Shown one piece after another: positions 1-64,000 of a stretch of 64,000 nucleotides of DNA (position 1 is its first letter; every line of letters begins with the position of its first letter). Source of the stretch: Flavivirga amylovorans (GTDB taxonomy: Bacteria > Bacteroidota > Bacteroidia > Flavobacteriales > Flavobacteriaceae); contig NZ_JAUOEM010000004.1 in the NCBI RefSeq assembly GCF_030540875.1, positions 186,001 to 250,000 of the forward strand. Direction: 5' to 3'. The notes below the pieces were generated by a model. That model was not told the DNA's origin. It saw only the letters and a program-made list of their open reading frames with translations, and did not search any database. The position numbers and the translations under genes were made by a program.

Positions 1-648
1 ATAATCTTTGGGGTTGTAAGTTGCTCCTAATGTTTCAAACTTCCATAATAATTCTCCATATAAATTTAACACGTAAACATAGCCATCGTTACTTGGCTGA
101 TAAATGGTATTGTTAAAAACTAAAGGAGTCGCTCTAATTCTTCCATTAGTCTTGAATTTCCAGTTTATATGTCCATCTTTTACATTAATGGCATAAAGAT
201 TCCCATCACCAGAACCAATTAGAACATTATCGTTAACTACCACAGGAGAAGCCATAAAATACTTCCAACCTGAATGGTTGTCAGACAAAATTTCTTGCAT
301 TTCAAATGTCCAGTTTAAGCTTCCATCTTCGATGTTAATTGAATACAAACGATTATCTCTGCTCGAAATATATAAAGAAGCGTTTGATATTTCTGGAGAA
401 GAAACTATAGCACCATTCGTTTTATATTTCCATATTTGGTTGCCGTTTAACTTGTTTAATGCATATATATAACCATCAGAGCTTCCAAAATAGATGTTGT
501 TCCCAGAAACTACAGCAGTACCACGAATTGCGCCATGGGTTTTAAATTGCCATTTAATTTTTGGGTTTTCTATGTCTTGTATAGCTAAAGATGATTGCGA
601 AATACTAAGAAAAATTAGCAAAAGGCAAATCATTGAATGTCGTTTCAT
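1..648 (-). CDS. PQQ-like beta-propeller repeat protein, partial (C-terminus outside window)
   Basis: The frame is open from an ATG at 648 to the window edge, giving 216 codons. Residues 1-25 form a signal peptide (MKRHSMICLLLIFLSIS). At least four outer-membrane-assembly/quinoprotein-like blades follow, each with the pattern W-x-F/Y-x-T-x-G followed by an aromatic and GS-x-DG-x-[IV]-Y-x-[IL]-N (for example KWQFKTHGAIRGTAVVSG and FGSSDGYIYALN). Such propellers act as secreted or periplasmic binding scaffolds or as quinoprotein dehydrogenases; the class cannot be decided without the C-terminus. The start lies 24 nt behind the stop of the next gene upstream on the same strand, so the two are probably co-transcribed. 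Confidence 0.85.
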   Translation of the reverse strand, partial: MKRHSMICLLLIFLSISQSSLAIQDIENPKIKWQFKTHGAIRGTAVVSGNNIYFGSSDGYIYALNKLNGNQIWKYKTNGAIVSSPEISNASLYISSRDNRLYSINIEDGSLNWTFEMQEILSDNHSGWKYFMASPVVVNDNVLIGSGDGNLYAINVKDGHINWKFKTNGRIRATPLVFNNTIYQPSNDGYVYVLNLYGELLWKFETLGATYNPKDY

Positions 649-672
649 AAGTAATAATAACTAAAGATGATC

Positions 673-1992
673 TCAAAGCGTCGTTGCTGCCGATTTATTT
701 GATTTTTTTAATTGTTTTTGGATTTTTTTAATTGCTAGTTCTATTGATTTGTCTGGTTCAATAATATTATATTCTCCCCAGAAATCAGGGTCTGAAAATC
801 CTAAAGAATAGTTAGCCATTATTATAGAAGGTTTAATTCTCTTGTTATGTTTAGGCATTTCTTCGGTTACGTTTTTTTTCCAGTCGGTTACTGCCATTTC
901 GCAAGACATGCTAAAATTGGAGTTAAATAACTTATTCTTCCAATTTACCTTGAAATCTAATGTTAGATTGCTATATCCGTAATACCATTTTTCATCTTTC
1001 TCACGATAATCTACACGATATGTTGCACTTGTTGGTAAAACAATGGATTGAGAAGGTTTCTTTTTAAGAAACATTGTAGAGGCCATTTTTTTATCGGTTA
1101 TATTAAGAGAGTATATGGCGCTGGTAAGAATTTTATTTTCAGAATCTATAAATAGTTTGCCTTTATAAAGAGGTTCTTTAAATCCATTCTTTTGTTTGAA
1201 ATTGATAACATGGATAAGCTTGTTATTTACCTTTGTAGAATGGTCAAAACTAAATGTGTAATTAGGAATAGATTCCTCGGAAAAAATATATTCAGGATAT
1301 TTCATTATGTCAATAAAAAGCGTATTGAAAGGGCCTCCCTGTAGTTTAAAAGCAAGCGTGTCTAGTCTAGAATAATCAGTGCTTTTTCGTATCTTATAAA
1401 ATTGTAAAGCATCTCTACGACTTGAGTTATAAGGCATTTTGTATATGTTTATTATAGCTTCTGAAAGTGAGATATTCCTTTTTCGTTTTTTTATAGTTTC
1501 TCTATAGAAGGCAGTCATTAATGTTGGATCGTTAGAATAGTTTTCTCCTTTTTTATTCAGTATTTCTCTAACTAATTTTTCAGCGTCTTTTATAACATCT
1601 ATATTAATCTCGGCTAATTCAGTCATAAATATATTTAGAGAAATAATATTTTTATCTTCTTTAAGATGTTCTAACAAAATAGTTTGAGAAACATACCCAA
1701 ATAAAGAAATTACTACATTCTTTTTGCCTATATTCCTAGGTACTTTTAGTAAAAACTCTCCTTCTTTATTTGTTATGGTATTTATATTTGTGCCTTCTAT
1801 AGAAAGATTAGCAGATACAAGAGGTTTACGAGTATCGTTGTCTATAACTTTCCCTTTAAATTGATTAAATGATGGTGTAACCGATACATTATTTTGTAAA
1901 GCTTGGACATCTTGGGAACTACTTATGAAGAAAGTAATTGCTATTAATGAAATTATGGTCTTTTTAATTTGAAATTGATAAATTTTTTTCAT
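673..1992 (-). CDS. Secreted protein with carboxypeptidase-D regulatory-like domain
   Basis: A 439-aa protein with a signal peptide (about residues 1-32) and a CarboxypepD_reg-like beta-sandwich at about 45-125, recognisable by GKVIDNDTRKPLVSANLSIEGT and a later GYVSQ motif. About 300 residues without a recognised domain follow, rich in aromatic and beta-type sequence. There is no TonB plug or barrel, so it is not a receptor; it resembles the family of exported 'carboxypeptidase-like regulatory domain-containing proteins' common in flavobacteria, whose function is unknown. It sits directly behind an AraC-type regulator and in front of the beta-propeller gene. A palindromic operator candidate lies at 2066-2087 in its upstream region. 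Confidence 0.8.
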   Translation of the reverse strand: MKKIYQFQIKKTIISLIAITFFISSSQDVQALQNNVSVTPSFNQFKGKVIDNDTRKPLVSANLSIEGTNINTITNKEGEFLLKVPRNIGKKNVVISLFGYVSQTILLEHLKEDKNIISLNIFMTELAEINIDVIKDAEKLVREILNKKGENYSNDPTLMTAFYRETIKKRKRNISLSEAIINIYKMPYNSSRRDALQFYKIRKSTDYSRLDTLAFKLQGGPFNTLFIDIMKYPEYIFSEESIPNYTFSFDHSTKVNNKLIHVINFKQKNGFKEPLYKGKLFIDSENKILTSAIYSLNITDKKMASTMFLKKKPSQSIVLPTSATYRVDYREKDEKWYYGYSNLTLDFKVNWKNKLFNSNFSMSCEMAVTDWKKNVTEEMPKHNKRIKPSIIMANYSLGFSDPDFWGEYNIIEPDKSIELAIKKIQKQLKKSNKSAATTL

Positions 1993-2065
1993 GATAATAT
2001 TTTTAAAATTTGAAGATTCATCTACAATGATATTTTCAAAGTAAAGTAGAGGCGTTCATTAAAAT

Positions 2066-2087
2066 GTCCCGATTCGTGAATCAGGAC
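2066..2087. promoter_or_regulatory. Palindrome, candidate AraC-type operator
   Basis: GTCCCGATTC and GAATCAGGAC form a 10-bp inverted repeat (9 of 10 paired) around a 2-bp centre. It lies between the stop of the AraC gene and the start of the 673-1992 gene. It is not followed by a T-run in either direction that would make it an obvious terminator. Inference: binding site for the neighbouring regulator in the promoter of the downstream operon. Confidence 0.45.
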
Positions 2088-2154
2088 GATTTTTATATAA
2101 ATTATTGATAGAAGAAAAATGCTGATTTAGTTTAAGTGTAGCAAAGAAGCTGTA

Positions 2155-3264
2155 CTATTTAAAGCTTTTCTTGTATTCGGTAGGTGTGGTTTGGGTGTGC
2201 TTTTTAAAAGCGGCATTAAATGCACTTTTAGAGTTAAATCCAGATTCATATATAATTTCTAAGATTGTTTTTCTCGAATCTATATATTGTTCAATCAGTT
2301 TTTTTGCTTCATTAATTCTATATAAATTTATAAAATCTTGAAAAGTCATGTTATAGTGACTATTTATAAATTGTGATAGGAGTCTTTCTTTTACATTCAT
2401 TTGCGATGCTAACTCAGATATTGTAAGACCAAACTGCAGAAAGGTTTTTTCTTCTTTCATAAGAGCTTTTAATTTAGAGTTTAGAATTTCCGATTCATTT
2501 TTACTTATAGCTAATGATTTATCTTTTTTTATAGATCCTCCAAAATGAGAGCTAAATAGGGCTTTACCTAGTATAACTAAGAAATATAGAAGAAATAGAA
2601 TTGCAGAAACATATAAATAAGCTGTAATATTTGAAATACTTGTATAAACTAATAAAAGCTTTGCTATAGCATTTGAGGTACACGCTATAAAATACCCATA
2701 AATAATAAATTTATTCCATCTAATTTTTGATAATATAAAACTGTTTTTTGAATCATTATTTTTAGAGAATTTTTCAATTGAAATAATAGCCAGAATATTA
2801 TATATAAAAACCTGAACGCCTATGAAAATAAGATTGATCTTTCTAAAGAAAGGTTTAAATATTTCTTTAGAAATTAGAAGTTGACTTTTTTCTTCAATAG
2901 TATGAAAATGAAAAGTAGAAAGAAAATAGATAGATAATAGTATAAAGGGTAAGTAATGAAGTATATGCTTTAGTTTAAAATGAAAGTTATTGTTCGTCTC
3001 GGCTTTTATATATAAATACATGGATGGTCCCCAAATAGTATAAAACGGAATGGAAATATATCCGAAATAAGAAAAAGTATTATAAGTAACACCGGAATGA
3101 GACCAGAAAAGAGAATCTAGCGAACTCAGTATTTGAGCAAAAAAAAAGAAAGCTATTAATCTATTGGATATTAAGTGCTTTCCTTTAAATAATAAAACCG
3201 CAATTAGAGGTAGTTGAATAAAAATGCTAAGTATATGAATAATATCGTATGAACTAAAATTCAA
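2155..3264 (-). CDS. 7-TM AraC-family transcriptional regulator
   Basis: The 369-aa protein has seven hydrophobic segments in the first 240 residues, a linker, and a C-terminal AraC-type double helix-turn-helix (about 265-368) with the typical end ESGFNSKSAFNAAFKKHTQTTPTEYKK. This is the common flavobacterial membrane-anchored AraC architecture, in which the membrane part is thought to sense a signal. The start is unusual: the first in-frame ATG is around residue 83, inside the membrane domain, and a TAA lies four codons upstream of TTG 3264, so TTG at 3264 is the best start. Likely target: the downstream genes through the palindrome at 2066-2087. The ligand is unknown. Confidence 0.88.
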   Translation of the reverse strand: MNFSSYDIIHILSIFIQLPLIAVLLFKGKHLISNRLIAFFFFAQILSSLDSLFWSHSGVTYNTFSYFGYISIPFYTIWGPSMYLYIKAETNNNFHFKLKHILHYLPFILLSIYFLSTFHFHTIEEKSQLLISKEIFKPFFRKINLIFIGVQVFIYNILAIISIEKFSKNNDSKNSFILSKIRWNKFIIYGYFIACTSNAIAKLLLVYTSISNITAYLYVSAILFLLYFLVILGKALFSSHFGGSIKKDKSLAISKNESEILNSKLKALMKEEKTFLQFGLTISELASQMNVKERLLSQFINSHYNMTFQDFINLYRINEAKKLIEQYIDSRKTILEIIYESGFNSKSAFNAAFKKHTQTTPTEYKKSFK

Positions 3265-3281
3265 TAGTAATGAGTTTTATT

Positions 3282-3442
3282 ATACCAATTTGAAGATAAA
3301 ATGACATATAAAAGCCTATGTTATTTTTAAAACTAAAAACGCTGCGATTAAATGATATAGCATCGTTAATGAGTTTATGAACAAGTAAAAAACTTGATAG
3401 GGTAACAAGTCGATAAGTGATATTTTATGTTCAAATTGGTAT
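3282..3442. repeat. 161-bp inverted-repeat element (MITE-like), intergenic
   Basis: Arms at 3282-3302 and 3422-3442 match at 20 of 21 positions (both begin ATACCAATTTGAA when read inward). The 119-bp interior has no coding potential. It fills most of the 340-bp gap between the AraC and phosphate transporter genes. It looks like a non-autonomous palindromic intergenic repeat; no transposase is present. Confidence 0.6.
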
Positions 3443-3550
3443 TAGATTATCTTTTTTGTAAAAGTATAAAAATATACACTTCATCATAAAACGAAATGCT
3501 TTTTATTTAGACTTAAATATAGATAGAAAGTCATTTGCTTATAATAAGAA

Positions 3551-3572
3551 AGCACCTCGAGATGGAGGTGCT
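3551..3572 (-). terminator. Hairpin terminator of the phosphate transporter gene
   Basis: The stem AGCACCTC/GAGGTGCT with a 6-nt loop is followed on the minus strand by TTTCTTATTA. It lies about 33 nt after the stop of the gene ending at 3605. Confidence 0.75.
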
Positions 3573-3604
3573 ATTAAGCTTCTAGGTATTCAATATGCCT
3601 GTCT

Positions 3605-5893
3605 TTATTCTTCTTCAGAATTACTTGCTGCTAGGGTTGCAGGTTCAACAGAGCTATCATGAGCATTATGGTATTCTTCTAGAAGATTCATAGTTGCCGT
3701 TAATAGATCTTTTGTTTCTAAAAGAAGACTGAAATATAAAGTTGTGTTTTTTGGACTGGATTCTTCAGTTCTGGTGCGTTCTACTTGTATTTGTATTTTT
3801 TCAGTAACTAAATCAAAAATTTCTTTTTTGTTATTTAAAATAGCGCCAATTTGTTCGAATGATCGTGAATCAAAAGCTTTTTTAGTTGTGTTATATAATG
3901 ACTCAAGATTCTGGTCAATTTGTTTAAGTTCTTTAATTTGATTGAACTTTAATTTCTTATGGTTATTGTTTACATGTTTATGACTTACTTTAGAAATATA
4001 TTCTAATGACTGTGTCATGTCTTGTAAATACCCTAATATGTTAATATAGAAATTACTTGCACCTAAGCTAGATTCGTCTAAATTTTTAATAAAATAAAAT
4101 ATATTGTCACGTAATTCATCGATTTCATCAGATAGCTTCACGATGTTTTTCTTATTCTTTTTTAGTAAAACTAAATCTTGTTTTGCTAAACCAACTATAG
4201 CGCTAGAATAAATCTTGTTACCACGTTTTACAACATTAGCTATATTGTTTGCGCTTTCATGAATAACACCTTGAATAGAGCTGCTTTCAGCTTGCGTAAG
4301 GCTATCTTCATCAATATCCTTTTTCGAATCTTTTTTGTGAGATAAGTAGTTTCTTACTAATAAGATGATCGTTAATAACAACAATATTGGTGTCATCACA
4401 CTAGGATTCCACTTAATTAAAAAGACAACAGATCCAGCAGCAATAAAAGCACCAATAGCGGTGCCAAACCATCCCCCAATAACATTTAGTACACCTGCAA
4501 CTCTATAAACGGCACTTTCTCTTCCCCAAGCACGATCTGCAAACGATGTCCCCATGGCAACCATAAAGGTTACATAAGTCGTAGATAGAGGTAATTTCAT
4601 TGATGTTGCAATAGCAATTAACACACCTGCTACCATTAGGTTTACAGAAGCTCTAATCATATCAAAAGCAGGCGCATTGATACTTTGGTCTTTTGTCAAT
4701 ACAACATCTGGTTTTTCAAAACTTTTTCCTATTTTTTCTTGAGTAGATACAGGTACAATTTTACTAAATAGATCCGATAACCAAGTAGATCCTTTTACAA
4801 CGCTTCTGGATAATATATTTGGCTCGAATTTTTCATGTGTATCTCCTTGACGAGATAAACTTATTTCAGTTTCTGCTACTGTTTTAGCTTTCTTGGAAAA
4901 CCATAAGGTTAATACCATAATACCACCAGCTATGAATAGTAATAATGGCTCAGCAGGTACTTTCTTGTCAAGTACTTCCATTGAAAACATGGATGCATCA
5001 ACACCAGAACTAATCCATGCTTCATAAGAATGATAGGCGGCCATTGGTACACCAATAAAGTTTACTAAATCATTACCAGAAAAAGCAAGTGCCAAACCAA
5101 AAGTTCCAACAGCAATTACAACAAGTAAGATCGTTTTTTTGAATACCTTTTGGAATCCGAATGAAAATAAAGTCCAAAAAACTAAGCTTCCTAATATAAT
5201 AAGAAATTCATTGCCTTCTAGAAGACCTTTAAGATCGTTGTAATAAGGTGTTCCTTTTAATCCTTTTAAAAAGATAAAATAGGTTATGGCAGCTAAAGAA
5301 ATCCCACCAAATATAGCACCGAAATTTTTTATTTTCTTTTCGTAATGAAATGTAAAAACTAAACGAGAGATCCATTGTACAATAGCACCAACAGTAAAAG
5401 CAATGAATACGGACATGATGATACCTCGAATAATCTCTAAAGCTTTCTTTGTATTTATATAATCTCCCAGATTAGCAAAGGTTTGAGAATCTGAAGCACT
5501 AATTTTTATTAATGACATAACCACAGCAGCACCCAATAAGTTAAATACAATAGAAACTGTTGTAGATGTTGGCAACCCTAATGTATTAAAGAAATCTAAC
5601 AATAATATGTCAGTAATCATTACTGCCATAAAAATATACATGATTTCTTCAAAATTAAACATGGCAGGCACGAAAATTCCTTTACGTGCAACTTCCATCA
5701 TTCCACTTGAAAAAACAGCTCCGATAAAAATACCTAAACTTGCAACTATCATAATAGTTCGCATAGAAATTGCTTTAGAACCAATAGCAGAGTTCAGGAA
5801 ATTTATAGCATCATTACTTACACCAACTACAATATCAGCAACAGCTAAGACTGTAATGGCAATAAGCATTAATAAATATATATTATGATCCAT
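3605..5893 (-). CDS. Inorganic phosphate transporter (Pit/PHO4 family) with PhoU-like C-terminus
   Basis: A 762-aa inner-membrane protein. Both inverted PHO4 half signatures are present: GVSNDAINFLNSAIGSKA with GLPTSTTVSIVFN near the N-terminus, and KLPLSTTYVTFMVAMGTS around residue 430. A long hydrophilic insertion separates the halves. Residues from about 540 on are soluble and helical (ESANNIANVVKRGNK, then coiled-coil helices), resembling PhoU; this Pit-PhoU fusion is common in Bacteroidota. Role: low-affinity phosphate (metal-phosphate) uptake driven by ion gradient. The OprP-like porin lies 69 nt upstream on the same strand. An own promoter with two TAACA repeats (5914-5960) sits in the gap, so it may be transcribed both alone and with the porin. 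Confidence 0.93.
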   Translation of the reverse strand: MDHNIYLLMLIAITVLAVADIVVGVSNDAINFLNSAIGSKAISMRTIMIVASLGIFIGAVFSSGMMEVARKGIFVPAMFNFEEIMYIFMAVMITDILLLDFFNTLGLPTSTTVSIVFNLLGAAVVMSLIKISASDSQTFANLGDYINTKKALEIIRGIIMSVFIAFTVGAIVQWISRLVFTFHYEKKIKNFGAIFGGISLAAITYFIFLKGLKGTPYYNDLKGLLEGNEFLIILGSLVFWTLFSFGFQKVFKKTILLVVIAVGTFGLALAFSGNDLVNFIGVPMAAYHSYEAWISSGVDASMFSMEVLDKKVPAEPLLLFIAGGIMVLTLWFSKKAKTVAETEISLSRQGDTHEKFEPNILSRSVVKGSTWLSDLFSKIVPVSTQEKIGKSFEKPDVVLTKDQSINAPAFDMIRASVNLMVAGVLIAIATSMKLPLSTTYVTFMVAMGTSFADRAWGRESAVYRVAGVLNVIGGWFGTAIGAFIAAGSVVFLIKWNPSVMTPILLLLTIILLVRNYLSHKKDSKKDIDEDSLTQAESSSIQGVIHESANNIANVVKRGNKIYSSAIVGLAKQDLVLLKKNKKNIVKLSDEIDELRDNIFYFIKNLDESSLGASNFYINILGYLQDMTQSLEYISKVSHKHVNNNHKKLKFNQIKELKQIDQNLESLYNTTKKAFDSRSFEQIGAILNNKKEIFDLVTEKIQIQVERTRTEESSPKNTTLYFSLLLETKDLLTATMNLLEEYHNAHDSSVEPATLAASNSEEE

Positions 5894-5913
5894 GATTTAA
5901 TTAAATTAAGTTT

Positions 5914-5960
5914 GCAAATATCTTAAGTGTTACTAAGTAATATGTTACGTAAATGTTATG
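5914..5960 (-). promoter_or_regulatory. Predicted Pho-type promoter of the pit gene
   Basis: On the minus strand, CATAACA and CGTAACA (plus-strand 5954-5960 and 5943-5949) are spaced 11 bp apart. The inner repeat begins 29 bp from the C of a TATTTGC -7 element (5914-5920). The same 29-bp phase occurs at 12231-12310 and 13125-13204. Inference: activator (PhoB-like) site. Confidence 0.5.
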
Positions 5961-5962
5961 TT

Positions 5963-7159
5963 TTAAAAATGAATATCAAATTGTAATCTCCACATTAACT
6001 CATTATTTCCACTATCAACTTCTAAGTGGCTAATATCGGTTTGTACTTTTAAACTGTGTCCTACAATATATTTAGACACTCCTAAGGTATATTGACTTTC
6101 AGGGTTTTTACCCGTAATAGCTTTATCTAACTCTATATTAGTATAACGCCCAGAAACTTCCCAATTATTTTTAAACAAATATCCAGTTTGTAAGTTTAGA
6201 CCTTTCCCTACTTGAACCTCATCACCAGTTAAGGTGCCATCAGAATTTTTTACAAAAGGATCTTTGGCATCTCTGTCGGCATATTCTGCCATAAATGAAA
6301 AGCCCTTATACTTAAACATAGCATCAATAAATAGGGTATTGATATTTGTTTCATAAAAACCATCACCATTATCTATGATCATATAAGACCCTTGATTGCT
6401 CCTATTTTTAACGGCATTATTATTATGGTCATAAGCTACAGCTAATGATAACTTTGGTGTTTGTTCGCGAGTTAAATCCCCTCCTTTATAGTCTCCTTTA
6501 CTTATAAAACTTCCAAAAGGGAATAATTCTACACGTCCTGTAAATTGATGCCCACCTATATTACCAGTGGTAATATTTCTGCCTTCACCTTGAGAAATAG
6601 AAAATATTTCTTTAACAAGAAACTTATCAGACAGTTTAAAATGGTGTCTTAGTTGCATACCCATATCTCTATCTATTGTAAATCTACTATTTAATAAAGA
6701 ACGATCTACCTGTTGAAGATTTGCTGAGGAAATAACACGCTCTCTGTTTCCTGGAAGCTTTGTTTGTCCGAACCATAATTCGAAATTTTCGTAAAAGTTC
6801 CACATAACAACGGCATCTAAGATATATCTTGGTGCATTACTAGTAAATTGCGAAGCACCAGATTGGTCTCTATTTGATAGACCTAATTCGAATTTATACT
6901 TCAATTTTGGGCTAAAAGCATAACCGTCAAATTTTAAACGCGAGCGTCTAATTGACATATTAGATTCATTGCTTTCACCATCTTCCCAAATAGAAGTAGT
7001 TAAAAATTGAGCTCTAAATCCAATTTTCATCGTCCAAGTGCTGTCCTTTCCTATCAGATTAAATAATCCTTTTCCAAATTTTGATGCGTTTGATTCTTGT
7101 GCGTTTACAACAGTTAGAGTAAATAAAAAAAGTGCTACGAGTGTAGTTTTAAGTTTCAT
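5963..7159 (-). CDS. Phosphate-selective porin, OprO/OprP-like
   Basis: A 398-aa outer-membrane barrel with a signal peptide (MKLKTTLVALFLFTLTVVNA) and the Porin_O_P pattern of alternating amphipathic strands, including SIRRSRLKFDGYAFSPKLKYK-like strand 2, the W-F-G-Q-T-K-L-P-G-N-R-E-R region, and a C-terminal WRLQFDIHF ending in Phe. Members form anion or polyphosphate channels induced by phosphate starvation. ATG 7159 was chosen because the longer frame begins with a TTG (7186) inside the -7 element GTTCTTTGC. Directly upstream are 11-bp phased repeats (7201-7229). The gene precedes the pit transporter on the same strand, giving an outer- plus inner-membrane phosphate path. The promoter lies inside a 15-bp inverted repeat. 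Confidence 0.9.
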   Translation of the reverse strand: MKLKTTLVALFLFTLTVVNAQESNASKFGKGLFNLIGKDSTWTMKIGFRAQFLTTSIWEDGESNESNMSIRRSRLKFDGYAFSPKLKYKFELGLSNRDQSGASQFTSNAPRYILDAVVMWNFYENFELWFGQTKLPGNRERVISSANLQQVDRSLLNSRFTIDRDMGMQLRHHFKLSDKFLVKEIFSISQGEGRNITTGNIGGHQFTGRVELFPFGSFISKGDYKGGDLTREQTPKLSLAVAYDHNNNAVKNRSNQGSYMIIDNGDGFYETNINTLFIDAMFKYKGFSFMAEYADRDAKDPFVKNSDGTLTGDEVQVGKGLNLQTGYLFKNNWEVSGRYTNIELDKAITGKNPESQYTLGVSKYIVGHSLKVQTDISHLEVDSGNNELMWRLQFDIHF

Positions 7160-7182
7160 TGTCAGTATTAGTTTTTGTCGCT

Positions 7183-7229
7183 GCAAAGAACCAATACGAA
7201 TGTTAACTTAATGTTAACCAAGGGTTAAA
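7183..7229 (-). promoter_or_regulatory. Predicted Pho-type promoter of the porin
   Basis: On the minus strand, TTTAACC, GTTAACA and GTTAACA are separated by 4-nt spacers, giving an exact 11-bp period (plus-strand 7223, 7212, 7201). The inner repeat begins 18 bp from the end of GTTCTTTGC (7183-7191), one 11-bp step less than at the other promoters. The layout copies the enterobacterial Pho box (7-bp direct repeats, 4-bp spacers). Confidence 0.65.
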
Positions 7230-7244
7230 TAAAGACTAATAAAA

Positions 7245-7267
7245 GGCTGCCTTGGCCTAAGGCAGCC
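7245..7267 (-). terminator. Strong hairpin with minus-strand T-run and no gene in front of it
   Basis: The stem GGCTGCCTT/AAGGCAGCC is followed on the minus strand by TTTTATTAG. No minus-strand gene precedes it, since the gene upstream of it (7547-7903) is on the plus strand. It may insulate the porin promoter or end a small unannotated RNA. Confidence 0.55.
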
Positions 7268-7458
7268 TCATTAGAAATCATAATAATGTAGTCGACAAAA
7301 ACTAATAGATTATAATGAAATACTAATTGTTAGTCTCAAGACAAATACAAATCTCTTAGTTTAAAGTGACTTGAATGTAATGAGAATATTAAGTAATTAT
7401 TAAGGATTCCAATGTTAAATATTTATAATTAAGTGATTGATAAACAAAATATTACAGA

Positions 7459-7518
7459 TTTAATGTTAATTTAATGTTATGTAAAGGTTGATTTAGTGTT
7501 ATCTTATTTGTATATTTG
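7459..7518 (+). promoter_or_regulatory. Promoter with four 11-bp repeats upstream of the MORN-like gene
   Basis: TTTAATG-TTAA, TTTAATG-TTAT, GTAAAGG-TTGA and TTTAGTG-TTAT repeat with an 11-bp period (7459-7502). A consensus -7 box TATATTTG follows at 7511-7518, 28 nt before the ATG. The phase to the -7 box differs by a few bases from the phosphate promoters nearby, so membership in the same regulon is likely but less certain. Confidence 0.55.
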
Positions 7519-7546
7519 ATATATATAATATTAAAACCCCATAATT

Positions 7547-7903
7547 ATGAAGAAATTAGTTTTATTTTATTTTGCCTTTTTAATTACTGTGGTATCTTTT
7601 GGTCAACAAAAGAGAGATTTAAAACATAACAAAGACACCAACTTAATTGAAGTTGTTTATTATCATGACAATGGTGCTGTAAGCCAAACAGGGACTTACA
7701 CAGCAGATGGTAAACTACATGGTGAGTGGTTGAGTTTTAACACAGAAGGTAAAAAAGTTGTTTCTGCAAATTATGATAATGGTAAAAAAGTCGGCAAATG
7801 GTTTTATTGGAATAATGAAACTGTAAAAGAAGTAGATTATAGTGCTAATGTTATAGCCGGTTTAAAGGAATCTGATACCAAAGGGAATCAAGGAGGTATT
7901 TAA
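7547..7903 (+). CDS. Small secreted MORN/YwqK-like repeat protein
   Basis: A 118-aa protein with a signal peptide (MKKLVLFYFAFLITVVSFG) and about three variant MORN repeats: VVYYHDNGAVSQTGTY, GKLHGEWLSFNTEGK and NGKKVGKWFYWNN. Proteins of this type are often named 'toxin-antitoxin system YwqK family antitoxin', but the export signal argues against that role here. The repeat usually forms a small beta-meander involved in protein or surface contacts. It has its own repeat-bearing promoter and a good terminator, so it is monocistronic. Its position within the phosphate block suggests co-regulation; the function is unknown. Confidence 0.85.
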   Translation: MKKLVLFYFAFLITVVSFGQQKRDLKHNKDTNLIEVVYYHDNGAVSQTGTYTADGKLHGEWLSFNTEGKKVVSANYDNGKKVGKWFYWNNETVKEVDYSANVIAGLKESDTKGNQGGI

Positions 7904-7923
7904 ACTTAAAGAATAACTAATAA

Positions 7924-7954
7924 AAAAGCATCCTAAGAAATTAGGATGCTTTTT
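7924..7954 (+). terminator. Intrinsic terminator of the MORN-like gene
   Basis: AAAAGCATCCTAA and TTAGGATGCTTTT pair around a GAAA loop, followed by TTGTTTTT. It starts about 20 nt after the stop codon. Confidence 0.85.
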
Positions 7955-8017
7955 GTTTTTGTAAAATGCGTATGTATTGCCAATCTATTTTAAGAAGACA
8001 TTGTTGTGAATAACATT

Positions 8018-9220
8018 TTAGTTTAACTTAGTAACTACGAAGCTTTGGTTTGCCCAAGCGAATGCTGATAAATCAGCACCAACTCCAGCTTTTGTAGTAA
8101 CAGTGTTGTCAGAAGGAATAGAAATTCCATCAGTAATAACAGTTACAGTACCTGTAATATCCCCACCAACGTTATCATCTCCTACGTTTCCTTGAGCATA
8201 AGCGTTAGAAATAGTTAAGATACCGTTTCCGTTTCCATCTTTAGTATCAATTCTATTTCCAAAAGAAGCATTTCCGTAAGAAGCAAATAAAATGTTGCTA
8301 ATAATAGCTTGGGTACCTCTTCTTATTTCAGCTCCAGCTTTAAGGGCCACATCTGGGTTAAGATTTAAAATAGTAACATTTTTCAGTGTAGGTGTAGATA
8401 TAGGTACAGCAGTTGCATCAGAGCTATTACTATCTCCTTCAATACCTCTTGGATCATCTGTAGCAGCATCAAAACCATCGTTACGAACTCCAAATGCATT
8501 GGTGATAGTACCAGTATAACCACCAGTCCAGTCAAACATATCATCTGCAATGTTAGCACAATATACATTAGTTACATTAACGCTACCTCCAAAGAACTCA
8601 ATACCATCATCGTTACCATTGCTTACAACAATATTGTTAACTACAGTACCGTTACCAACACCGAAGAAAGATATTCCGTTAAATTCCTGCTCTCCGTTAA
8701 TTTTAGCTCCGGTGTATTCAGCAATTATATAGCTTAATTCTCCAGAGTCATCAGTATCATCAGAACCGCCATAAAGTAAACCAGCAACTTCAGATTGTAC
8801 ATCTGTACCTTTGTTACTTTTTGCTTTACCAGCAATTACAATTCCTCCCCAGTCACCAGCTTTAGGGGAACTTGCATCTGAAGTAAATTTAATAGGATTA
8901 GCGGCTGTACCTTTAGCGATCAATTTTGCTCCTCTTTCTACAGCTAAGAAAATATCTGTTCTACCACTTTTAGCTTTGATTACAGTTCCAGGCTCTATGG
9001 TTAAAGTAGCTCCACTTTTAACTGTAAATGATCCTGTTAAGGTATACTCTACAGAAGCTAATAATGTAGCATCTGCGGAAAGATCCCCTTTTAATTCACT
9101 ACCCGTAATAGGGTTTTCTCCTCCATTGCCTGGATCGATTGTCCTGTTGTCATCATCGGATGAACAAGAAAAAATTGAAACTATGGTTACAACGATTAGC
9201 AAGTTTTTTAATGTTTTCAT
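8018..9220 (-). CDS. Beta-helix lipoprotein paired with TonB receptor
   Basis: A 400-aa lipoprotein: the signal MKTLKNLLIVVTIVSIFSC has a lipobox Cys at 19, followed by an Asp-rich SDDD (outer-membrane/surface export signal type of Bacteroidota). The rest is a right-handed parallel beta-helix pattern with LTIEPGTVIKAKSG, WGGIVIAG, GGSDDTDDSGELSYI and several NGNDDGIEFFGG-like turns rich in Asp and Gly. Databases often carry relatives under the misleading name 'multidrug transporter'. It lies directly downstream of the TonB receptor (9433-12207) on the same strand, but a terminator separates the two and it has a separate promoter region. Possible role: a surface binding protein of the receptor. 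This rests on neighbourhood only. Confidence 0.8.
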   Translation of the reverse strand: MKTLKNLLIVVTIVSIFSCSSDDDNRTIDPGNGGENPITGSELKGDLSADATLLASVEYTLTGSFTVKSGATLTIEPGTVIKAKSGRTDIFLAVERGAKLIAKGTAANPIKFTSDASSPKAGDWGGIVIAGKAKSNKGTDVQSEVAGLLYGGSDDTDDSGELSYIIAEYTGAKINGEQEFNGISFFGVGNGTVVNNIVVSNGNDDGIEFFGGSVNVTNVYCANIADDMFDWTGGYTGTITNAFGVRNDGFDAATDDPRGIEGDSNSSDATAVPISTPTLKNVTILNLNPDVALKAGAEIRRGTQAIISNILFASYGNASFGNRIDTKDGNGNGILTISNAYAQGNVGDDNVGGDITGTVTVITDGISIPSDNTVTTKAGVGADLSAFAWANQSFVVTKLN

Positions 9221-9287
9221 TTTTAGTTTTTATTTATTTTTATAATTACAGTGCAAATTAACTCCAATTGTATAAATAGAATTTTAC

Positions 9288-9340
9288 GCAAATATTAGTA
9301 TTAGGTTAAGAAATCTAGCTAATGTTAAATTAATGTATCA
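9288..9340 (-). promoter_or_regulatory. Weak candidate Pho-type promoter of the beta-helix lipoprotein
   Basis: On the minus strand, TGATACA and TTTAACA (plus-strand 9334 and 9323) are 11 bp apart, and a TATTTGC -7-like box lies at 9288-9294. The spacing of 35 bp does not fit the 18/29-bp phase of the other phosphate-block promoters. Confidence 0.3.
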
Positions 9341-9370
9341 CTTTTAAATATGCTCTTTTTGGTATAAAAT

Positions 9371-9409
9371 AAAAACTCTCAAAAAAGTAAAATACTTTTG
9401 AGAGTTTTT
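9371..9409 (-). terminator. Terminator of the TonB receptor gene
   Basis: AAAAACTCTCAAAA and TTTTGAGAGTTTTT form a long stem with A/T tracts on both sides, 24 nt after the receptor stop. It can work in both directions. Confidence 0.8.
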
Positions 9410-9432
9410 AGCAATTAATTGACTTCTTGTAT

Positions 9433-12207
9433 TTATAAACTGTAACTTATTCCAGCAGAAATTGAAGCTCCTCTTTTATAAGAGTTCATTGTAAGTTTTT
9501 CAGGAATATCTCTGTATCTTTCAAAACTAGGATTTAATAAGTTTTTAGCATTAAATTTTATGCTTAGGTTTTTATTAAATTTATGACTGAAAACAAAATC
9601 TAACAAAGGCACACCTTTTTCAACAATATTTTCTTGGAAGTTTGTACCAATACTATACACTTTATCGCTTTGATAATTGAATACCAATGTTGAGATGGTT
9701 TCTTTATCATTTAATTTAAATCTATAAGAAACATCTGCGTTTATTGTAAAAGGAGAAGCTCCTTCTAATTGAGAACTATCACCTGTATAGTTAAATAATG
9801 TGTTAGAAGTATTGTACTCAAGTTCCGTTTTCATTAGTGTAACATTTCCTCCTAATGTAAGATTTTGAGATTTTTCTTGATCATCAGATTCTTTAGACAG
9901 GATGTTTAATCTACCTTCTAATTCAACACCGTAAACAGTGGCATCACCAGAGTTGTCAAATGTAAAGTCTCTTTCTACAGCAGAGTTTCTTTCTAGGCGA
10001 TTAATAGAATTTTGAATTAATTTACCAAAAACACCTATTGAGATTAACTCACTCTTATTTGGGAATAATTCAAACTTAAGCTCTCCATTATAATTATCAG
10101 ATGGAAGTAAAGCAGGGTTTCCACTTTCTTGATAGTTGATACCTTCATAAGTAAAAGGAGCAATTTCCTTAAACTGTGGATATGTATAGGTAATACTACC
10201 AGATGCTCTTAGGTTTGTTTTTTCATTAAGCTGGTATTTTAAGTTAAGAGTAGGTAAGATGTATTGTTTGTCAAGTGTTATTTTACTATTATTGGAAAAA
10301 CCAGGGAAACTAATGTTTGTATCCCATTCTACATCCATTTTTATATCTTCTGCACGTACCCCAACATTTGCCGTAAGTTTATCATTAAACTTATATATGG
10401 CGTTAAGATATGCTGCATGTATTGTTTTTTCTGCATCATATAATTGAGGCAAATATGTTTCTGGATCGTTACTATTTCTTCCTCTGGAAGTTTCAATTCC
10501 AAAAAGACCATTATTTAAATTGTTTTGATTGAATGTCGCATCTAAATCATTTACATCAACAAAAGAGTTTCTTGGGTTAGTAAAATTATGATCAAAGTAA
10601 ATACCATCAAATTTTCTATCCGTAATACTTCCGTTATAACCTAAAGTTATTTTTCCATTGTTTTCAAAACGTTCACCTAGATATTTTACAATACTAAGAT
10701 TTCCTGCAATGTTATTTTCAAATAAATTACCATAAAATCTACTGTTATCCCTAACGGCATTTTGAGAGATTCTAGTTGTATTGGTATCATTATTTATAAT
10801 AAAAGTATTTTTTCTTCTATCAGGTTCATCATTAAATATAGCATTGTAACTAACAGCTGCATTTACATCTATTGATTCCCCTAATTTGTTAGTAGATAAT
10901 AATTGATTTACAAAAAGTCTGTTTTGAATCTCTGTTTGTAATAATACATTTACCAATCTATTATCATCTGAATCTCTACCTACATCATTAGTTGTTCCAA
11001 CGAAGTCCTGTATTTTTTGTGTGTTAGAGTGAATAAATAAATGATTGTAACTTAGTTTGTGATTGTCGTTAATTTTGTAAACAATATTACCCATTAGCAT
11101 TTTTGAAGCATTATAGTTGTATGTTTCAGTGTCAAAAATAGAACCAACATTAAGGACTCCACTATCACTTATGTCTACAATGGCATCAGCAGTACCTTCT
11201 TGAAAAGTATATTTGTTACTAAAAGATCCAACTAAGAAGATGCTTAAATTACTCTCGTCAGATAACGTGATTTTTTTACCATAGTTAATTGAAAGTCCTA
11301 AGTTAGGATTGGCTTTTGTAGAATTAGGAGTATAGCTATTCTCAAAACTATAAGTTGATAAACTTCTTACATCGTGTTTAGTATTAGAGTTAACACCAAA
11401 CCAGTTAGCGCCATCAATTTCTTTAAAATCTTTAAAGGTAGTTTGAGTATTTGCCCCTGTAGAAACACCTATTTTTAATAACGATTTTTTTGATGTTTCT
11501 TTACTTACAATATCAATATTTGCTCCAGCAAGATCTAATGAGGTATAAGAAGAAAAAGCTTTTCCTATACCTACGCTTTCTATGATATCTGAACCAAATA
11601 ATGATAAATCAATATTTTTATTTCTTGGGTCATTAGATGGAAGTGGTAAACCATTAAGAGTGGTAGTATTATATCTATCACCTAAACCTCTTACGTAAAT
11701 CTTACTAGAACCTTCTTTTTTATTTACTCCAGTAACTTTTAAAGTAGCTGCCGCTGCATCAGAAACGGCTTTCTTACTAAGCTCTTCAGCCCCTATGGCC
11801 GTTTTTATTTCAACAGCTTTTTTCTGCTCCAATAGTAATGCTGTTTCGCTCTCTCGTTTGGTAGTCGTCTTAATGACGATTTCATCTAAAGAAGCTGCAC
11901 TAGCACCCATTGGTACATTTAACTCAGTGACTTTGCCTGCAACTATTTGTATATTTATTTCTTGGGTTTCATACCCTACAAAACTGAACATTAATGTGTA
12001 TGCTCCAGGACTTAAGCTTTCCAATTTATAATAGCCATCAAAATCTGAAGTAGTTCCTTTAGTAGTGCCTTTTATTATCACGTTGGCAAAGGCTAAAGGC
12101 TCATTGTTATACTCTTTGTCTGTTAGTTTTCCAACAACAGAACCTGTACTTTGAGCATGAGAAAATGTAGCAGTAAATACTACTAATAATATTAAAATTT
12201 TTTTCAT
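9433..12207 (-). CDS. TonB-dependent outer-membrane receptor (phosphate-block)
   Basis: A 924-aa receptor with a signal peptide (MKKILILLVVFTATFSHA), a CarboxypepD_reg-like domain at about 20-105 (KLTDKEYNNEPLAFANVIIKG to SFVGYETQEI), a linker of about 50 residues, a plug with KIYVRGLGDRYNTTTLNGLPLPS, and a 22-strand-type barrel ending AGISYSL. The plug is the non-SusC type and no SusD gene is near. ATG 12207 was chosen because the longer frame starts with a TTG inside the -7 box GTTCTTTGC (12231-12239). Five to six 11-bp repeats lie upstream. The neighbours suggest a phosphorus-related substrate (phosphate ester, polyphosphate or metal-phosphate); this is inference from promoter and context. 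Confidence 0.9.
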   Translation of the reverse strand: MKKILILLVVFTATFSHAQSTGSVVGKLTDKEYNNEPLAFANVIIKGTTKGTTSDFDGYYKLESLSPGAYTLMFSFVGYETQEINIQIVAGKVTELNVPMGASAASLDEIVIKTTTKRESETALLLEQKKAVEIKTAIGAEELSKKAVSDAAAATLKVTGVNKKEGSSKIYVRGLGDRYNTTTLNGLPLPSNDPRNKNIDLSLFGSDIIESVGIGKAFSSYTSLDLAGANIDIVSKETSKKSLLKIGVSTGANTQTTFKDFKEIDGANWFGVNSNTKHDVRSLSTYSFENSYTPNSTKANPNLGLSINYGKKITLSDESNLSIFLVGSFSNKYTFQEGTADAIVDISDSGVLNVGSIFDTETYNYNASKMLMGNIVYKINDNHKLSYNHLFIHSNTQKIQDFVGTTNDVGRDSDDNRLVNVLLQTEIQNRLFVNQLLSTNKLGESIDVNAAVSYNAIFNDEPDRRKNTFIINNDTNTTRISQNAVRDNSRFYGNLFENNIAGNLSIVKYLGERFENNGKITLGYNGSITDRKFDGIYFDHNFTNPRNSFVDVNDLDATFNQNNLNNGLFGIETSRGRNSNDPETYLPQLYDAEKTIHAAYLNAIYKFNDKLTANVGVRAEDIKMDVEWDTNISFPGFSNNSKITLDKQYILPTLNLKYQLNEKTNLRASGSITYTYPQFKEIAPFTYEGINYQESGNPALLPSDNYNGELKFELFPNKSELISIGVFGKLIQNSINRLERNSAVERDFTFDNSGDATVYGVELEGRLNILSKESDDQEKSQNLTLGGNVTLMKTELEYNTSNTLFNYTGDSSQLEGASPFTINADVSYRFKLNDKETISTLVFNYQSDKVYSIGTNFQENIVEKGVPLLDFVFSHKFNKNLSIKFNAKNLLNPSFERYRDIPEKLTMNSYKRGASISAGISYSL

Positions 12208-12230
12208 TATTTCTATATGATTTCTAAGCT

Positions 12231-12310
12231 GCAAAGAACGGGAGGCTATGTAAAGGGTATGTTACCTTTAGATTAAACAACGGTAATTAAAGAGTTATCT
12301 AAATGTTACG
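12231..12310 (-). promoter_or_regulatory. Predicted Pho-type promoter of the TonB receptor
   Basis: Plus-strand 7-mers at 12260 (TGTTACC), 12271 (GATTAAA), 12282 (GGTAATT), 12293 (AGTTATC) and 12304 (TGTTACG) are spaced exactly 11 bp apart; the strong ones read TAAC on the minus strand. The -7 box GTTCTTTGC ends at 12231, 29 bp from the nearest repeat. Confidence 0.65.
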
Positions 12311-12450
12311 TGAAGAAGGTTTGATTTTTAATTTGTAAACAATAATTTAACATTGAAAACGCTTTAAAAAGAATGATTTTTATAAGCCTGTTTTTTTATT
12401 TAAATGCTAGAGCAAAAAATAATTTGATAAAAGCTATATATATAGTGAAT

Positions 12451-12602
12451 TCATTTAGACTTTTTCAATTTGCTAAAAAATGGCTGTTTTCAGCTCTGTT
12501 TTTGTCTTTTTTTCCTTCCGTAGCTCTGCTATGCAACTCAAAAAAGTCTTTAACATAGCCAAAAACTTCTAAGTTTCGCTTAAATCCAAAAAGTCTAAAT
12601 GA
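12451..12602. repeat. 152-bp inverted-repeat element, intergenic
   Basis: TCATTTAGACTTTTT (12451-12465) is the exact reverse complement of 12588-12602, and similarity extends a few bases at either end of the arms. It occupies most of the 500-bp gap between the TonB receptor promoter and the truncated-receptor gene. A 61-codon plus-strand reading frame over it is judged spurious. Nothing else was seen in this gap apart from the Pho-type promoter. Confidence 0.55.
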
Positions 12603-12713
12603 GTTCAGTATTTAGTTATTCCTATACCTAGTTTATAAGTAAAATATTTGCTAAATAATAAGAGGAGGAAGTAAATCGTCGAATTATCGAATTGAATAGT
12701 TTTTGAAGACTAT

Positions 12714-13103
12714 TTAATTTAATCGAGAAGCTGTTGTTTTGTTAGTTTTCTCACTAACATTAGCAATGGATGCAAGCTCAAGTAAAGAAACAGTACTTGC
12801 TCCTAAAGAAGTTTTAATGTATTCAGATGCTCCAGAAACAACTTTTACTTTTAATTCTTTAGTTTCATAACCAACAAAGCTACAAACCAAAGTGTAATCG
12901 CCATCTTCTATGTTTTCAATAACAAATAATCCAGTCTCGTCTGTAGTCGATTTAATAGAAGTCCCTTTAATAGATACATTAGCAAATACTAAAGGGTTGT
13001 TATCAAACTCTTTATCCATTAATTTACCAGCTATTAACCCCGTATTTTGTGAAAAACAAAAAGAAGTGAAAATTAGAATAAAAAAGGTTATTAGGTGCTT
13101 CAT
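12714..13103 (-). CDS. Detached TonB-receptor N-terminal domain (carboxypeptidase-D-like), 129 aa
   Basis: A signal peptide (MKHLITFFILIFTSFCFS) is followed by one CarboxypepD_reg-like domain, and the protein ends after SLLELASIANVSEKTNKTTA. It is clearly a paralogue of the first 125 residues of the receptor at 9433-12207: both share GKLMDKEFDNNPLVFANVSIKG-like and FVGYETKELKVKVVSGAS-like stretches and the GAS-x-x-SL junction. The plug and barrel are missing and no remnant is seen downstream. It is therefore either a truncated gene copy or a small secreted accessory protein. ATG 13103 was chosen because the longer frame crosses the -7 box at 13125. The promoter is of the same phased type as the receptor's, which argues for regulated expression. 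Confidence 0.75.
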   Translation of the reverse strand: MKHLITFFILIFTSFCFSQNTGLIAGKLMDKEFDNNPLVFANVSIKGTSIKSTTDETGLFVIENIEDGDYTLVCSFVGYETKELKVKVVSGASEYIKTSLGASTVSLLELASIANVSEKTNKTTASRLN

Positions 13104-13124
13104 CAGTATATGTAAATATATGTA

Positions 13125-13204
13125 GCAAAGAACTAATTTTATAATCATTCGTATGTTATCTAATTATTAAAGAACGATGATTAAAATGTTATCTTAATGT
13201 TATC
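13125..13204 (-). promoter_or_regulatory. Predicted Pho-type promoter of the detached domain gene
   Basis: Plus-strand 7-mers at 13154 (TGTTATC), 13165 (TATTAAA), 13176 (weak), 13187 (TGTTATC) and 13198 (TGTTATC) have an exact 11-bp period. The -7 box GTTCTTTGC occupies 13125-13133, and the 29-bp offset equals that of the TonB receptor promoter. Confidence 0.65.
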
Positions 13205-13265
13205 AAATTTTTGAAGGTTAATTATTATTGAATTTAGTTATCTTGCTTGTTCTTAAAAACAACAC

Positions 13266-14609
13266 ATGAACTGGGAACAATTATTATCCTTAAAACGCTT
13301 TGGCGATACTAATAAACGCATACGAAAAGAACAAGATGAAACCCGTTTAGGATTTGAGGTAGATTATGATAGGGTTATTTTTTCTGCAGAATTTAGAAGT
13401 CTTCAAGATAAGACACAGGTAATTCCTTTATCTCAAACCGATTTTGTTCATACCAGATTAACGCATAGTTTAGAAGTAAGTGTTGTTGGACGTTCTTTAG
13501 GAAGGTTAGTTGGTAAGAAGCTATTAGAAAAACACCCTCATTTGCACAGTGCACTTGGTTATCAAGCTAATGATTTTGGAGCTATTGTTGCCGCTGCCGC
13601 TTTAGCACACGATATAGGTAATCCACCTTTTGGACATTCGGGAGAAAAAGCCATTGGAGAGTTTTTTAAAACAGGACATGGTAAACAGTTTAAGGGGCAA
13701 TTGACCGAAAAAGAATATCAAGATTTATGCGATTTTGAAGGAAACGCCAATGGTTTTAAAATTCTAACCGAAAGTAGAGCAGGGAGAGAAGGAGGTTTAC
13801 GATTAAGTTACGCTACGTTGGGTGCTTTTATGAAATACCCTAAAGAATCGCTTCCTAAAAAACCAACCAAGCATATTGCCGATAAAAAATATGGATTTTT
13901 TCAAAGTGAAAAAGATGCATTTATTGATGTTGCTAGTGAGTTAGGTTTATTAAAAAGAAGTGAAACAGATATAAGTTTTTCAAGACATCCTCTTGCTTTT
14001 TTGGTAGAAGCAGCAGATGATATTTGCTATACTATAATCGATTTTGAAGATGGTATCAATCTTGGTTTAATACAAGAAGAATTTGCTTTAGAGTATTTAA
14101 TCAATTTAGTACGAGATACCATAAATACTAAAAAATATCATCAGTTAAAACACACACAAGATAGAGTTAGTTATTTGAGAGCTTTAGCAATAAATACCTT
14201 GATTAATGAAGCTGTTACTATTTTTATGGAACATGAAGATGCTATTTTAAATGGTGGTTTTGATTGTGCTTTGCTGGATAAAAGTAAATATGAAGCACAA
14301 ATAAACGATATTATAAAAATTAGTGTAGAGCAAGTATATCAAAGTAAAGATGTTATTGAAAAAGAAATAGCGGGTTATAGAGTTTTATCTGATTTATTAG
14401 ATGTTTTCATAGCAGCCATCAATAATTTCCATGAGAATAAAGTGTCAAATTACGATAAACTTGTATTGAGCCTTTTACCTAAAAATCACACAGAATCGCA
14501 AGACTCCTTATATAATAGAATATTTAAAGCTTGTAGTTTTGTCTCGAATATGTCAGATAGTTATGCTATTCTATTATTTAATAAAATAAGAGGGATTAAT
14601 ATAAACTAA
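13266..14609 (+). CDS. dgt: dGTP triphosphohydrolase
   Basis: A 447-aa cytosolic HD-superfamily hydrolase that splits dGTP (often other dNTPs too) into deoxynucleoside and triphosphate. Seen in the sequence: FRSLQDKTQV near residue 43, H67 in THSLEVSVVGRS, and the metal-binding HD pair H115-D116 in AHDIGNPPFGHSGE. A third conserved block, EAADDICYTIID, lies near 245. The length suits the long Bacteroidota dGTPases. It is transcribed divergently from the detached-domain gene, with no operon partner directly downstream. Confidence 0.95.
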   Translation: MNWEQLLSLKRFGDTNKRIRKEQDETRLGFEVDYDRVIFSAEFRSLQDKTQVIPLSQTDFVHTRLTHSLEVSVVGRSLGRLVGKKLLEKHPHLHSALGYQANDFGAIVAAAALAHDIGNPPFGHSGEKAIGEFFKTGHGKQFKGQLTEKEYQDLCDFEGNANGFKILTESRAGREGGLRLSYATLGAFMKYPKESLPKKPTKHIADKKYGFFQSEKDAFIDVASELGLLKRSETDISFSRHPLAFLVEAADDICYTIIDFEDGINLGLIQEEFALEYLINLVRDTINTKKYHQLKHTQDRVSYLRALAINTLINEAVTIFMEHEDAILNGGFDCALLDKSKYEAQINDIIKISVEQVYQSKDVIEKEIAGYRVLSDLLDVFIAAINNFHENKVSNYDKLVLSLLPKNHTESQDSLYNRIFKACSFVSNMSDSYAILLFNKIRGININ

Positions 14610-14683
14610 TGATTTTTAGCGATTAAAAATGAATAATCAATATCTTTTGTAAACTATCTCCATTTATCTTGACTACTAATTAT

Positions 14684-17600
14684 ATGAAAAAGAGAATCCT
14701 TTTATTTATTGTCCCAGTTTTTATTGTTTCATTCCTTGTCTTTTTTTTAAGCCCTAGAGATTCTGTCATAAAAAAACTTAGAGAACAGCATGTGTCTTTT
14801 TTAGAATCACATCCTTATAATGAAACATTAAAACTTAGTAAAAAAGAAAGAAAACAATTAAGAATTCCCCCTAATAAATATTTTGAAGAGCAATATTTAT
14901 TAGAAATGAACCCCGAATTAGGAAGACCTACTCGCGAAAAAATAAAAGAACTACAACAAAAGTTGGCTAAATCTAGAGTAACAAGTAGTTTAGTGCAAAA
15001 AGTTCCAGGAGAAAAGGTTGAAAATGCTTGGGTAGAGAGGGGACCAAATAATGTTGGTGGCAGGACAAGAGCAGTTATGTTTGATCCTAATGATTCTACT
15101 AACGAAACAGTTTTTGCTGGAGGTGTGAGTGGAGGTTTATGGAAAAACACAAATATTTCGAATGAAAATTCACAATGGACAAGAGTAGATATTCCTGAAA
15201 ATTTAGCGATTTCTAGTATTGCCTACGACCCAAATAATACCGATATTTTTTATATTGGCACAGGAGAATCATACGTAGGTGGTGATGTAAATGGTGATGG
15301 ATTGTGGAAATCTGAAAATAGAGGAAACACTTGGACGAAAGTTTTTGGAGGTGTTAGTGGAGATAGTTTCTTCCAATCGGCAACTAATTTAACCGTTAAT
15401 TCACCTGGATCTATAATAGGTGATTTACAATATCGACCAACGACAAATTTCGGAACTTCCATTACGTCTGTAATTACAGCAGATGTTGTTTTGGTAGATG
15501 ATGGGATTGGAGAAACAACGGATGCTTGTAGCGCTTTGGTAAACGGAGCAGAGTTGAATGGTAAAATAGCATTGCTAAGAAGAGGCGATTGCAATTTTGT
15601 TACGAAAGTAAAAAATGCTGAAAATGCTGGTGCGATTGCTGTTATAGTTATGAATAACATTAATGGAGATCCTATTAATATGGGTGGAGACGACGCAACA
15701 ATTATGATTCCTGCAATCATGATTTCGAAAGCAGATGGAGATTTATTAGAAAACACTTTGGCTACACAAGTAGTTAATATATCTATCAACCCAAGAAGTG
15801 GAAATTTCACAGGAGTGCTTGTTCCTGGAATACAACATATCAATGATGTGGTAGTGAGAAATAATGGAGGTGTCTCAGAAATTTATGTGGCTGCAGGCGA
15901 TTCTTTTTATAGTAGAGCAAATACAAATACCTTTCTTGGAGGACCAGAATTTGGATTATATAAATCGACTGATGGCGGTTTAAATTGGTTTGAAATTTCA
16001 TTGTCATTAACAACAAATGGAAATAAATATGCACCTAATGATATTGAAATAGGAATAGATAATAAAATATGGGTGGCAACGACAAATAGCGTGATTTTTG
16101 GAGATGGAGGAGGCACTATTTTATCCTCTACGGATGGTATAACATTTACTAAAGTACATGAAATAACAGGTGGACAAAGAACTCAAATAGCATTATCGGC
16201 AACCGATGCGCAAAAGATTTATGTCTTAGCAGAAGTAGGAGGTAGTACACCAGTAGTTATAGAACGAACAGAGAACGGTTTTACAACAAATATAAGGTTA
16301 GATCCTCCAAATGATGCAGATTCAGGTATACCTGCAAATGACTTCACAAGAGGACAAGCGTTTTACGATTTAATGATATCGGTAGATCCAACGGATGATG
16401 AGATTGTTTATGTAGGAGGCATAGATTTATTTAAATCTATAAATGGAGGAACAGGATGGAATCAAATTTCAAAATGGACTGAAGGAGGCACTGGAAATCC
16501 GCTAAGAGATTTAAATGTTCCTATAGTTCATGCAGATCAACATAACATGGTATATGGCAATAATAATAAAGTTTTATTTGTTAACGATGGAGGTGTCTAT
16601 TACTCCGATGATGCAGGAACTACAATAAGTTCTAGAAATAAAGGATATAATGTCACTCAATTTTATACTGTGGGAGTTGGTCCAATAAGTCTTTATGAGA
16701 AAGATTTTTTTCTTGCAGGATCTCAAGATAATGGGACCCAGTTATTTCAAGAGGCTAATAAGGATCAACCAGATGAATCTTTAGAAGTATTAGGTGGAGA
16801 TGGCGCATATAGTTTTTTCGATCAAGATGGCAAAGACGCCTATTTTATTGCAAATATTTTTTATAATAATTTAATAGCCTTGTTCGATTTTGATATTGGT
16901 GAATATGTAATAATTAACTCTGAAGATACAGATATTGGCGCTTTTATTAATCCGCAGGGATTAGATTCTAATTTAAATATTTTATACTCCAATTACTCAT
17001 CAGGAGGAAATAGTATTATTAGAAGGTATTCTCAAATAAAATCTGAAGCAACAGTTACTAAAGATAATTTAACAAATGCCTTGTTAACATCCAGACCAAC
17101 AGCATTCACAATATCTCCTTATATAGTAAATACATCTAAATTATTTGTTGGAACTATTTTAGGAAACGTGTTGAAAATTGATAAGGCCGATAGTGACGCT
17201 CCTGTTTGGTCAGATATAACAGGGCCAAGTTTTGTTGGCAGTATTTCAGATATTGAATTAGGTGCTAACGAAAATCAAATATTTGTTACCATGCATAATT
17301 ATGGTGTAACAAATATATGGTATACTAATGATGGTGGACTAAATTGGGAAAACAAAGATGGAGACTTACCAGATATGCCTGTGAAAACCATTTTACAAAA
17401 CCCTTTAAATTACGAGGAAGTTATTATAGGAACAGACTTGGGGGTCTGGTTTACAACTAATTTTTCAGCCTCAACGCCCACATGGAATCAAGCATATAAT
17501 GGAATGAGCAATGTAATCGTAACAGATTTAGATTTAAGAGACGATAATATGGTTTTTGCGTCAACATATGGTCGTGGGGTATTTTCAGGACAGTTTGAAT

Positions 17601-18667
17601 TAGACCCTGCAGGAGATCTAGATGGAGATGGTGTAACTAATGGTGTGGATATATGTCCTCAGGTAGCCAATGCAGACCAAGCAGATTCAGATGGAAATGG
17701 CATTGGTGATGTATGCCAAGATTCGGATAACGATACCATATTGGATATCGATGATAACTGTCCGGAACATTCAAACATAGATCAAGCAGATAGTGACGGA
17801 AATGATATAGGAGATGCCTGTGAAGATAGTGATGGTGATAATATTCTTGATGGCGATGATAATTGTATCAACACAGCAAATGAAGATCAAAAAGACACCA
17901 ACGGGAATGGTATTGGTGATGTTTGCGATACCAGTTATGAAAACCCCAATAATATAAGTCTTGAAATAATATCCGAAACATGTGAAGGCTTAAATAATGG
18001 AAAGGTTATTGTTACTGTAATGCAAACCTATGTTGATTATACAGTATCATTAACGGGTAATGGCCTAAACTTGAATCAAGGGTTTGAAACAACTCATACT
18101 TTTGAAGAAATAGCCGTTGGATCGTATACTTTATGCGTAAATGTTACTGATAGATCATACGAACAGTGTTTTGAAATTGATATTGCACCTGCAGAAGTTT
18201 TAGGTGCTGTTTTGAAAAATGGAGGAAAAAATGGTTCCGATGTAACATCAATAACAATAAATAATGGAACGCCACCATTCACGATTGTTTTTAATGGGAA
18301 TACCATTCGAACAACTAGTGAAAAGACTTTTGAAATAGAAACATTGAACTCTGGGATTTTAGAAATATTTTCTTCTAAAGCATGTGAAGGTGTTATAAGC
18401 GAGACCATTAAAAGTGTAAATGACTCAAACAAACTTGTGGCAAGTCCAAACCCAGTAATTGAAAATTTAAAGATAACATTGCCAGTTGTTGAAGAGCGTC
18501 AAATTCCTGTACAGATTTATAACATGGATGGGCAATTACTCTTTGATAATACTATAAATAAAAATGACTTGGACTTTATCGAAATATCATTTCAGAAGTT
18601 TAACAAAGGTGTTTATTTTGTTAGAATCAATATTGAAAAACCAGTAGTTTTTAAAATTGTTAAATAG
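14684..18667 (+). CDS. T9SS-secreted multidomain protein: sortilin-like propeller, PA domain, TSP3 repeats
   Basis: A 1327-aa protein. The N-terminal hydrophobic segment RILLFIVPVFIVSFLVFFL is followed by a propeller of VPS10/BNR type (repeated S-x-D-x-G-x-x-W and FDPNDSTNETVFAGG-like blades). A protease-associated (PA) domain at about 225-365 (GKIALLRRGDCNF, GAIAVIVMN) interrupts the propeller. Three calcium-binding thrombospondin type-3 repeats lie around 985-1090 (DLDGDGVTNGVDICPQ, DSDGDNILDGDDNC). A type IX sorting domain closes the protein (SPNPVIENLKI to KGVYFVRINI). It is probably cell-surface or released and binds or processes protein; no catalytic triad is visible. ATG 14684 was preferred over the TTG at 14669. 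A lipoprotein gene follows 10 nt behind the stop. Confidence 0.88.
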   Translation: MKKRILLFIVPVFIVSFLVFFLSPRDSVIKKLREQHVSFLESHPYNETLKLSKKERKQLRIPPNKYFEEQYLLEMNPELGRPTREKIKELQQKLAKSRVTSSLVQKVPGEKVENAWVERGPNNVGGRTRAVMFDPNDSTNETVFAGGVSGGLWKNTNISNENSQWTRVDIPENLAISSIAYDPNNTDIFYIGTGESYVGGDVNGDGLWKSENRGNTWTKVFGGVSGDSFFQSATNLTVNSPGSIIGDLQYRPTTNFGTSITSVITADVVLVDDGIGETTDACSALVNGAELNGKIALLRRGDCNFVTKVKNAENAGAIAVIVMNNINGDPINMGGDDATIMIPAIMISKADGDLLENTLATQVVNISINPRSGNFTGVLVPGIQHINDVVVRNNGGVSEIYVAAGDSFYSRANTNTFLGGPEFGLYKSTDGGLNWFEISLSLTTNGNKYAPNDIEIGIDNKIWVATTNSVIFGDGGGTILSSTDGITFTKVHEITGGQRTQIALSATDAQKIYVLAEVGGSTPVVIERTENGFTTNIRLDPPNDADSGIPANDFTRGQAFYDLMISVDPTDDEIVYVGGIDLFKSINGGTGWNQISKWTEGGTGNPLRDLNVPIVHADQHNMVYGNNNKVLFVNDGGVYYSDDAGTTISSRNKGYNVTQFYTVGVGPISLYEKDFFLAGSQDNGTQLFQEANKDQPDESLEVLGGDGAYSFFDQDGKDAYFIANIFYNNLIALFDFDIGEYVIINSEDTDIGAFINPQGLDSNLNILYSNYSSGGNSIIRRYSQIKSEATVTKDNLTNALLTSRPTAFTISPYIVNTSKLFVGTILGNVLKIDKADSDAPVWSDITGPSFVGSISDIELGANENQIFVTMHNYGVTNIWYTNDGGLNWENKDGDLPDMPVKTILQNPLNYEEVIIGTDLGVWFTTNFSASTPTWNQAYNGMSNVIVTDLDLRDDNMVFASTYGRGVFSGQFELDPAGDLDGDGVTNGVDICPQVANADQADSDGNGIGDVCQDSDNDTILDIDDNCPEHSNIDQADSDGNDIGDACEDSDGDNILDGDDNCINTANEDQKDTNGNGIGDVCDTSYENPNNISLEIISETCEGLNNGKVIVTVMQTYVDYTVSLTGNGLNLNQGFETTHTFEEIAVGSYTLCVNVTDRSYEQCFEIDIAPAEVLGAVLKNGGKNGSDVTSITINNGTPPFTIVFNGNTIRTTSEKTFEIETLNSGILEIFSSKACEGVISETIKSVNDSNKLVASPNPVIENLKITLPVVEERQIPVQIYNMDGQLLFDNTINKNDLDFIEISFQKFNKGVYFVRINIEKPVVFKIVK

Positions 18668-18677
18668 AAGAATAACT

Positions 18678-19361
18678 ATGAAAAAGATAATTAAAGCAAG
18701 TACTATTTTTACAATAATGTGTTTTGTTTTTGCGTGCGGTGGAAGTGATGATTCGGTAAATTTAGCCCCGTCAACAGCTCAGTTAATTTTTCCATCGGTA
18801 GATTTATTATGTATTGATAATGCCATTGCTTTTAATTGGAATGCAGCCACAGACCCTGAAGGTAATGCGATTAGTTATAAATTAACGATTGCAAGAGATA
18901 GAGCTTTATCAGACGTTGTAGAGCAACGTACAGTAACAACAACAAATGTGACCATAACGCTAGAAAAAGCAGTTGCATACTATTGGAGAGTCATTGCAGT
19001 TGATAATGAAACTAATGAAGGCGAACCGACAGCTACTCAGGCATTTTATACAGCAGGAGATGGCGTATCCAATTATGCACCATTTACAGCAGCATTGGTT
19101 AGTCCTGGTTTTGACAGTAATATAAATCCAGGTACAGTGAGTTTAAATTGGACAGGAGCAGATACAAATACTGAAGATACATTAACGTATGAGTTGTATT
19201 TTGGAGAAGAATCGAATCCACCCTTAGTGGCAGACAATTTATCTACAGAAACTTCAACTGTTAACATTGTTTCAGGAAAAACATACTATTGGAAAGTAAA
19301 TACATTAGATGGTTCTGGCGCAAAAACAATTGGACAAATTTGGAAGTTTAATGTAAATTAA
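18678..19361 (+). CDS. Lipoprotein with two fibronectin-III-like domains
   Basis: A 227-aa protein. The signal ends in a lipobox before Cys (VFACGGSDD), with an acidic stretch after it. Two Fn3-like repeats of about 95 residues follow; each starts with L-I/V-x-P-x-x-x-x and contains F/L-N-W and YYW(R/K)V motifs. ATG 18678 was chosen over an in-frame TTG that overlaps the previous gene. It sits 10 nt behind the T9SS protein, so the two form an operon; it may anchor or assist that protein at the surface. No enzymatic motif is seen. Confidence 0.82.
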   Translation: MKKIIKASTIFTIMCFVFACGGSDDSVNLAPSTAQLIFPSVDLLCIDNAIAFNWNAATDPEGNAISYKLTIARDRALSDVVEQRTVTTTNVTITLEKAVAYYWRVIAVDNETNEGEPTATQAFYTAGDGVSNYAPFTAALVSPGFDSNINPGTVSLNWTGADTNTEDTLTYELYFGEESNPPLVADNLSTETSTVNIVSGKTYYWKVNTLDGSGAKTIGQIWKFNVN

Positions 19362-19547
19362 TTTGTTTCGTCTTCGCTCAAGATAAACTGCGACAGGAAT
19401 CCACTTGAATATTAGAAATATTAAATTAACATTAGTTTCGACATAAATAATACTCAAAAGAACCAAGTTAATTATTTGAAATGTAGCTGTTTGTCATGTT
19501 GACGGAGCAAAGCATGAGTGACGAGACATCTCATCATGATGGGATTC

Positions 19548-19704
19548 CCTGCCGGCAGGCCAATGTCATTAAGTTAAGGCTGTGATGTCAGTCTGAGCGC
19601 AGTCGAAGACCTATTGGAGTTCTAGTTTTTATTGGCATTTCGACTGCGCTCAATGTGACAAAAAGGGAACAAATTTCCTTAACTTAATGATATTGGCCGG
19701 CAGG
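19548..19704. repeat. Nested inverted repeats in the 420-bp gap before dxs
   Basis: The outer arms (19548-19579 and 19677-19704) begin CCTGCCGG and contain CATTAAGTTAAGG. The inner arms (19586-19607 and 19639-19660) share TGAGCGCAGTCGAA. The inner motif recurs at 50007-50063 and in fragments near 42330; CCTGC/GCAGG cores recur near 47180 and 56070. This is a family of palindromic intergenic repeats. No gene is seen between 19362 and 19782. Confidence 0.7.
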
Positions 19705-19782
19705 TTATTCGAAAGCTCCGCTTGATATCTTCAAACAAAATATATTTTGTTTTCGGTAGCGTTCAGAATGACAAGGTTTTAA

Positions 19783-21552
19783 TTATAATAAAGCCTGATT
19801 AATATAATGAGTCAAACTTTCAGCATCTAAACCAATAGACTCTTGCAGTTTATTGACACTTCCATGTTCAATAAAGTTGTCAGGAAGACCTAATACATTT
19901 ATAGTGCTTTTATAATTATTCGCCGCTGCAAATTCTAAAATAGCACTTCCAAAGCCACCTTTTATAGCATTGTCTTCAATGGTAACTATAGTTTTATAGG
20001 TTGTAAAAATATCATGGAGAAGATTTTCATCCAAAGGTTTTACAAAACGCATATCGTAATGTGCAATATCTTGTGGTGTATTGCATTTTTGAATAGCCTC
20101 ACTTACATTTTTAGCAATAGCCCCAATACTTAAGATAGCTATGTTAGTTCCTTTTTTTAGCCGTATGCCTTTGCCTATTTCTATTTTAGAAAATGGTTGT
20201 TCCCAATCTATAGTAATCCCACGTCCACGAGGATAACGAATCGCTATAGGCTGTTCTAAGTTTAATTGAACCGTGTACATGATGTTACGCAATTCTATTT
20301 CATTTCTAGGAGAAAAAATAATAAGATTAGGGATGCATCTTAAATACGATAGGTCATAAACACCATGATGCGTAGCACCATCTTCTCCAACCAATCCAGC
20401 ACGATCCAAACAAAAAATAACAGGTAGTTTTTGTAGCGCCACATCATGTATTACTTGATCGTAAGCACGTTGTAAAAAAGTTGAGTAAATATTACAAAAA
20501 GGTACTAAACCCTGAGTTGCCATTCCAGCAGCTAATGTCACGGCATGTTGTTCAGCAATACCAACATCAAAAGCACGTTCAGGAATTTCATCCATCATAT
20601 ATTTTAATGAACTACCGGTTGGCATGGCTGGTGTGATGCCCACAATGCTTTTATTTTGTTTTGCTAATTCTACTATAGTATGTCCAAACACATCCTGGTA
20701 TTTGGGAGGTTGAACGATTTCAGACTTTACAATTAAATCACCGGTCTGCGCATTAAATTTTCCTGGTGCATGGTATTTAACCTGATCTTCTTCGGCCTGT
20801 TTTAAACCTTTGCCTTTAGTAGTAATAAGATGTAAAAACTTAGGGCCTTTTATAGTCTTTAAACGCTTTAACTCCGAAATTATTAGATCTATATCATGTC
20901 CATCGATTGGACCAGAGTAATCAAAATTTAAAGCCTCAAAAATATTATCTTGCTTTTGGGTGCCTTTTTTAACGTTTGTTAAATATTGTTTTAATGCGCC
21001 AACGCTTGGATCGATACCAATGGCATTATCATTTAAAATAACCAGTAAATTGGTATCCGTTACACCAGCATGATTGAGACCTTCAAATGCCATACCACTG
21101 GCAATTGAAGCATCTCCAATAATGGCGATATGCTGTTTCTTTGTATCCCCTTTCAATTGGGAAGCAATGGCCATTCCCAAAGCTGCTGAAATAGATGTGG
21201 AAGAATGTCCAACTCCGAAAGCATCATAGTCGCTTTCACCTCGTTTTGGAAAACCACTTAAGCCTCCAATTTGCCTATTTGTATGAAAAATGTCCTTTCT
21301 GCCAGTTAGTATTTTATGTCCGTAAGCCTGGTGACCCACATCCCATATGAGTTGGTCATTGGGCGTGTTAAAAATATAGTGGAGTGCAATAGTTAATTCC
21401 ACAACACCTAAACTAGCTCCTAAATGGCCTTCTTTAGTAGCGACGACATTAATGATAAACTCACGTAGTTCGTTCGCAAGTTGAGGTAGGTCCTTTTGGT
21501 TTAAAAGACGAAGCGCTTTTGGTGAGTTGATAGTATTTAATAATTCTTGCAT
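19783..21552 (-). CDS. dxs: 1-deoxy-D-xylulose-5-phosphate synthase
   Basis: A 589-aa thiamine-diphosphate enzyme that condenses pyruvate and glyceraldehyde-3-phosphate in the first step of the MEP isoprenoid pathway. Motifs seen: VGHQAYGHKILTGR, the ThDP/Mg site GDASIASGMAFEGLNHAG, the transketolase pyrimidine-binding region FDVGIAEQHAVTLAAGMA, and LDRAGLVGEDGATHHG. It is slightly shorter than the E. coli enzyme, as usual for flavobacteria. The start at 21552 is only 8 nt from the end of a TACATTTG box, so the mRNA is probably leaderless. It is divergent from tadA. Confidence 0.97.
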   Translation of the reverse strand: MQELLNTINSPKALRLLNQKDLPQLANELREFIINVVATKEGHLGASLGVVELTIALHYIFNTPNDQLIWDVGHQAYGHKILTGRKDIFHTNRQIGGLSGFPKRGESDYDAFGVGHSSTSISAALGMAIASQLKGDTKKQHIAIIGDASIASGMAFEGLNHAGVTDTNLLVILNDNAIGIDPSVGALKQYLTNVKKGTQKQDNIFEALNFDYSGPIDGHDIDLIISELKRLKTIKGPKFLHLITTKGKGLKQAEEDQVKYHAPGKFNAQTGDLIVKSEIVQPPKYQDVFGHTIVELAKQNKSIVGITPAMPTGSSLKYMMDEIPERAFDVGIAEQHAVTLAAGMATQGLVPFCNIYSTFLQRAYDQVIHDVALQKLPVIFCLDRAGLVGEDGATHHGVYDLSYLRCIPNLIIFSPRNEIELRNIMYTVQLNLEQPIAIRYPRGRGITIDWEQPFSKIEIGKGIRLKKGTNIAILSIGAIAKNVSEAIQKCNTPQDIAHYDMRFVKPLDENLLHDIFTTYKTIVTIEDNAIKGGFGSAILEFAAANNYKSTINVLGLPDNFIEHGSVNKLQESIGLDAESLTHYINQALL

Positions 21553-21559
21553 GTGATTG

Positions 21560-21588
21560 CAAATGTACTATTTGAAATTGTATTTTTG
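21560..21588. promoter_or_regulatory. Back-to-back dxs/tadA promoters, both apparently leaderless
   Basis: TACATTTG on the minus strand (21560-21567) points to dxs and TATTTTTG on the plus strand (21581-21588) points to tadA. The start codons lie 8 and 6 nt from the last G. The whole intergenic gap is 41 bp, so the two transcripts start at or next to their start codons. Confidence 0.6.
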
Positions 21589-21593
21589 CTTTT

Positions 21594-22043
21594 ATGATAG
21601 AACCTTTTGATGATACCTATTTTATGAAAAAAGCACTTCAGGAAGCTGAAGCTGCTTTTGAAAAAGGAGAAGTACCAGTTGGGGCGGTTATTGTTATTGA
21701 CAATAAAATAATTGCCAGAGGACATAACCTAACAGAAACCTTAACCGATGTTACGGCACATGCAGAAATGCAAGCGGTTACGGCTGCAGCCAATTTTTTA
21801 GGAGGAAAGTATCTAAAAAAATGTGCGCTATACGTTACTTTGGAGCCTTGCCAGATGTGTGCCGGTGCTTTATATTGGAGTCAGATTTCCAATATTGTTT
21901 ATGGGGCTAGAGATGAAGAACGTGGCTGTATAAATTTAAATACAAAATTACACCCTAAGACTACTATAAAAGGAGGTGTGATGGCAGAAGAAGCTTCTGA
22001 ACTCATGAAGCGTTTTTTTATTGAGAAAAGGAATTTAAATTAA
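21594..22043 (+). CDS. tadA: tRNA-specific adenosine deaminase (A34 to I)
   Basis: A 149-aa zinc deaminase. HAE (H56, E58) and PCQMC (C86, C89) are the zinc ligands and catalytic glutamate; the flanking region TLEPCQMCAGALYWSQI is typical. TadA converts the wobble adenosine of tRNA-Arg(ACG) to inosine. A related guanine deaminase or nucleoside deaminase is the only serious alternative. No operon partner; the gene is followed by about 300 bp of repeat-rich intergenic DNA. Confidence 0.9.
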   Translation: MIEPFDDTYFMKKALQEAEAAFEKGEVPVGAVIVIDNKIIARGHNLTETLTDVTAHAEMQAVTAAANFLGGKYLKKCALYVTLEPCQMCAGALYWSQISNIVYGARDEERGCINLNTKLHPKTTIKGGVMAEEASELMKRFFIEKRNLN

Positions 22044-22079
22044 TGCTATTTCTTATGTTACTTAAAAGGTGAATTTTAC

Positions 22080-22260
22080 GTCTAAGTCATTTCGACGATA
22101 GGAGAAATCGCATAATCATTGCAACGGAAAATCGCATAATGTGATGTCTCAATCGTACCTCATTTCGACATGACTATCAACCCTATTTAATGCTCTTAGT
22201 CATTTCGAACGAATGTGAGAGATCACATAAAGGTGGTCTTTTTCACAATACTAAGTGATA
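22080..22260. repeat. Degenerate GTCATTTCGA-type intergenic repeats
   Basis: The words GTCATTTCGA, CTCATTTCGA and GTCATTTCGA recur at about 22088, 22160 and 22200, two of them followed by AGAAATCGCATAA or AGAGATCACATAA. This looks like a decayed dispersed repeat of the type also near 19500. No gene is seen here. Confidence 0.45.
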
Positions 22261-22339
22261 TCTTTTACTGTCAAAACATGACAAAACACCTTCTGTATAG
22301 AATTAGTCCATGTATATTTTGATAGCGCATACAATAATA

Positions 22340-22576
22340 TTAATATTTTTTATCACGCTCATTTTCACGCATCTTATCCAAATTCTCTTTAGTAAGCATA
22401 TAATCTTTAACATCTTTATCTTTCCAGCGGTAATAAGAAAATAAAGGAAACACAATAAAGAATAACCCAGCAACACCAAAACCAATTAATTTCTGTGACC
22501 ATTCATTTTCTATAAAGTAACCCGTTACAATACTTCCTAATGCCGTCAAAAATAAAAGAAGAATAAGGTATTTCAT
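22340..22576 (-). CDS. Small two-TM membrane protein, unknown function
   Basis: A 78-aa protein with two membrane helices (about 1-20 and 29-50) joined by FIENEWSQK, and a charged basic/acidic tail (KENLDKMRENERDKKY). It is not recognised beyond 'conserved flavobacterial membrane protein'. It lies 44 nt upstream of the ClC gene on the same strand and could be co-transcribed into the repeat region, or stand alone. Confidence 0.65.
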   Translation of the reverse strand: MKYLILLLFLTALGSIVTGYFIENEWSQKLIGFGVAGLFFIVFPLFSYYRWKDKDVKDYMLTKENLDKMRENERDKKY

Positions 22577-22620
22577 GAGAATATTGAGTTTGAGTGCGAT
22601 AATTAAATAACCCTTAGGGT

Positions 22621-24408
22621 TTATTTTGTAAAATTAATTAATTGCTGCCTATAAGCCGTTAGTAATTTGGATTTCGAGATATACCCGTAATATTTACCCT
22701 GTTTAACAACAGGTAAATTCCATGCGCCACTAGTTTTAAACTTATCCATAATATCGTTCATAGAATGTTCTTCGTAAACAATAATATCGGCATCGGCATG
22801 CATCAAGCTTGAAGCATCAACCTTGTCATAAAGGTTAGAGTTGAACATAATATGCCTAACATCATCCAAACGAATGACACCTAAAAATTCGTGATTATCA
22901 TTTACTACGGGGAAGTGATTTCGTGAAGATTTTGCTACCGCTTTTTTTAATATATCTCCAAGTTTCATTTCTGGTTTTAATATAATGAAATTAGTTTCGA
23001 TAACCTTATCAATATCTAAAACCATTAATACATTTTGATCTTTATCATGAGTCATCAATTCACCACGTTGCGCTAGTCTAAGTGTGTAAATAGAATGAGA
23101 AACATAATATTTAGTAATGGCAAACGAAATGGTAGAAACGATCATTAAAGGAACAAATAACTCATAACCACCAGTAATTTCAGCAATAAGGAAAATAGCT
23201 GTGAGTGGCGCGTGTAGTACACCAGCCATTAATCCTGTCATACCAATTAAAGTAAAATTAGATTCCGATACTTGAAAGTCTAAACCAATATTATTGATGA
23301 TTTTCGCAAACGCATTACCAAGCGCACTCCCCATAACAAGTGTGGGTATAAAAACACCTCCCACACCACCGGCACCAAAAGTCGTTGTCATAGCAATGGC
23401 CTTAAACACTCCTATGCCAAGCAATAGAGCAATAACGACCCAGATATTAGACAAATCTAAATTAAAAGGCGTGGTGCCTATAGCGGATATATGATCGCCT
23501 TTTAAAAGGTTATTCATAATACCATAACCCTCACCGTAAAGCGGCGGAATAAAATATAGTATAGAGCCGATAGCAATACCACCAATTAATAGACGTTTGG
23601 CTCGGCTTTCAAATTTTTTAAAGAAATTTGTAATACCAAAGAATACTTTTGAAAAATATACGGATGCGATACCCGTTACAAGACCTAAAACAATATAGAA
23701 TAAGATATCATTAATCTCAAATTTATCGGTTAACTCAAATCGTAATAAAACATCAGTTCCTAAAAACATATAAGATGTTACTACTGCAGAAACCGACGCC
23801 AATAAAAGTGGGATTAATGAAGTGAAAGCAATATCCAAACTAAATATTTCGACAGCAAAAATAATAGCAGCAATAGGCGCTTTAAACATCGATGCCATAG
23901 CTCCGGCTGCGGCGCAACCAATTAAAAGCATCCTAGTTTTAGTATTCATATGAAATAAGCGAGCTGCATTAGAACCCAGAGCAGATCCTACGCTTACTGC
24001 GGGTCCTTGTAAACCTACCGACCCACCAAAACCAACAGTTAAAGGAGCGGTTATTAATGCGGCATAAATATTATATCTTGGAATGATACCATTTAGTTTC
24101 GAAATAGCATATAAGGTAGAAGAAATACCATGTCCAATATGCTTTTTTAACCAGATTTGCTTTATGGTGTAAACAAGTAAAAGACCAATAATCGGAAATA
24201 TAAAGTAAAGCGAGTTTTGGTAATTATTAAAGAACTCTAATTCAAAAAGTAATCGAATATAATGTGTTAAGTTTTTTAGAAGCACCGTACCCATTCCTGC
24301 TAAAAAACCAGCGAGAATACTAAGTACATAAATAAATTGAAGTTCAGAAATATGCTTGTATTTCCAGATTAAAAACTTGCGTAAAAGACTTTTAGTACTT
24401 AGAGGCAT
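22621..24408 (-). CDS. ClC-family chloride channel/transporter with CBS pair, Gln at gating position
   Basis: A 595-aa protein: ClC membrane domain to about residue 440, then two CBS domains (about 455-590) that usually sense nucleotides. ClC landmarks are IGHGIS (91-96, in the place of GSGIP), GSVGLQGPAVSVGSALG (129-145, in the place of GxxGxEGP) and GVGGVFIP (the GxFxP filter). The gating glutamate of ClC exchangers (E148 in E. coli ClC-ec1) is Q134 here (codon CAA). In ClC-ec1, Glu-to-Gln at this site uncouples proton antiport, so this protein may be a chloride channel rather than an exchanger. It is followed by aspS upstream, separated by a terminator. Confidence 0.9.
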   Translation of the reverse strand: MPLSTKSLLRKFLIWKYKHISELQFIYVLSILAGFLAGMGTVLLKNLTHYIRLLFELEFFNNYQNSLYFIFPIIGLLLVYTIKQIWLKKHIGHGISSTLYAISKLNGIIPRYNIYAALITAPLTVGFGGSVGLQGPAVSVGSALGSNAARLFHMNTKTRMLLIGCAAAGAMASMFKAPIAAIIFAVEIFSLDIAFTSLIPLLLASVSAVVTSYMFLGTDVLLRFELTDKFEINDILFYIVLGLVTGIASVYFSKVFFGITNFFKKFESRAKRLLIGGIAIGSILYFIPPLYGEGYGIMNNLLKGDHISAIGTTPFNLDLSNIWVVIALLLGIGVFKAIAMTTTFGAGGVGGVFIPTLVMGSALGNAFAKIINNIGLDFQVSESNFTLIGMTGLMAGVLHAPLTAIFLIAEITGGYELFVPLMIVSTISFAITKYYVSHSIYTLRLAQRGELMTHDKDQNVLMVLDIDKVIETNFIILKPEMKLGDILKKAVAKSSRNHFPVVNDNHEFLGVIRLDDVRHIMFNSNLYDKVDASSLMHADADIIVYEEHSMNDIMDKFKTSGAWNLPVVKQGKYYGYISKSKLLTAYRQQLINFTK

Positions 24409-24427
24409 TTTATAAAATTACTAAAAA

Positions 24428-24450
24428 AAATCCTGCATAGAGCAGGATTT
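24428..24450 (-). terminator. Terminator of aspS
   Basis: The stem AAATCCTGC/GCAGGATTT with a 5-nt loop is followed on the minus strand by TTTTTAG. It lies 6 nt after the aspS stop codon and isolates the ClC gene. Confidence 0.85.
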
Positions 24451-24455
24451 AAATT

Positions 24456-26210
24456 TTATGATTTCAAATTAAGCTTTAAACTTAATTCTGTTAACTGTTC
24501 ATTGTCAATTGGAGCAGGAGCATCTATCATAACGTCCCGTCCAGAATTGTTTTTAGGGAAGGCAATAAAATCTCTAATAGTTTCTTGTCCCCCTAAAATA
24601 GCGACCAATCTATCCAATCCAAAAGCTAAACCACCATGAGGCGGAGCACCATATTGAAAAGCATCCATTAAAAAGCCGAATTGAGCTTTAGCTTCTTCTG
24701 GAGTAAACCCTAAATAATCAAACATTAAAGATTGCGTTTCCTTATCATGAATTCTTATGGAACCTCCACCAATTTCATTTCCGTTTAAAACTAAATCGTA
24801 TGCATTGGCTTTTACATCACCAGGGTTTGTTTTTAATAACTCTAATTGTCCAGGTTTTGGTGATGTGAACGGATGGTGCATGGCATGGTAACGTTCTGTA
24901 TCTTCATCCCATTCTAATAAAGGAAAGTCCATAACCCATAGAGGAGCAAACTCATCTGGTTTACGTAAACCTAGACGTTCTGCTAATTCCATACGCAAAG
25001 CACTTAATTGTGCACGTACTTTATTTTTGTCACCAGACAGCACACAAATTAAATCACCAGCTTTTGCGCCAGTAACTTCTGCCCATTTGGCTAAATCGTC
25101 TTGATCGTAAAATTTATCAACGGACGATTTAAAAGAGCCATCATCGTTACAACGACAATACACCATACCTAAAGCACCAACTTGAGGACGCTTTACCCAG
25201 TCAATTAATTTATCTATTTCTTTTCTGGTATAGCTATTCCCTCCTGGAACAGCAATACCAACAACTAATTCGGCATTATTAAAAACACCAAAATCTTTAT
25301 GTTGGGCAACGTCATTAAGTTCACCAAACTCCATGCCGAAACGAATATCTGGTTTATCATTACCATACAAGCGCATCGCGTCATCATAGAGCATTCTCGG
25401 GAATTTTTCTATATCAACACCATTTACTTCTTTTAATAAATGACGTGTTAATCCTTCAAAAGTGTTTAATATATCTTCCTGCTCAATAAACGCCATTTCA
25501 CAATCTATTTGTGTAAATTCCGGTTGTCTATCTGCACGTAAATCTTCATCTCTAAAGCATTTTACAATCTGGAAATACTTATCCATACCACCAACCATAA
25601 GCAATTGCTTAAAAGTTTGTGGCGATTGTGGTAATGCATAAAACTGTCCCTCATTCATACGCGATGGGACTACAAAATCGCGTGCACCTTCTGGTGTCGA
25701 TTTAATTAAATAAGGCGTTTCAACTTCAATAAAACCATCTTTAGATAAATAATTTCTAACTTCCTGAGTGACTTTGTGTCTAAAAATTAAACTCTCTTTT
25801 ACTGGGTTTCTACGAATGTCTAAGTAGCGATATTTCATGCGCAAATCTTCACCACCATCTGTTTTATCTTCTATTGTAAAAGGAGGAAGTAATGCTTCGT
25901 TCAATATATTTAATTCAGAAACTAATATTTCAATATCCCCAGTTGGCATATTAGGGTTTTTTGAAGCACGTTCAATAACAGTCCCTTTAACTTGAATTAC
26001 GAATTCACGCCCCAGGTTTTGAGCTTGTTGCATCATGGCTGTTGAAGTGCGTTCTTCATCAAAAACCAATTGTGTGATTCCATAGCGGTCTCGTAAATCT
26101 ACCCAAACAATAAATCCTTTATCACGAGACTTTTGAACCCAACCAGCTAGGGTTACTTCTTCATTTATATTTGCGGTTTTTAATTCACCACAATTATGAC
26201 TTCTATACAT
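24456..26210 (-). CDS. aspS: Aspartate-tRNA ligase
   Basis: A 584-aa class II synthetase: OB-fold anticodon-binding domain (about 1-105), motif 1, motif 2 ([18 protein letters not shown] near 220), bacterial GAD insertion (about 285-420), and motif 3 ([15 protein letters not shown] near 535). It charges tRNA-Asp. The archaeal/Asn-type lacks the GAD insert, so this is the bacterial form; whether it is discriminating cannot be told by eye. Confidence 0.97.
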
Positions 26211-26468
26211 AGTTGAAAATTGAAGTGCATTCCTAATTTATTTCAAGTTAATTAAGTAATAGGAAATGCATTAAACAGATTGCAAATTTATGAAGATATT
26301 ACTTTGTAGTATAACGTTTTTTGCAAAGATTTAAATAAAAGCTATTTTGATATATTCTCAAAATTGATTAGTCATTTTTATTAAATTAATAATTTATGTG
26401 TCTTTTTTTGTATGAATATTCATATTTTTTTTAGATATTTAGGCTAACTAACTTAAATAAAAAACATT

Positions 26469-29357
26469 ATGAGCAAAGTTTTACAATTTAAAATGTTTCT
26501 AACGTTATTACTTTTTATGCCTGCAATGGTTTTTTCGCAGCAGGTTTCAGGTACGGTAACAGACGCAGAAACAAATTTGCCTTTGGCAGGGGCAAATATT
26601 ATTATTAAAGGGACTAGTACTGGAGCCATTTCTGATTTTGATGGAAACTTTACTTTAAATGCAGAGGCCTTTCCTGTAACTTTAATTGTGTCATCGGTAG
26701 GATATGATACCCAGGAAGTTAATGTGTCTTCTACTCAAAAAATCATTGTCGCTTTACAAGAAGGTGTTGCTTTAGACGAAGTTGTTTTGATCGGATCAAG
26801 AAATCCAAGCAGGACTGCTGTAGACACACCGGTACCAGTTGATGTTATTGACATTTCCGAATTAGCGTCACAAGGACCACAAGTTAATTTAAATCAGATA
26901 TTAAATTTTGTGGCACCGTCGTTCACGTCAAACACGCAAACAATTTCTGATGGAACCGATCACATTGATCCAGCATCCTTAAGAGGGTTGGGACCCGATC
27001 AAGTGCTTGTTTTAATTAATGGAAAACGAAGACACAATTCCTCTTTAGTTAATGTAAATGGAACTTTTGGACGTGGTAGTGTAGGAACCGATTTAAATGC
27101 TATCCCATCTGGAGCCATTCAACGATTGGAGGTTCTGAGAGATGGAGCTGCCGCTCAATATGGATCAGATGCCATTGCAGGTGTTATCAATATTGTATTG
27201 AATAATAATGTAAATGAGCTTACTTTAAATATGACTACAGGAGCTAATTTCACAAAGAATGCCAATGATCAAACAGGAGGTGTAGATGGAGAAACCGTAA
27301 ATATTAGTGCTAACTACGGTTTGCCTTTAGGTGAAAACGGTGGGTTTATCAACTTTACTGGAGATTTTGATTTTAGAGAAGATTATGGAAGAATGAAAGA
27401 ATGGGAAGGCAATGTTTTTAATCTTTATAATACGGTTGAAAGATTTGCTAATAACGATGGCTATAATTTATCAGATTTATTAGATGATGATGTGACCGAT
27501 GTTATACAATATGCCAATGCAGCTGGAATTAATTTAGGCGGAGCAGCTACCAAGGTAGATTTACAGCCTATTTTAAGTGCAGATAATACAACAGCAGAAT
27601 TAGCAGCCAGAGGGTTGGTTAGAAGTGATTTTAATATGCGTGTTGGTCAATCTGAAGTAAGAGGTGGGCGCTTTTTTGCAAACTTATCATTGCCATTAGA
27701 TGATAACGGTACCGAACTATATTCATTTGCAGGAACAAGTTCTAGAAAAGGAAACTCTGCAGGTTTTTATAGATTGCCAAATCAAAGTAGAACATATACT
27801 CCAGCATACATCAACGGCTTTTTACCAGAAATAAACTCAACCATTACAGACAAATCTTTTGCGGTTGGAATTAAAGGTAAAATAAACGATTGGAATGTAG
27901 ATTTAAGTAATACTTGGGGAAAGAATGCCTTTTTATATACTATAGGAAACACCTTTAATGCCTCTTTTCAGAATGCTTCGCCAGTAACTTTTGATGCTGG
28001 AGGGTTTAACTTTATGCAGAATACGGTTAACTTAGATATAAATCAGTTTTATGATGATATTTTTAGCGGCCTTAATGTCGCTTTTGGTGCCGAATACAGA
28101 TTAGAAAATTATGAAATAGAGGCAGGAGAAGAAGCTTCGTATTCAAGATATACAGCTGAAGGTCAGGTTATCACATTGGCATCTCAGCAGGCAGCTCAAG
28201 ACTTTTTTGGTAATTCCAGACCCGGTGGTTCTCAAGTATTTCCAGGGTTTAGCCCTAATAATGAATTATCTAGAGGACGTAGTAGTATTGCTGGATATTT
28301 TGATTTAGAAGCAGATTTTTCTGAAACATTTTTAGCCAGTTTCGCTACGCGTTTTGAGAATTATTCAGATTTTGGTTCTACTATTAATTTTAAGTTAGCG
28401 ACTAGATTAAAAGCTAGTGACAATGTTAATATTAGGGCGGCATTAAACACAGGTTTTAGAGCGCCTTCTTTACATCAGTTAAACTTTAATTCGACTTCCA
28501 CCATATTTGATCAAAATGGAAATCCAGTAGAAGTTGGAACGTTTGCTAATGATAGTAGAGTTGCAAAAATATTAGGAATCCCAGAATTAAAAGAAGAAAC
28601 ATCTCAAAGTATCAGTTTAGGGTTTACTGCTAAAATGCCAGATGCGAATTTAACCGTAACGATTGATGGCTATTTTGTAGGTATTGATGATCGTGTGGTT
28701 TATACAGGGCAATTTAGTGGTGCAGCCATTGCTGCAGAATTAGCACAGGCGAATGCCTCTGCGGCATCTTTCTTTGCCAATGCGATTGATACCGAGTCTA
28801 AAGGTTTAGATATTGTTATTACGCATAAAGCGAACATAGGTACGAATGCAAAATTAAAGTCTGACTTATCTGGAACGTTTTCAAAAACAAAACAAGTAGG
28901 TGCTATAAAAGCGTCTCAAATTTTAGAAGATGCTGGTTTAGTTAGTACGTATTTCCCAGAAGATAGTAGAGTGTATCTAGAAGAAGCAGTACCTAGAACT
29001 AAACTAAATTTAACTAATAACTTAACAACAGGAAAGTTTAATGTCTTTTTAAGAAATGTGTACTTCGGAGAGGTAACAGAAGCTACAACCAATGTTGATA
29101 GACAACAAGTTTTTGGAACAAAAGTAGTTACCGATTTGTCTTTTGGTTATAAAGCTTCAGAAAGTTTAACATTAACAATAGGAGCGAATAACTTATTAGA
29201 TATCTATCCAGATAGAGCAATTGAAGATTTTGATCCTAATACAACTGGAAATCAAACAAACAGAAGTAGCGGTCGTTTTGATTGGTCTAGACGTGCACAG
29301 CAGTTTGGTATTGGAGGACGCTTTCTTTTTGCCAGGCTAAGCTTTAAGTTGAAATAG
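26469..29357 (+). CDS. TonB-dependent receptor, stand-alone
   Basis: A 962-aa receptor with a signal peptide (cleaved after MPAMVFSQ), a CarboxypepD_reg domain (22-108), a plug (about 115-250) with LRGLGPDQVLVLINGKRRHN and EVLRDGAAAQYGSDAIAGVINIVL, and a barrel ending FLFARLSFKLK. It lacks SusC features and has no SusD partner. Its first 110 residues and its leader are strikingly similar to those of the SusC gene 350 bp downstream, while the barrels differ. A strong terminator follows. The substrate is unknown; no biosynthetic or hydrolytic gene is adjacent. Confidence 0.9.
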   Translation: MSKVLQFKMFLTLLLFMPAMVFSQQVSGTVTDAETNLPLAGANIIIKGTSTGAISDFDGNFTLNAEAFPVTLIVSSVGYDTQEVNVSSTQKIIVALQEGVALDEVVLIGSRNPSRTAVDTPVPVDVIDISELASQGPQVNLNQILNFVAPSFTSNTQTISDGTDHIDPASLRGLGPDQVLVLINGKRRHNSSLVNVNGTFGRGSVGTDLNAIPSGAIQRLEVLRDGAAAQYGSDAIAGVINIVLNNNVNELTLNMTTGANFTKNANDQTGGVDGETVNISANYGLPLGENGGFINFTGDFDFREDYGRMKEWEGNVFNLYNTVERFANNDGYNLSDLLDDDVTDVIQYANAAGINLGGAATKVDLQPILSADNTTAELAARGLVRSDFNMRVGQSEVRGGRFFANLSLPLDDNGTELYSFAGTSSRKGNSAGFYRLPNQSRTYTPAYINGFLPEINSTITDKSFAVGIKGKINDWNVDLSNTWGKNAFLYTIGNTFNASFQNASPVTFDAGGFNFMQNTVNLDINQFYDDIFSGLNVAFGAEYRLENYEIEAGEEASYSRYTAEGQVITLASQQAAQDFFGNSRPGGSQVFPGFSPNNELSRGRSSIAGYFDLEADFSETFLASFATRFENYSDFGSTINFKLATRLKASDNVNIRAALNTGFRAPSLHQLNFNSTSTIFDQNGNPVEVGTFANDSRVAKILGIPELKEETSQSISLGFTAKMPDANLTVTIDGYFVGIDDRVVYTGQFSGAAIAAELAQANASAASFFANAIDTESKGLDIVITHKANIGTNAKLKSDLSGTFSKTKQVGAIKASQILEDAGLVSTYFPEDSRVYLEEAVPRTKLNLTNNLTTGKFNVFLRNVYFGEVTEATTNVDRQQVFGTKVVTDLSFGYKASESLTLTIGANNLLDIYPDRAIEDFDPNTTGNQTNRSSGRFDWSRRAQQFGIGGRFLFARLSFKLK

Positions 29358-29706
29358 TAGTATAGTAATTGCTTATTTAAAGCTCCGTGAACTTGTTTCA
29401 CGGAGCTTTTTTTGTAGTATATCAACATAAATAAGCCTCTCACATTAAAAAATTAATAGCATATTGAGTATCCAATAGTAACTAAAAAAGACTTTTCTAG
29501 ATTATTTTCAATCTATTACATTAGAAGTTATAATGCGATATTATTTTGTATTTATTAGTATTTTATGCTTATTGGTATTAAAATCATAATATTTTAACAT
29601 AAATATTTTATATTTTTTAATTAAATCCTTCTCGGGCAAGTCATAATCCCTTATGGGTAAGTTTTATCCTTCAATTTTGCCGTGACTAATTCAAATAAAT
29701 TACATT
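29358..29706. other. 349-bp gap: terminator then AT-rich leader of the SusC gene
   Basis: It contains the terminator at 29379-29413 and an AT-rich stretch. Just before the SusC start are two similar words, GGGCAAGTCATAATCCC and GGGTAAG, and an ATTTTGCC that could serve as a poor -7 box about 25 nt from the ATG. No gene is seen. Confidence 0.4.
29379..29413 (+). terminator. Terminator of the stand-alone TonB receptor
   Basis: AAAGCTCCGTGAA and TTTCACGGAGCTTT form a long stem followed by a run of Ts, 22 nt after the stop codon. Confidence 0.9.
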
Positions 29707-32667
29707 ATGAGCAAAATTTTACGATTAAAATGGCTTCTAACGTTATTGTTTATTCCTGTAGTCGCTTTTTCTCAGCAAATTTCAGGAACGATAACAGATG
29801 GAGCAACAAATTTGCCTTTAGCAGGAGCAAATGTTATTATTAAAGGAACAAGCACTGGAACGACATCAGATTTTGATGGGCGTTTTAGTTTGAATATTAG
29901 CAGTTTTCCGGTAACATTAGAAATTTCTTCTTTAGGGTTTGAAACTCTTGAAGTTTTAGTAACTGAGGCAAAAACAGTTAATGTCACCTTACAAGAATCG
30001 GCCGAATCTTTAGAGGAAGTTGTCGTTACAGGGTTAGCATCCTCTATTAAACGAAGTAATGCTGCGAATGCAGTAGCAACTGTTTCTGCTGAGGATTTAG
30101 TAGGACGAACACCTCCACAAACTTTAGATGGCGCTTTGGCGGGTAAGTTTGTAGGGGCTCAAATAACGGCAGCATCTGGAGCACCAGGTGGTGGAATGTC
30201 CGTAAAGTTAAGAGGGGTCACATCTATCAATGCAAATGGACAACCTCTTTATATTATTGATGGTGTTTATGTAAACAATAATAGTGTTTTTGCAGGTGGA
30301 TTAAACGAAGTGTCTGGAGCTGCAAGTGGAGGTGCTACTACTAATGATTCTCAAGACAACGCATCTAATAGGATTTCGGATATTAACCCGGATGATATTG
30401 CCAACATTGAAATATTAAAAGGAGCTTCAGCTTCAGCTATTTATGGAGCACGTGCTGCGGCAGGTGTTGTAATTATTACCACTAAAAGAGGTAAACAAGG
30501 AAAAACAAAAATTAAGTTTTCTCAAGCAGTAGGTTGGAATGAGGCTATTAACTTATTAGGTACCAGAAATTGGACTGAGGAGTTGGCGGAAAGTGTTCAT
30601 GGAGAAGGGGCCTTATTTACAGCAGCACAAAATGCAGGTAGACTAGTTGATTGGGAGGACGAGATTTATGGAGAGAAAGGTTTTATAACTAATACTAATC
30701 TTAGTGTTTCCGGAGGTAATGAAAAAACATCTTTTTTCTCAAGTTTCACAAGTAATGAAGAGGATGGGATTGTTAAAAATACCGGAGCTGATAAAAAATC
30801 ATTTCGGTTAAATGTAGATCATAAAATAACAGATCATATTAAGCTAGACTTAACAGGTAATTATATTAGTTCCAGAGCAGATAGAGGGTTTTTTAATAAT
30901 GAAAATAACGGTACAACTATTGGTGTAACAACGCTATTTTCAAGACCATGGGATGACTTTTTTCCTGTAGATGGTATTTATCCGGATAATCTAGCAGGAA
31001 ACTCAAATCCAATACATACCCGTGATGTGGTTACTAATAATGAAAATGTTAGTAGAATTATTGCCGGAGCTGGTTTAGATGTTAATCTGTTTAGTACAGA
31101 TAAACAAAGTTTAAAACTGTTTTTAAAGGCAGGTATAGATACTTACACGCTTAAAACAACGGTGTTTTTTCCTAGAGATTTACAATTTATGAACCCAGTT
31201 ACGGGGTCTTTAGGTCTTGATGGATTAACATCTGATGGAACTACTAAAAATACCGATGCTAATTATTCTGCTTTTTTAGTTCATAATTATATGACCGATA
31301 GTCGTGTTAGCTTTAAAACTCAGGCAGGTCTTACCAATAACCAGTTTTCGCAAAATACGGTTAGAGTTACATCAAACGGTCTTATTGCTTCAGAATCTAA
31401 TGTAGATCAATCCACAAATGTGGGTGTTACGCAAACACGATTGGTACAGGAAGATTTTGGATTTTTTGTACAAGAGGAATTAAATTATCAAGATAAAATA
31501 ATTGCAACGTTGGGAATTAGAGGTGATAAATCATCAAATAATGGAGATGCAAATGAGATTTTTTATTATCCTAAGGTATCATTAGCAACTAATTTACACA
31601 AGCTATTTGATTTGCCTGAAGGCATGCAGTTAAAGCTTCGAACTGCTTATGGTGAAGCAGGAAACTTTGCACCAAACGGTGCTTTATTTACACGTTATTT
31701 AAATACATTAATTGGAGGTAACGTGGGTATTGTAACCTCAAATACGCTTGGTGATCCAACAATACAACCAGAAAGGCAAAAGGAATTAGAGTTGGGGTTC
31801 GATTTAGGGTTATTCGATAAGCGTGTGTCTTTAGAATTTACTTATTATAAGAAGAACGTTGAAGATTTAATTTTATCTGCCGATAATCAAGGGTCTTCAG
31901 GGTTTTCATTTCGCTGGGCTAACGCTGGTGAATTAGAAAATAAAGGTGTTGAAATAGGATTGACCGGAAGGGTGTTCGATACTGAAGACTTTACATGGGA
32001 TTCTAATATTATTTACTTTAAAAACACATCTGAGATTACTAGGTTGGATGTAAACCCGTTTAATACACAAGGCTTCCGTACTAGTTTAGGTACTTTTAGA
32101 ATTGAAGAGGGTAAGAGTGCTACACAAATTGCAGGAACAGACCCAGATGGTAATGTCGCTACTTTTGGTGATTCAGAACCAGACTTCCAAATGTCTTTTA
32201 ATAATAGCCTTAAGTATAAGAACTTCACCCTCTCGTTTTTATGGCATTGGAAAAAGGGAGGTGAAAATGTAAACCTAACACGTCTTCTTACTGATGATTC
32301 GGGAACCAGTTACGATTGGGATGATTTGGACCTAGACCCTGATGGTGTAACGCCTAATGGTTTATATAGACTTTTATCGTTAGGAGCTGGTACAAATGCC
32401 TATATCGAAGATGCTGGTTATTTAAAATTAAGAGAAGTCGGATTGTATTATAACATTCCTAGAGATGGCCTAAAAAAATGGTTTGGAGGCAATGTTTCGG
32501 ATGTTAAAGTAGGTTTCTCAGGGAGAAACTTAGTTAATATTTTTGATTATGATAGTTACGACCCAGAGGTGTCGAATTTTGGTTCGGCAGCTGCTGGAGT
32601 AGGTATAGAGGTGGCTCCATTTCCATCATCAAAAAGGTTTATGTTCCACTTGTCCGTTGGACTTTAA
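29707..32667 (+). CDS. SusC/RagA-family TonB-linked outer-membrane protein
   Basis: A 986-aa protein: signal peptide, CarboxypepD_reg domain (20-107), then the SusC plug signature VKLRGVTSINANGQPLYIID followed by IEILKGASASAIYGARAAAGVVIITTKRG, and a large barrel. SusC proteins form the transport barrel closed by a SusD lid and import glycans, peptides or other oligomers. The SusD gene follows 18 nt downstream. No glycoside hydrolase, sulfatase or peptidase is adjacent, so the substrate cannot be named. Confidence 0.95.
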   Translation: MSKILRLKWLLTLLFIPVVAFSQQISGTITDGATNLPLAGANVIIKGTSTGTTSDFDGRFSLNISSFPVTLEISSLGFETLEVLVTEAKTVNVTLQESAESLEEVVVTGLASSIKRSNAANAVATVSAEDLVGRTPPQTLDGALAGKFVGAQITAASGAPGGGMSVKLRGVTSINANGQPLYIIDGVYVNNNSVFAGGLNEVSGAASGGATTNDSQDNASNRISDINPDDIANIEILKGASASAIYGARAAAGVVIITTKRGKQGKTKIKFSQAVGWNEAINLLGTRNWTEELAESVHGEGALFTAAQNAGRLVDWEDEIYGEKGFITNTNLSVSGGNEKTSFFSSFTSNEEDGIVKNTGADKKSFRLNVDHKITDHIKLDLTGNYISSRADRGFFNNENNGTTIGVTTLFSRPWDDFFPVDGIYPDNLAGNSNPIHTRDVVTNNENVSRIIAGAGLDVNLFSTDKQSLKLFLKAGIDTYTLKTTVFFPRDLQFMNPVTGSLGLDGLTSDGTTKNTDANYSAFLVHNYMTDSRVSFKTQAGLTNNQFSQNTVRVTSNGLIASESNVDQSTNVGVTQTRLVQEDFGFFVQEELNYQDKIIATLGIRGDKSSNNGDANEIFYYPKVSLATNLHKLFDLPEGMQLKLRTAYGEAGNFAPNGALFTRYLNTLIGGNVGIVTSNTLGDPTIQPERQKELELGFDLGLFDKRVSLEFTYYKKNVEDLILSADNQGSSGFSFRWANAGELENKGVEIGLTGRVFDTEDFTWDSNIIYFKNTSEITRLDVNPFNTQGFRTSLGTFRIEEGKSATQIAGTDPDGNVATFGDSEPDFQMSFNNSLKYKNFTLSFLWHWKKGGENVNLTRLLTDDSGTSYDWDDLDLDPDGVTPNGLYRLLSLGAGTNAYIEDAGYLKLREVGLYYNIPRDGLKKWFGGNVSDVKVGFSGRNLVNIFDYDSYDPEVSNFGSAAAGVGIEVAPFPSSKRFMFHLSVGL

Positions 32668-32685
32668 TACTTAAAAAAGAATAAT

Positions 32686-33987
32686 ATGAAAATTTCAAAT
32701 AAAATAAAATTTTTAGCTATAATCATTGTATTGGGTATGACTTCTTCTTGTAGTCTTGAAGATGGGGAAAGCTTAAATGGTCCGCAAACGACTTCGATTT
32801 CCGAAGGGATTTCCAGACCAGAACTTCCACAGGTAGTTGCAGGGATTTTATCAAATATGAGAGATCGAATACATACGCAACGTGATGTGTTGTCTGTATT
32901 AGGTAGAGAATATTGGGTACTACAAAGTTCAGATCCGGGATGGGGTACCGAATTGGCAGCAGGATTGTTAAGTGATGGATCGTTTTTTATAAATAACCCG
33001 TATGCAGAAAGGTATGCGACTGTTAAAGAGTGTAATCTTCTATTGCAAAGTTTAGAAGCCGAAAGTACGCAAACTATATTTACAACAAATGAAATAGCTG
33101 CTATTAGAGGGTTTGCTAATACCATTAAAGCCCATCAATTACTATCGGTTTTAAATATGGTATATCAAAATGGTATAAGAACAGATGTGGCAGATCCTGA
33201 TAATTTAGGGCCTTTTGAAAGTTATGATGCAGCATTAACAACCATTATGGGTCTTTTAGATTCTGGTTTTGCAGATATTACTACTGGAGGAGAAGTATCT
33301 CCAAATACATTAGGGGTTACTTATTCTGAATTCAATAGAGCTATTACTGCTAGAGTAGCCATGTATCAAGGGGATAATGCCAAGGTTTTAAATGCTTTGG
33401 CAGATTCTTTTATGGATATGACAGGTGATTTGAATGCTGGTGCGTATTTAATATACTCGGCAGCAGGTGCAGATCAATTAAATCAATTATTTGTTGCTTT
33501 GAACTCTCCGACTGCCGGAGCTAAGGTCGCTTACCCCGATTTTGTAGATCCTGCATCTTTTGAAGCCGGAGATACCAGAGTCAATAAAGCGGTAGCAAGA
33601 ACCGGAGGAGAAGTTTGCCTTGCTGGTATGTGCGGGACACATGATGTTTGGATTTACCAATCTAATATAGATCCTATTGGGTTAATAAGAAATGAGGAAC
33701 TTCTTTTATTATATGCAGAGGCTAATATGGTTTCTAATCCTGGAGAAGCAGAGGCAGCTATTGATGTTATTAGGGCTGCTGGCGGTTTGGGTGCTGTAGG
33801 TGCAGGAAATGTTGATGAAGATAGAATTATATATGAAAGGCGCTATTCTCTTTTTGGAGAAGGGCATCGTTGGATTGATATGAGACGTTTTGGAAGACTT
33901 GCTGATATAAACCAAGATTATGATAGAGCTGGTGATTTATCACCTGTGCCTAGTCAATTTCCAATTCCTCAAAGTGAGGGACAATAA
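32686..33987 (+). CDS. SusD/RagB-family nutrient-binding lipoprotein
   Basis: A 433-aa lipoprotein with a lipobox before Cys at residue 22 (MTSSCSLEDG), SusD-like TPR helices (NNPYAERYATVKECNLLLQ, RGFANTIKAHQLLSVLN) and the C-terminal SusD signature RNEELLLLYAEANM followed by IIYERRYSLFGEGHRWIDMRRFGR. It is the lid and binding subunit of the SusC protein encoded directly before it, on the outer face of the outer membrane. It is relatively short for the family. Confidence 0.93.
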   Translation: MKISNKIKFLAIIIVLGMTSSCSLEDGESLNGPQTTSISEGISRPELPQVVAGILSNMRDRIHTQRDVLSVLGREYWVLQSSDPGWGTELAAGLLSDGSFFINNPYAERYATVKECNLLLQSLEAESTQTIFTTNEIAAIRGFANTIKAHQLLSVLNMVYQNGIRTDVADPDNLGPFESYDAALTTIMGLLDSGFADITTGGEVSPNTLGVTYSEFNRAITARVAMYQGDNAKVLNALADSFMDMTGDLNAGAYLIYSAAGADQLNQLFVALNSPTAGAKVAYPDFVDPASFEAGDTRVNKAVARTGGEVCLAGMCGTHDVWIYQSNIDPIGLIRNEELLLLYAEANMVSNPGEAEAAIDVIRAAGGLGAVGAGNVDEDRIIYERRYSLFGEGHRWIDMRRFGRLADINQDYDRAGDLSPVPSQFPIPQSEGQ

Positions 33988-34014
33988 TTATTTACTTATT
34001 ATTAAATAAAAATG

Positions 34015-34043
34015 AAAAGCCTCAATATCATGTTGAGGCCTTT
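34015..34043 (+). terminator. Terminator of the susCD operon
   Basis: GCCTCAA and TTGAGGC pair around TATCATG, with A's before and CTTTCTG after. It is 28 nt after the SusD stop. Confidence 0.65.
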
Positions 34044-34127
34044 CTGCTATTAATCAATCCTTAGTAAAGGTAAAGGATTTTTGTTACAGCTTCATTTCAA
34101 GCTGTTTTAGTTAAATTAGAAATTATT

Positions 34128-37100
34128 CTAATCGTTTATCTTATCCAATTCATCAAAAACTTCCTGTGTTACCACTTTGTTATATTTAGCTGCTCTGCTG
34201 CTGTATAACCACATTTTAAACTTGGTTACTAAATAGAACAAAATTGGTACGACTATTAATGTTAGGAATGTAGCAACAAATAATCCATAAATTACGGTCC
34301 AAGCCAGAGGTCCCCAGAAGATTACGTTATCACCTCCCATATAAATATGTGGGTTGAACTCGCTAAATAATGTAAAGAAATTGATGTTAAACCCAGTTGC
34401 TAAAGGAATTAACCCTAAAATAGTTGTAATCGCTGTTAATAATACAGGTCGCAAACGCGCTTTTCCACCTTTAACAATAGCTTCTAATAAATCCGACGTT
34501 TCAAGATATTGATCATCTTCTAAATCGTACTCTACTTTCTTTCTGTCAATTAAAAGTTGCGTGTAATCTAAGAGTACCACACCGTTATTTACAACAATAC
34601 CTGCTAACGAAATAATACCCATCATGGTCATCATAATTACAAAGGCACTACCAGTAGCAACAATACCACCAAATACACCTATTAAACTCAAGAAAATAGC
34701 CAGCATAATAATCCCTGGTTTTGATACTGAGTTGAATTGGAAAATTAGAATGAAGAAAATTAAACCTAATCCAGTAAAGAATGCACCCATTAAGAATGCC
34801 ATTTGTTTATTTTGTTCTTCTATTTGTCCGGTATAATCTACTTTGACAGAGGCAGGTTGTTCTGTAAAACCTTGCATTTCATTTTGAATTTGCGATACGA
34901 TTGCTCCGGCATCGGTAAATCCAGGTGCTAAAGCAGAATACAAGGTTACCACACGTCTAACATCTCTATGCTTTATAGCACTGAATCCAGAGGTGTTATT
35001 TTGTTTAGCAACAGTAGATACTGGAATTTCTTTGATTTGACCTGATGCCATATCTCTAAATGTTATTTTCTGATTGAAAATAGCACTTGTGTTATACCTG
35101 TTTTCTTCATTAAAACGCACATAAATATCATAATCTTCTCCGTCTTCTTTATAAATACCTGCCTTAGCTCCAAAGATCGCATTACGTAATTGCTGACCCA
35201 CCTGACCAGAAGTGACACCTAATTCTCCAGCTTTTTTTCTATCCACCTGAACCTGCATAGATGGCTTCGATTTATTTACATCAATTTTCAATTCGTCAAT
35301 ACCTTGAATATTTTTCGAATTGATAAAATCACGCATTTTTTCAGCGGTAGCAATAAGTTCAGAATAGTCATTTCCTTCTAATTCAAGATTTATAGGATAA
35401 CCTGCCGGTGGACCTACAGCATCTTTTTCAACTGAAATAGCAACACCAGGATAAATATCTTTTAAGTCTTCTTGTACTTTTTTAAGAAGATCATTACTAT
35501 CAGCACCATCCCTAAATTTATATTCACGCATGGTAGCGGTTATTTTACCTCGGTGTGGCATTTCTGCTTGCGAACCACCATCGGTTTGAGGATTTCCAGC
35601 ACCGGCCCCAACTTGTGATACGGCACTTTCGGTCAAGAAATTAAAATCACCATGCATGTAAGCATCTTCGTTTACAATTTTATAAACACGTTCTTCAATG
35701 TCTTTTGTAATAGCATTGGTTTTTTCAATGTCTGTACCTTCAGGGTATTCTATATAAACAATAATTTGATTTGGCGTATTGTCTGGGAAAAATTCAACTT
35801 TTGTACGTTGGCTCCCAACAGATGCTCCAAAACCCATAAAGGCTACAATAAGCAAAATAAATGTTCCGATAGCAATAATTGCTGGTTTTCTTCCACTTAA
35901 TGCAGCGCGAAGTGTTCTTTCATAAAAACGTTCCCATTTAGGTAATACATTGTTTTGAAACCCATTAGCCCAGCCTCTTAGAAATAAGCGATAGACCCAA
36001 AGTAAAATAACAGTGACGATCATTAAGGTTCCTAAACCTCTATAGCTTCCGCCAATAAGCATAATAAGTAAACCAATACCTCCAACAATTGCTGATATCT
36101 TGATAATGTTTTTTAAAGGCATGTCTTTATCTTCAGTCGTCATAAATTGAGACACCATAACAGAGTTAAAGAAGATAGCCACAAACAACGAAGAACCTAG
36201 AACAACAGACAAGGTAATTGGGAAATAGATCATAAATTGTCCCATAACACCAGGCCATAGCCCTAAAGGAATAAAGGCGGCTACTGTTGTTGCTGTAGAT
36301 ATAATGATTGGGAAAGCGATTTCTCCAATCCCTTTCTTAGCCGCTTCTATACGGCTCATGCCTTCTTCACTCATTAAACGGTAGACGTTTTCGACCACTA
36401 CAATACCATTATCAACCAGCATTCCAAGACCCATAATAAGTCCGAAAAGAATCATGGTATTCATCGTATACCCCAACATGTTTAAAACCATTAGCGACAT
36501 AAACATAGACATTGGGATGGCAAACCCAACAAACAAGGCGTTTTTAAATCCTAAGAAGAACATTAAAACAGTAACTACTAGTATGATACCGAATATGATG
36601 TTATTTACTAAATCGTCGACCTGACCAATAGTTTTTGAAGATTGATCGTTTGCTACTGTGACTGTTAAATCTGGAGGAAATACATTGTCAACAGCTTCTT
36701 TAATAATAACATCTATTTGCTCTGCGGCAGCTACCATATTTTTTCCTGCACGTTTTTTAACATCCAGCATCACAACAGGATCTCCAAATTCTCTTGCATA
36801 AGTTGTTTTATCCTCATCTTTAAAGGTGACTTGAGCAATATCTTTTAAATAAATAGGACTATTTTTTTCAGACTTAACTACAAAATTTTCGAGTTCATCT
36901 GGTGTGTCAATTTCTCCAATAATTCTAATCGTACGCCTTTGTCCGCTAGTAATTAAATTACCGGCAGACATGGTCATGTTTTCATTGCTTATGGTATTGA
37001 TAATGTCTTGAAAACTAACCTGAGCTGCCATCATTTTATAAATGTCTACAGCAACTTCTACTTCTTTTTCCTGAGCACCACGAATATCAACTTGTTTGAT

Positions 37101-37661
37101 TTCCTGTAAACTTTCAATTTCGTCTTCTAAATATTCTCCATATTCCTTTAATTTATCAATCGGATAATCTCCGGAGATATTAATATTAAGGATTGGAATT
37201 TCCTCAGACATACTTAAATCGAAAATATTTGGCTCTACTTTGGCACCATTAAATGTTGGCCAATCTTCACCCGAAGTCTCTGTATCTACTTCGTCTTTTA
37301 CTTTTTGTTTGGCTGCATCAACAGAAATATTTTCATCAAACTCCACAATAATAATAGAATAATCTTCTTGAGATGTTGAGGTGATTTCTACAACATTACT
37401 AACTGTTTTTAGTTTGTCTTCAATGGGATCGGTTATTAGTTTTTCAATATCCTCGGCGGTATTTCCAGGATAGACAGAGCTAATATAAATTTTGGTCTCT
37501 TTAATTTCAGGGAAACTCTCTCTAGGCATACTGAAATAAGCTCCAGCACCAAGAAACAAGATTAAAGCAATTAAAACATACATCGTTGTTTTATTGTTAA
37601 TTGCCCATGATGATAAACCAAACTCCTTATCTACGTTTTTTTGTTTTTTCTTTTTACTCAT
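34128..37661 (-). CDS. RND efflux transporter, inner-membrane permease
   Basis: A 1177-aa AcrB/MMPL-type permease. The N-terminal helix (about 28-46) is preceded by a basic cytoplasmic tail (MSKKKKQKNVDKEFG). Two large periplasmic loops and two six-helix bundles follow, with the first bundle carrying LIMGLGMLVDNGIVVVENVYR (relay Asp residues of helix 4) and the second GIISLAGIVVNNGVVLLDY. It lies last in a TetR-TolC-adaptor-permease operon, 21 nt behind the adaptor. The group is HAE1-like (drugs, organic anions); the substrate is unknown. Confidence 0.95.
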   Translation of the reverse strand: MSKKKKQKNVDKEFGLSSWAINNKTTMYVLIALILFLGAGAYFSMPRESFPEIKETKIYISSVYPGNTAEDIEKLITDPIEDKLKTVSNVVEITSTSQEDYSIIIVEFDENISVDAAKQKVKDEVDTETSGEDWPTFNGAKVEPNIFDLSMSEEIPILNINISGDYPIDKLKEYGEYLEDEIESLQEIKQVDIRGAQEKEVEVAVDIYKMMAAQVSFQDIINTISNENMTMSAGNLITSGQRRTIRIIGEIDTPDELENFVVKSEKNSPIYLKDIAQVTFKDEDKTTYAREFGDPVVMLDVKKRAGKNMVAAAEQIDVIIKEAVDNVFPPDLTVTVANDQSSKTIGQVDDLVNNIIFGIILVVTVLMFFLGFKNALFVGFAIPMSMFMSLMVLNMLGYTMNTMILFGLIMGLGMLVDNGIVVVENVYRLMSEEGMSRIEAAKKGIGEIAFPIIISTATTVAAFIPLGLWPGVMGQFMIYFPITLSVVLGSSLFVAIFFNSVMVSQFMTTEDKDMPLKNIIKISAIVGGIGLLIMLIGGSYRGLGTLMIVTVILLWVYRLFLRGWANGFQNNVLPKWERFYERTLRAALSGRKPAIIAIGTFILLIVAFMGFGASVGSQRTKVEFFPDNTPNQIIVYIEYPEGTDIEKTNAITKDIEERVYKIVNEDAYMHGDFNFLTESAVSQVGAGAGNPQTDGGSQAEMPHRGKITATMREYKFRDGADSNDLLKKVQEDLKDIYPGVAISVEKDAVGPPAGYPINLELEGNDYSELIATAEKMRDFINSKNIQGIDELKIDVNKSKPSMQVQVDRKKAGELGVTSGQVGQQLRNAIFGAKAGIYKEDGEDYDIYVRFNEENRYNTSAIFNQKITFRDMASGQIKEIPVSTVAKQNNTSGFSAIKHRDVRRVVTLYSALAPGFTDAGAIVSQIQNEMQGFTEQPASVKVDYTGQIEEQNKQMAFLMGAFFTGLGLIFFILIFQFNSVSKPGIIMLAIFLSLIGVFGGIVATGSAFVIMMTMMGIISLAGIVVNNGVVLLDYTQLLIDRKKVEYDLEDDQYLETSDLLEAIVKGGKARLRPVLLTAITTILGLIPLATGFNINFFTLFSEFNPHIYMGGDNVIFWGPLAWTVIYGLFVATFLTLIVVPILFYLVTKFKMWLYSSRAAKYNKVVTQEVFDELDKIND

Positions 37662-37682
37662 TAGTTTTCAGAATTAGTTTGA

Positions 37683-38852
37683 TTATTCTACAACAAGTAT
37701 TTTTATCTCTTGCCCATCTTTAACACTTCTAGCACCTTCATCAACAATCTCATTCCCATTTGCTAAACCAGAAAGCACTTCAATGTAATCGCCTTGTGTT
37801 TTTCCTGTTGTGATAATAACACGCTTTGCTTTTCCTTTGCTTTTAACTTTATCGGTTACAGTATATACATATTGTTGGCCTTCGGCATTTTCAGAAATAA
37901 TGCTTTGAGGTATTAATATGGCTTTTTCGTTTTTGTAATCGTTAATTTTAAGTTTCGCTGTTAAATTGGGTTTTATGGATTTGTCCTTATTTGAAACAGC
38001 AACTTCAATTTTAAACGTTCTGTTTGCAGGATTTATAAAGTTTCCTGCCTGACGAATTTTTGCATCCATCTTTTTCCCAAGTATTGGAAATTCTACTTGT
38101 ACATTCCTGCCAGGTGTTATATTAGAAATATAACGCTCTGGTACATTTGTTTCAATGTACATATCTTGAAGGTTAACAATTCTAAAAAGTTCAGATTGTC
38201 CGGGAGCGACAACACTTCCTTGTTCTGAAATAACATCGTCTATAGTACCAGAAAATGGTGCGCGTACTACTGTTTTTCCAACTTGCTGTTGTAGTTGGTT
38301 AACGGCTCTTTCTTGTGCTTCATAAGTAGATTTAGCTTGTAAATACTGAATTTCACTACCAATTTTTTGATTCCACAAACGTTCTTGACGCTCAAAAGTT
38401 GTTTTTGCCAACTCTGCCTGAATTTGTAGTTGTGCCACTTGCTGACTTAAACCACCATCATCAATTTTTGCTAATATTTGCCCTTTAACTACTTTTTGTC
38501 CTTCTTTAACATAAACTCTTGTTAAGGTTCCTGAGTACTCAGGGTGTATTACAAGATTTTGTTTTGTACTAACACTTCCTTGTAATTCTACAAAGTGATT
38601 AAAAACAGCTTCTTTAGCAGCAAAAGTTGTAATTAAAGGAATTCTTTCTTGTGGATCGAGTTTTTTAATTTCTGCCTCTAATTGTTTTAATTGTGAAGAA
38701 ATTTCTTGAGCAGAAGCATCCAAATCAGTTTTCTTTTGCCTTATCTGTTCTAAATTTCCAGAAGCTATAATATCTTCAACAGACATTTTTTTATCACCTC
38801 CACAAGATGTTAAAAGGAGTGTTACGATTACTAGTGAATATATGTTTTTCAT
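37683..38852 (-). CDS. RND efflux periplasmic adaptor (membrane fusion protein)
   Basis: A 389-aa lipoprotein with a lipobox before Cys (LLLTSCGGDKK), a coiled-coil hairpin (about 30-60 and 120-190), a lipoyl-like half (RVYVKEGQKVVKGQILAKID), beta-barrel domain (VEFPILGKKMDAKI) and a membrane-proximal domain (GDYIEVLSGLANGNEIVDEG). It links the permease (encoded 21 nt downstream) with the TolC channel (encoded 15 nt upstream). An extra N-terminal helical segment precedes the usual adaptor fold. Confidence 0.93.
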   Translation of the reverse strand: MKNIYSLVIVTLLLTSCGGDKKMSVEDIIASGNLEQIRQKKTDLDASAQEISSQLKQLEAEIKKLDPQERIPLITTFAAKEAVFNHFVELQGSVSTKQNLVIHPEYSGTLTRVYVKEGQKVVKGQILAKIDDGGLSQQVAQLQIQAELAKTTFERQERLWNQKIGSEIQYLQAKSTYEAQERAVNQLQQQVGKTVVRAPFSGTIDDVISEQGSVVAPGQSELFRIVNLQDMYIETNVPERYISNITPGRNVQVEFPILGKKMDAKIRQAGNFINPANRTFKIEVAVSNKDKSIKPNLTAKLKINDYKNEKAILIPQSIISENAEGQQYVYTVTDKVKSKGKAKRVIITTGKTQGDYIEVLSGLANGNEIVDEGARSVKDGQEIKILVVE

Positions 38853-38867
38853 TTTTATGATGATTGA

Positions 38868-40190
38868 TTAGTTATTTATAGTGTTTAATACGGTTTCTAA
38901 TTCAGCTTTTTTATTTATAACATCAAGCATGGCTTGTAAAAATTCTTGTTGAGAACTGTATAATTGTGTTTGTGCTTGTCTTAGCTCGAAACTTGAAGCA
39001 ATTCCTTCAAAAAACTTAGTTTGATTTTTCTGTTCAATGCGTTCTGCCAGATTCAAATTTTGTTTTTTGTTGTCGTAATCTTCAATAGCAAATTGATAAT
39101 CGCTTTTAGCAGATGCAATTTGGAGTTTCAATTTTTGCTGGGTTTCTGTTAAGTCTTCTTTTGCCTTTTCAAGATTAATTCTAGCACGTTGTGTTGATGC
39201 GCTCCTGCCTCCAGAACTAAAAAGAGGAACATTAAGACTAACTCCAAAAGCAGCAGTGCCTGCCCAAATTTGATCACTATCTAAAAATCTAAATTTTTGA
39301 TTATTTCCAACATATGTAGCGTTTGCAAAAGCACTTAATGTTGGCAGTGCTTTACTTTTTTCTAATTTTAAAAGAAGCTCTTTGGAAACTTTATCGTTTT
39401 CTGCAATTTTAAAATCTATAGTATTTTCAATCTTCTCTTCAGCATTGAGAAGATCTATAGTGATATTTTGAGCTGTTAAGCTTTCTAAATTATCAGTTAA
39501 TATAGTTTTAGAATTTATTTCTGTACCTAAAGTAATATTTAACATTTGGTAAGCTAAAGTTTTTAAGCGTGATGTATTACTTAAATTACTTTCTACACTA
39601 GATAGGGTAATTTGTAATTGTTCAACACTTTCTTCTTCTTCTAATCCGTTTTCATAAATCTTTGTAGTTTCGTTAAGGTTTTTCTTTAAAACGGCTATGT
39701 TGCGTTCTAAAATCTTAACACTTTCCTCGGCGAGCAAAACATTACCATATGCATTGATAACGGCCTTTCTAATCTCTAAATCGGTTTTTTCTTTGGCGTT
39801 TTTAGAAATTTCTAGAAATACTTTTGCAGACTGCAATCCCACTAAATAAGATCCGTCAAAAAGCAATTGATCCATTCGTATTGAGGGGATAATAGATTGT
39901 TTAGCTCCAAAATCGATAACACCATCTTGATCAAAATCGATAGCATCAAATTGTTGTTTTACATTGTTTTGGTAATCAATTTTTCCATTTATTTGAGGTA
40001 ATCCAATTGTAGTGGTTTCCCATTTTTGTTTTTCTGCTGCTTTAATATCAAGTGTAGCATTTTTTGCAGTTCTATTATTTTCTAATGCAAAATCTATAGC
40101 TTCCTGTAAAGAGAAACTTTTGGTGCCTTCCTGAGAAAACATGACAATAGAGCATAATAAACTAAATATTAAAATTAGTTTGTTCTTCAT
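38868..40190 (-). CDS. TolC-family outer-membrane efflux channel
   Basis: A 440-aa protein with a signal peptide (MKNKLILIFSLLCSIVMFS), followed by two outer-membrane-efflux-protein repeats; each has a long amphipathic helix (SLQEAIDFALENNRTAKNA and the internal ELRKAVINAYGNVLLAEESV-like segment). It supplies the exit duct of the RND pump. It starts one base after the stop of the TetR gene, consistent with translational coupling, and ends 15 nt before the adaptor. Confidence 0.93.
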   Translation of the reverse strand: MKNKLILIFSLLCSIVMFSQEGTKSFSLQEAIDFALENNRTAKNATLDIKAAEKQKWETTTIGLPQINGKIDYQNNVKQQFDAIDFDQDGVIDFGAKQSIIPSIRMDQLLFDGSYLVGLQSAKVFLEISKNAKEKTDLEIRKAVINAYGNVLLAEESVKILERNIAVLKKNLNETTKIYENGLEEEESVEQLQITLSSVESNLSNTSRLKTLAYQMLNITLGTEINSKTILTDNLESLTAQNITIDLLNAEEKIENTIDFKIAENDKVSKELLLKLEKSKALPTLSAFANATYVGNNQKFRFLDSDQIWAGTAAFGVSLNVPLFSSGGRSASTQRARINLEKAKEDLTETQQKLKLQIASAKSDYQFAIEDYDNKKQNLNLAERIEQKNQTKFFEGIASSFELRQAQTQLYSSQQEFLQAMLDVINKKAELETVLNTINN

Positions 40191-40191
40191 T

Positions 40192-40797
40192 TTATGATTG
40201 ATTTGATGTTATAAATTTATTTAATATTTGAAAGCCTTTATCTGTAACTATGGCTCTTAAATGATATTCTAAATAACTTTCCGTTAAATATTCCATAGTA
40301 TAAATTTCTGCAGGGAAAATAGAACGGTCTTTTATACCAGTCATGCCATTAAAATACATTCTAGATATAAAATCTACATTAATATTTGATCTGAATAATT
40401 CGGTATCAACACCCTTTTGAAGGCTATCTTTAACCGAATCATGCATTTTTTCAAATTGTTGAAGTTTTAAAGCATCATATATTTGAGGGTAATACTTTTT
40501 TAACTGAAATTGAGGTGATGATTTCTCATTTTTTAAGTGCTGCATCACAAACATTTTAATATCGTATAACTCTTCAATAGGATTGTTTGAAGCATCACAA
40601 ATGGTATCAATCCCATCGCAAATAGTTTCAAATAATTCAAATGTTACAGCTTCAACTAATTTAGTTTTGTTAGCAAAATGCACATAAATGGTTTTTTTAG
40701 ATATGCCCATTTCTTGAGCTATATCATCCATAGTTACACTTTTAAAACCTAAATTAATGAATAATTCTGCTGCTTTATGTATAATCTTTTCTCTCAT
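40192..40797 (-). CDS. TetR-family repressor of the RND efflux operon
   Basis: A 201-aa protein. The N-terminal TetR helix-turn-helix covers about residues 1-60 (MREKIIHKAAELFINLGF, then VTMDDIAQEMGISKKTIYVHFANK), followed by a ligand-binding helical domain. ATG 40797 gives the normal TetR length; the longer open frame to 40983 would run through the promoter and operator. As first gene of the operon it very likely represses itself and tolC-adaptor-permease through the inverted repeat at 40818-40847. Confidence 0.92.
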   Translation of the reverse strand: MREKIIHKAAELFINLGFKSVTMDDIAQEMGISKKTIYVHFANKTKLVEAVTFELFETICDGIDTICDASNNPIEELYDIKMFVMQHLKNEKSSPQFQLKKYYPQIYDALKLQQFEKMHDSVKDSLQKGVDTELFRSNINVDFISRMYFNGMTGIKDRSIFPAEIYTMEYLTESYLEYHLRAIVTDKGFQILNKFITSNQS

Positions 40798-40806
40798 AAT
40801 TGGGTG

Positions 40807-40847
40807 CAAATATAGAGTGGAAACTTTAAAAACAAAAAAAGTTTCCA
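40807..40847 (-). promoter_or_regulatory. Efflux operon promoter with TetR operator
   Basis: The -7 box TATATTTG (plus-strand 40807-40814) lies 9 nt before the TetR start. The perfect 10-bp inverted repeat TGGAAACTTT/AAAGTTTCCA (40818-40827 and 40838-40847, 10-bp loop) covers the -33 region. This is typical of TetR autorepression. Confidence 0.65.
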
Positions 40848-40910
40848 AAGTTTTACAGTTTTTTAACATATGAAAGTGAGAGGAAAACCTTTTAATAATA
40901 CTATTTACTT

Positions 40911-40918
40911 TATTTTTG
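40911..40918 (+). promoter_or_regulatory. -7 box of the polyprenyl synthase gene, leaderless layout
   Basis: TATTTTTG ends 5 nt before the A of the ATG at 40923. In Bacteroidota promoters transcription starts a few bases after this box, which places the start at the ATG itself. Confidence 0.5.
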
Positions 40919-40922
40919 CGCC

Positions 40923-41897
40923 ATGCTTTCAACAGAAAAATATCAAGAAGAATTTGTTGCCTATTTGAAAAAATATTCAACATTAAAAGAACCTAAAAAC
41001 CTTTACGAACCCATTCAATATATCTTGGGCTTAGGAGGAAAACGGTTAAGACCAGTTTTAACTTTAATGACTGCAGAAATTTTTAATGGCGATTATAAGA
41101 ATGCTTTAGATGCAGCACTCAGCATTGAGGTTTTTCATAACTTTTCTCTGGTTCATGATGATATTATGGACGATGCACCTTTACGTCGTGGACAAGAAAC
41201 TGTGCATGAAAAATGGGATATTAATACGGGAATTCTTTCTGGCGATGCTATGTTAATTATGGCATATCAGTTATTCGAAAACTATGAGGCCAAAACATTT
41301 CAATCTTTAGCAAAGCTATTTAGTAAAACGGCCATTGAGGTTTGTGAAGGTCAACAATATGATGTTGATTTTGAAACGAGGAATGATGTGACTGTTACCG
41401 AATACTTAAAAATGATTGAATATAAAACAGCTGTTTTGGTTGGAGCTGCAATGAAAATGGGAGCTATTGTTGCTAATGCATCTAATAATGACCAAAATAG
41501 TATTTATGAATTTGGACGGAATTTAGGTGTAGCTTTCCAATTACAAGATGATTATTTAGATGCTTTTGGAGATCCAAAAACATTTGGAAAGCAAGTTGGA
41601 GGTGATATTATTGAAAATAAGAAAACCTATTTATATTTAAAAGCTTTAAAGTTTTCAAATGAAGAAAATCAACTTAAATTAAAGGGCTTATTTAATTCAG
41701 TACTTGAAGATAATGATGCTAAGATTAGTACAGTAAAACAAATTTTTAATAGTTCGGGAGCATCAGATGCTACTCAGGAAGAAATTAAAAATTACACAAA
41801 TAAAGCTTTTTTAGTTTTAGAATCTTTAGATATTTCTGACGAGAAGAAAACGCTTTTACATGATTTTGGTAATGCTTTAATGAATAGAAACGTATAA
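40923..41897 (+). CDS. Long-chain polyprenyl diphosphate synthase
   Basis: A 324-aa trans-isoprenyl diphosphate synthase. The first Asp-rich motif is DDIMDDAPLRRG (DDxxD near residue 80) and the second is LQDDYLDAFGD (near 210); GGKRLRP lies near 37. It extends farnesyl diphosphate with isopentenyl diphosphate to make the menaquinone side chain (octaprenyl/heptaprenyl type). Its stop codon overlaps the start of the next gene by one base, so the two are coupled. It probably uses products of the MEP pathway started by dxs. Confidence 0.93.
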   Translation: MLSTEKYQEEFVAYLKKYSTLKEPKNLYEPIQYILGLGGKRLRPVLTLMTAEIFNGDYKNALDAALSIEVFHNFSLVHDDIMDDAPLRRGQETVHEKWDINTGILSGDAMLIMAYQLFENYEAKTFQSLAKLFSKTAIEVCEGQQYDVDFETRNDVTVTEYLKMIEYKTAVLVGAAMKMGAIVANASNNDQNSIYEFGRNLGVAFQLQDDYLDAFGDPKTFGKQVGGDIIENKKTYLYLKALKFSNEENQLKLKGLFNSVLEDNDAKISTVKQIFNSSGASDATQEEIKNYTNKAFLVLESLDISDEKKTLLHDFGNALMNRNV

Positions 41898-42247
41898 TGC
41901 AATTACCATCTACTTTTGAAAAGCTAATAGAAGAGGTCAACCAATCAGATTTGTACAATAAGTTAATTCTTCAACTTAACAAAGATTTTCTCTTGGCAAA
42001 CATCGATTTAGATTTTCATGAAGAAATTTTACCCACAAGTTTAAAATTTTTGCTTCACGAAATGGTTTATAAGTTAATTCAGGAAAAATTTACAGAATAT
42101 TTAAACCTGCTTTATATTATTGATGTTCCTGAAAAACAGGTTAAAGCACTAAATGGGGATGATCTTTTAAAACTTTCAGAAGAGGTTTCCTTTTTAATTC
42201 TTAAAAGGGAATGGCAAAAAGTATGGTTTAGAAATAATTATTCTTAA
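41897..42247 (+). CDS. Conserved hypothetical protein coupled to polyprenyl synthase
   Basis: A 116-aa soluble protein, predicted all-helical and rich in Leu, Glu and Lys, with no signal, cysteines or known motif (ends REWQKVWFRNNYS). The ATG shares its A with the TAA of the synthase gene (taATG), a translational-coupling arrangement. No function is recognised; coupling suggests a role tied to the synthase or to balanced expression. Confidence 0.7.
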   Translation: MQLPSTFEKLIEEVNQSDLYNKLILQLNKDFLLANIDLDFHEEILPTSLKFLLHEMVYKLIQEKFTEYLNLLYIIDVPEKQVKALNGDDLLKLSEEVSFLILKREWQKVWFRNNYS

Positions 42248-42379
42248 ATACTTTTTTAAATTTGAAAGGATTCCTCCAAGCTCTTCATAGAGATTAATGC
42301 CATTAAGTTAAGATTAAAATATCTACACTTCGACTGCGAAATCAGTGCGAAATAAAATTTTTTTGAATTCTTTTATTTC

Positions 42380-42418
42380 GGATAAATTTGTCCTAATTAA
42401 AAAATTGACCTACTTTTG
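42380..42418 (+). promoter_or_regulatory. Autoregulated promoter of the first Rrf2 gene
   Basis: The operator candidate GGATAAATTTGTCC (42380-42393) overlaps a TTTG -33 element, and the -7 box TACTTTTG follows at 42411-42418. Twenty of 23 bases starting at GGATAAA match the site in front of ric (42890). The start codon is 18 nt after the -7 box. Confidence 0.6.
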
Positions 42419-42436
42419 TACCAAATTATAATTTAT

Positions 42437-42871
42437 ATGTTTTCTAAAGCTTGTGAATATGGTATTAAAGCGTCAATATTTATTGCGCTTAATTCTTATA
42501 GAAATGTTCGCGTTAGCCTCAAAGCTATTGCTAAAGAAATTAATTCACCAGAAGCATTTACAGCTAAAATTCTTCAGGATTTAGTAAGACATCATGTTAT
42601 TAGCTCAACGAAAGGAGCCTATGGAGGTTTCGAAATTGAAAAAGAATTAATATCCTCAGTAAAATTATCGCATATAGTAAATGCTATTGATGGGGATTCC
42701 ATTTATAGTGGTTGTGGTCTAGGACTTCATACTTGCGATGAAAGTCATCCGTGTCCTGTACATCATAAGTTTAAGTCTATTAGAGAAGAATTAAAATCTA
42801 TGTTAGAGAATACAAATCTTGAAGAATTAGCTCTCAATATTAAATCGGGGGCATCATTCTTAAAAATGTAA
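42437..42871 (+). CDS. Rrf2-family regulator, NsrR-like with three-cysteine cluster site
   Basis: A 144-aa protein: winged helix (about 1-65; SLKAIAKEINSPEAFTAKILQDL is the recognition part and TKGAYGGFEI the wing) and the cluster loop C93-x6-C100-x5-C106 (SGCGLGLHTCDESHPCPVHH). Rrf2 proteins with three cysteines carry an Fe-S cluster; NsrR uses it to sense nitric oxide. The NO-damage repair gene ric follows 49 nt downstream with a matching operator, which supports an NsrR role. ATG 42437 was chosen over an earlier in-frame start lying next to the -7 box. Confidence 0.87.
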   Translation: MFSKACEYGIKASIFIALNSYRNVRVSLKAIAKEINSPEAFTAKILQDLVRHHVISSTKGAYGGFEIEKELISSVKLSHIVNAIDGDSIYSGCGLGLHTCDESHPCPVHHKFKSIREELKSMLENTNLEELALNIKSGASFLKM

Positions 42872-42889
42872 AAAATTTGAATTAAAATA

Positions 42890-42903
42890 GGATAAAATTA
42901 TCC
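42890..42903. promoter_or_regulatory. Rrf2/NsrR-type operator in front of ric
   Basis: GGATAAAATTATCC is a GGAT-N6-ATCC palindrome, 18 nt upstream of the ric start. The same core occurs at 42380 (GGAT-N6-GTCC) and 56723 (GGAT-N6-ATCC), both in Rrf2 gene promoters. Confidence 0.6.
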
Positions 42904-42920
42904 GAATTAAAATAATTATT

Positions 42921-43652
42921 ATGGAAACAATACTTAAAGACTCACAAAAACAAATCGGACAATTTGTTGCCGAAGATTTTAGAACAGCCGCAGTTTTTAG
43001 TAACTATGGGATAGACTTTTGTTGTCGCGGACATAGAACCGTGGAGGAAGTATGTGATAAAAATGGTATAGAAATATCTGAATTATTAGATAAACTTCAG
43101 AATGTTTTAAGCAGTACTACTGGTCAGAATATAGATTATAAATCGTGGCCGTTAGATTTACTGGTTGATTATATTGAAAAAAAACATCACCGTTATGTAG
43201 AAGAGAAGGTGCCTGTATTACTTCAATTTTTAAACAAGCTTTGTAGAGTTCACGGCGAAAGACATCCTGAGTTATTAAAAATCAATGAACATTTTACAGC
43301 ATCAGCTGCAGAATTAGCTGCTCATATGAAGAAAGAAGAATTGATCCTGTTTCCTTTTATTAAGAAAATGATGAATGCCACTATTAGCAAATCTGAAATA
43401 CAAGCGCCTCATTTTGGAACCGTTGAAAATCCAATAGCCATGATGAAGGATGAGCATGATAATGAAGGTGTCCGCTTTAGAGAAATTGCTAAATTAACAA
43501 ACAACTATAACCCGCCTGCGGATGCTTGCAACACTTTTAGGGTGACTTATGCCATGCTAGAGGAATTTGAAAAGGATTTACATTTACATATTCATTTAGA
43601 GAATAATATTTTATTTCCTGAAGCTATTAAATTAGAGAAACAATTTGGTTAA
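42921..43652 (+). CDS. ric: Iron-sulfur cluster repair di-iron protein RIC (YtfE/ScdA)
   Basis: A 243-aa protein. The N-terminal DUF542 part carries the C34-C35 pair (NYGIDFCCRGHRTVEEVC), followed by a hemerythrin-like four-helix domain with ligand histidines in KKHHRYVEEKVPVL, RVHGERHPEL, MKKEELILFPF, MMKDEHDNEG and HLHIHLENNILFPEA. RIC repairs Fe-S clusters damaged by NO or peroxide. It lies directly behind the NsrR-like gene and has its own GGAT-N6-ATCC site, so NO-induced derepression is likely. A terminator follows. Confidence 0.95.
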   Translation: METILKDSQKQIGQFVAEDFRTAAVFSNYGIDFCCRGHRTVEEVCDKNGIEISELLDKLQNVLSSTTGQNIDYKSWPLDLLVDYIEKKHHRYVEEKVPVLLQFLNKLCRVHGERHPELLKINEHFTASAAELAAHMKKEELILFPFIKKMMNATISKSEIQAPHFGTVENPIAMMKDEHDNEGVRFREIAKLTNNYNPPADACNTFRVTYAMLEEFEKDLHLHIHLENNILFPEAIKLEKQFG

Positions 43653-43676
43653 TAGCAAGTTCTAATTAATACTCAT

Positions 43677-43716
43677 AAATTCCAGAAAGGTGATTCTTAT
43701 TACTTTCTGGAATTTT
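43677..43716 (+). terminator. Terminator of ric
   Basis: AAATTCCAGAAAG and CTTTCTGGAATTT form a 13-bp stem followed by T/A sequence, 24 nt after the ric stop. Confidence 0.8.
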
Positions 43717-43812
43717 AAATTTAAGGTATATTGTAATTTACAGGTGTTTTCCAGTCCTTCAGAAGGAGGAACGACTGAAGAATCTTAGGTTAATAAATTA
43801 TATTATAAAAAC

Positions 43813-43894
43813 TTGTCATTCCTACGAAGGCAGGAATCTTATACATTGAACTCACTACTTTCTAAGTAGATTCCTGCCTTCGTAGGAATGACAA
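43813..43894. repeat. 82-bp perfect palindromic repeat next to a start codon
   Basis: Two 27-bp arms (43813-43839 and 43868-43894) are exact inverted copies; each reads TTGTCATTCCTACGAAGGCA inward. The right arm ends 10 nt before the ATG at 43905, so an mRNA starting upstream would carry this hairpin in its leader. Confidence 0.8.
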
Positions 43895-43904
43895 AATAAA
43901 CTTT

Positions 43905-45101
43905 ATGCCAAAAAAACTTGTCATTACATGTTTAATTAATTTTCTAATAGCAGCTTTAATGGGGTTAATATTGCGATATACGCATGTTAATTCCATGAGT
44001 TTAAACTATAGATTTTTAACACATGCTCACTCGCATGTGGCGATGTTGGGTTGGGTGTATCTAATGTTGTTTACGGGTATTGTGCATTATTTTGTTCCCG
44101 AAAAAAAGCCTGTGTATAGCCGTTTGTTTTGGGTGACAGAATTTGCAGTTGTTGGTATGATGATTGGTTTTCCTTTGCAGGGATACGCCGCCGTTTCCAT
44201 TTCGTTTTCTACTTTGCACATATTCTGTAGTTATTATTTTGTTTACCTTATTTGGAAACATCAAAAAACAGGGTCTTTAGTAACTCGTTATTTGTTAAAA
44301 GCGTCTCTTTTGTTTATGCTTTTATCTACGGTTGGTATTTGGTGTTTAGGACCTGCTGTATCTATGCTTGGTCAAGCTTCAGCGTTTTATCAAATTGCCA
44401 TACAATTCTTTTTGCACTTTCAGTTTAATGGTTGGTTCTTAATAGCTGTTTTTGCTATACTTTTTCGTGTATTAAAGATTCAGAATTATGAGGGGTCTAG
44501 ATATTTCTTCAGGTTATTAATAGTTTCAACTGTGTTAAACTTAGCTTTACCTGTAAAATGGTTTGTAGACTATAAGGTATTATTATATATTAATGCTGTT
44601 GGAGTGTCTCTTCAAATGATGATGATATTTTACTTTTTAAAACTGACATACCCAAAACTACGAATCTTGTATAAGAAACAATCTAAACTTATAAATTTTA
44701 CACTTAGTTTTTCTATGTTTTGCTTGGTTATAAAAACGGCTTTAAGTTTAGTAACACTAATTCCAGAGTTTTCAACTGTAGTTTATGAGCATCGTAATTT
44801 CATCATTGGATTTATTCATTTAGTTATGTTGGGTGTTATTTCCGGGTTTTTATTTGCTTATATTTTACAAAGTCCATTAGTTACGTTCAATAGGGTTTTG
44901 AATATTGGAATCATCACCTTCGGTTTAGGTTTTATTCTTACCGAACTAATCTTAGGCATTCAAGGGTGTATGTTTTATTTTGGAAAAGGATTATTGCCAA
45001 GTTATCACAAACTATTATTTCTATTTAGTTTGCTTTTACCTCTTGGAATCGTTTTTATTCTAATTAATGTTATTAGAACGAAACAGGTTGTTGTTTTCTA
45101 A
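43905..45101 (+). CDS. 12-TM histidine-containing membrane protein, heme-copper-oxidase/NnrS-like
   Basis: A 398-aa protein with about 12 hydrophobic helices. H40, H42 and H44 lie in THAHSHVAMLGWVYLMLFTG, further histidines in STLHIFCSY and FFLHFQFNGWF, and the second half has EHRNFIIGFIHLVMLGVISG, which mirrors the first His motif and suggests an internal repeat. Such His patterns occur in heme-copper oxidase subunit I relatives (including NO reductases) and in NnrS. The full set of heme and copper ligands cannot be confirmed by eye. Placement between ric and the copper receptor of the nos region supports a role in NO handling. It overlaps the convergent receptor gene by 4 nt. Confidence 0.7.
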   Translation: MPKKLVITCLINFLIAALMGLILRYTHVNSMSLNYRFLTHAHSHVAMLGWVYLMLFTGIVHYFVPEKKPVYSRLFWVTEFAVVGMMIGFPLQGYAAVSISFSTLHIFCSYYFVYLIWKHQKTGSLVTRYLLKASLLFMLLSTVGIWCLGPAVSMLGQASAFYQIAIQFFLHFQFNGWFLIAVFAILFRVLKIQNYEGSRYFFRLLIVSTVLNLALPVKWFVDYKVLLYINAVGVSLQMMMIFYFLKLTYPKLRILYKKQSKLINFTLSFSMFCLVIKTALSLVTLIPEFSTVVYEHRNFIIGFIHLVMLGVISGFLFAYILQSPLVTFNRVLNIGIITFGLGFILTELILGIQGCMFYFGKGLLPSYHKLLFLFSLLLPLGIVFILINVIRTKQVVVF

Positions 45102-47098
45102 AATAGTATATAAGAAGCATTTAAATAAAAGTTTCTCCCCTGCCTCGAAATATTATTCCAATCTGCATAGGTTGAATAATTGGCATCCAAAATATTTTCA
45201 ATACCATATTTAAAAACTAATTTGTTGTTTTTGAAATGGATTATATTACCCAGATTAAGATTTAAAATAGTATAAGCAGACGTTTCGTCCTCACCATAAA
45301 AGCTGCTGTATTCACTTTGATTTCCGTTACCTTCTAGTTGCAATGCGGCATTAAATTTTTGAGTGTTGTAGTTTATTTCAGCCAGATATGAAAGTGGCCG
45401 AATTAAAGGTAAATTTTCCTTATTGCTTCCCATGCCATAATTATAGCCTATAGAACTGTTAAATGAGACTTTCTTTGAGATATTATAGCCTGTATTAAGA
45501 TACACATCAAAAATTGAAGCATGCTCCAAAGCCTCATATAACCTCACGCCATTAGCACCAATAGTCATAGAGTTAGCGTTAGGATCTATTTCTCCAATAA
45601 TATAATTTGATATATGAAAGAAAGATGATGTTATTCCTAGTTTTAAGGCATCGAATTTAAAGTTGACTTTGGCATTGCATTCTAAAGCCTTTTCGTTTTT
45701 TAAATTAGGGTTTCCTATATAATCATAATTATCGAAACTATTAAATAAGAAAAATCCATAACCTTCACTTACGGAAGGTGCTCTTTCTCCATAGCCAATA
45801 CCTAGAACGGCATCAAACTCATTTTTTTTAAGTTTATATTCGCCAGAAAAGCTTAGCAGAAAACGGTTTTTAGAATCACTTACATCCGGACGAAAAATCT
45901 GTAAACTTTCTACGCCTTCCTTTTTTGCGATTTCATTTTGATGGAAACCAAGTCTTAAAGTTGTAGAAATAGATTCTTTGCTATTTAAAACGATATTATC
46001 ATTAATGTATAAACCTGTATAAAGTGTTCTGATATCCGGCCATGTATACATAAACATGTCTGGTTGATTTGGATCATTTGGAAACATGGTCATTTCTGCT
46101 AACGACCTGTTATAAAACCCATTTAGGTTGATAAGCAGATGATGTTTTTTTTCTTTTAAAGTGGATTTACTATAAAACCCATAAGTATCACTCCATCCGG
46201 GCATATCCATTCTAATCGGAACATCGGGTCGCTTGCTATCATCCATAATATGCGTTATGGTGTTAAAATATAGTTTAGATTCTAATGATTTTATTGTAGT
46301 TGAATTGTTTTTATATCTGTGAGTTACAGAGGTTATTAAAGCTTCAGCTAAAGACACGTCCATTGGTAAAGCGGGATAGCCAACATCGGTAGCTTTATCA
46401 TATATAACATTGGCTTCTAGTATGTGATTGTTGGCCAGATTATAGCCTCCTTGAAGCGAAATATTATATTTCTGAAATTGAGAATATAGTATTTCTTCTT
46501 TATTGCCAGCATCGTAATTATCTGATTTACGAAATATTGCATCTGTATTTAAATAAAATTTATTACCGGAATATTCTACATCCAAACCAGCAATTTTATA
46601 ATTACCATTGGTTTCATAACCTAAATCAATGTTAGTTTTTAAACCAGTATTGTAGAATTTTGATGGTGCAATTTGTAAATCAATACCGCCACCAACACAG
46701 TGTCCATTTTCGGTACCTTCTTGTCCAGAATTGATACTCGCTTGTTCCAGATTAGATACGTCTACGTAGGATGTAATGGGATCCATTTTATCGGTACATG
46801 CTCCAAAAATCTGCATCCCGTCTATGGTGACATTTAATCGATCGCTTGTCATGTTATTTAGAGAAGGTTCCCAGGCATAGTTGCCCCGTTTTATCATGGT
46901 AACTTTATTGGCTTTTTCTAAATAAGCATCAATACTCGATAAGGTTTTTTCCTGACGGTAATTACTTAATTTGCGTTGTGCAATAACAATGGTCTCTTGT
47001 AGCAAGGTTGTATCCTTTCTTGTCTCAAAAGGATTTTCCTGAGACAAAAGGATGTTACTACAAAATAAGCTGATACCTATTATAAAGAATTTTTTCAT
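45098..47098 (-). CDS. NosA/OprC-like TonB-dependent copper receptor
   Basis: A 666-aa outer-membrane receptor: signal peptide (about 1-19), plug (about 35-155), 22-strand barrel ending FYLNASYILF, and no N-terminal carboxypeptidase domain. The plug contains C101-x3-M105 (GACTDKMDPITSYVDVSN). In Pseudomonas OprC, a Cys-x3-Met in the same MDP-x-TSY context is half of the copper site. Barrel loops carry further Met-rich runs (AEMTMFPNDPNQPDMFMYTWP and a VPIRMDMPGW stretch). NosA was first found as a copper porin needed to make active N2O reductase. Here it stands at the end of a row of nos genes, all on the same strand. Confidence 0.85.
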   Translation of the reverse strand: MKKFFIIGISLFCSNILLSQENPFETRKDTTLLQETIVIAQRKLSNYRQEKTLSSIDAYLEKANKVTMIKRGNYAWEPSLNNMTSDRLNVTIDGMQIFGACTDKMDPITSYVDVSNLEQASINSGQEGTENGHCVGGGIDLQIAPSKFYNTGLKTNIDLGYETNGNYKIAGLDVEYSGNKFYLNTDAIFRKSDNYDAGNKEEILYSQFQKYNISLQGGYNLANNHILEANVIYDKATDVGYPALPMDVSLAEALITSVTHRYKNNSTTIKSLESKLYFNTITHIMDDSKRPDVPIRMDMPGWSDTYGFYSKSTLKEKKHHLLINLNGFYNRSLAEMTMFPNDPNQPDMFMYTWPDIRTLYTGLYINDNIVLNSKESISTTLRLGFHQNEIAKKEGVESLQIFRPDVSDSKNRFLLSFSGEYKLKKNEFDAVLGIGYGERAPSVSEGYGFFLFNSFDNYDYIGNPNLKNEKALECNAKVNFKFDALKLGITSSFFHISNYIIGEIDPNANSMTIGANGVRLYEALEHASIFDVYLNTGYNISKKVSFNSSIGYNYGMGSNKENLPLIRPLSYLAEINYNTQKFNAALQLEGNGNQSEYSSFYGEDETSAYTILNLNLGNIIHFKNNKLVFKYGIENILDANYSTYADWNNISRQGRNFYLNASYILF

Positions 47099-47339
47099 GA
47101 TAGAAATATTATCAAGTTGAAAGTGTTTTCATGAAGAAGCGTTTAAAAATATCATTCAGAGCAAAACGAACCTACCTGCTGCAGGCAGGGAATCTCATTA
47201 TCTTTATATAAAAGGTTTATATAGTTACTACGTTTATGTGATTACTAATAATATAAAAAAGATTCCTTTAGATTCTTTGGTTGTTCCTCCCTATGAATGA
47301 CACTTTTTGAGACTTTCTACTACATTGTCTATTTGAGGA
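47099..47339. other. 241-bp gap with degenerate repeat sequence
   Basis: It holds a CCTGCTGCAGGCAGG core (about 47178) followed by GGAATCTCATTATC, and further downstream AAAGATTCC and CCTATGAATGACA. This resembles the ends of the 43813-43894 repeat family. No promoter or terminator is clear. Confidence 0.35.
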
Positions 47340-48185
47340 TTAAAATTCTAATTCTAAGTATAGAGAACTTCTTTCATTAGACTCCGTAACATCTTCACCT
47401 TTTAAAAGTGAATCATCACTGTCCATCAGTTTTAAGTTAAGCACCCAATAACCAGTCATTGTTAAGGATAAATCACCGTGATATATATTATCTGTTGTAT
47501 CATAACTTAAATCTGTGTTGTTTGGTGAGCTATGATTACCCATACCTGGCATTCTTGGATCTAACATGATCCTGTAATCTTGTACAACAGGGAAAGACAT
47601 CATGTTTTCCATTTTATATAACCCAATAATAAGATCATTAATGCCAATTATTGGTGCTTTTGGTTCAATAAGTGCTACGATATACTTTTTATTGTCACTC
47701 CCCATAAAACTTGCTACATTTTGTTTTTCAGATTGTATTACAGAAATAGTATCTGTAGCTGTGTAATCTTCATTGTCTATGGTGTATTCAAATGTTAATG
47801 ACCAGCCAGAACCATTTGTATTAGTCATTTGGTATATTACAGAACCTTCATAGAGTGTTTTCTTATCTGTGATTTTTGTAATTGCAGATTTTGGACAAGA
47901 ATGCTGCATAGCGGGCATTTTCATAACCGGCATCCAAGAGATGCTTAAATTTTCAAAATAAGAATCATTAGTATTATCTTTAATTCTTATAGTTACATTA
48001 TTATAGCCTGTGGTGAACTTTCCTGTTTTGTTGTATAATTCAATAGTATGATCGGAATTTTTAATTTCTTGGATTTTAACGAGATTTTGAATCTCATCTA
48101 CTATTGGAGTGTCGTTGTCATCGGTAGAACATCCTATTGTAGATAGGCTTATAATTAGGATTGGTATGATATACTTTAGTTTCAT
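47340..48185 (-). CDS. Met/His-rich lipoprotein, candidate copper-binding partner of the NosA-like receptor
   Basis: A 281-aa lipoprotein (Cys19 in STIGCSTDDND, acidic surface-export type). It has two similar beta-sandwich halves of YtkA/FixH-like type. Each half has a Met cluster: M85, M88, M90, M93, H95 and C97 in WMPVMKMPAMQHSCPKS, and M192, M195, M196, M207, M212, M215, H218 in KMENMMSFPVVQDY and MLDPRMPGMGNHSS. Such patterns bind Cu(I) in other copper proteins. It lies directly before the NosA-like receptor gene. ATG 48185 was chosen, since only it gives a normal signal peptide. A surface copper-capture role is inference. Confidence 0.72.
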   Translation of the reverse strand: MKLKYIIPILIISLSTIGCSTDDNDTPIVDEIQNLVKIQEIKNSDHTIELYNKTGKFTTGYNNVTIRIKDNTNDSYFENLSISWMPVMKMPAMQHSCPKSAITKITDKKTLYEGSVIYQMTNTNGSGWSLTFEYTIDNEDYTATDTISVIQSEKQNVASFMGSDNKKYIVALIEPKAPIIGINDLIIGLYKMENMMSFPVVQDYRIMLDPRMPGMGNHSSPNNTDLSYDTTDNIYHGDLSLTMTGYWVLNLKLMDSDDSLLKGEDVTESNERSSLYLELEF

Positions 48186-48327
48186 TTTAATGCTTTTATG
48201 TTTTTGAAAAATATGTAGAAACTCTGTCTCACTCATTTATATGAGTCAGAAGAACAGATAAAACCATAAGGTTTTTTAATACCATTTACAGTAAATTCAA
48301 ACGATAACTGGTATAACAAAAAATTAA

Positions 48328-48720
48328 CTAAGCATTAGGGGGAGGTGTTTCTACCTCTAAGAGTGTTTTGACGATTTTTGGCGAATTATGTAATAAGTAA
48401 ACTCTGGGTAATATTAATTTGTTTGAATGAATATCTAGTATACCTGAAGTAAAAAAACAATAAATATCTAATTCTACTCTTTTATTTTCTTGAGAAGGGA
48501 ATTGATTATTAGAATCGGGGTTGTTTTCTGCCAATTGTTTTGTTAAATGACATTTACCATGACAGCCTTGTTGATTCTCTTTTTGAATACATAGTGTTTT
48601 AGCAATAAAGTCTTGGTTAATAATAAAATCACCAATAATTGTTAAGGTGTTAATGTTATGTGCAAATAACATAATTACCAAAAACGATGCTATGATTTTA
48701 TGTGCCAAAGCTTTAATCAT
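48328..48720 (-). CDS. Small membrane-anchored Cys/His protein (CxGKCxL family), nos region
   Basis: A 130-aa protein with an N-terminal signal anchor (about 8-30) and a compact motif C44-x8-C53-H-G-K-C57-H (QQGCHGKCHLTKQL), then a Pro-rich C-terminus. Small proteins with this motif occur in Bacteroidota next to copper-type TonB receptors; the function is unknown and metal binding is inferred. The promoter is well defined: a TAAATTTG box 5 nt before the ATG and a TGA-N6-TCA box upstream (48725-48767). It probably leads an operon with the Met/His lipoprotein and the NosA-like receptor. Confidence 0.7.
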   Translation of the reverse strand: MIKALAHKIIASFLVIMLFAHNINTLTIIGDFIINQDFIAKTLCIQKENQQGCHGKCHLTKQLAENNPDSNNQFPSQENKRVELDIYCFFTSGILDIHSNKLILPRVYLLHNSPKIVKTLLEVETPPPNA

Positions 48721-48724
48721 GCTG

Positions 48725-48767
48725 CAAATTTAGAGTATAGTTATGTGTTAAAATATGATACATGTCA
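48725..48767 (-). promoter_or_regulatory. CRP/FNR-type promoter of the copper-uptake genes
   Basis: The -7 box TAAATTTG lies at plus-strand 48725-48732. TGATACATGTCA (TGA-N6-TCA) is centred at 48761.5, 36.5 bp from the last G of the -7 box, the same spacing as at the cytochrome c promoter (56674-56720). The box partly overlaps the end of the upstream gene. Confidence 0.6.
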
Positions 48768-49187
48768 TTCAATGGTAAAGTGTTCAAAGTATTTGGTTAT
48801 ATAAATTTGTAACTTTAATAGTGCTGCTTTTTTTACTGTAATATTGTTGACTTCCCTCATAATAGAAATTTCATCTAGCATAGGAACCAAAACAACATGT
48901 AACTGATCATGAGCCGTTCCCTTCATAGAACAATTTTTAATGATATAGCTGGTTTGCTTTGATAATGACTCACCCAGTAGTGTGTAATTTTGACCTTTTG
49001 AAGCTGTAAATTTTGTGATTAAGGAATCCATTTTTGTAATACCTGTATGAGTTTCATTATTTACGATCCAGGGTTTCTCTTGATTCAGTATTAGTGTTTC
49101 AAGAATGACACCTGTCTCTTTTTTAGCAGTATTATTTTTACAGCTAAAGCCTACAACAATAAGACATATAAATATTAAGTATCTCAT
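48765..49187 (-). CDS. Small nos-cluster lipoprotein with C-x-M-x4-H-x3-H motif
   Basis: A 140-aa lipoprotein (Cys16 in VVGFSCKNN). The C-terminal half is helical and contains C86, M88, H93, H97 and M103 in KNCSMKGTAHDQLHVVLVPM, a possible metal or heme site. It begins 12 nt after nosY, so it belongs to the nosDFY transcript. The family is not recognised. A role in delivering copper to NosZ would fit, but this is inference from position and residues. Confidence 0.68.
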   Translation of the reverse strand: MRYLIFICLIVVGFSCKNNTAKKETGVILETLILNQEKPWIVNNETHTGITKMDSLITKFTASKGQNYTLLGESLSKQTSYIIKNCSMKGTAHDQLHVVLVPMLDEISIMREVNNITVKKAALLKLQIYITKYFEHFTIE

Positions 49188-49199
49188 AAAACGTGTAAA

Positions 49200-49982
49200 T
49201 TAAAAGTCCTTCTTTTTCGATTTAAATATAATCCGTAATACAGGTAAAACAACCCATGTAGTTAGCATTATAAAAGATACGATAAGGCCAAAATTAGTTC
49301 CAAAGAATTTTTTAAAGACAGCTCCTGTATATCCTAATAATGCTGAAATATCTAATTTTAACAAAATAAGTGTTCGAGATAGATCAATGGGGTTTAACAT
49401 GGTGCCAATGAGAGATAATTTGTCTAATGGATAATCTTCAAATAAGATCAAAGACATCAAAAACAAACCATCGTAAATAATGGCTAGAAATAACCAAAGC
49501 AAAATAGCATATCCAAAACCCTTAATCTTGTTTTCGTTAGTTAGTGCGATATTAAAAGCTAAAGCTGTAAAAATTAGTGTTAGAAACGTTCCTGTGATAA
49601 GTAATAAAGAGAAATCCCAAATGGCATTTGATTTGAATAAACCGTAAACAACAAAAGGAATCCCTAATCCTAAAATCAAACTCATAGATAAGGAAACGGC
49701 AACGCCTAGATATTGACCCAAAAATATAGATGAGCGTTTTAAAGGTTGTGCTAATAAAAGCTCAGTGAATTCCTTGGAATTATAATAATACATCACACCA
49801 AAAATGGTTCCTATTAAGGGGACTAGTACAATAATAACATTCATTAATGTAATGACTGCTTTTGATAAATCATTATTAAGGAACAGTAAAACGATTCCTA
49901 GTAATAAGTAAAAAGCGAAATATACATAACTCCAACGGCTACGCATTAAATCGAAAAAACTATATTTTAATATTTTAAGCAT
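49200..49982 (-). CDS. nosY: NosY, ABC transporter permease for NosZ maturation
   Basis: A 260-aa protein with six hydrophobic helices of the ABC-2 type (SFFDLMRSRWSYVYFAFYLL at the start, GVMYYYNSKEFTELLLAQPLKR in the conserved loop). With NosF (ATPase) and NosD it forms the complex that supplies sulfur/copper species for the CuZ centre of N2O reductase. The upstream gap of 92 nt to nosF contains a palindromic repeat (50007-50063), unusual inside an operon. Confidence 0.9.
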   Translation of the reverse strand: MLKILKYSFFDLMRSRWSYVYFAFYLLLGIVLLFLNNDLSKAVITLMNVIIVLVPLIGTIFGVMYYYNSKEFTELLLAQPLKRSSIFLGQYLGVAVSLSMSLILGLGIPFVVYGLFKSNAIWDFSLLLITGTFLTLIFTALAFNIALTNENKIKGFGYAILLWLFLAIIYDGLFLMSLILFEDYPLDKLSLIGTMLNPIDLSRTLILLKLDISALLGYTGAVFKKFFGTNFGLIVSFIMLTTWVVLPVLRIIFKSKKKDF

Positions 49983-50006
49983 AATTTTGTTTCAATTTAC
50001 AAACCT

Positions 50007-50063
50007 CTCGACTGCGCTTGAGAGACATTTTACATTCAGATTGTCAGGTCGAGCGCAGTCGAG
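50007..50063. repeat. GCGCAGTCGAG palindromic repeat between nosF and nosY
   Basis: CTCGACTGCGCT (50007-50018) and AGCGCAGTCGAG (50052-50063) are inverted copies of the motif also found at 19586-19660. It lies within the nos operon and could act as a hairpin in the mRNA. Confidence 0.7.
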
Positions 50064-50074
50064 ACCTAATTAAT

Positions 50075-50770
50075 TTAAGTTAATATAGACGCAATAGCGT
50101 GTTCAAAATCTGGTTGATTGGTTTTGTTTTTTAATTCTGAAATAGACCCCTTAAAGTAAATCTGTCCTTCTAAAAGAAAAACAATTTCATCTGATACCTC
50201 CTCAACAAAACTCATGATGTGAGAGGTGATTAATATGGTTTTTCCTTTCGCTTTTTCTGCTTGAATTAAATCCTTTAATCGTATAAGTGAAATAGGATCT
50301 AAGCCAGTAGTCGGTTCATCTAAAATAATTAAAGGACTGTCAAACATAAACGTTAAAACCAGATTCACTTTTTGTTTGGTACCGCCAGAAAGATTGCCTA
50401 ATTTTTTATCTAAAAAAGGCTGTAGCGTAAAGAGTTCGATTAGGCGTTGATCTTCATTGGTATCTCCGCGCAAATCTTTTATCATTTTAATAAGTTCCTT
50501 AACTTTTAGGTTGTTAGGAAAATTCGCAATCTGCGGTAAATAGTCAATCTTATGTCTGTAACTAGAACTGTTTTTAATATGTTCTCCCTGAACCTTAATA
50601 GTGCCTTTGTTTGGAATAACCATCCCTAAAATAGATTTAATAAGTGTTGTTTTTCCAGATCCATTTGGTCCGAGGATAGCAAAAATGCCGCCTTCTGAAA
50701 TGTTTAAATCAACACCACTGAGTACGATATTTTTATTGAATTTTTTATGTAAATTTTCAATGCTTACCAT
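50075..50770 (-). CDS. nosF: NosF, ABC transporter ATPase for NosZ maturation
   Basis: A 231-aa ATPase: Walker A GPNGSGKTT (about 34-42), Q-loop LPQIANFP, signature LSGGTKQKV, Walker B LIILDEPTTGLDP and the H-loop ITSH. It powers the NosDFY complex. Its start overlaps the nosD stop by 7 nt, so translation is coupled; the gene order nosL-nosD-nosF-nosY is canonical. Confidence 0.94.
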   Translation of the reverse strand: MVSIENLHKKFNKNIVLSGVDLNISEGGIFAILGPNGSGKTTLIKSILGMVIPNKGTIKVQGEHIKNSSSYRHKIDYLPQIANFPNNLKVKELIKMIKDLRGDTNEDQRLIELFTLQPFLDKKLGNLSGGTKQKVNLVLTFMFDSPLIILDEPTTGLDPISLIRLKDLIQAEKAKGKTILITSHIMSFVEEVSDEIVFLLEGQIYFKGSISELKNKTNQPDFEHAIASILT

Positions 50771-51999
50771 GTTATTCTCTTTGTTAGTGGATTGTTATCT
50801 AGTAAATTATCAGGCGTGAAAACTGGTGATACTTTCTCAGAAAAATCAATAATATCAATAAATAAACTACGCGATAGAATGATCGTTTCCGGGGTTCTGT
50901 TTACAATGTATGAAAAGAGTTTTACGGGTCTGTAAGGCACATCGCCAATACCATCTTTATTAAGGTCATAACCAGTATAACTCGTCCAGTAATTTTTATC
51001 AAAAACATTATCGTTTATCTTACTGTTATAGGATATATCAAAAGAATTATATAGAAAGTTGTTTTCTACAAAACTATTCGTGTAACAAGCACCTCGAACT
51101 TTAATGGCCCACCCATTATTAATGAAATCATTGTTTTTATAAACAATACGGTTTGAGCCTTCAATGTTAATACCAATGGTGTTTTCTTCAAAAGTATTTC
51201 CTCGAATTTCTGCGTCATTTATCTCTTTTAAAAGCATTCCATAGGAAGCTGTTCCCCAGTTTTCTTTAAAAGTATTATTTAGCATCTTTATTTTTTTTGA
51301 AAACATAACAGCAACACCAGCACCATTTTTTTCAAATAGATTATCTTGATATATATCATTATTAGAAAACATAAAGTGCAAACCGTAACGAAGGTTTTCT
51401 GCGCTGACATTATTTTTAATTAAACAATCATCAGAGAATTCTAAATAAATACCATCACGTACATGTTGTACAAAATTGTGTTCTATTTCAATATTTTTAC
51501 TATACCATAATTGAATACCATTTCCGGAGTTATATTCTTCAACAGCATCTCCAATGATCTTGTTATGAAACACTTTTCCGTCTCTTGATTTTTCTAAATA
51601 AATTCCAAAAAATAGTTTTTCTAAAACTAAGTTTTGAATCACAAAATTCTTGCTTTTTCTTACTCGAATAGCAGCATAATCTTCAGTGTAGCTAGTTCCA
51701 ACGTTTATAATGAATAAGCCATCAATCGTTACATTATCGGAAACAATCGTTATAATTTCACCTTTTAATTCACCATCGATTACTGGATAGTTTTCACCAA
51801 TAATAGTGAGGGGTTTGTCAATTAAAATATTGTGTTCTTTGTAAGTGCCTTTTTTTACTAAAACTGTGTCAAAATCTTTTACAACAGAAATGGCTTTTTT
51901 TAAAGTTGAAATAGCACATGTACTACAAACCTCAATATTTTGAGCATATGTAGAGTAGGCCATTAAAATGGCTGCGAAAAAAAGCAATAAGTTTTTCAT
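50764..51999 (-). CDS. nosD: NosD, periplasmic N2O reductase maturation protein
   Basis: A 411-aa periplasmic protein with a signal peptide (MKNLLLFFAAILMAYSTYA) and a right-handed beta-helix of NosD/CASH repeats (many N-x-[IF]-x-x-N steps such as GIYLEFSDDCLIKNNVSAE, GINIEGSNRIVYKNN). It ends with the NosD-typical DLNKDGIGDVPYRPV and SPVFTPDNLLDNNPL. NosD receives material from NosFY for building the CuZ cluster. Two cysteines (CSTC) follow the mature N-terminus. Confidence 0.95.
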   Translation of the reverse strand: MKNLLLFFAAILMAYSTYAQNIEVCSTCAISTLKKAISVVKDFDTVLVKKGTYKEHNILIDKPLTIIGENYPVIDGELKGEIITIVSDNVTIDGLFIINVGTSYTEDYAAIRVRKSKNFVIQNLVLEKLFFGIYLEKSRDGKVFHNKIIGDAVEEYNSGNGIQLWYSKNIEIEHNFVQHVRDGIYLEFSDDCLIKNNVSAENLRYGLHFMFSNNDIYQDNLFEKNGAGVAVMFSKKIKMLNNTFKENWGTASYGMLLKEINDAEIRGNTFEENTIGINIEGSNRIVYKNNDFINNGWAIKVRGACYTNSFVENNFLYNSFDISYNSKINDNVFDKNYWTSYTGYDLNKDGIGDVPYRPVKLFSYIVNRTPETIILSRSLFIDIIDFSEKVSPVFTPDNLLDNNPLTKRITW

Positions 52000-52096
52000 C
52001 TGTTTAAATTTTATTGTTTTTTATCTGTCAGATGTAATTCGCCATTTAATCTCGGTTAGTAGTATCAAGAATTGTTTTATGTCTCATTTCATAATA

Positions 52097-52534
52097 CTAG
52101 CCTTTTAAATGTGCCAATAATGCTTCCCAATCGTATAGTGTACCTCCTTTTTCTTTTTGAATTTTTTTAGCATCCTCTTCAGATTTAAAAGCTGATAGAA
52201 ATGCTCCCATAGGACTGGGTATATTTTCGCTTATTAAGAAGGTTGCTTGCGAAGCATCTATTAAAGCTTCTGGCTCATTATAATTGTTTGATAGATAGAG
52301 CTGGATTTCGGATATGTCAAATTCTTCAGTGAAATTGATCATACATTCTGTAGCGTCAAACTTATACACTTTACCTTTTTTTGTAACAATTTCAGCAGCA
52401 TGAATTTTGTCTACAATAGTCATTTTACAAAAATGACAACCGTCTTTTCCATAATCAATAGCTTGTGGTTTTATATTGCAGCCGAAGCATAGCAGCAATA
52501 ATAGTATTGTTGAGTATCGTTTTAGTGTTTGCAT
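52097..52534 (-). CDS. nosL: NosL, copper chaperone lipoprotein
   Basis: A 145-aa lipoprotein (Cys19, LLLCFGCNIKPQ). The NosL copper motif GCHFCKMTIVD lies near residue 32, and FDATECMINF carries a further conserved Cys-Met. NosL binds Cu(I) and hands it to apo-NosZ/NosD. It sits between the membrane protein at 52619 and nosD, with 84- and 97-nt gaps. The gap before it is filled by a palindromic repeat. Confidence 0.95.
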   Translation of the reverse strand: MQTLKRYSTILLLLLCFGCNIKPQAIDYGKDGCHFCKMTIVDKIHAAEIVTKKGKVYKFDATECMINFTEEFDISEIQLYLSNNYNEPEALIDASQATFLISENIPSPMGAFLSAFKSEEDAKKIQKEKGGTLYDWEALLAHLKG

Positions 52535-52552
52535 GTTTTAGTGTTTTTAGTC

Positions 52553-52632
52553 TTATCCCTAACCCTTTCTAAAGGAAAGGGAACTTAAGTATATCGAACC
52601 TTTCCCTTTGAGCAGGGTTTAGGATGGGATTT
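52553..52632. repeat. Palindromic intergenic repeat overlapping a gene end
   Basis: ATCCCTAACCCT on the left pairs with AGGGTTTAGGATGGGAT on the right, with inner AAAGGGAA/TTCCCTTT arms. The right end supplies the last codons (Ile-Pro-Ser-stop) of the membrane protein gene that ends at 52619. Confidence 0.55.
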
Positions 52633-53212
52633 TGTTGTGTTTCTTTCCAAATAAATAGGCTATAAATGATGCTGCAATTCCAAAACCTAAGAAAAAAGCT
52701 CCTAGCATTGGATAAGAATGCGCTCTGAAATTTAAAATGTCTTTACTACCAAATAAAGGAGGTTGAAAGCCCATAACACTCCCATCTGGATTTGTGAATT
52801 TCATAATAGCTTTAGGGTCTAGATCATGACCGTAATCGTGTTCCCATAAATAGAAATCATAAAGCCCAGCACTGCTTAAAAGAATCATTAAAATAAACCA
52901 AAACAAGAACCATTTGTAGTTGCCTTTAAAAGCAATTATTAGACCTATGAGCGTGGTGATAATAATTCCTATAGGGAAAATTTTAAATTCTGGAATTGCC
53001 TCAGGAATATATTTCATTCCTACATAATGATTCATTAAATTAATGTTCTTAATATCATGTGGGTGTACATCAGAAAAATCATTAATATGAATATACATAC
53101 CTAGCGGAGTAGGGTATTGTGGTGCTTCCAGTGTTATTTTCCAAAGAGGAAAAAAGAATAACCCTAATGGTAATAATGCTGCAATAAGCATGATTATATT
53201 TGATCTTTTCAT
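52619..53212 (-). CDS. nos-cluster membrane protein, unknown
   Basis: A 197-aa protein with about four membrane helices: one near the N-terminus, then after a periplasmic part (HINDFSDVHPHDIKNINLMNHYVGM), helices near 80-97, 102-122 and 170-190. The periplasmic loops are rich in His, Met and Asp (YLWEHDYGHDLDPKA). It lies between nosZ and nosL, a place occupied in many clade II clusters by a membrane protein (NosB in epsilonproteobacteria); homology to NosB was not established. The nosZ terminator precedes it, so it needs read-through or its own promoter. ATG 53227 is a possible alternative start. Confidence 0.8.
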   Translation of the reverse strand: MKRSNIIMLIAALLPLGLFFFPLWKITLEAPQYPTPLGMYIHINDFSDVHPHDIKNINLMNHYVGMKYIPEAIPEFKIFPIGIIITTLIGLIIAFKGNYKWFLFWFILMILLSSAGLYDFYLWEHDYGHDLDPKAIMKFTNPDGSVMGFQPPLFGSKDILNFRAHSYPMLGAFFLGFGIAASFIAYLFGKKHNKIPS

Positions 53213-53391
53213 CTTTATAATTCCCATAAATACGAGACTATCATTTTAAGTTATACTATTATTCTTTAGGGTATTAGCCTTATTTAGGAGCATTAAACAT
53301 TCAATTATTAATTAGATGAATGTTTTTGAGATTACTGTCTTACCGAAACAAGTTCAGCACAAGTCGCAGGAATTTTAGTATTTTAAAAAGA

Positions 53392-53423
53392 AAGGCGAGA
53401 GCGAAATGAATAACTCTCGCCTT
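53392..53423 (-). terminator. Hairpin after nosZ
   Basis: AAGGCGAGAG and CTCTCGCCTT form a 10-bp stem, followed on the minus strand by TCTTTTTAAAA. It lies 37 nt after the nosZ stop and would reduce transcription into the accessory genes. Confidence 0.75.
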
Positions 53424-53459
53424 AAATAGGGAAATAAACACTAAAACAAAATTCCCCTT

Positions 53460-55427
53460 TTATTCAATGTCTTCACCGAGCGACCATTTTAATGGCGTAT
53501 TAGAATTTGCTGGAGATACGCGAACATACCCTTGCATTTCTTGGTGTAATGCGGAACAGAAATCTGTACAGTAAAAAGGCCATACACCTACTTGTTTAGG
53601 CTCCCATAGGAAGGTTTCTGTTTGTCCTGGCATAATTAGTAATTCTGAAGTATTAGCTCCAATGATACTTACCCCATGAGGCACATCGTAATCTTGCTCT
53701 AAATTTGTTACATGGAAATATACTTTGTCTCCTACTTTAACACCTTCTATATTATCTGGTGCAAAGTGACTACGAATCGTGGTCATGTAAACATGAACTA
53801 TTTTACCGTCTCTAACAACTTTCGTATCCGCTTCACTTAAAGCAGCATATGGGTGTTTGTTGTCTTCTAATTTGAAAAGTTTTTTAGAACGTGGTTTTAT
53901 TAAATCAGCAGGGCATCCAGCAGCATAGTGAGGCTCTCCAATGGTTGGAAAATCTAATAATAGTTCCATTTTTTCTCCAGATATATCATAAAGCTGAGCT
54001 GATTGTGTTACTTCTGGACCTGTTGGTAAATAACGGTCTTTAGTAATCTTATTCATTGCTACTACATATTTGCCAAATGGTTTTTGTGAGTTTCCTCCAG
54101 GAATCATTAAGTGACCAACGGAATAGTAGCAAGGTTGTCTGTCTACAACGTCCCAAGTTCCTAATTTCCATTTTACAACTTCAGAAGAAATAAAGAAAGT
54201 GGTATAGGCGTTTCCTTTACCATCAAACTCAGTATGTAAGGGGCCTAAACCTGGTTGTTCTACAACGCCAGCTAATACATCTTCAAAATTTAAGATAGGA
54301 ATACCATAAGCATCACCAGCTACTTTATTATTCTCAATGGCATCCAACATTTTAGTAAAAGAATGTACTGTTAAATTAGCAGATAGCTTCCCGTTACCAA
54401 CAATATATTCGCCAGAAGGATCAACGTCGCAACCATGTGGGGATTTTGGAGTTGGTAAGAAATAAACGGCACCAGGGACGTCTAAAGGATTTACAATACG
54501 GACTTCTTTTTTCATAGTTGAAGTTGCCGAATGTGTTGCTTCATCGTAGACATTATGCGCATAGTTTGCTGGCATCATAGTACCACCACCATTATTTACA
54601 TAGTCTTCAATTTTCTTCCAGTTAACAGCGGCAATAAAATCTTTATCATTTTGAGATGCGTTTACTTCCATAAGTGTGCTTGCCTCTTCTGTATTATAAG
54701 TAGTAAAGAAGAACCAACCATGAGATTTTCCACGACCAGGATGTGATAAATCATAATCAAAACCAGGCATTATTAATTGGAATTTAATATCCATATGACC
54801 ATGTTCCGGGTCTATAGAGATAAAAGAGAGTGATCCTTTGAAGTTGCCTTTATAGTCTTTTATAGGCATGTCTTTTTGAGGAATCGGTACAGAAAAACGA
54901 GTACCTGCAACAACATATTCTGAATTTTCAGTTACAAAAGAAGAACTATGATTACCAGCACTATTAGGAACCTCAATGATCTCTGTAGTTTCAAAAGTTG
55001 ATAAATCTATTTTTGCAATACGAGGTGTATTGTTCCCATTAATAAATACCCAACGACCATCTACAACACCATTTGTTTGAGAAATGTCTGGATGGTGAGC
55101 ATCATCCCAAGGCACAAAACCGTGTGATGTATTTAGCATAGGTTTTGTTTCTTCGTTATATCCATAAGCTTTTTCTGCATCTTGGGAGAATACAGGGATT
55201 ACTTTAAATAAACGTCCAGATGGTAAACCGTAAACAGAAAGTTGTCCGCTAAAACCACCAGAGATAAAGGCATAGAATTCATCATGTTCTCCAGGAGCTA
55301 CATACACTTTTTCAGCAGCACTACTGGAAAGCGCTCCAGAATTATTAGACTTAGATGCATTATCACAACTTGTAAACGCTACAAGAACACTTAATAATGC
55401 AAGCGTAGATTTTAAAATATTTTTCAT
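53460..55427 (-). CDS. nosZ: Nitrous oxide reductase, Sec-type (clade II), predicted lipoprotein
   Basis: A 655-aa protein. The signal is Sec type with a lipobox (VLVAFTSCDNAS), not the twin-arginine signal of clade I. A seven-bladed propeller carries CuZ histidines, including DAHHP near 109, the SPHGCDVDPSG block, LHTEFD, YSVGHLMIPGG and GEPHYAAGCP. The C-terminal cupredoxin domain has the CuA ligands C620, C624, H628 and M631 (YCTDFCSALHQEMQG) plus the His of VPHGVS. It reduces N2O to N2, the last denitrification step. A fasciclin lipoprotein and a c-type cytochrome precede it on the same strand. No nitrite or NO reductase gene was found in the window. Confidence 0.97.
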   Translation of the reverse strand: MKNILKSTLALLSVLVAFTSCDNASKSNNSGALSSSAAEKVYVAPGEHDEFYAFISGGFSGQLSVYGLPSGRLFKVIPVFSQDAEKAYGYNEETKPMLNTSHGFVPWDDAHHPDISQTNGVVDGRWVFINGNNTPRIAKIDLSTFETTEIIEVPNSAGNHSSSFVTENSEYVVAGTRFSVPIPQKDMPIKDYKGNFKGSLSFISIDPEHGHMDIKFQLIMPGFDYDLSHPGRGKSHGWFFFTTYNTEEASTLMEVNASQNDKDFIAAVNWKKIEDYVNNGGGTMMPANYAHNVYDEATHSATSTMKKEVRIVNPLDVPGAVYFLPTPKSPHGCDVDPSGEYIVGNGKLSANLTVHSFTKMLDAIENNKVAGDAYGIPILNFEDVLAGVVEQPGLGPLHTEFDGKGNAYTTFFISSEVVKWKLGTWDVVDRQPCYYSVGHLMIPGGNSQKPFGKYVVAMNKITKDRYLPTGPEVTQSAQLYDISGEKMELLLDFPTIGEPHYAAGCPADLIKPRSKKLFKLEDNKHPYAALSEADTKVVRDGKIVHVYMTTIRSHFAPDNIEGVKVGDKVYFHVTNLEQDYDVPHGVSIIGANTSELLIMPGQTETFLWEPKQVGVWPFYCTDFCSALHQEMQGYVRVSPANSNTPLKWSLGEDIE

Positions 55428-55458
55428 TGTCTTATTTAATTTAGTTAGTGTGTTTTAA

Positions 55459-56031
55459 TTATTCCGCAGGAGGTAATAATACTTTATCAATAACATGTAC
55501 AATACCATTACCAGCTGGTACACTTGCAATAATTTTGGCACCACCAATTAATGGTTCTCCATCTACAACGTCTACTTTAACATAGCCGTTATTTGCTTGC
55601 CCTAGTTTTTTAAACTTTTTAAGAAAATCTTTTGAGTAGTTTCCAGGAGTCACGTGGTATTTTAAGATATTAGCTAAAGCACCTTTGTTTTCCGGCTTCA
55701 ATAAATTTTCGACAGTACCTTCTGGTAAGGCTTCAAAAGCCTCGTTAGTAGGAGCAAATACCATTAATGGACCAGCATTTACTAAAGCATTCTCTAACTC
55801 TGCTGCTTGAACAGCTGCCACTAAAGTTGTATGATCTTTAGAGCCAATAGCTATATGCAAAACTGTAGGTTTTCCTTCATCGTCTTTGATAAAAGCTTGT
55901 CCAGATTTTTCTTGTTGAACTGTTGCTTTTTCAGATTTTGAATTCGTCGAGGTCTCTTTACTTTCGTTTTTACAAGCTGTGAATGTTATAATGCACAGCA
56001 ACATAAGAATAGTTTGCTTTAATGATTTCAT
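55459..56031 (-). CDS. Fasciclin-domain lipoprotein of the nos cluster
   Basis: A 190-aa lipoprotein (Cys20, IITFTACKNES) with one FAS1 domain (about 55-188): TLVAAVQAAELENALVNAGPLMVFAPTNEAFEAL-like H1 box and the second box NGIVHVIDKVLLPP. It lies 31 nt in front of nosZ and behind the cytochrome c gene. FAS1 proteins are adhesion or protein-contact modules; here it may help to tether or order the NosZ electron-transfer complex (inference). Confidence 0.88.
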   Translation of the reverse strand: MKSLKQTILMLLCIITFTACKNESKETSTNSKSEKATVQQEKSGQAFIKDDEGKPTVLHIAIGSKDHTTLVAAVQAAELENALVNAGPLMVFAPTNEAFEALPEGTVENLLKPENKGALANILKYHVTPGNYSKDFLKKFKKLGQANNGYVKVDVVDGEPLIGGAKIIASVPAGNGIVHVIDKVLLPPAE

Positions 56032-56151
56032 CTGTTTGTATTTAGTTGTTAGTTAGCAGCCAGATCTGCCTGCTGGCAGGTAGGTGTCACTTGCATAGTA
56101 AATATTTCAGGTGGTATCGAAATTTTTAATTATGCTCATTTCATTTGGTTG

Positions 56152-56652
56152 TTATTTTAATGTTCTAAAATATTCTAATACAGCTCTGGCATCTTCTTCA
56201 GATAGGTTTTGGTTTGCCATAGGAGAGCCATTAAATTCAATAAGTAATGCTTTTGCTAATGGATCTTTTTGAACCATTTCATCTGGATTTAATATCATAT
56301 TCAGAACCCATTCTGGAGAACGTCTGTCTAAAATATTTTTTGGAGCAGGTCCAATAAATTTTTTATCTGGTCTGTGGCAGGCTGTACACATTTTCTTGAA
56401 TACATCTGCACCGTGAGTTGCCATGGTTTGATCAATTTCTGAAGGAAGGTTAATAGATGAAATAGGTCCAATACCTTTGTTATCTAAATCTATTTGTTTA
56501 GAAGCAGGTACAGACTCAACTTTTTTTATTTTATTTTCAGTAGGTGCTTTTTTTTCATAAGAAAACCCTTCTTTCTTTTTTTCTTCTTTACCACCACAGC
56601 TTATTAGAAATGATACTAATAATATCATTGCAATATTTAGTGTTTTTTTCAT
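56152..56652 (-). CDS. c-type cytochrome lipoprotein, likely electron donor to NosZ
   Basis: A 166-aa lipoprotein (Cys19, FLISCGGKEE), a charged linker, and a single class I cytochrome c domain with the heme motif C89-T-A-C92-H93 and a probable axial Met145 (NGSPMANQNLSEED). The arrangement suits an anchored periplasmic donor that passes electrons to the CuA site of NosZ. It is the first gene of the nosZ operon. Its promoter has TACATTTG and a CRP/FNR-type box. Confidence 0.9.
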   Translation of the reverse strand: MKKTLNIAMILLVSFLISCGGKEEKKKEGFSYEKKAPTENKIKKVESVPASKQIDLDNKGIGPISSINLPSEIDQTMATHGADVFKKMCTACHRPDKKFIGPAPKNILDRRSPEWVLNMILNPDEMVQKDPLAKALLIEFNGSPMANQNLSEEDARAVLEYFRTLK

Positions 56653-56673
56653 AAATGATTTAATTTAGTAGCA

Positions 56674-56748
56674 CAAATGTAAAACCATATAGATCAATAA
56701 AATATGATAAAAATCATATTAAGGATGAAAACATCCTTTTTATATTTG
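56674..56748. promoter_or_regulatory. Divergent nos/Rrf2 control region with CRP/FNR box and Rrf2 operator
   Basis: The perfect palindrome AATATGAT-AAAA-ATCATATT (56701-56720, TGA-N6-TCA core) is centred at 56710.5. The -7 boxes TACATTTG (minus, 56674-56681, to cytochrome c) and TATATTTG (plus, 56741-56748, to the Rrf2 gene) end 36.5 and 37.5 bp from this centre, consistent with activator position near -41.5 for both. Between the palindrome and the plus-strand -7 box lies AAGGATG-AAAA-CATCCTT (56721-56738), which contains GGAT-N6-ATCC. Confidence 0.7.
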
Positions 56749-56772
56749 TTCTATAGTTTACCATATTTAAAT

Positions 56773-57204
56773 ATGTTATCAAATTCATCAAAATATGCTA
56801 TTAAGGCGGTGTTATTTTTAGCCTTAAATGCCAGCGAAAAAAAGAAGGTCATGGTTAAGAACATTTCTAAACCTATAAATGTTCCACAAGCTTATATTGC
56901 CAAATTATTGCAGCCGTTGGTTAAAGAAAAAATAGTGTCTTCTGCGAGAGGACCAAAGGGAGGGTTTTATTTAGATGAAACAAATTTGGAGCAACCTATA
57001 ATTAGTATTGTGAATATTATAGATGGAGAAAAAAGATTGAATTCCTGCTTAATGAGTTTAAAAAAATGTAATGAAGAAAAGCCTTGCCCATTGCATAATG
57101 AGCTGAGTGCGTCAAGAGCTCAGATATTAAATAATTTAAGATCTAGAACTATTAAAGATTTGGTTAAAGAAGTTAAATTAGGAAATGCTTTTTTACCTCT
57201 TTAA
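56773..57204 (+). CDS. Second Rrf2-family regulator with NsrR-like cysteines
   Basis: A 143-aa paralogue of the regulator at 42437, with the same layout: winged helix (SKPINVPQAYIAKLLQPLV, wing ARGPKGGFYL) and C92-x6-C99-x5-C105 (SCLMSLKKCNEEKPCPLH). The cysteine spacing is identical to the first. ATG 56773 was chosen; upstream in-frame starts would run through the control region. It is divergent from the cytochrome c-nosZ operon, and its own promoter contains a GGAT-N6-ATCC site. It is likely an NO- or redox-sensing repressor. Its 3' end overlaps the convergent gene by 4 nt. Confidence 0.87.
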   Translation: MLSNSSKYAIKAVLFLALNASEKKKVMVKNISKPINVPQAYIAKLLQPLVKEKIVSSARGPKGGFYLDETNLEQPIISIVNIIDGEKRLNSCLMSLKKCNEEKPCPLHNELSASRAQILNNLRSRTIKDLVKEVKLGNAFLPL

Positions 57205-57731
57205 AAGTAAAACCTGACAAAAGGTGCCCAAGGATCTATATAAATACTTTTGCTTTCGTCATATAAAACATCATATCTTACTCCAAAAGTAATATTGCCG
57301 TTTCTGTAACCAGCACCAAGAAATAAGGCAGGAGACCAATAGTTATCGTTAGGAATATCTAAATTAGTGTTATAGCGCCTGCTTACATTGAGTTGTTCAT
57401 ATTCGGCAGAAAGTTGTATTTCATTAATAACGTTAAATAAACCGATTAAACTACCACCTAAAATGGTTGATTTATAAACTCTCTTTTGACTATTAAATGT
57501 CCCATTGAGCCCTAAACCTAAAGCAAACGTTTTATCAAATTGGTAAATAGCACTAGGAGCCAGGGTTCCACTAAAAAAATCATTACCAAAATTCAATCCA
57601 ATACCGCCACCAAAACGAACATGACTCCAGAAGTAACTGGTTTCCCGCTGTGCAGTTAAATTGTTCAGACTAAATAATACAACAAGAATAATTAAAAATA
57701 TTTTTTTATTAATCATGAGCAATGTCTTCAT
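57201..57731 (-). CDS. Outer-membrane beta-barrel protein, unknown function
   Basis: A 176-aa protein with a signal peptide (ending NNLTAQ) and alternating strands typical of a small eight-strand barrel, ending in WAPFVRFYF with a C-terminal Phe (barrel assembly signal). Relatives are sometimes labelled 'alpha-ketoglutarate decarboxylase' in databases, apparently carried over from the sucA neighbour; nothing in the sequence supports an enzyme. ATG 57716 is an equally plausible start. It is divergent from sucA. Confidence 0.75.
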   Translation of the reverse strand: MKTLLMINKKIFLIILVVLFSLNNLTAQRETSYFWSHVRFGGGIGLNFGNDFFSGTLAPSAIYQFDKTFALGLGLNGTFNSQKRVYKSTILGGSLIGLFNVINEIQLSAEYEQLNVSRRYNTNLDIPNDNYWSPALFLGAGYRNGNITFGVRYDVLYDESKSIYIDPWAPFVRFYF

Positions 57732-57841
57732 CAAAATTAGAAATCGTTAAAAAATTAACAAGTAATAATCGCATATTCGTTAAAAGAGTATTACACGCTT
57801 ATAAATATAGTCAAAGAAACATCTAATTTTAGTAAAAGTTG

Positions 57842-57849
57842 TATTTTTG
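57842..57849 (+). promoter_or_regulatory. -7 box of sucA
   Basis: TATTTTTG matches TAnnTTTG and lies 40 nt before the sucA ATG. No clear -33 TTG at the right distance was seen. Confidence 0.45.
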
Positions 57850-57889
57850 GAGAATATTTTGACTAACCTACACGGGATTAAAAATAGCA

Positions 57890-60631
57890 ATGGATAAATT
57901 TTCATTTTTAAACGCAGCACACACAGCATATTTTGCTGATTTATACGATCAATATTTACAGAACCCAGATTCAGTAGAACCTAGTTGGAGAGCTTTTTTC
58001 CAAGGCTATGATTTTGGTAGTGAGAACTACGGATTAGATGGAGAGATTGTAGAAGGTGTTTCTACTCAAATTCCAGAACATGTTCAAAAGGAATTTAATG
58101 TTGTTAAACTTATTGATGGTTACAGGATGCGTGGTCATTTATTTACTAAAACGAATCCAGTAAGAGAGCGAAGAAGTTATACGCCTACTTTAGAATTACA
58201 AAATTTCGGTCTTTCCGAAAACGATTTAGATACGGTTTTTAATGCAGGAGAAATTCTAGGTATTGGAGCTAAAACATTGCGTAGAATAATTACCCATTTA
58301 GAGAATATTTATTGTAGCTCTATTGGTGTTGAGTATATGTATTTGCGAAATCCGGAGGTTATTAGTTGGTGGCAAACTCAGCTTAATAAAAATGATAATC
58401 AACCTGATTATTCTGTAGAAACCAAAAAATATATACTTTCTAAATTAAATCAAGCAGTTACATTCGAAAACTTTTTGCAAACTAAATATGTTGGGCAAAA
58501 GCGTTTTTCTTTAGAAGGAGGAGAATCTTTAATTCCTGCAATTAGTAATGTACTTTTTTATTCGGTAGAAAAGTATGGTGTAAAAGAATGTGTTTTAGGA
58601 ATGGCACACCGTGGACGTTTAAGTACGTTGGTTAATATATTTAGGAAACCACTGAATGAGCTTTTTAGTGAGTTTGATGGTAAAGATTTTGAAGATGAAA
58701 ATATTGATGGTGATGTTAAATATCATTTAGGTTTAACCTTAGATAAAACCTATCAAAACGGAAAAAATATTAAGATGAATTTGGTGCCAAATCCATCTCA
58801 CTTAGAAACTGTTGCACCGGTTGCAGAAGGTATTACACGTGCAAAGATAGATAGTGACTACGATGGCGATAATTCAAAAATATTACCCATTATAGTACAC
58901 GGAGATGCTGCTATTGCAGGTCAAGGCGTTGTATATGAAGTCGGACAGATGAGTCAATTAAATGGCTATAAAACAGGAGGAACTATACATATTGTTGTTA
59001 ATAACCAAATTGGTTTTACTACTAATTATTTAGATGCACGATCTAGTACTTACTGTACAGATGTCGCTAAAGTAACGTTATCACCCGTTTTACATGTTAA
59101 CGCAGATGATGCCGAAGCTGTAGTACATGCCGTGGAAATGGCATTGGAATATAGAATGCGTTATAAAAAAGATGTATATATTGACTTATTAGGATATCGT
59201 AAATATGGGCATAATGAAGGTGATGAGCCTCGTTTTACGCAACCTAAACTATATAAAAATATATCTAAACACGCGAATCCATTTAAAATATATTCAGATA
59301 AGTTAATTGCAGAAAATACTATAGATAAAGCTTATGTAGATAAAATTGTTTCAGATTTTAAAGAGACGTTAGAAAAAGAATATGCTAAATCTAAAGAGGC
59401 AGAGTCTTCGAAAGTTAGAGAGTTTATGCAAGAGCGTTGGTCTGCATTTGATCGTAAAGGCGTAGATGGTATGCTTGAAACAGTAGAAACAAATTATCCA
59501 AAAGATAAATTAGAAAGCATTTCAAAAATAGTTTCTACAGTTCCGGAAGGCGTTAAATTTTTACGTAAAGCGGAAAGAATTCTTGACGGGCGTAAAAAAA
59601 TGGTTTTTGAAACCGATACGCTTGATTGGGGTATGGCAGAGACTTTGGCTTATGGCAGTTTGATGGAGGAGGGGTTCAATGTACGTATTTCTGGTCAGGA
59701 TGTAGAGCGAGGAACCTTTAGTCATCGTCATGCTATTTTACGTGATGAAATATCTGAAGAACGTATTAATCTATTAAATACTAATCCAGATAATAAAGGT
59801 CATATGGATATTTATAATTCCTTTTTATCTGAATATGGGGTACTAGGTTTTGATTATGGTTATGCCATGGCTAATCCAAATACATTAACTGTTTGGGAAG
59901 CCCAGTTTGGTGATTTTAGTAATGGCGCACAAATTATTTTCGACCAATATCTATCGGCAGCCGAAGATAAATGGAAGTCTCAGAATGGTATTGTTGTTTT
60001 GTTACCTCATGGATATGAAGGACAAGGGTCTGAGCATTCATCGGCGAGAATAGAACGTTATTTACAATTGTGCGGTGAGGATAATATGATTGTTGCAGAT
60101 TGTTCTACACCAGCAAACTTTTTCCACTTATTGCGTCGTCAAATGAAACGTGATTTTAGAAAACCATTAATAGTATTCACACCTAAAAGTTTATTACGTC
60201 ATCCAAAAGCAGTGTCGTCAATAAATGAATTAGCTACTGGTAAGTTTGAAGAAGTTATAGACGATACAATAGCTTCTAAAAATGTGAAAAAATTGGTTTT
60301 CTGTACAGGTAAATTCTATTACGATTTATTGGCTGAAAGAGAATTATTAAAAAGAGAAGATGTTGCCTTAGTGAGAATTGAGCAATTATTCCCATTACAT
60401 TTAGAGAACATACAAGGGATTATAGATAAGTATCCAAATGTAGAAAACTATGTTTGGGCCCAGGAAGAACCTAAAAATATGGGAGCTTGGAGTTTTATGG
60501 CACAACGTATGGATTTAGTGAAGTTAGAAGTAGCTTCTCGACCATATAGCTCGGTGCCTGCACCAGGATCCAGTACACGAGATAAAAGAAGACAACGATC
60601 TGTAATTGATGCTGTGTTCAATATCGACTAG
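57890..60631 (+). CDS. sucA: 2-oxoglutarate dehydrogenase E1 component
   Basis: A 913-aa thiamine-diphosphate enzyme of the TCA cycle. The N-terminal E2-binding helix is FLNAAHTAYFADLYDQYLQNP, followed by the VLGMAHRGRLSTLVN block, HGDAAIAGQGVVYE (ThDP/Mg region), YRKYGHNEGDEPRFTQP, and the C-terminal transketolase-like part with GQDVERGTFSHRHAILRDE and VLLPHGYEGQGSEHSSARIERYLQL. It decarboxylates 2-oxoglutarate and succinylates the lipoyl group of the E2 encoded 47 nt downstream. Confidence 0.97.
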   Translation: MDKFSFLNAAHTAYFADLYDQYLQNPDSVEPSWRAFFQGYDFGSENYGLDGEIVEGVSTQIPEHVQKEFNVVKLIDGYRMRGHLFTKTNPVRERRSYTPTLELQNFGLSENDLDTVFNAGEILGIGAKTLRRIITHLENIYCSSIGVEYMYLRNPEVISWWQTQLNKNDNQPDYSVETKKYILSKLNQAVTFENFLQTKYVGQKRFSLEGGESLIPAISNVLFYSVEKYGVKECVLGMAHRGRLSTLVNIFRKPLNELFSEFDGKDFEDENIDGDVKYHLGLTLDKTYQNGKNIKMNLVPNPSHLETVAPVAEGITRAKIDSDYDGDNSKILPIIVHGDAAIAGQGVVYEVGQMSQLNGYKTGGTIHIVVNNQIGFTTNYLDARSSTYCTDVAKVTLSPVLHVNADDAEAVVHAVEMALEYRMRYKKDVYIDLLGYRKYGHNEGDEPRFTQPKLYKNISKHANPFKIYSDKLIAENTIDKAYVDKIVSDFKETLEKEYAKSKEAESSKVREFMQERWSAFDRKGVDGMLETVETNYPKDKLESISKIVSTVPEGVKFLRKAERILDGRKKMVFETDTLDWGMAETLAYGSLMEEGFNVRISGQDVERGTFSHRHAILRDEISEERINLLNTNPDNKGHMDIYNSFLSEYGVLGFDYGYAMANPNTLTVWEAQFGDFSNGAQIIFDQYLSAAEDKWKSQNGIVVLLPHGYEGQGSEHSSARIERYLQLCGEDNMIVADCSTPANFFHLLRRQMKRDFRKPLIVFTPKSLLRHPKAVSSINELATGKFEEVIDDTIASKNVKKLVFCTGKFYYDLLAERELLKREDVALVRIEQLFPLHLENIQGIIDKYPNVENYVWAQEEPKNMGAWSFMAQRMDLVKLEVASRPYSSVPAPGSSTRDKRRQRSVIDAVFNID

Positions 60632-60678
60632 TTTATATTAAAAAAGAAATAATTCATATACAATTAAAATTATAAAGA

Positions 60679-61887
60679 ATGATTTTAGAAATGAAAGTGC
60701 CTTCGCCAGGGGAGTCCATTACAGAAGTGGAAATAGCAACATGGTTAGTGGAAGATGGAGATTATGTAGAGAAAGACCAGGCTATAGCAGAGGTAGACAG
60801 TGATAAAGCAACATTAGAATTACCAGCTGAAGTTAGCGGAACCATTACACTTAAAGCAGAAGAAGGTGATGCCGTTGAAGTTGGAGCTGTTGTATGTTTA
60901 ATTGATACCAGTGCAGCAAAACCAGAAGGAGATGCTCCTAAAGCAGAGAAAAAAGAGGAAGCTCCAAAAGTTGAGACTCCAAAACAAACTGCACCTGAAA
61001 CAAAAACATACGCAACTGGTTCTGCAAGTCCTGCCGCTAAAAAGATTTTAGCAGAAAAAGGCATGGATGCCGCTTCTATTTCTGGAACAGGAAAAGATGG
61101 AAGAGTGACTAAAGAAGATGCTGTAAAAGCAGTACCATCTATGGGAACACCAACAGGAGGTAGCAGAGGAACATCACGAAGTAAAATGTCGATGTTACGT
61201 CGTAAGGTTGCTGAACGTTTAGTTGAAGCTAAAAATACAACGGCGATGTTAACAACCTTTAATGAGGTTGATATGTCTCCAATTTTTGCGTTACGTTCAG
61301 AATATAAAGAAACATTTAAAGCAAAGCATGGTGTAGGACTAGGGTTCATGAGTTTCTTTACTTTGGCGGTTGTTAGAGCATTAAAAATGTATCCTGCGGT
61401 TAATTCAATGATTGATGGGAAAGAAATGCTAAGCTATGATTTTTGCGATATTAGCATTGCTGTTTCCGGACCAAAAGGATTGATGGTTCCTGTAATGAGA
61501 AATGTAGAAAATTTAAGCTTTAGAGGTGTAGAGTCAGAAGTGAAACGTTTAGCTATTCGTGCACGTGACGGGCAAATTACGGTTGATGAAATGACAGGAG
61601 GAACTTTTACAATTTCTAATGGAGGTGTATTTGGTAGTATGTTATCGACACCAATTATTAATCCACCGCAAAGTGGTATTTTAGGAATGCACAATATTGT
61701 TGAGCGTCCAGTAGCAATTGATGGAAAAGTAGAAATACGTCCAATTATGTATGTAGCGCTTTCTTATGATCATAGAATTATTGATGGGAAAGAGAGTGTT
61801 GGGTTTTTAGTTGCAGTAAAAGAAGCTTTAGAAAATCCGGTAGAATTATTAATGAATAATGATATTAAGAAAGCTTTAGAACTTTAG
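60679..61887 (+). CDS. odhB: Dihydrolipoyl succinyltransferase, E2 of 2-oxoglutarate dehydrogenase
   Basis: A 402-aa protein: lipoyl domain (1-76) with lipoyl-Lys43 in [14 protein letters not shown], an Ala/Pro/Glu-rich linker, peripheral subunit-binding domain (about 115-152; [23 protein letters not shown] type), and the catalytic acyltransferase domain with [15 protein letters not shown] near the C-terminus (catalytic His, Asp). It forms the core of the complex with SucA; no E3 (lpd) gene lies in the window. A strong terminator follows. Confidence 0.97.
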
Positions 61888-61910
61888 TTCAAGTCCTAAA
61901 TTTTGAAATA

Positions 61911-61950
61911 AAAAAGGGAGCTATCAACAACAATTGGTAGCTCCCTTTTT
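61911..61950. terminator. Bidirectional terminator after odhB
   Basis: AAAAAGGGAGCTA and TAGCTCCCTTTTT form a 13-bp stem with T-runs on both strands. It ends sucA-odhB on the plus strand and would also end a minus-strand transcript that carries the small frame at 61962-62063. Confidence 0.9.
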
Positions 61951-61961
61951 CTTCAACTTAA

Positions 61962-62063
61962 CTAACTAAAACACATTATAAGGTTTATAGAAATAACAAT
62001 AACGACCAAAACACCTAATCCTATCATACAGTATTTATCAATAACATCATTATCCTTTTCCAT
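61962..62063 (-). CDS. Possible 33-aa single-TM small protein
   Basis: ATG 62063 opens a 33-codon frame: a charged N-terminus (MEKDNDVIDKYC) followed by one hydrophobic helix (MIGLGVLVVIVISINLIMCF) and a stop 11 nt before a bidirectional terminator. The helix-plus-terminator arrangement speaks for a real small membrane protein. There is no recognisable promoter or homologue to cite, so it remains a candidate. Confidence 0.4.
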   Translation of the reverse strand: MEKDNDVIDKYCMIGLGVLVVIVISINLIMCFS

Positions 62064-62102
62064 ATGTTGTTACTTTAAACTTGTTATTTTTCTTAAATTT
62101 TT

Positions 62103-62176
62103 AGATTAAAAACTCTGCACCTATGTCAGCGCAGAGTTTTGTGAAAAATTCTCTCTCTCAAAGAATTATTAATAGC
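62103..62176 (-). ncRNA. Candidate small RNA 2 of a tandem pair
   Basis: The minus-strand unit starts (predicted) near 62176 behind the -7-like TACCTTTA (62181-62188) and ends at the hairpin AAAACTCTGC/GCAGAGTTTT (62109-62140) with TTTTTAATC. Its 5' end, GCTATTAAT-A-ATTCTTTGAGAGA, closely resembles RNA 1. It has no reading frame of note. The palindrome AAATACG-N8-CGTATTT lies at 62209-62230 upstream. Confidence 0.5.
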
Positions 62177-62208
62177 GCTGTAAAGGTATGTTGCAAGGGT
62201 GGAAAAAA

Positions 62209-62230
62209 AAATACGCAGTTCTACGTATTT
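62209..62230. promoter_or_regulatory. Palindromic activator-site candidate for small RNA 2
   Basis: On the minus strand, AAATACG-N8-CGTATTT is centred at 62219.5. The centre is 38.5 bp from the end of the -7-like box, exactly as in the RNA 1 unit. Confidence 0.55.
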
Positions 62231-62236
62231 TTAAAT

Positions 62237-62276
62237 TAGAAGATACTATTTTAAAATAGAAGATACTATTTTAAAA
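62237..62276. repeat. Perfect 20-bp tandem duplication
   Basis: TAGAAGATACTATTTTAAAA occurs twice head to tail (62237-62256, 62257-62276) between the terminator of RNA 1 and the activator-site candidate of RNA 2. Confidence 0.9.
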
Positions 62277-62342
62277 AGCGAGAGCTCTAAATCATTACAA
62301 TTTAGAGCTCTCTTTAATTCTCCCTAAGAACTAATTAATAGC
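62270..62342 (-). ncRNA. Candidate small RNA 1 of a tandem pair
   Basis: The minus-strand unit starts (predicted) near 62342 behind the -7-like TATCTTTA (62347-62354) and ends at the perfect hairpin GAGAGCTCTAAAT/ATTTAGAGCTCTC (62280-62312), followed by GCTTTTTAAAA. The 5' part GCTATTAATTAGTTCTTAGG is shared in outline with RNA 2. The segment GGAGAATTAAA (plus-strand 62313-62323) can pair with the leader of the response-regulator mRNA (63038-63048). Confidence 0.5.
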
Positions 62343-62374
62343 ACTGTAAAGATATGTTGCAGGCATGAAATAAA

Positions 62375-62396
62375 AAATACGCACTTCTACGTATTT
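62375..62396. promoter_or_regulatory. Palindromic activator-site candidate for small RNA 1
   Basis: AAATACG-N8-CGTATTT is centred at 62385.5, one base behind the stop codon of the response regulator and 38.5 bp from the end of the -7-like box. Confidence 0.55.
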
Positions 62397-62397
62397 T

Positions 62398-63030
62398 TTA
62401 CAAATGTGCTTTATTTAAATTAGCCCAAATTGAAAGTGATGTAGGTTTTTTATCTAAGCCTAACTTAGCAACTATGTTGCTTCTATGCTTATCCACAGTA
62501 CGAACAGAAATAGATAAGTCTTCTGCTATATCATGGCTTGTTTTATTTTCGGAAATGAGTTTTACTATTTTTAGTTCAGATTTAGTTAACGAGTTTAATA
62601 TGTCTGGTTTTTGTTCTAACGTACTTGCGTTTAAATAAGATGCAATTTCTTCACTAAAATATGGTGTGCCGTTTATAACATGTTTAATGCAGGTTTCAAT
62701 TTCCTCAATGGCAAATTCTTTTAAGATATATCCAAATACGTTAAATTCTTTGGCTTTATCGTAAAGTTCTTCTTCTTTATCAAAAGTAATCAGGATAACT
62801 TTAGTATTTAAATTGTTTTTTTTACAAGCTTCTGCGATTTCTAGTCCTGTTTTATGAGGCATTCTTATATCAAGAATGGCAATTTCTGGTTTTAGTTTTA
62901 CTATAAGATTATAGGCAGTATTTCCATCCTGCGCACTTCCTATGATATTAAAACCCTTGGATGTCAAAAAATCAGTCAGACCTCTTAACATCAACGGATG
63001 ATCATCAGCAATCACTATTGAGGTGTTCAT
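62398..63030 (-). CDS. NarL/LuxR-type response regulator
   Basis: A 210-aa protein: receiver domain (1-120; acidic pair DD at 9-10, phosphoacceptor D54 in AILDIRMPHKTG, Lys in GYILKEF) and a LuxR-type helix-turn-helix at the C-terminus (LTKSELKIVKLISENKTSHDIAEDLSISVRTVDKHRSNIVAKLGL). No histidine kinase gene is in the window. Directly behind its stop codon is the first of two identical-type palindromes, each serving a candidate small RNA gene; these are plausible targets. It lies about 70 nt downstream of the retropepsin gene on the same strand. Confidence 0.95.
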   Translation of the reverse strand: MNTSIVIADDHPLMLRGLTDFLTSKGFNIIGSAQDGNTAYNLIVKLKPEIAILDIRMPHKTGLEIAEACKKNNLNTKVILITFDKEEELYDKAKEFNVFGYILKEFAIEEIETCIKHVINGTPYFSEEIASYLNASTLEQKPDILNSLTKSELKIVKLISENKTSHDIAEDLSISVRTVDKHRSNIVAKLGLDKKPTSLSIWANLNKAHL

Positions 63031-63101
63031 TACTTGAGGAGAATTAAAATGCTATTAATTAAAAATGTAATTTACACTTATATATATGTTTAACTATATT
63101 T

Positions 63102-63545
63102 TTACAGTTTTAAATATAGATATTTCTTTTCATAATCTATTACGGCTTTAGCTTTTTTTAAGATATCGGCACCTATAATGCCATCAACAGGCTTAGAATT
63201 ATGATTTATCAAAGCAGTATTTACATGAGTGAGATTAAATAAAACTAAAACTACTTTGTTGCGTTTCCATTTTCCAATCTTTATTTTATTTTTTTTAGAC
63301 ATTTTTGTTTCCATGTCTGTAGCACCTGCACCCGCAGCTTTAATAACAGAATCTTCTGTTTTTAGTTTAAACGTTTCAACAGCTTCAAAACCTACACAGG
63401 AATTTGATGCACCAGTATCTAAAATGAATAATCCTTTATGACCATTTATAGTTGCTTTTATTTCGAAATGATTTGTTTTGGTAAAGCGTAGTTTTACTTT
63501 AACGTATCCTTTGTCAAGAAGAAACTCTTGCAGTGTTTTTTCCAT
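63102..63545 (-). CDS. Retropepsin-like aspartic protease
   Basis: A 147-aa single-domain protein with the aspartic protease motif D43-T-G-A-S (GLFILDTGASNSCVG), the flap region preceding GAGATDMETKMSK, and the second conserved block PVDGIIGADILKKAKAVIDYE. It has no signal peptide, so it is probably cytosolic, and would act as a homodimer like retropepsins. Its start lies 32 nt inside the end of the CHAT gene, so translation is coupled. The substrate is unknown; the neighbouring CHAT protein is an obvious candidate partner. Confidence 0.9.
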   Translation of the reverse strand: MEKTLQEFLLDKGYVKVKLRFTKTNHFEIKATINGHKGLFILDTGASNSCVGFEAVETFKLKTEDSVIKAAGAGATDMETKMSKKNKIKIGKWKRNKVVLVLFNLTHVNTALINHNSKPVDGIIGADILKKAKAVIDYEKKYLYLKL

Positions 63546-64000
63546 AAGATTTTTTAATTCTCAACAGTAAAAGTAATATAATCAGGATGATAAACAGGCT
63601 AATGACGATATAAATTAAATGACTATTGCTACTACTGGGCTCTTTTAATTCACCGTAATAAACAAAGGCGCTCCAGTAATAAGGCGATTTCTTTATGTTA
63701 CTAATGGTCTCATCTTTTAAGTAATCTAATTTAGACTGATGGTTTGAAATATAAGCAGATCGATTGCTGCTATAATTTTTATAAAAGGATCGTATGATTT
63801 GAGACGTAGATAGATCGTTTATTTGCCATAAAGAAAACAGGACATTTTGTGCTCCAGCATATTGAAATCCGCGTGCTATACTCATGGCGCCTTCACCTTT
63901 ATATAATTTCCCAACACCTGTTTCACAGGCACTTAAAACTACTAAGGTTGCATTTAAATTGAGGCTATATAGCTCGTTTAGAAACATAGTGTCTTCATAA
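63514..64000 (-). CDS. CHAT-domain protein, partial (N-terminus outside window)
   Basis: The frame is open to the window edge; the visible C-terminal 161 residues hold the end of a CHAT (caspase-like, TPR-associated) protease domain: LVVLSACETGVGKLYKGEGAMSIARGFQYAGAQNVLFSLWQIND with the catalytic Cys, and YYWSAFVYYGE. A membrane helix (HLIYIVISLFIILIILLLLL) and a short basic tail follow. The usual N-terminal TPR repeats and the catalytic His lie outside. The membrane-anchored C-terminus is a notable feature. It is coupled to the retropepsin gene by overlap. Confidence 0.92.
   Translation of the reverse strand, partial: YEDTMFLNELYSLNLNATLVVLSACETGVGKLYKGEGAMSIARGFQYAGAQNVLFSLWQINDLSTSQIIRSFYKNYSSNRSAYISNHQSKLDYLKDETISNIKKSPYYWSAFVYYGELKEPSSSNSHLIYIVISLFIILIILLLLLRIKKSYGKNTARVSS

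Follow-up and report, generated by a model that had tools for sequence, protein, structure and literature searches.

A tandem small-RNA-like module beside a NarL-type response regulator gene in Flavivirga amylovorans and related Flavobacteriaceae, and its candidate feedback on the regulator

The GacA-RsmX/Y/Z and UvrY-CsrB/C systems combine a LuxR-type response regulator, an upstream palindrome and several small RNAs. In the LuxO-Qrr system of Vibrio, the response regulator activates several small RNA copies that also repress the regulator's own mRNA. Type I toxin-antitoxin loci such as tisB/istR place a tiny hydrophobic protein beside a small RNA. Within the Bacteroidota, FopS/GibS of Bacteroides are multicopy small RNAs in which a single-stranded 5' seed precedes a terminator and pairing occurs near start codons; in the available part of the source, FopS works with the RRM protein RbpB and has no tie to an adjacent regulator (PMC11697453). 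Rfp18 of Flavobacterium psychrophilum is described, in the part of the report at hand, as a small RNA conserved in Flavobacteriaceae (PMC9723704).

The locus considered here belongs to Flavivirga amylovorans, a member of the Flavobacteriaceae, and lies in a window of 64,000 nt (contig NZ_JAUOEM010000004.1, positions 186,001 to 250,000). Behind a LuxR/NarL-type response regulator gene, two copies of the same module follow each other on the minus strand at a spacing of 166 bp (Table 1). A preliminary description had proposed this duplication, and recomputation recovers it in full, including the 38.5 bp from the palindrome centre to the end of the -7-like box and the predicted 5' end shared by both copies. 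The folds of RNA A and RNA B are more stable than those of shuffled sequences (z -4.1 and -3.8). Neither RNA matches an Rfam family at gathering score, Flavo-1 included, and all sub-threshold matches are to unrelated families; a search of the open-licence PMC literature likewise returned nothing matching the RNA or the locus arrangement. The absence of an Rfam match and the conservation across Flavobacteriaceae relatives agree with the earlier suggestion that this is a new Bacteroidota regulator-RNA locus.

Table 1. Features of the locus, with positions in the 64,000-nt window
Feature	Position	Strand	Basis
Likely shared terminator (hairpin, A/U tracts) in the small ORF-sucB interval	61910..61951		strong; fold -23.9 kcal/mol, z -7.1
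33-aa single-TM ORF MEKDNDVIDKYCMIGLGVLVVIVISINLIMCFS	61962..62063	-	relatives in 66/81 loci; 295 synonymous vs 120 non-synonymous single-change codons
RNA B (predicted): GCTATTAAT 5' end, SL1 with GAGAGAG, weaker terminator; probable small-ORF leader and/or small RNA	62103..62176	-	fold -23.7 kcal/mol; R1 E 2.9e-6 (RNA B is 1 of 52 R1 training rows); weaker U-tract in B than in A copies
-7-like promoter box B TACCTTTA	62181..62188	-	sequence
Operator palindrome B (predicted) TACGTAGAACTGCGTA	62212..62227	-	sequence pattern
Small RNA A (predicted): GCTATTAAT 5' end, hairpin SL1 with AGGG, terminator	62272..62342, 3' end estimated	-	fold -25.8 kcal/mol; covariance model R1 E 3.8e-11 (R1 trained on the same RNA family)
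-7-like promoter box A TATCTTTA	62347..62354	-	sequence; present in relatives
Operator palindrome A (predicted), core 62378-62393 TACGTAGAAGTGCGTA	62375..62396	-	sequence pattern
Response regulator gene, LuxR/NarL-type, 210 aa, receiver + GerE HTH	62398..63030	-	Pfam Response_reg 1.6e-23, GerE 1.3e-11
RNA complements in regulator leader: ATTAATAGC 63051-63059, TTTAATTCTCC 63038-63048	63038..63059	-	8-29 nt 5' of start codon; conserved in relatives
Retropepsin-like aspartyl protease gene, upstream neighbour of regulator	63102..63545	-	Pfam Asp_protease_2 3e-13

By analogy, the locus resembles LuxO-Qrr in its logic and GacA-Rsm in its regulator type, and lacks a defining feature of each. As in LuxO-Qrr, complementarity to the regulator's own mRNA is found, with 32 of 81 loci as exceptions by rank. 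Unlike LuxO-Qrr, the regulator is of the NarL and not the sigma54 type, no Hfq match is present and a small membrane ORF is linked; the likeness is one of logic. As in GacA-Rsm, a LuxR-type response regulator gene adjoins small-RNA-like units, which it would control, whereas no CsrA match is found here, the palindrome lies at about -43 and base pairing is indicated. The small ORF differs from tisB/istR in that the RNA lies on the same strand and upstream of it, not opposite. Like FopS/GibS, as they appear in the available part of the source, the RNAs are multicopy and carry a single-stranded 5' seed, a terminator and pairing near a start codon; unlike them, they adjoin a regulator gene and occur in 10 genomes without an RRM_1 match (PMC11697453). 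No model of the Rfam copy used, which may or may not include FopS/GibS, matched at gathering score. Rfp18, compared by description alone and from part of its source, shares family-level conservation with these RNAs (PMC9723704).

The reading favoured here, with a probability of roughly 0.7, is that the NarL-type regulator activates both RNA A and the unit of RNA B and the small ORF, and that the RNA pairs with the regulator leader in a negative feedback. A signal would lead to a phosphorylated regulator, which would bind the TACGYAG-N2-CTRCGTA palindromes about 43 nt before the RNA starts and activate A and B. Promoter A would yield a terminated small RNA of about 70 nt, and promoter B a paralogous RNA at the 5' end of a transcript from which partial read-through would give the membrane protein of about 33 aa. 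The free 5' end of the RNA (GCUAUUAAU) and/or the SL1 strand (GGGAGAAUU or GAGAGAGAAUU) would pair with the regulator leader near its start codon. Pairing of RNA A, and perhaps of RNA B, would block or lower translation of the regulator without Hfq, CsrA or an RRM_1 protein. Other signals could feed the same loop through a PAS-LuxR protein or a third, response-regulator-like protein encoded beside the same core. Comparison of relatives establishes the module with its operator and terminator structure, the small ORF and the complementarity, whereas activation, binding, read-through, repression and any further targets are inferred. The locus bears on small-RNA regulation in Bacteroidota without Hfq, and it assembles a promoter, a regulator, an RNA, a likely target site and a small protein in a compact conserved system where each step is open to direct laboratory tests.

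The palindrome AAATACG-N8-CGTATTT (22 bp) occurs at exactly two sites in the 4.86-Mb genome, both in this locus, and the reversed pattern is absent from that genome. A looser form was found in 25 of 149 family genomes, often in tandem, compared with 0 for the reversed control, and the palindromes are therefore not due to chance. Module counts refer to loci that had been retrieved by the palindrome or the RNA core. Among these, CTATTAAT has an upstream palindrome in 223 of 485 occurrences and four control 8-mers in 8 of 405, a contrast inflated by that choice of loci. The distance between palindrome end and RNA start is 35 nt in 203 of 215 modules and 36 nt in 10 (search window 30-45), which places the palindrome centre about 43 nt before the predicted RNA start. 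The operator consensus, TACGYAG-N2-CTRCGTA, corresponds to a 7-2-7 inverted repeat TAC...GTA, the heptamer layout of sites bound by NarL-type regulators. Palindromes near other genes and without an RNA module were seen at G000:C7:641587 (L009) and also in L008, L012, L016, L024 and L027; they are possibly chance sites or possibly further regulon members.

Solved structural relatives of the regulator include VraR, EvgA, DesR and NarL, and its score against the NCBIfam GacA/UvrY model is 99 bits (cut-off 280 bits). The same RNA core is also found beside a PAS-LuxR gene (PAS_3 + GerE), mostly between folC and murF, where the palindrome TACTCAAWTTGAGTA occupies the same place relative to the RNA as the TACG-type palindrome. 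Across 240 modules, with regulators recognised by short protein patterns at most 2.6 kb upstream, TACG-type operators have a response regulator upstream in 159 cases and PAS-LuxR in 0, and TACTCAA-type operators have PAS-LuxR in 26 and a response regulator in 0; the remaining 55 modules lie on incomplete stretches, have no recognised regulator or carry another operator type. Since operator type and adjacent regulator change together, the regulator is supported as activator of the neighbouring palindrome promoter, and this covariation is the best evidence in the sequences for each regulator acting on the palindrome beside it. The earlier proposal that the regulator drives two RNAs hence gains from the adjacency, the covariation and the two minus-strand units; its likening to GacA-type regulators is limited to layout because CsrA was not found in the ten genomes searched. 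That proposal did not mention the complementarity to the regulator leader, the small membrane ORF behind copy B or the occurrence of the core beside other regulators.

The activating sign of this control would follow from the position of the site. A position of about -43 alone cannot separate activation from repression, and no regulator ORF was seen at the locus in one genome (G040), both of which would fit a regulator that represses these promoters or the binding of the palindromes by another regulator. Such an arrangement is nevertheless unlikely, as the tracking of regulator type by operator type argues against an unlinked binder and the strict spacing would suggest an activator.

Besides the two LuxR-type regulators, a third protein, about 221 aa long and with only a weak receiver match, is encoded next to the RNA core in a few loci. 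The representative in L115 was considered as a LuxR-type regulator and rejected on a sub-threshold Pfam receiver match (E 0.0014) and the lack of a GerE domain. In L224, L229 and L253, the core or a variant follows a response-regulator-like protein of about 221 aa, with a TTACGG..CCGTAA-like palindrome upstream in L229 and L253 and a weaker one in L224. RNA modules are kept with no regulator ORF seen at the locus in L041 (G040), where the palindromes are perfect, and in L234 (G121); the regulator may have moved elsewhere. In L059, L069 (stretch incomplete), L094, L052 and L079, the RNA start goes with TACC-type palindromes, and the protein patterns recognise no regulator.

A terminator-like hairpin is present within 110 nt in 194 of 215 modules. 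The preliminary description had proposed a search of related genomes and a covariance model; the search yields the 25 of 149 family genomes given above, and in an alignment of 52 sequences 14 of 14 pairs of the terminator stem show changes on both sides. The rows of this alignment (A1), from which model R1 was built, were hand-picked among the first 75 sequences of a non-redundant set of 113, and one of them (L091) is cut at the wrong end and has no RNA start. The two terminator stems had been called unrelated in sequence. They do differ within the window, but the statement is too strong, because comparison of relatives shows a CTCT...AGAG pattern common to the two types, each of which can stand behind the A core. 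The SL1 sequence 5' of the terminator reads AGUUCUU-AGG-GAGAAUU in A copies and is of the AAUUCUUU..GAGAGAAUU type in B copies, and predicted folds contain a U-A pair in 115 cases and a C-G pair in 14 at position 10. As evidence of compensation these pairs were set aside: SL1 segments are only weakly more stable than shuffles (median z -1.0; below -1.5 in 44 of 138), and RNAalifold did not call SL1 on the 52-row alignment; judged from the modelled folds, the hairpin is likely to exist.

On the same strand and 3' of the RNA copies, an ORF of about 33 aa with one hydrophobic helix is found in 66 of 81 loci, after four of 70 flagged ORFs (L058, L065, L082 and L130) were dropped as spurious. It matches no Pfam family above cut-off and no fitting NCBIfam family. 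In 39 pairs that diverge by 5-25% and are not independent of each other, 295 codon changes are synonymous and 120 are not (71% synonymous, compared with 23% expected at random), a pattern from which the small ORF is judged to be under purifying selection. This count uses 53 of the 66 ORFs, aligned at a conserved Asn close to the end of the helix, and constancy at that Asn is therefore partly due to construction. The median distance from the start of the last preceding RNA copy to the ORF start is 106 nt, and the hairpins of B copies are followed by fewer T's than those of A copies (median 4 and 6 of 10, p 2e-7). The short distance and the fewer T's make read-through of the B terminator plausible, and RNA B probably serves the small ORF as a leader that is read through in part.

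The same distance and the weaker U-tracts of B would also suit the proposal that both units are leaders (attenuators) of the small membrane-protein mRNA and that A is a duplicated leader without a trans function of its own, as would the occurrence in two other genera of operator, promoter and small ORF with no RNA. This is quite unlikely in view of the A copies, which have the stronger U-tracts and an unchanged 27-nt core in 47 of 70 cases (9 of 53 in B copies), and of the PAS-LuxR loci, 10 of 13 of which, among those viewed, have the RNA end at most 19 nt from the murF stop codon and therefore no room for a small ORF.

The regulator leader holds complements of both the RNA 5' end and the GGGAGAAUU strand. 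TAATAGC is present in 54 of 109 regulator start regions and TCCC/CTCC in 60 of 109. The comparison for TAATAGC comprised eleven neighbouring gene families (two of them with 3-4 members) and 150 other starts, with counts of 0/35 for sucA, 0/75 for sucB, 0/29 for tatD, 0/39 for ansA, 1/84 for the protease, 0/24 for PAS-LuxR, whose leaders carry no RNA complement, and 0/150 for the other starts; TCCC/CTCC occurs in 2 of 75 sucB and 14 of 150 other starts. In an earlier locus set, TAATAGC was found in 40 of 81 regulator starts and 9 of 840 background starts, and TCCCT in 31 of 81 and 12 of 840. None of these counts is adjusted for relatedness, and shared descent inflates them.

The median gain of the predicted duplexes over those of shuffled RNAs is -3.9 kcal/mol at regulator starts and -1.1 to +2.0 in other gene groups. 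Set against 400 background starts, the leader duplex is among the top 5% in 49 of 81 loci and falls outside in 32; against shuffled leaders its median z is -1.5 (below -2 in 30 of 81). CTCTCT leaders co-occur with GAGAGA RNAs (12/16 vs 14/65, p 1e-4, uncorrected for relatedness). Fine co-evolution of RNA and leader is not seen, since the own leader is hardly preferred over the regulator leaders of other species (mean rank 0.46 of 1). Within the window, RNA A finds its best partner among 46 ORF starts at the regulator (-21.8 kcal/mol; next -16.2), and for RNA B the regulator start (-14.6 kcal/mol) falls outside the best three, sucA (-20.7) being first. The order of the two complements in the window matches that of their counterparts in the RNA, and one RNA therefore cannot pair with both as a single duplex. 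Negative feedback by base pairing on the regulator mRNA is the most likely meaning of this predicted complementarity.

Because the RNA core is constant, further targets are probable; seed searches in 12 same-genus genomes gave no clear candidate. The pattern AATTCTCCC..ATG was rejected at 144 matches compared with 140 for the reversed control, summed over these 12 genomes, and TTAATAGC..ATG, which exceeds its control 1.8-3.8 fold per genome among the matches listed, was set aside as confounded by composition and codon use. The sucA gene, which ranks second for RNA A and first for RNA B among the window's ORF starts, was dismissed as a target, as TAATAGC and TCCC/CTCC occur in 0 of 35 sucA relatives.

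The RNAs might instead titrate an RNA-binding protein in the manner of RsmY/Z or CsrB with CsrA, for which the AGGG at the SL1 loop, the multiple copies and the adjacent LuxR-type regulator could be cited. Searches for CsrA, RRM_1 and Hfq each gave 0 matches in the 10 RNA-bearing genomes and matches in some of 14 control genomes, including one in a Bacteroides for RRM_1. With these results, and with RNA complements in the regulator leader, sequestration is very unlikely. UAGGGA is an RRM motif, and an RRM protein bound via the UAGGGA segment was rejected for want of an RRM_1 match in the 10 genomes. Least credible of all is that the palindromes belong to the regulator gene as terminators or repeated hairpins: palindrome A does lie 3' of its stop codon, with T's after it, but the 35-nt spacing holds also for copies that follow another RNA and for the TACTCAA palindrome, which is unrelated, and many perfect palindromes precede TTGTTTGG or similar with no T-run.

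Both copies are kept in 12 of 12 same-genus genomes searched, as the preliminary description would have expected of close relatives, and the regulator adjoins them in the 7 of these that were viewed. Further afield, the strict RNA core occurs in at least 115 stretches of named genomes, with 19 named genera among 80 matches listed, including Algibacter, Flavivirga, Hyunsoonleella, Olleya, Lacinutrix, Formosa, Tamlana and Mangrovimonas; other matches listed carry names at the level of Flavobacteriaceae, Flavobacteriales or Bacteroidia. Model R1 has matches in 55 of 148 family genomes at E 1e-3, an upper figure because false matches were among the loci inspected. One of these, C6:201081 (E 3e-5), was examined as a third RNA in this genome and rejected as an ordinary-looking terminator behind an ORF with no operator; among 36 loci viewed, L231, L239, L240, L243 and L244 are likewise ordinary-looking terminators, and L228 and L234 have no recognisable operator. 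Across the phylum, stricter filters left R1 matches in 3 of 247 sampled genomes at E 1e-5, all Flavobacteriaceae, and the module pattern was found in 6 of 296 genomes of the order, five of them Flavobacteriaceae and one chance-like. In the samples searched, modules were found solely in Flavobacteriaceae, where at most about a third of the sampled genera carry them. No module was found in order- or phylum-level searches of a large genus, g127, which is possibly Flavobacterium (a guess).

The regulator itself has matches at E 1e-40 in 7 of 20 genomes (19, mostly chosen as RNA-less, and this one). In G027 and G012, where the regulators show 58 and 54% identity, the gene has sucB on one side and a TPR-HisKA_3 histidine kinase gene on the other. 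Behind the regulator lie a palindrome and a -7-like box, a promoter that would drive a small TM ORF directly, the RNA core being absent; TAATAGC is missing from the 60 nt ahead of the predicted regulator start. RNA-bearing loci have the aspartyl protease gene directly upstream of the regulator in all 77 complete loci (of 81), where G027 and G012 have the histidine kinase. The RNA-less layout of these two genomes suggests that the RNA is younger than the regulator, the palindrome and the small ORF. A broader reading, tentative and somewhat less probable than its opposite, is that a family-wide small RNA acting without Hfq, CsrA or RRM_1 was born from the 5' leader of the mRNA for the ~33-aa membrane protein and was copied as stand-alone RNAs. 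An identical seed would then have passed to the control of two or more LuxR-type regulators, on which this reading mainly leans, each with its own operator, and probably of a third response-regulator-like protein, so that several signals would converge to silence the founding response regulator, which would have lost its neighbouring kinase gene. The locus would then be a possible case of a small RNA arising from a leader and spreading to new regulators.

The surroundings of the regulator also vary further upstream. A gene for a TPR-CHAT protein (864 aa; window 63514-64000 and beyond on G000:C8, L028:1815-4409) precedes those for the aspartyl protease and the regulator here, as it does in L029, L042 and L045. 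Other relatives have a divergent TatD gene in its place.
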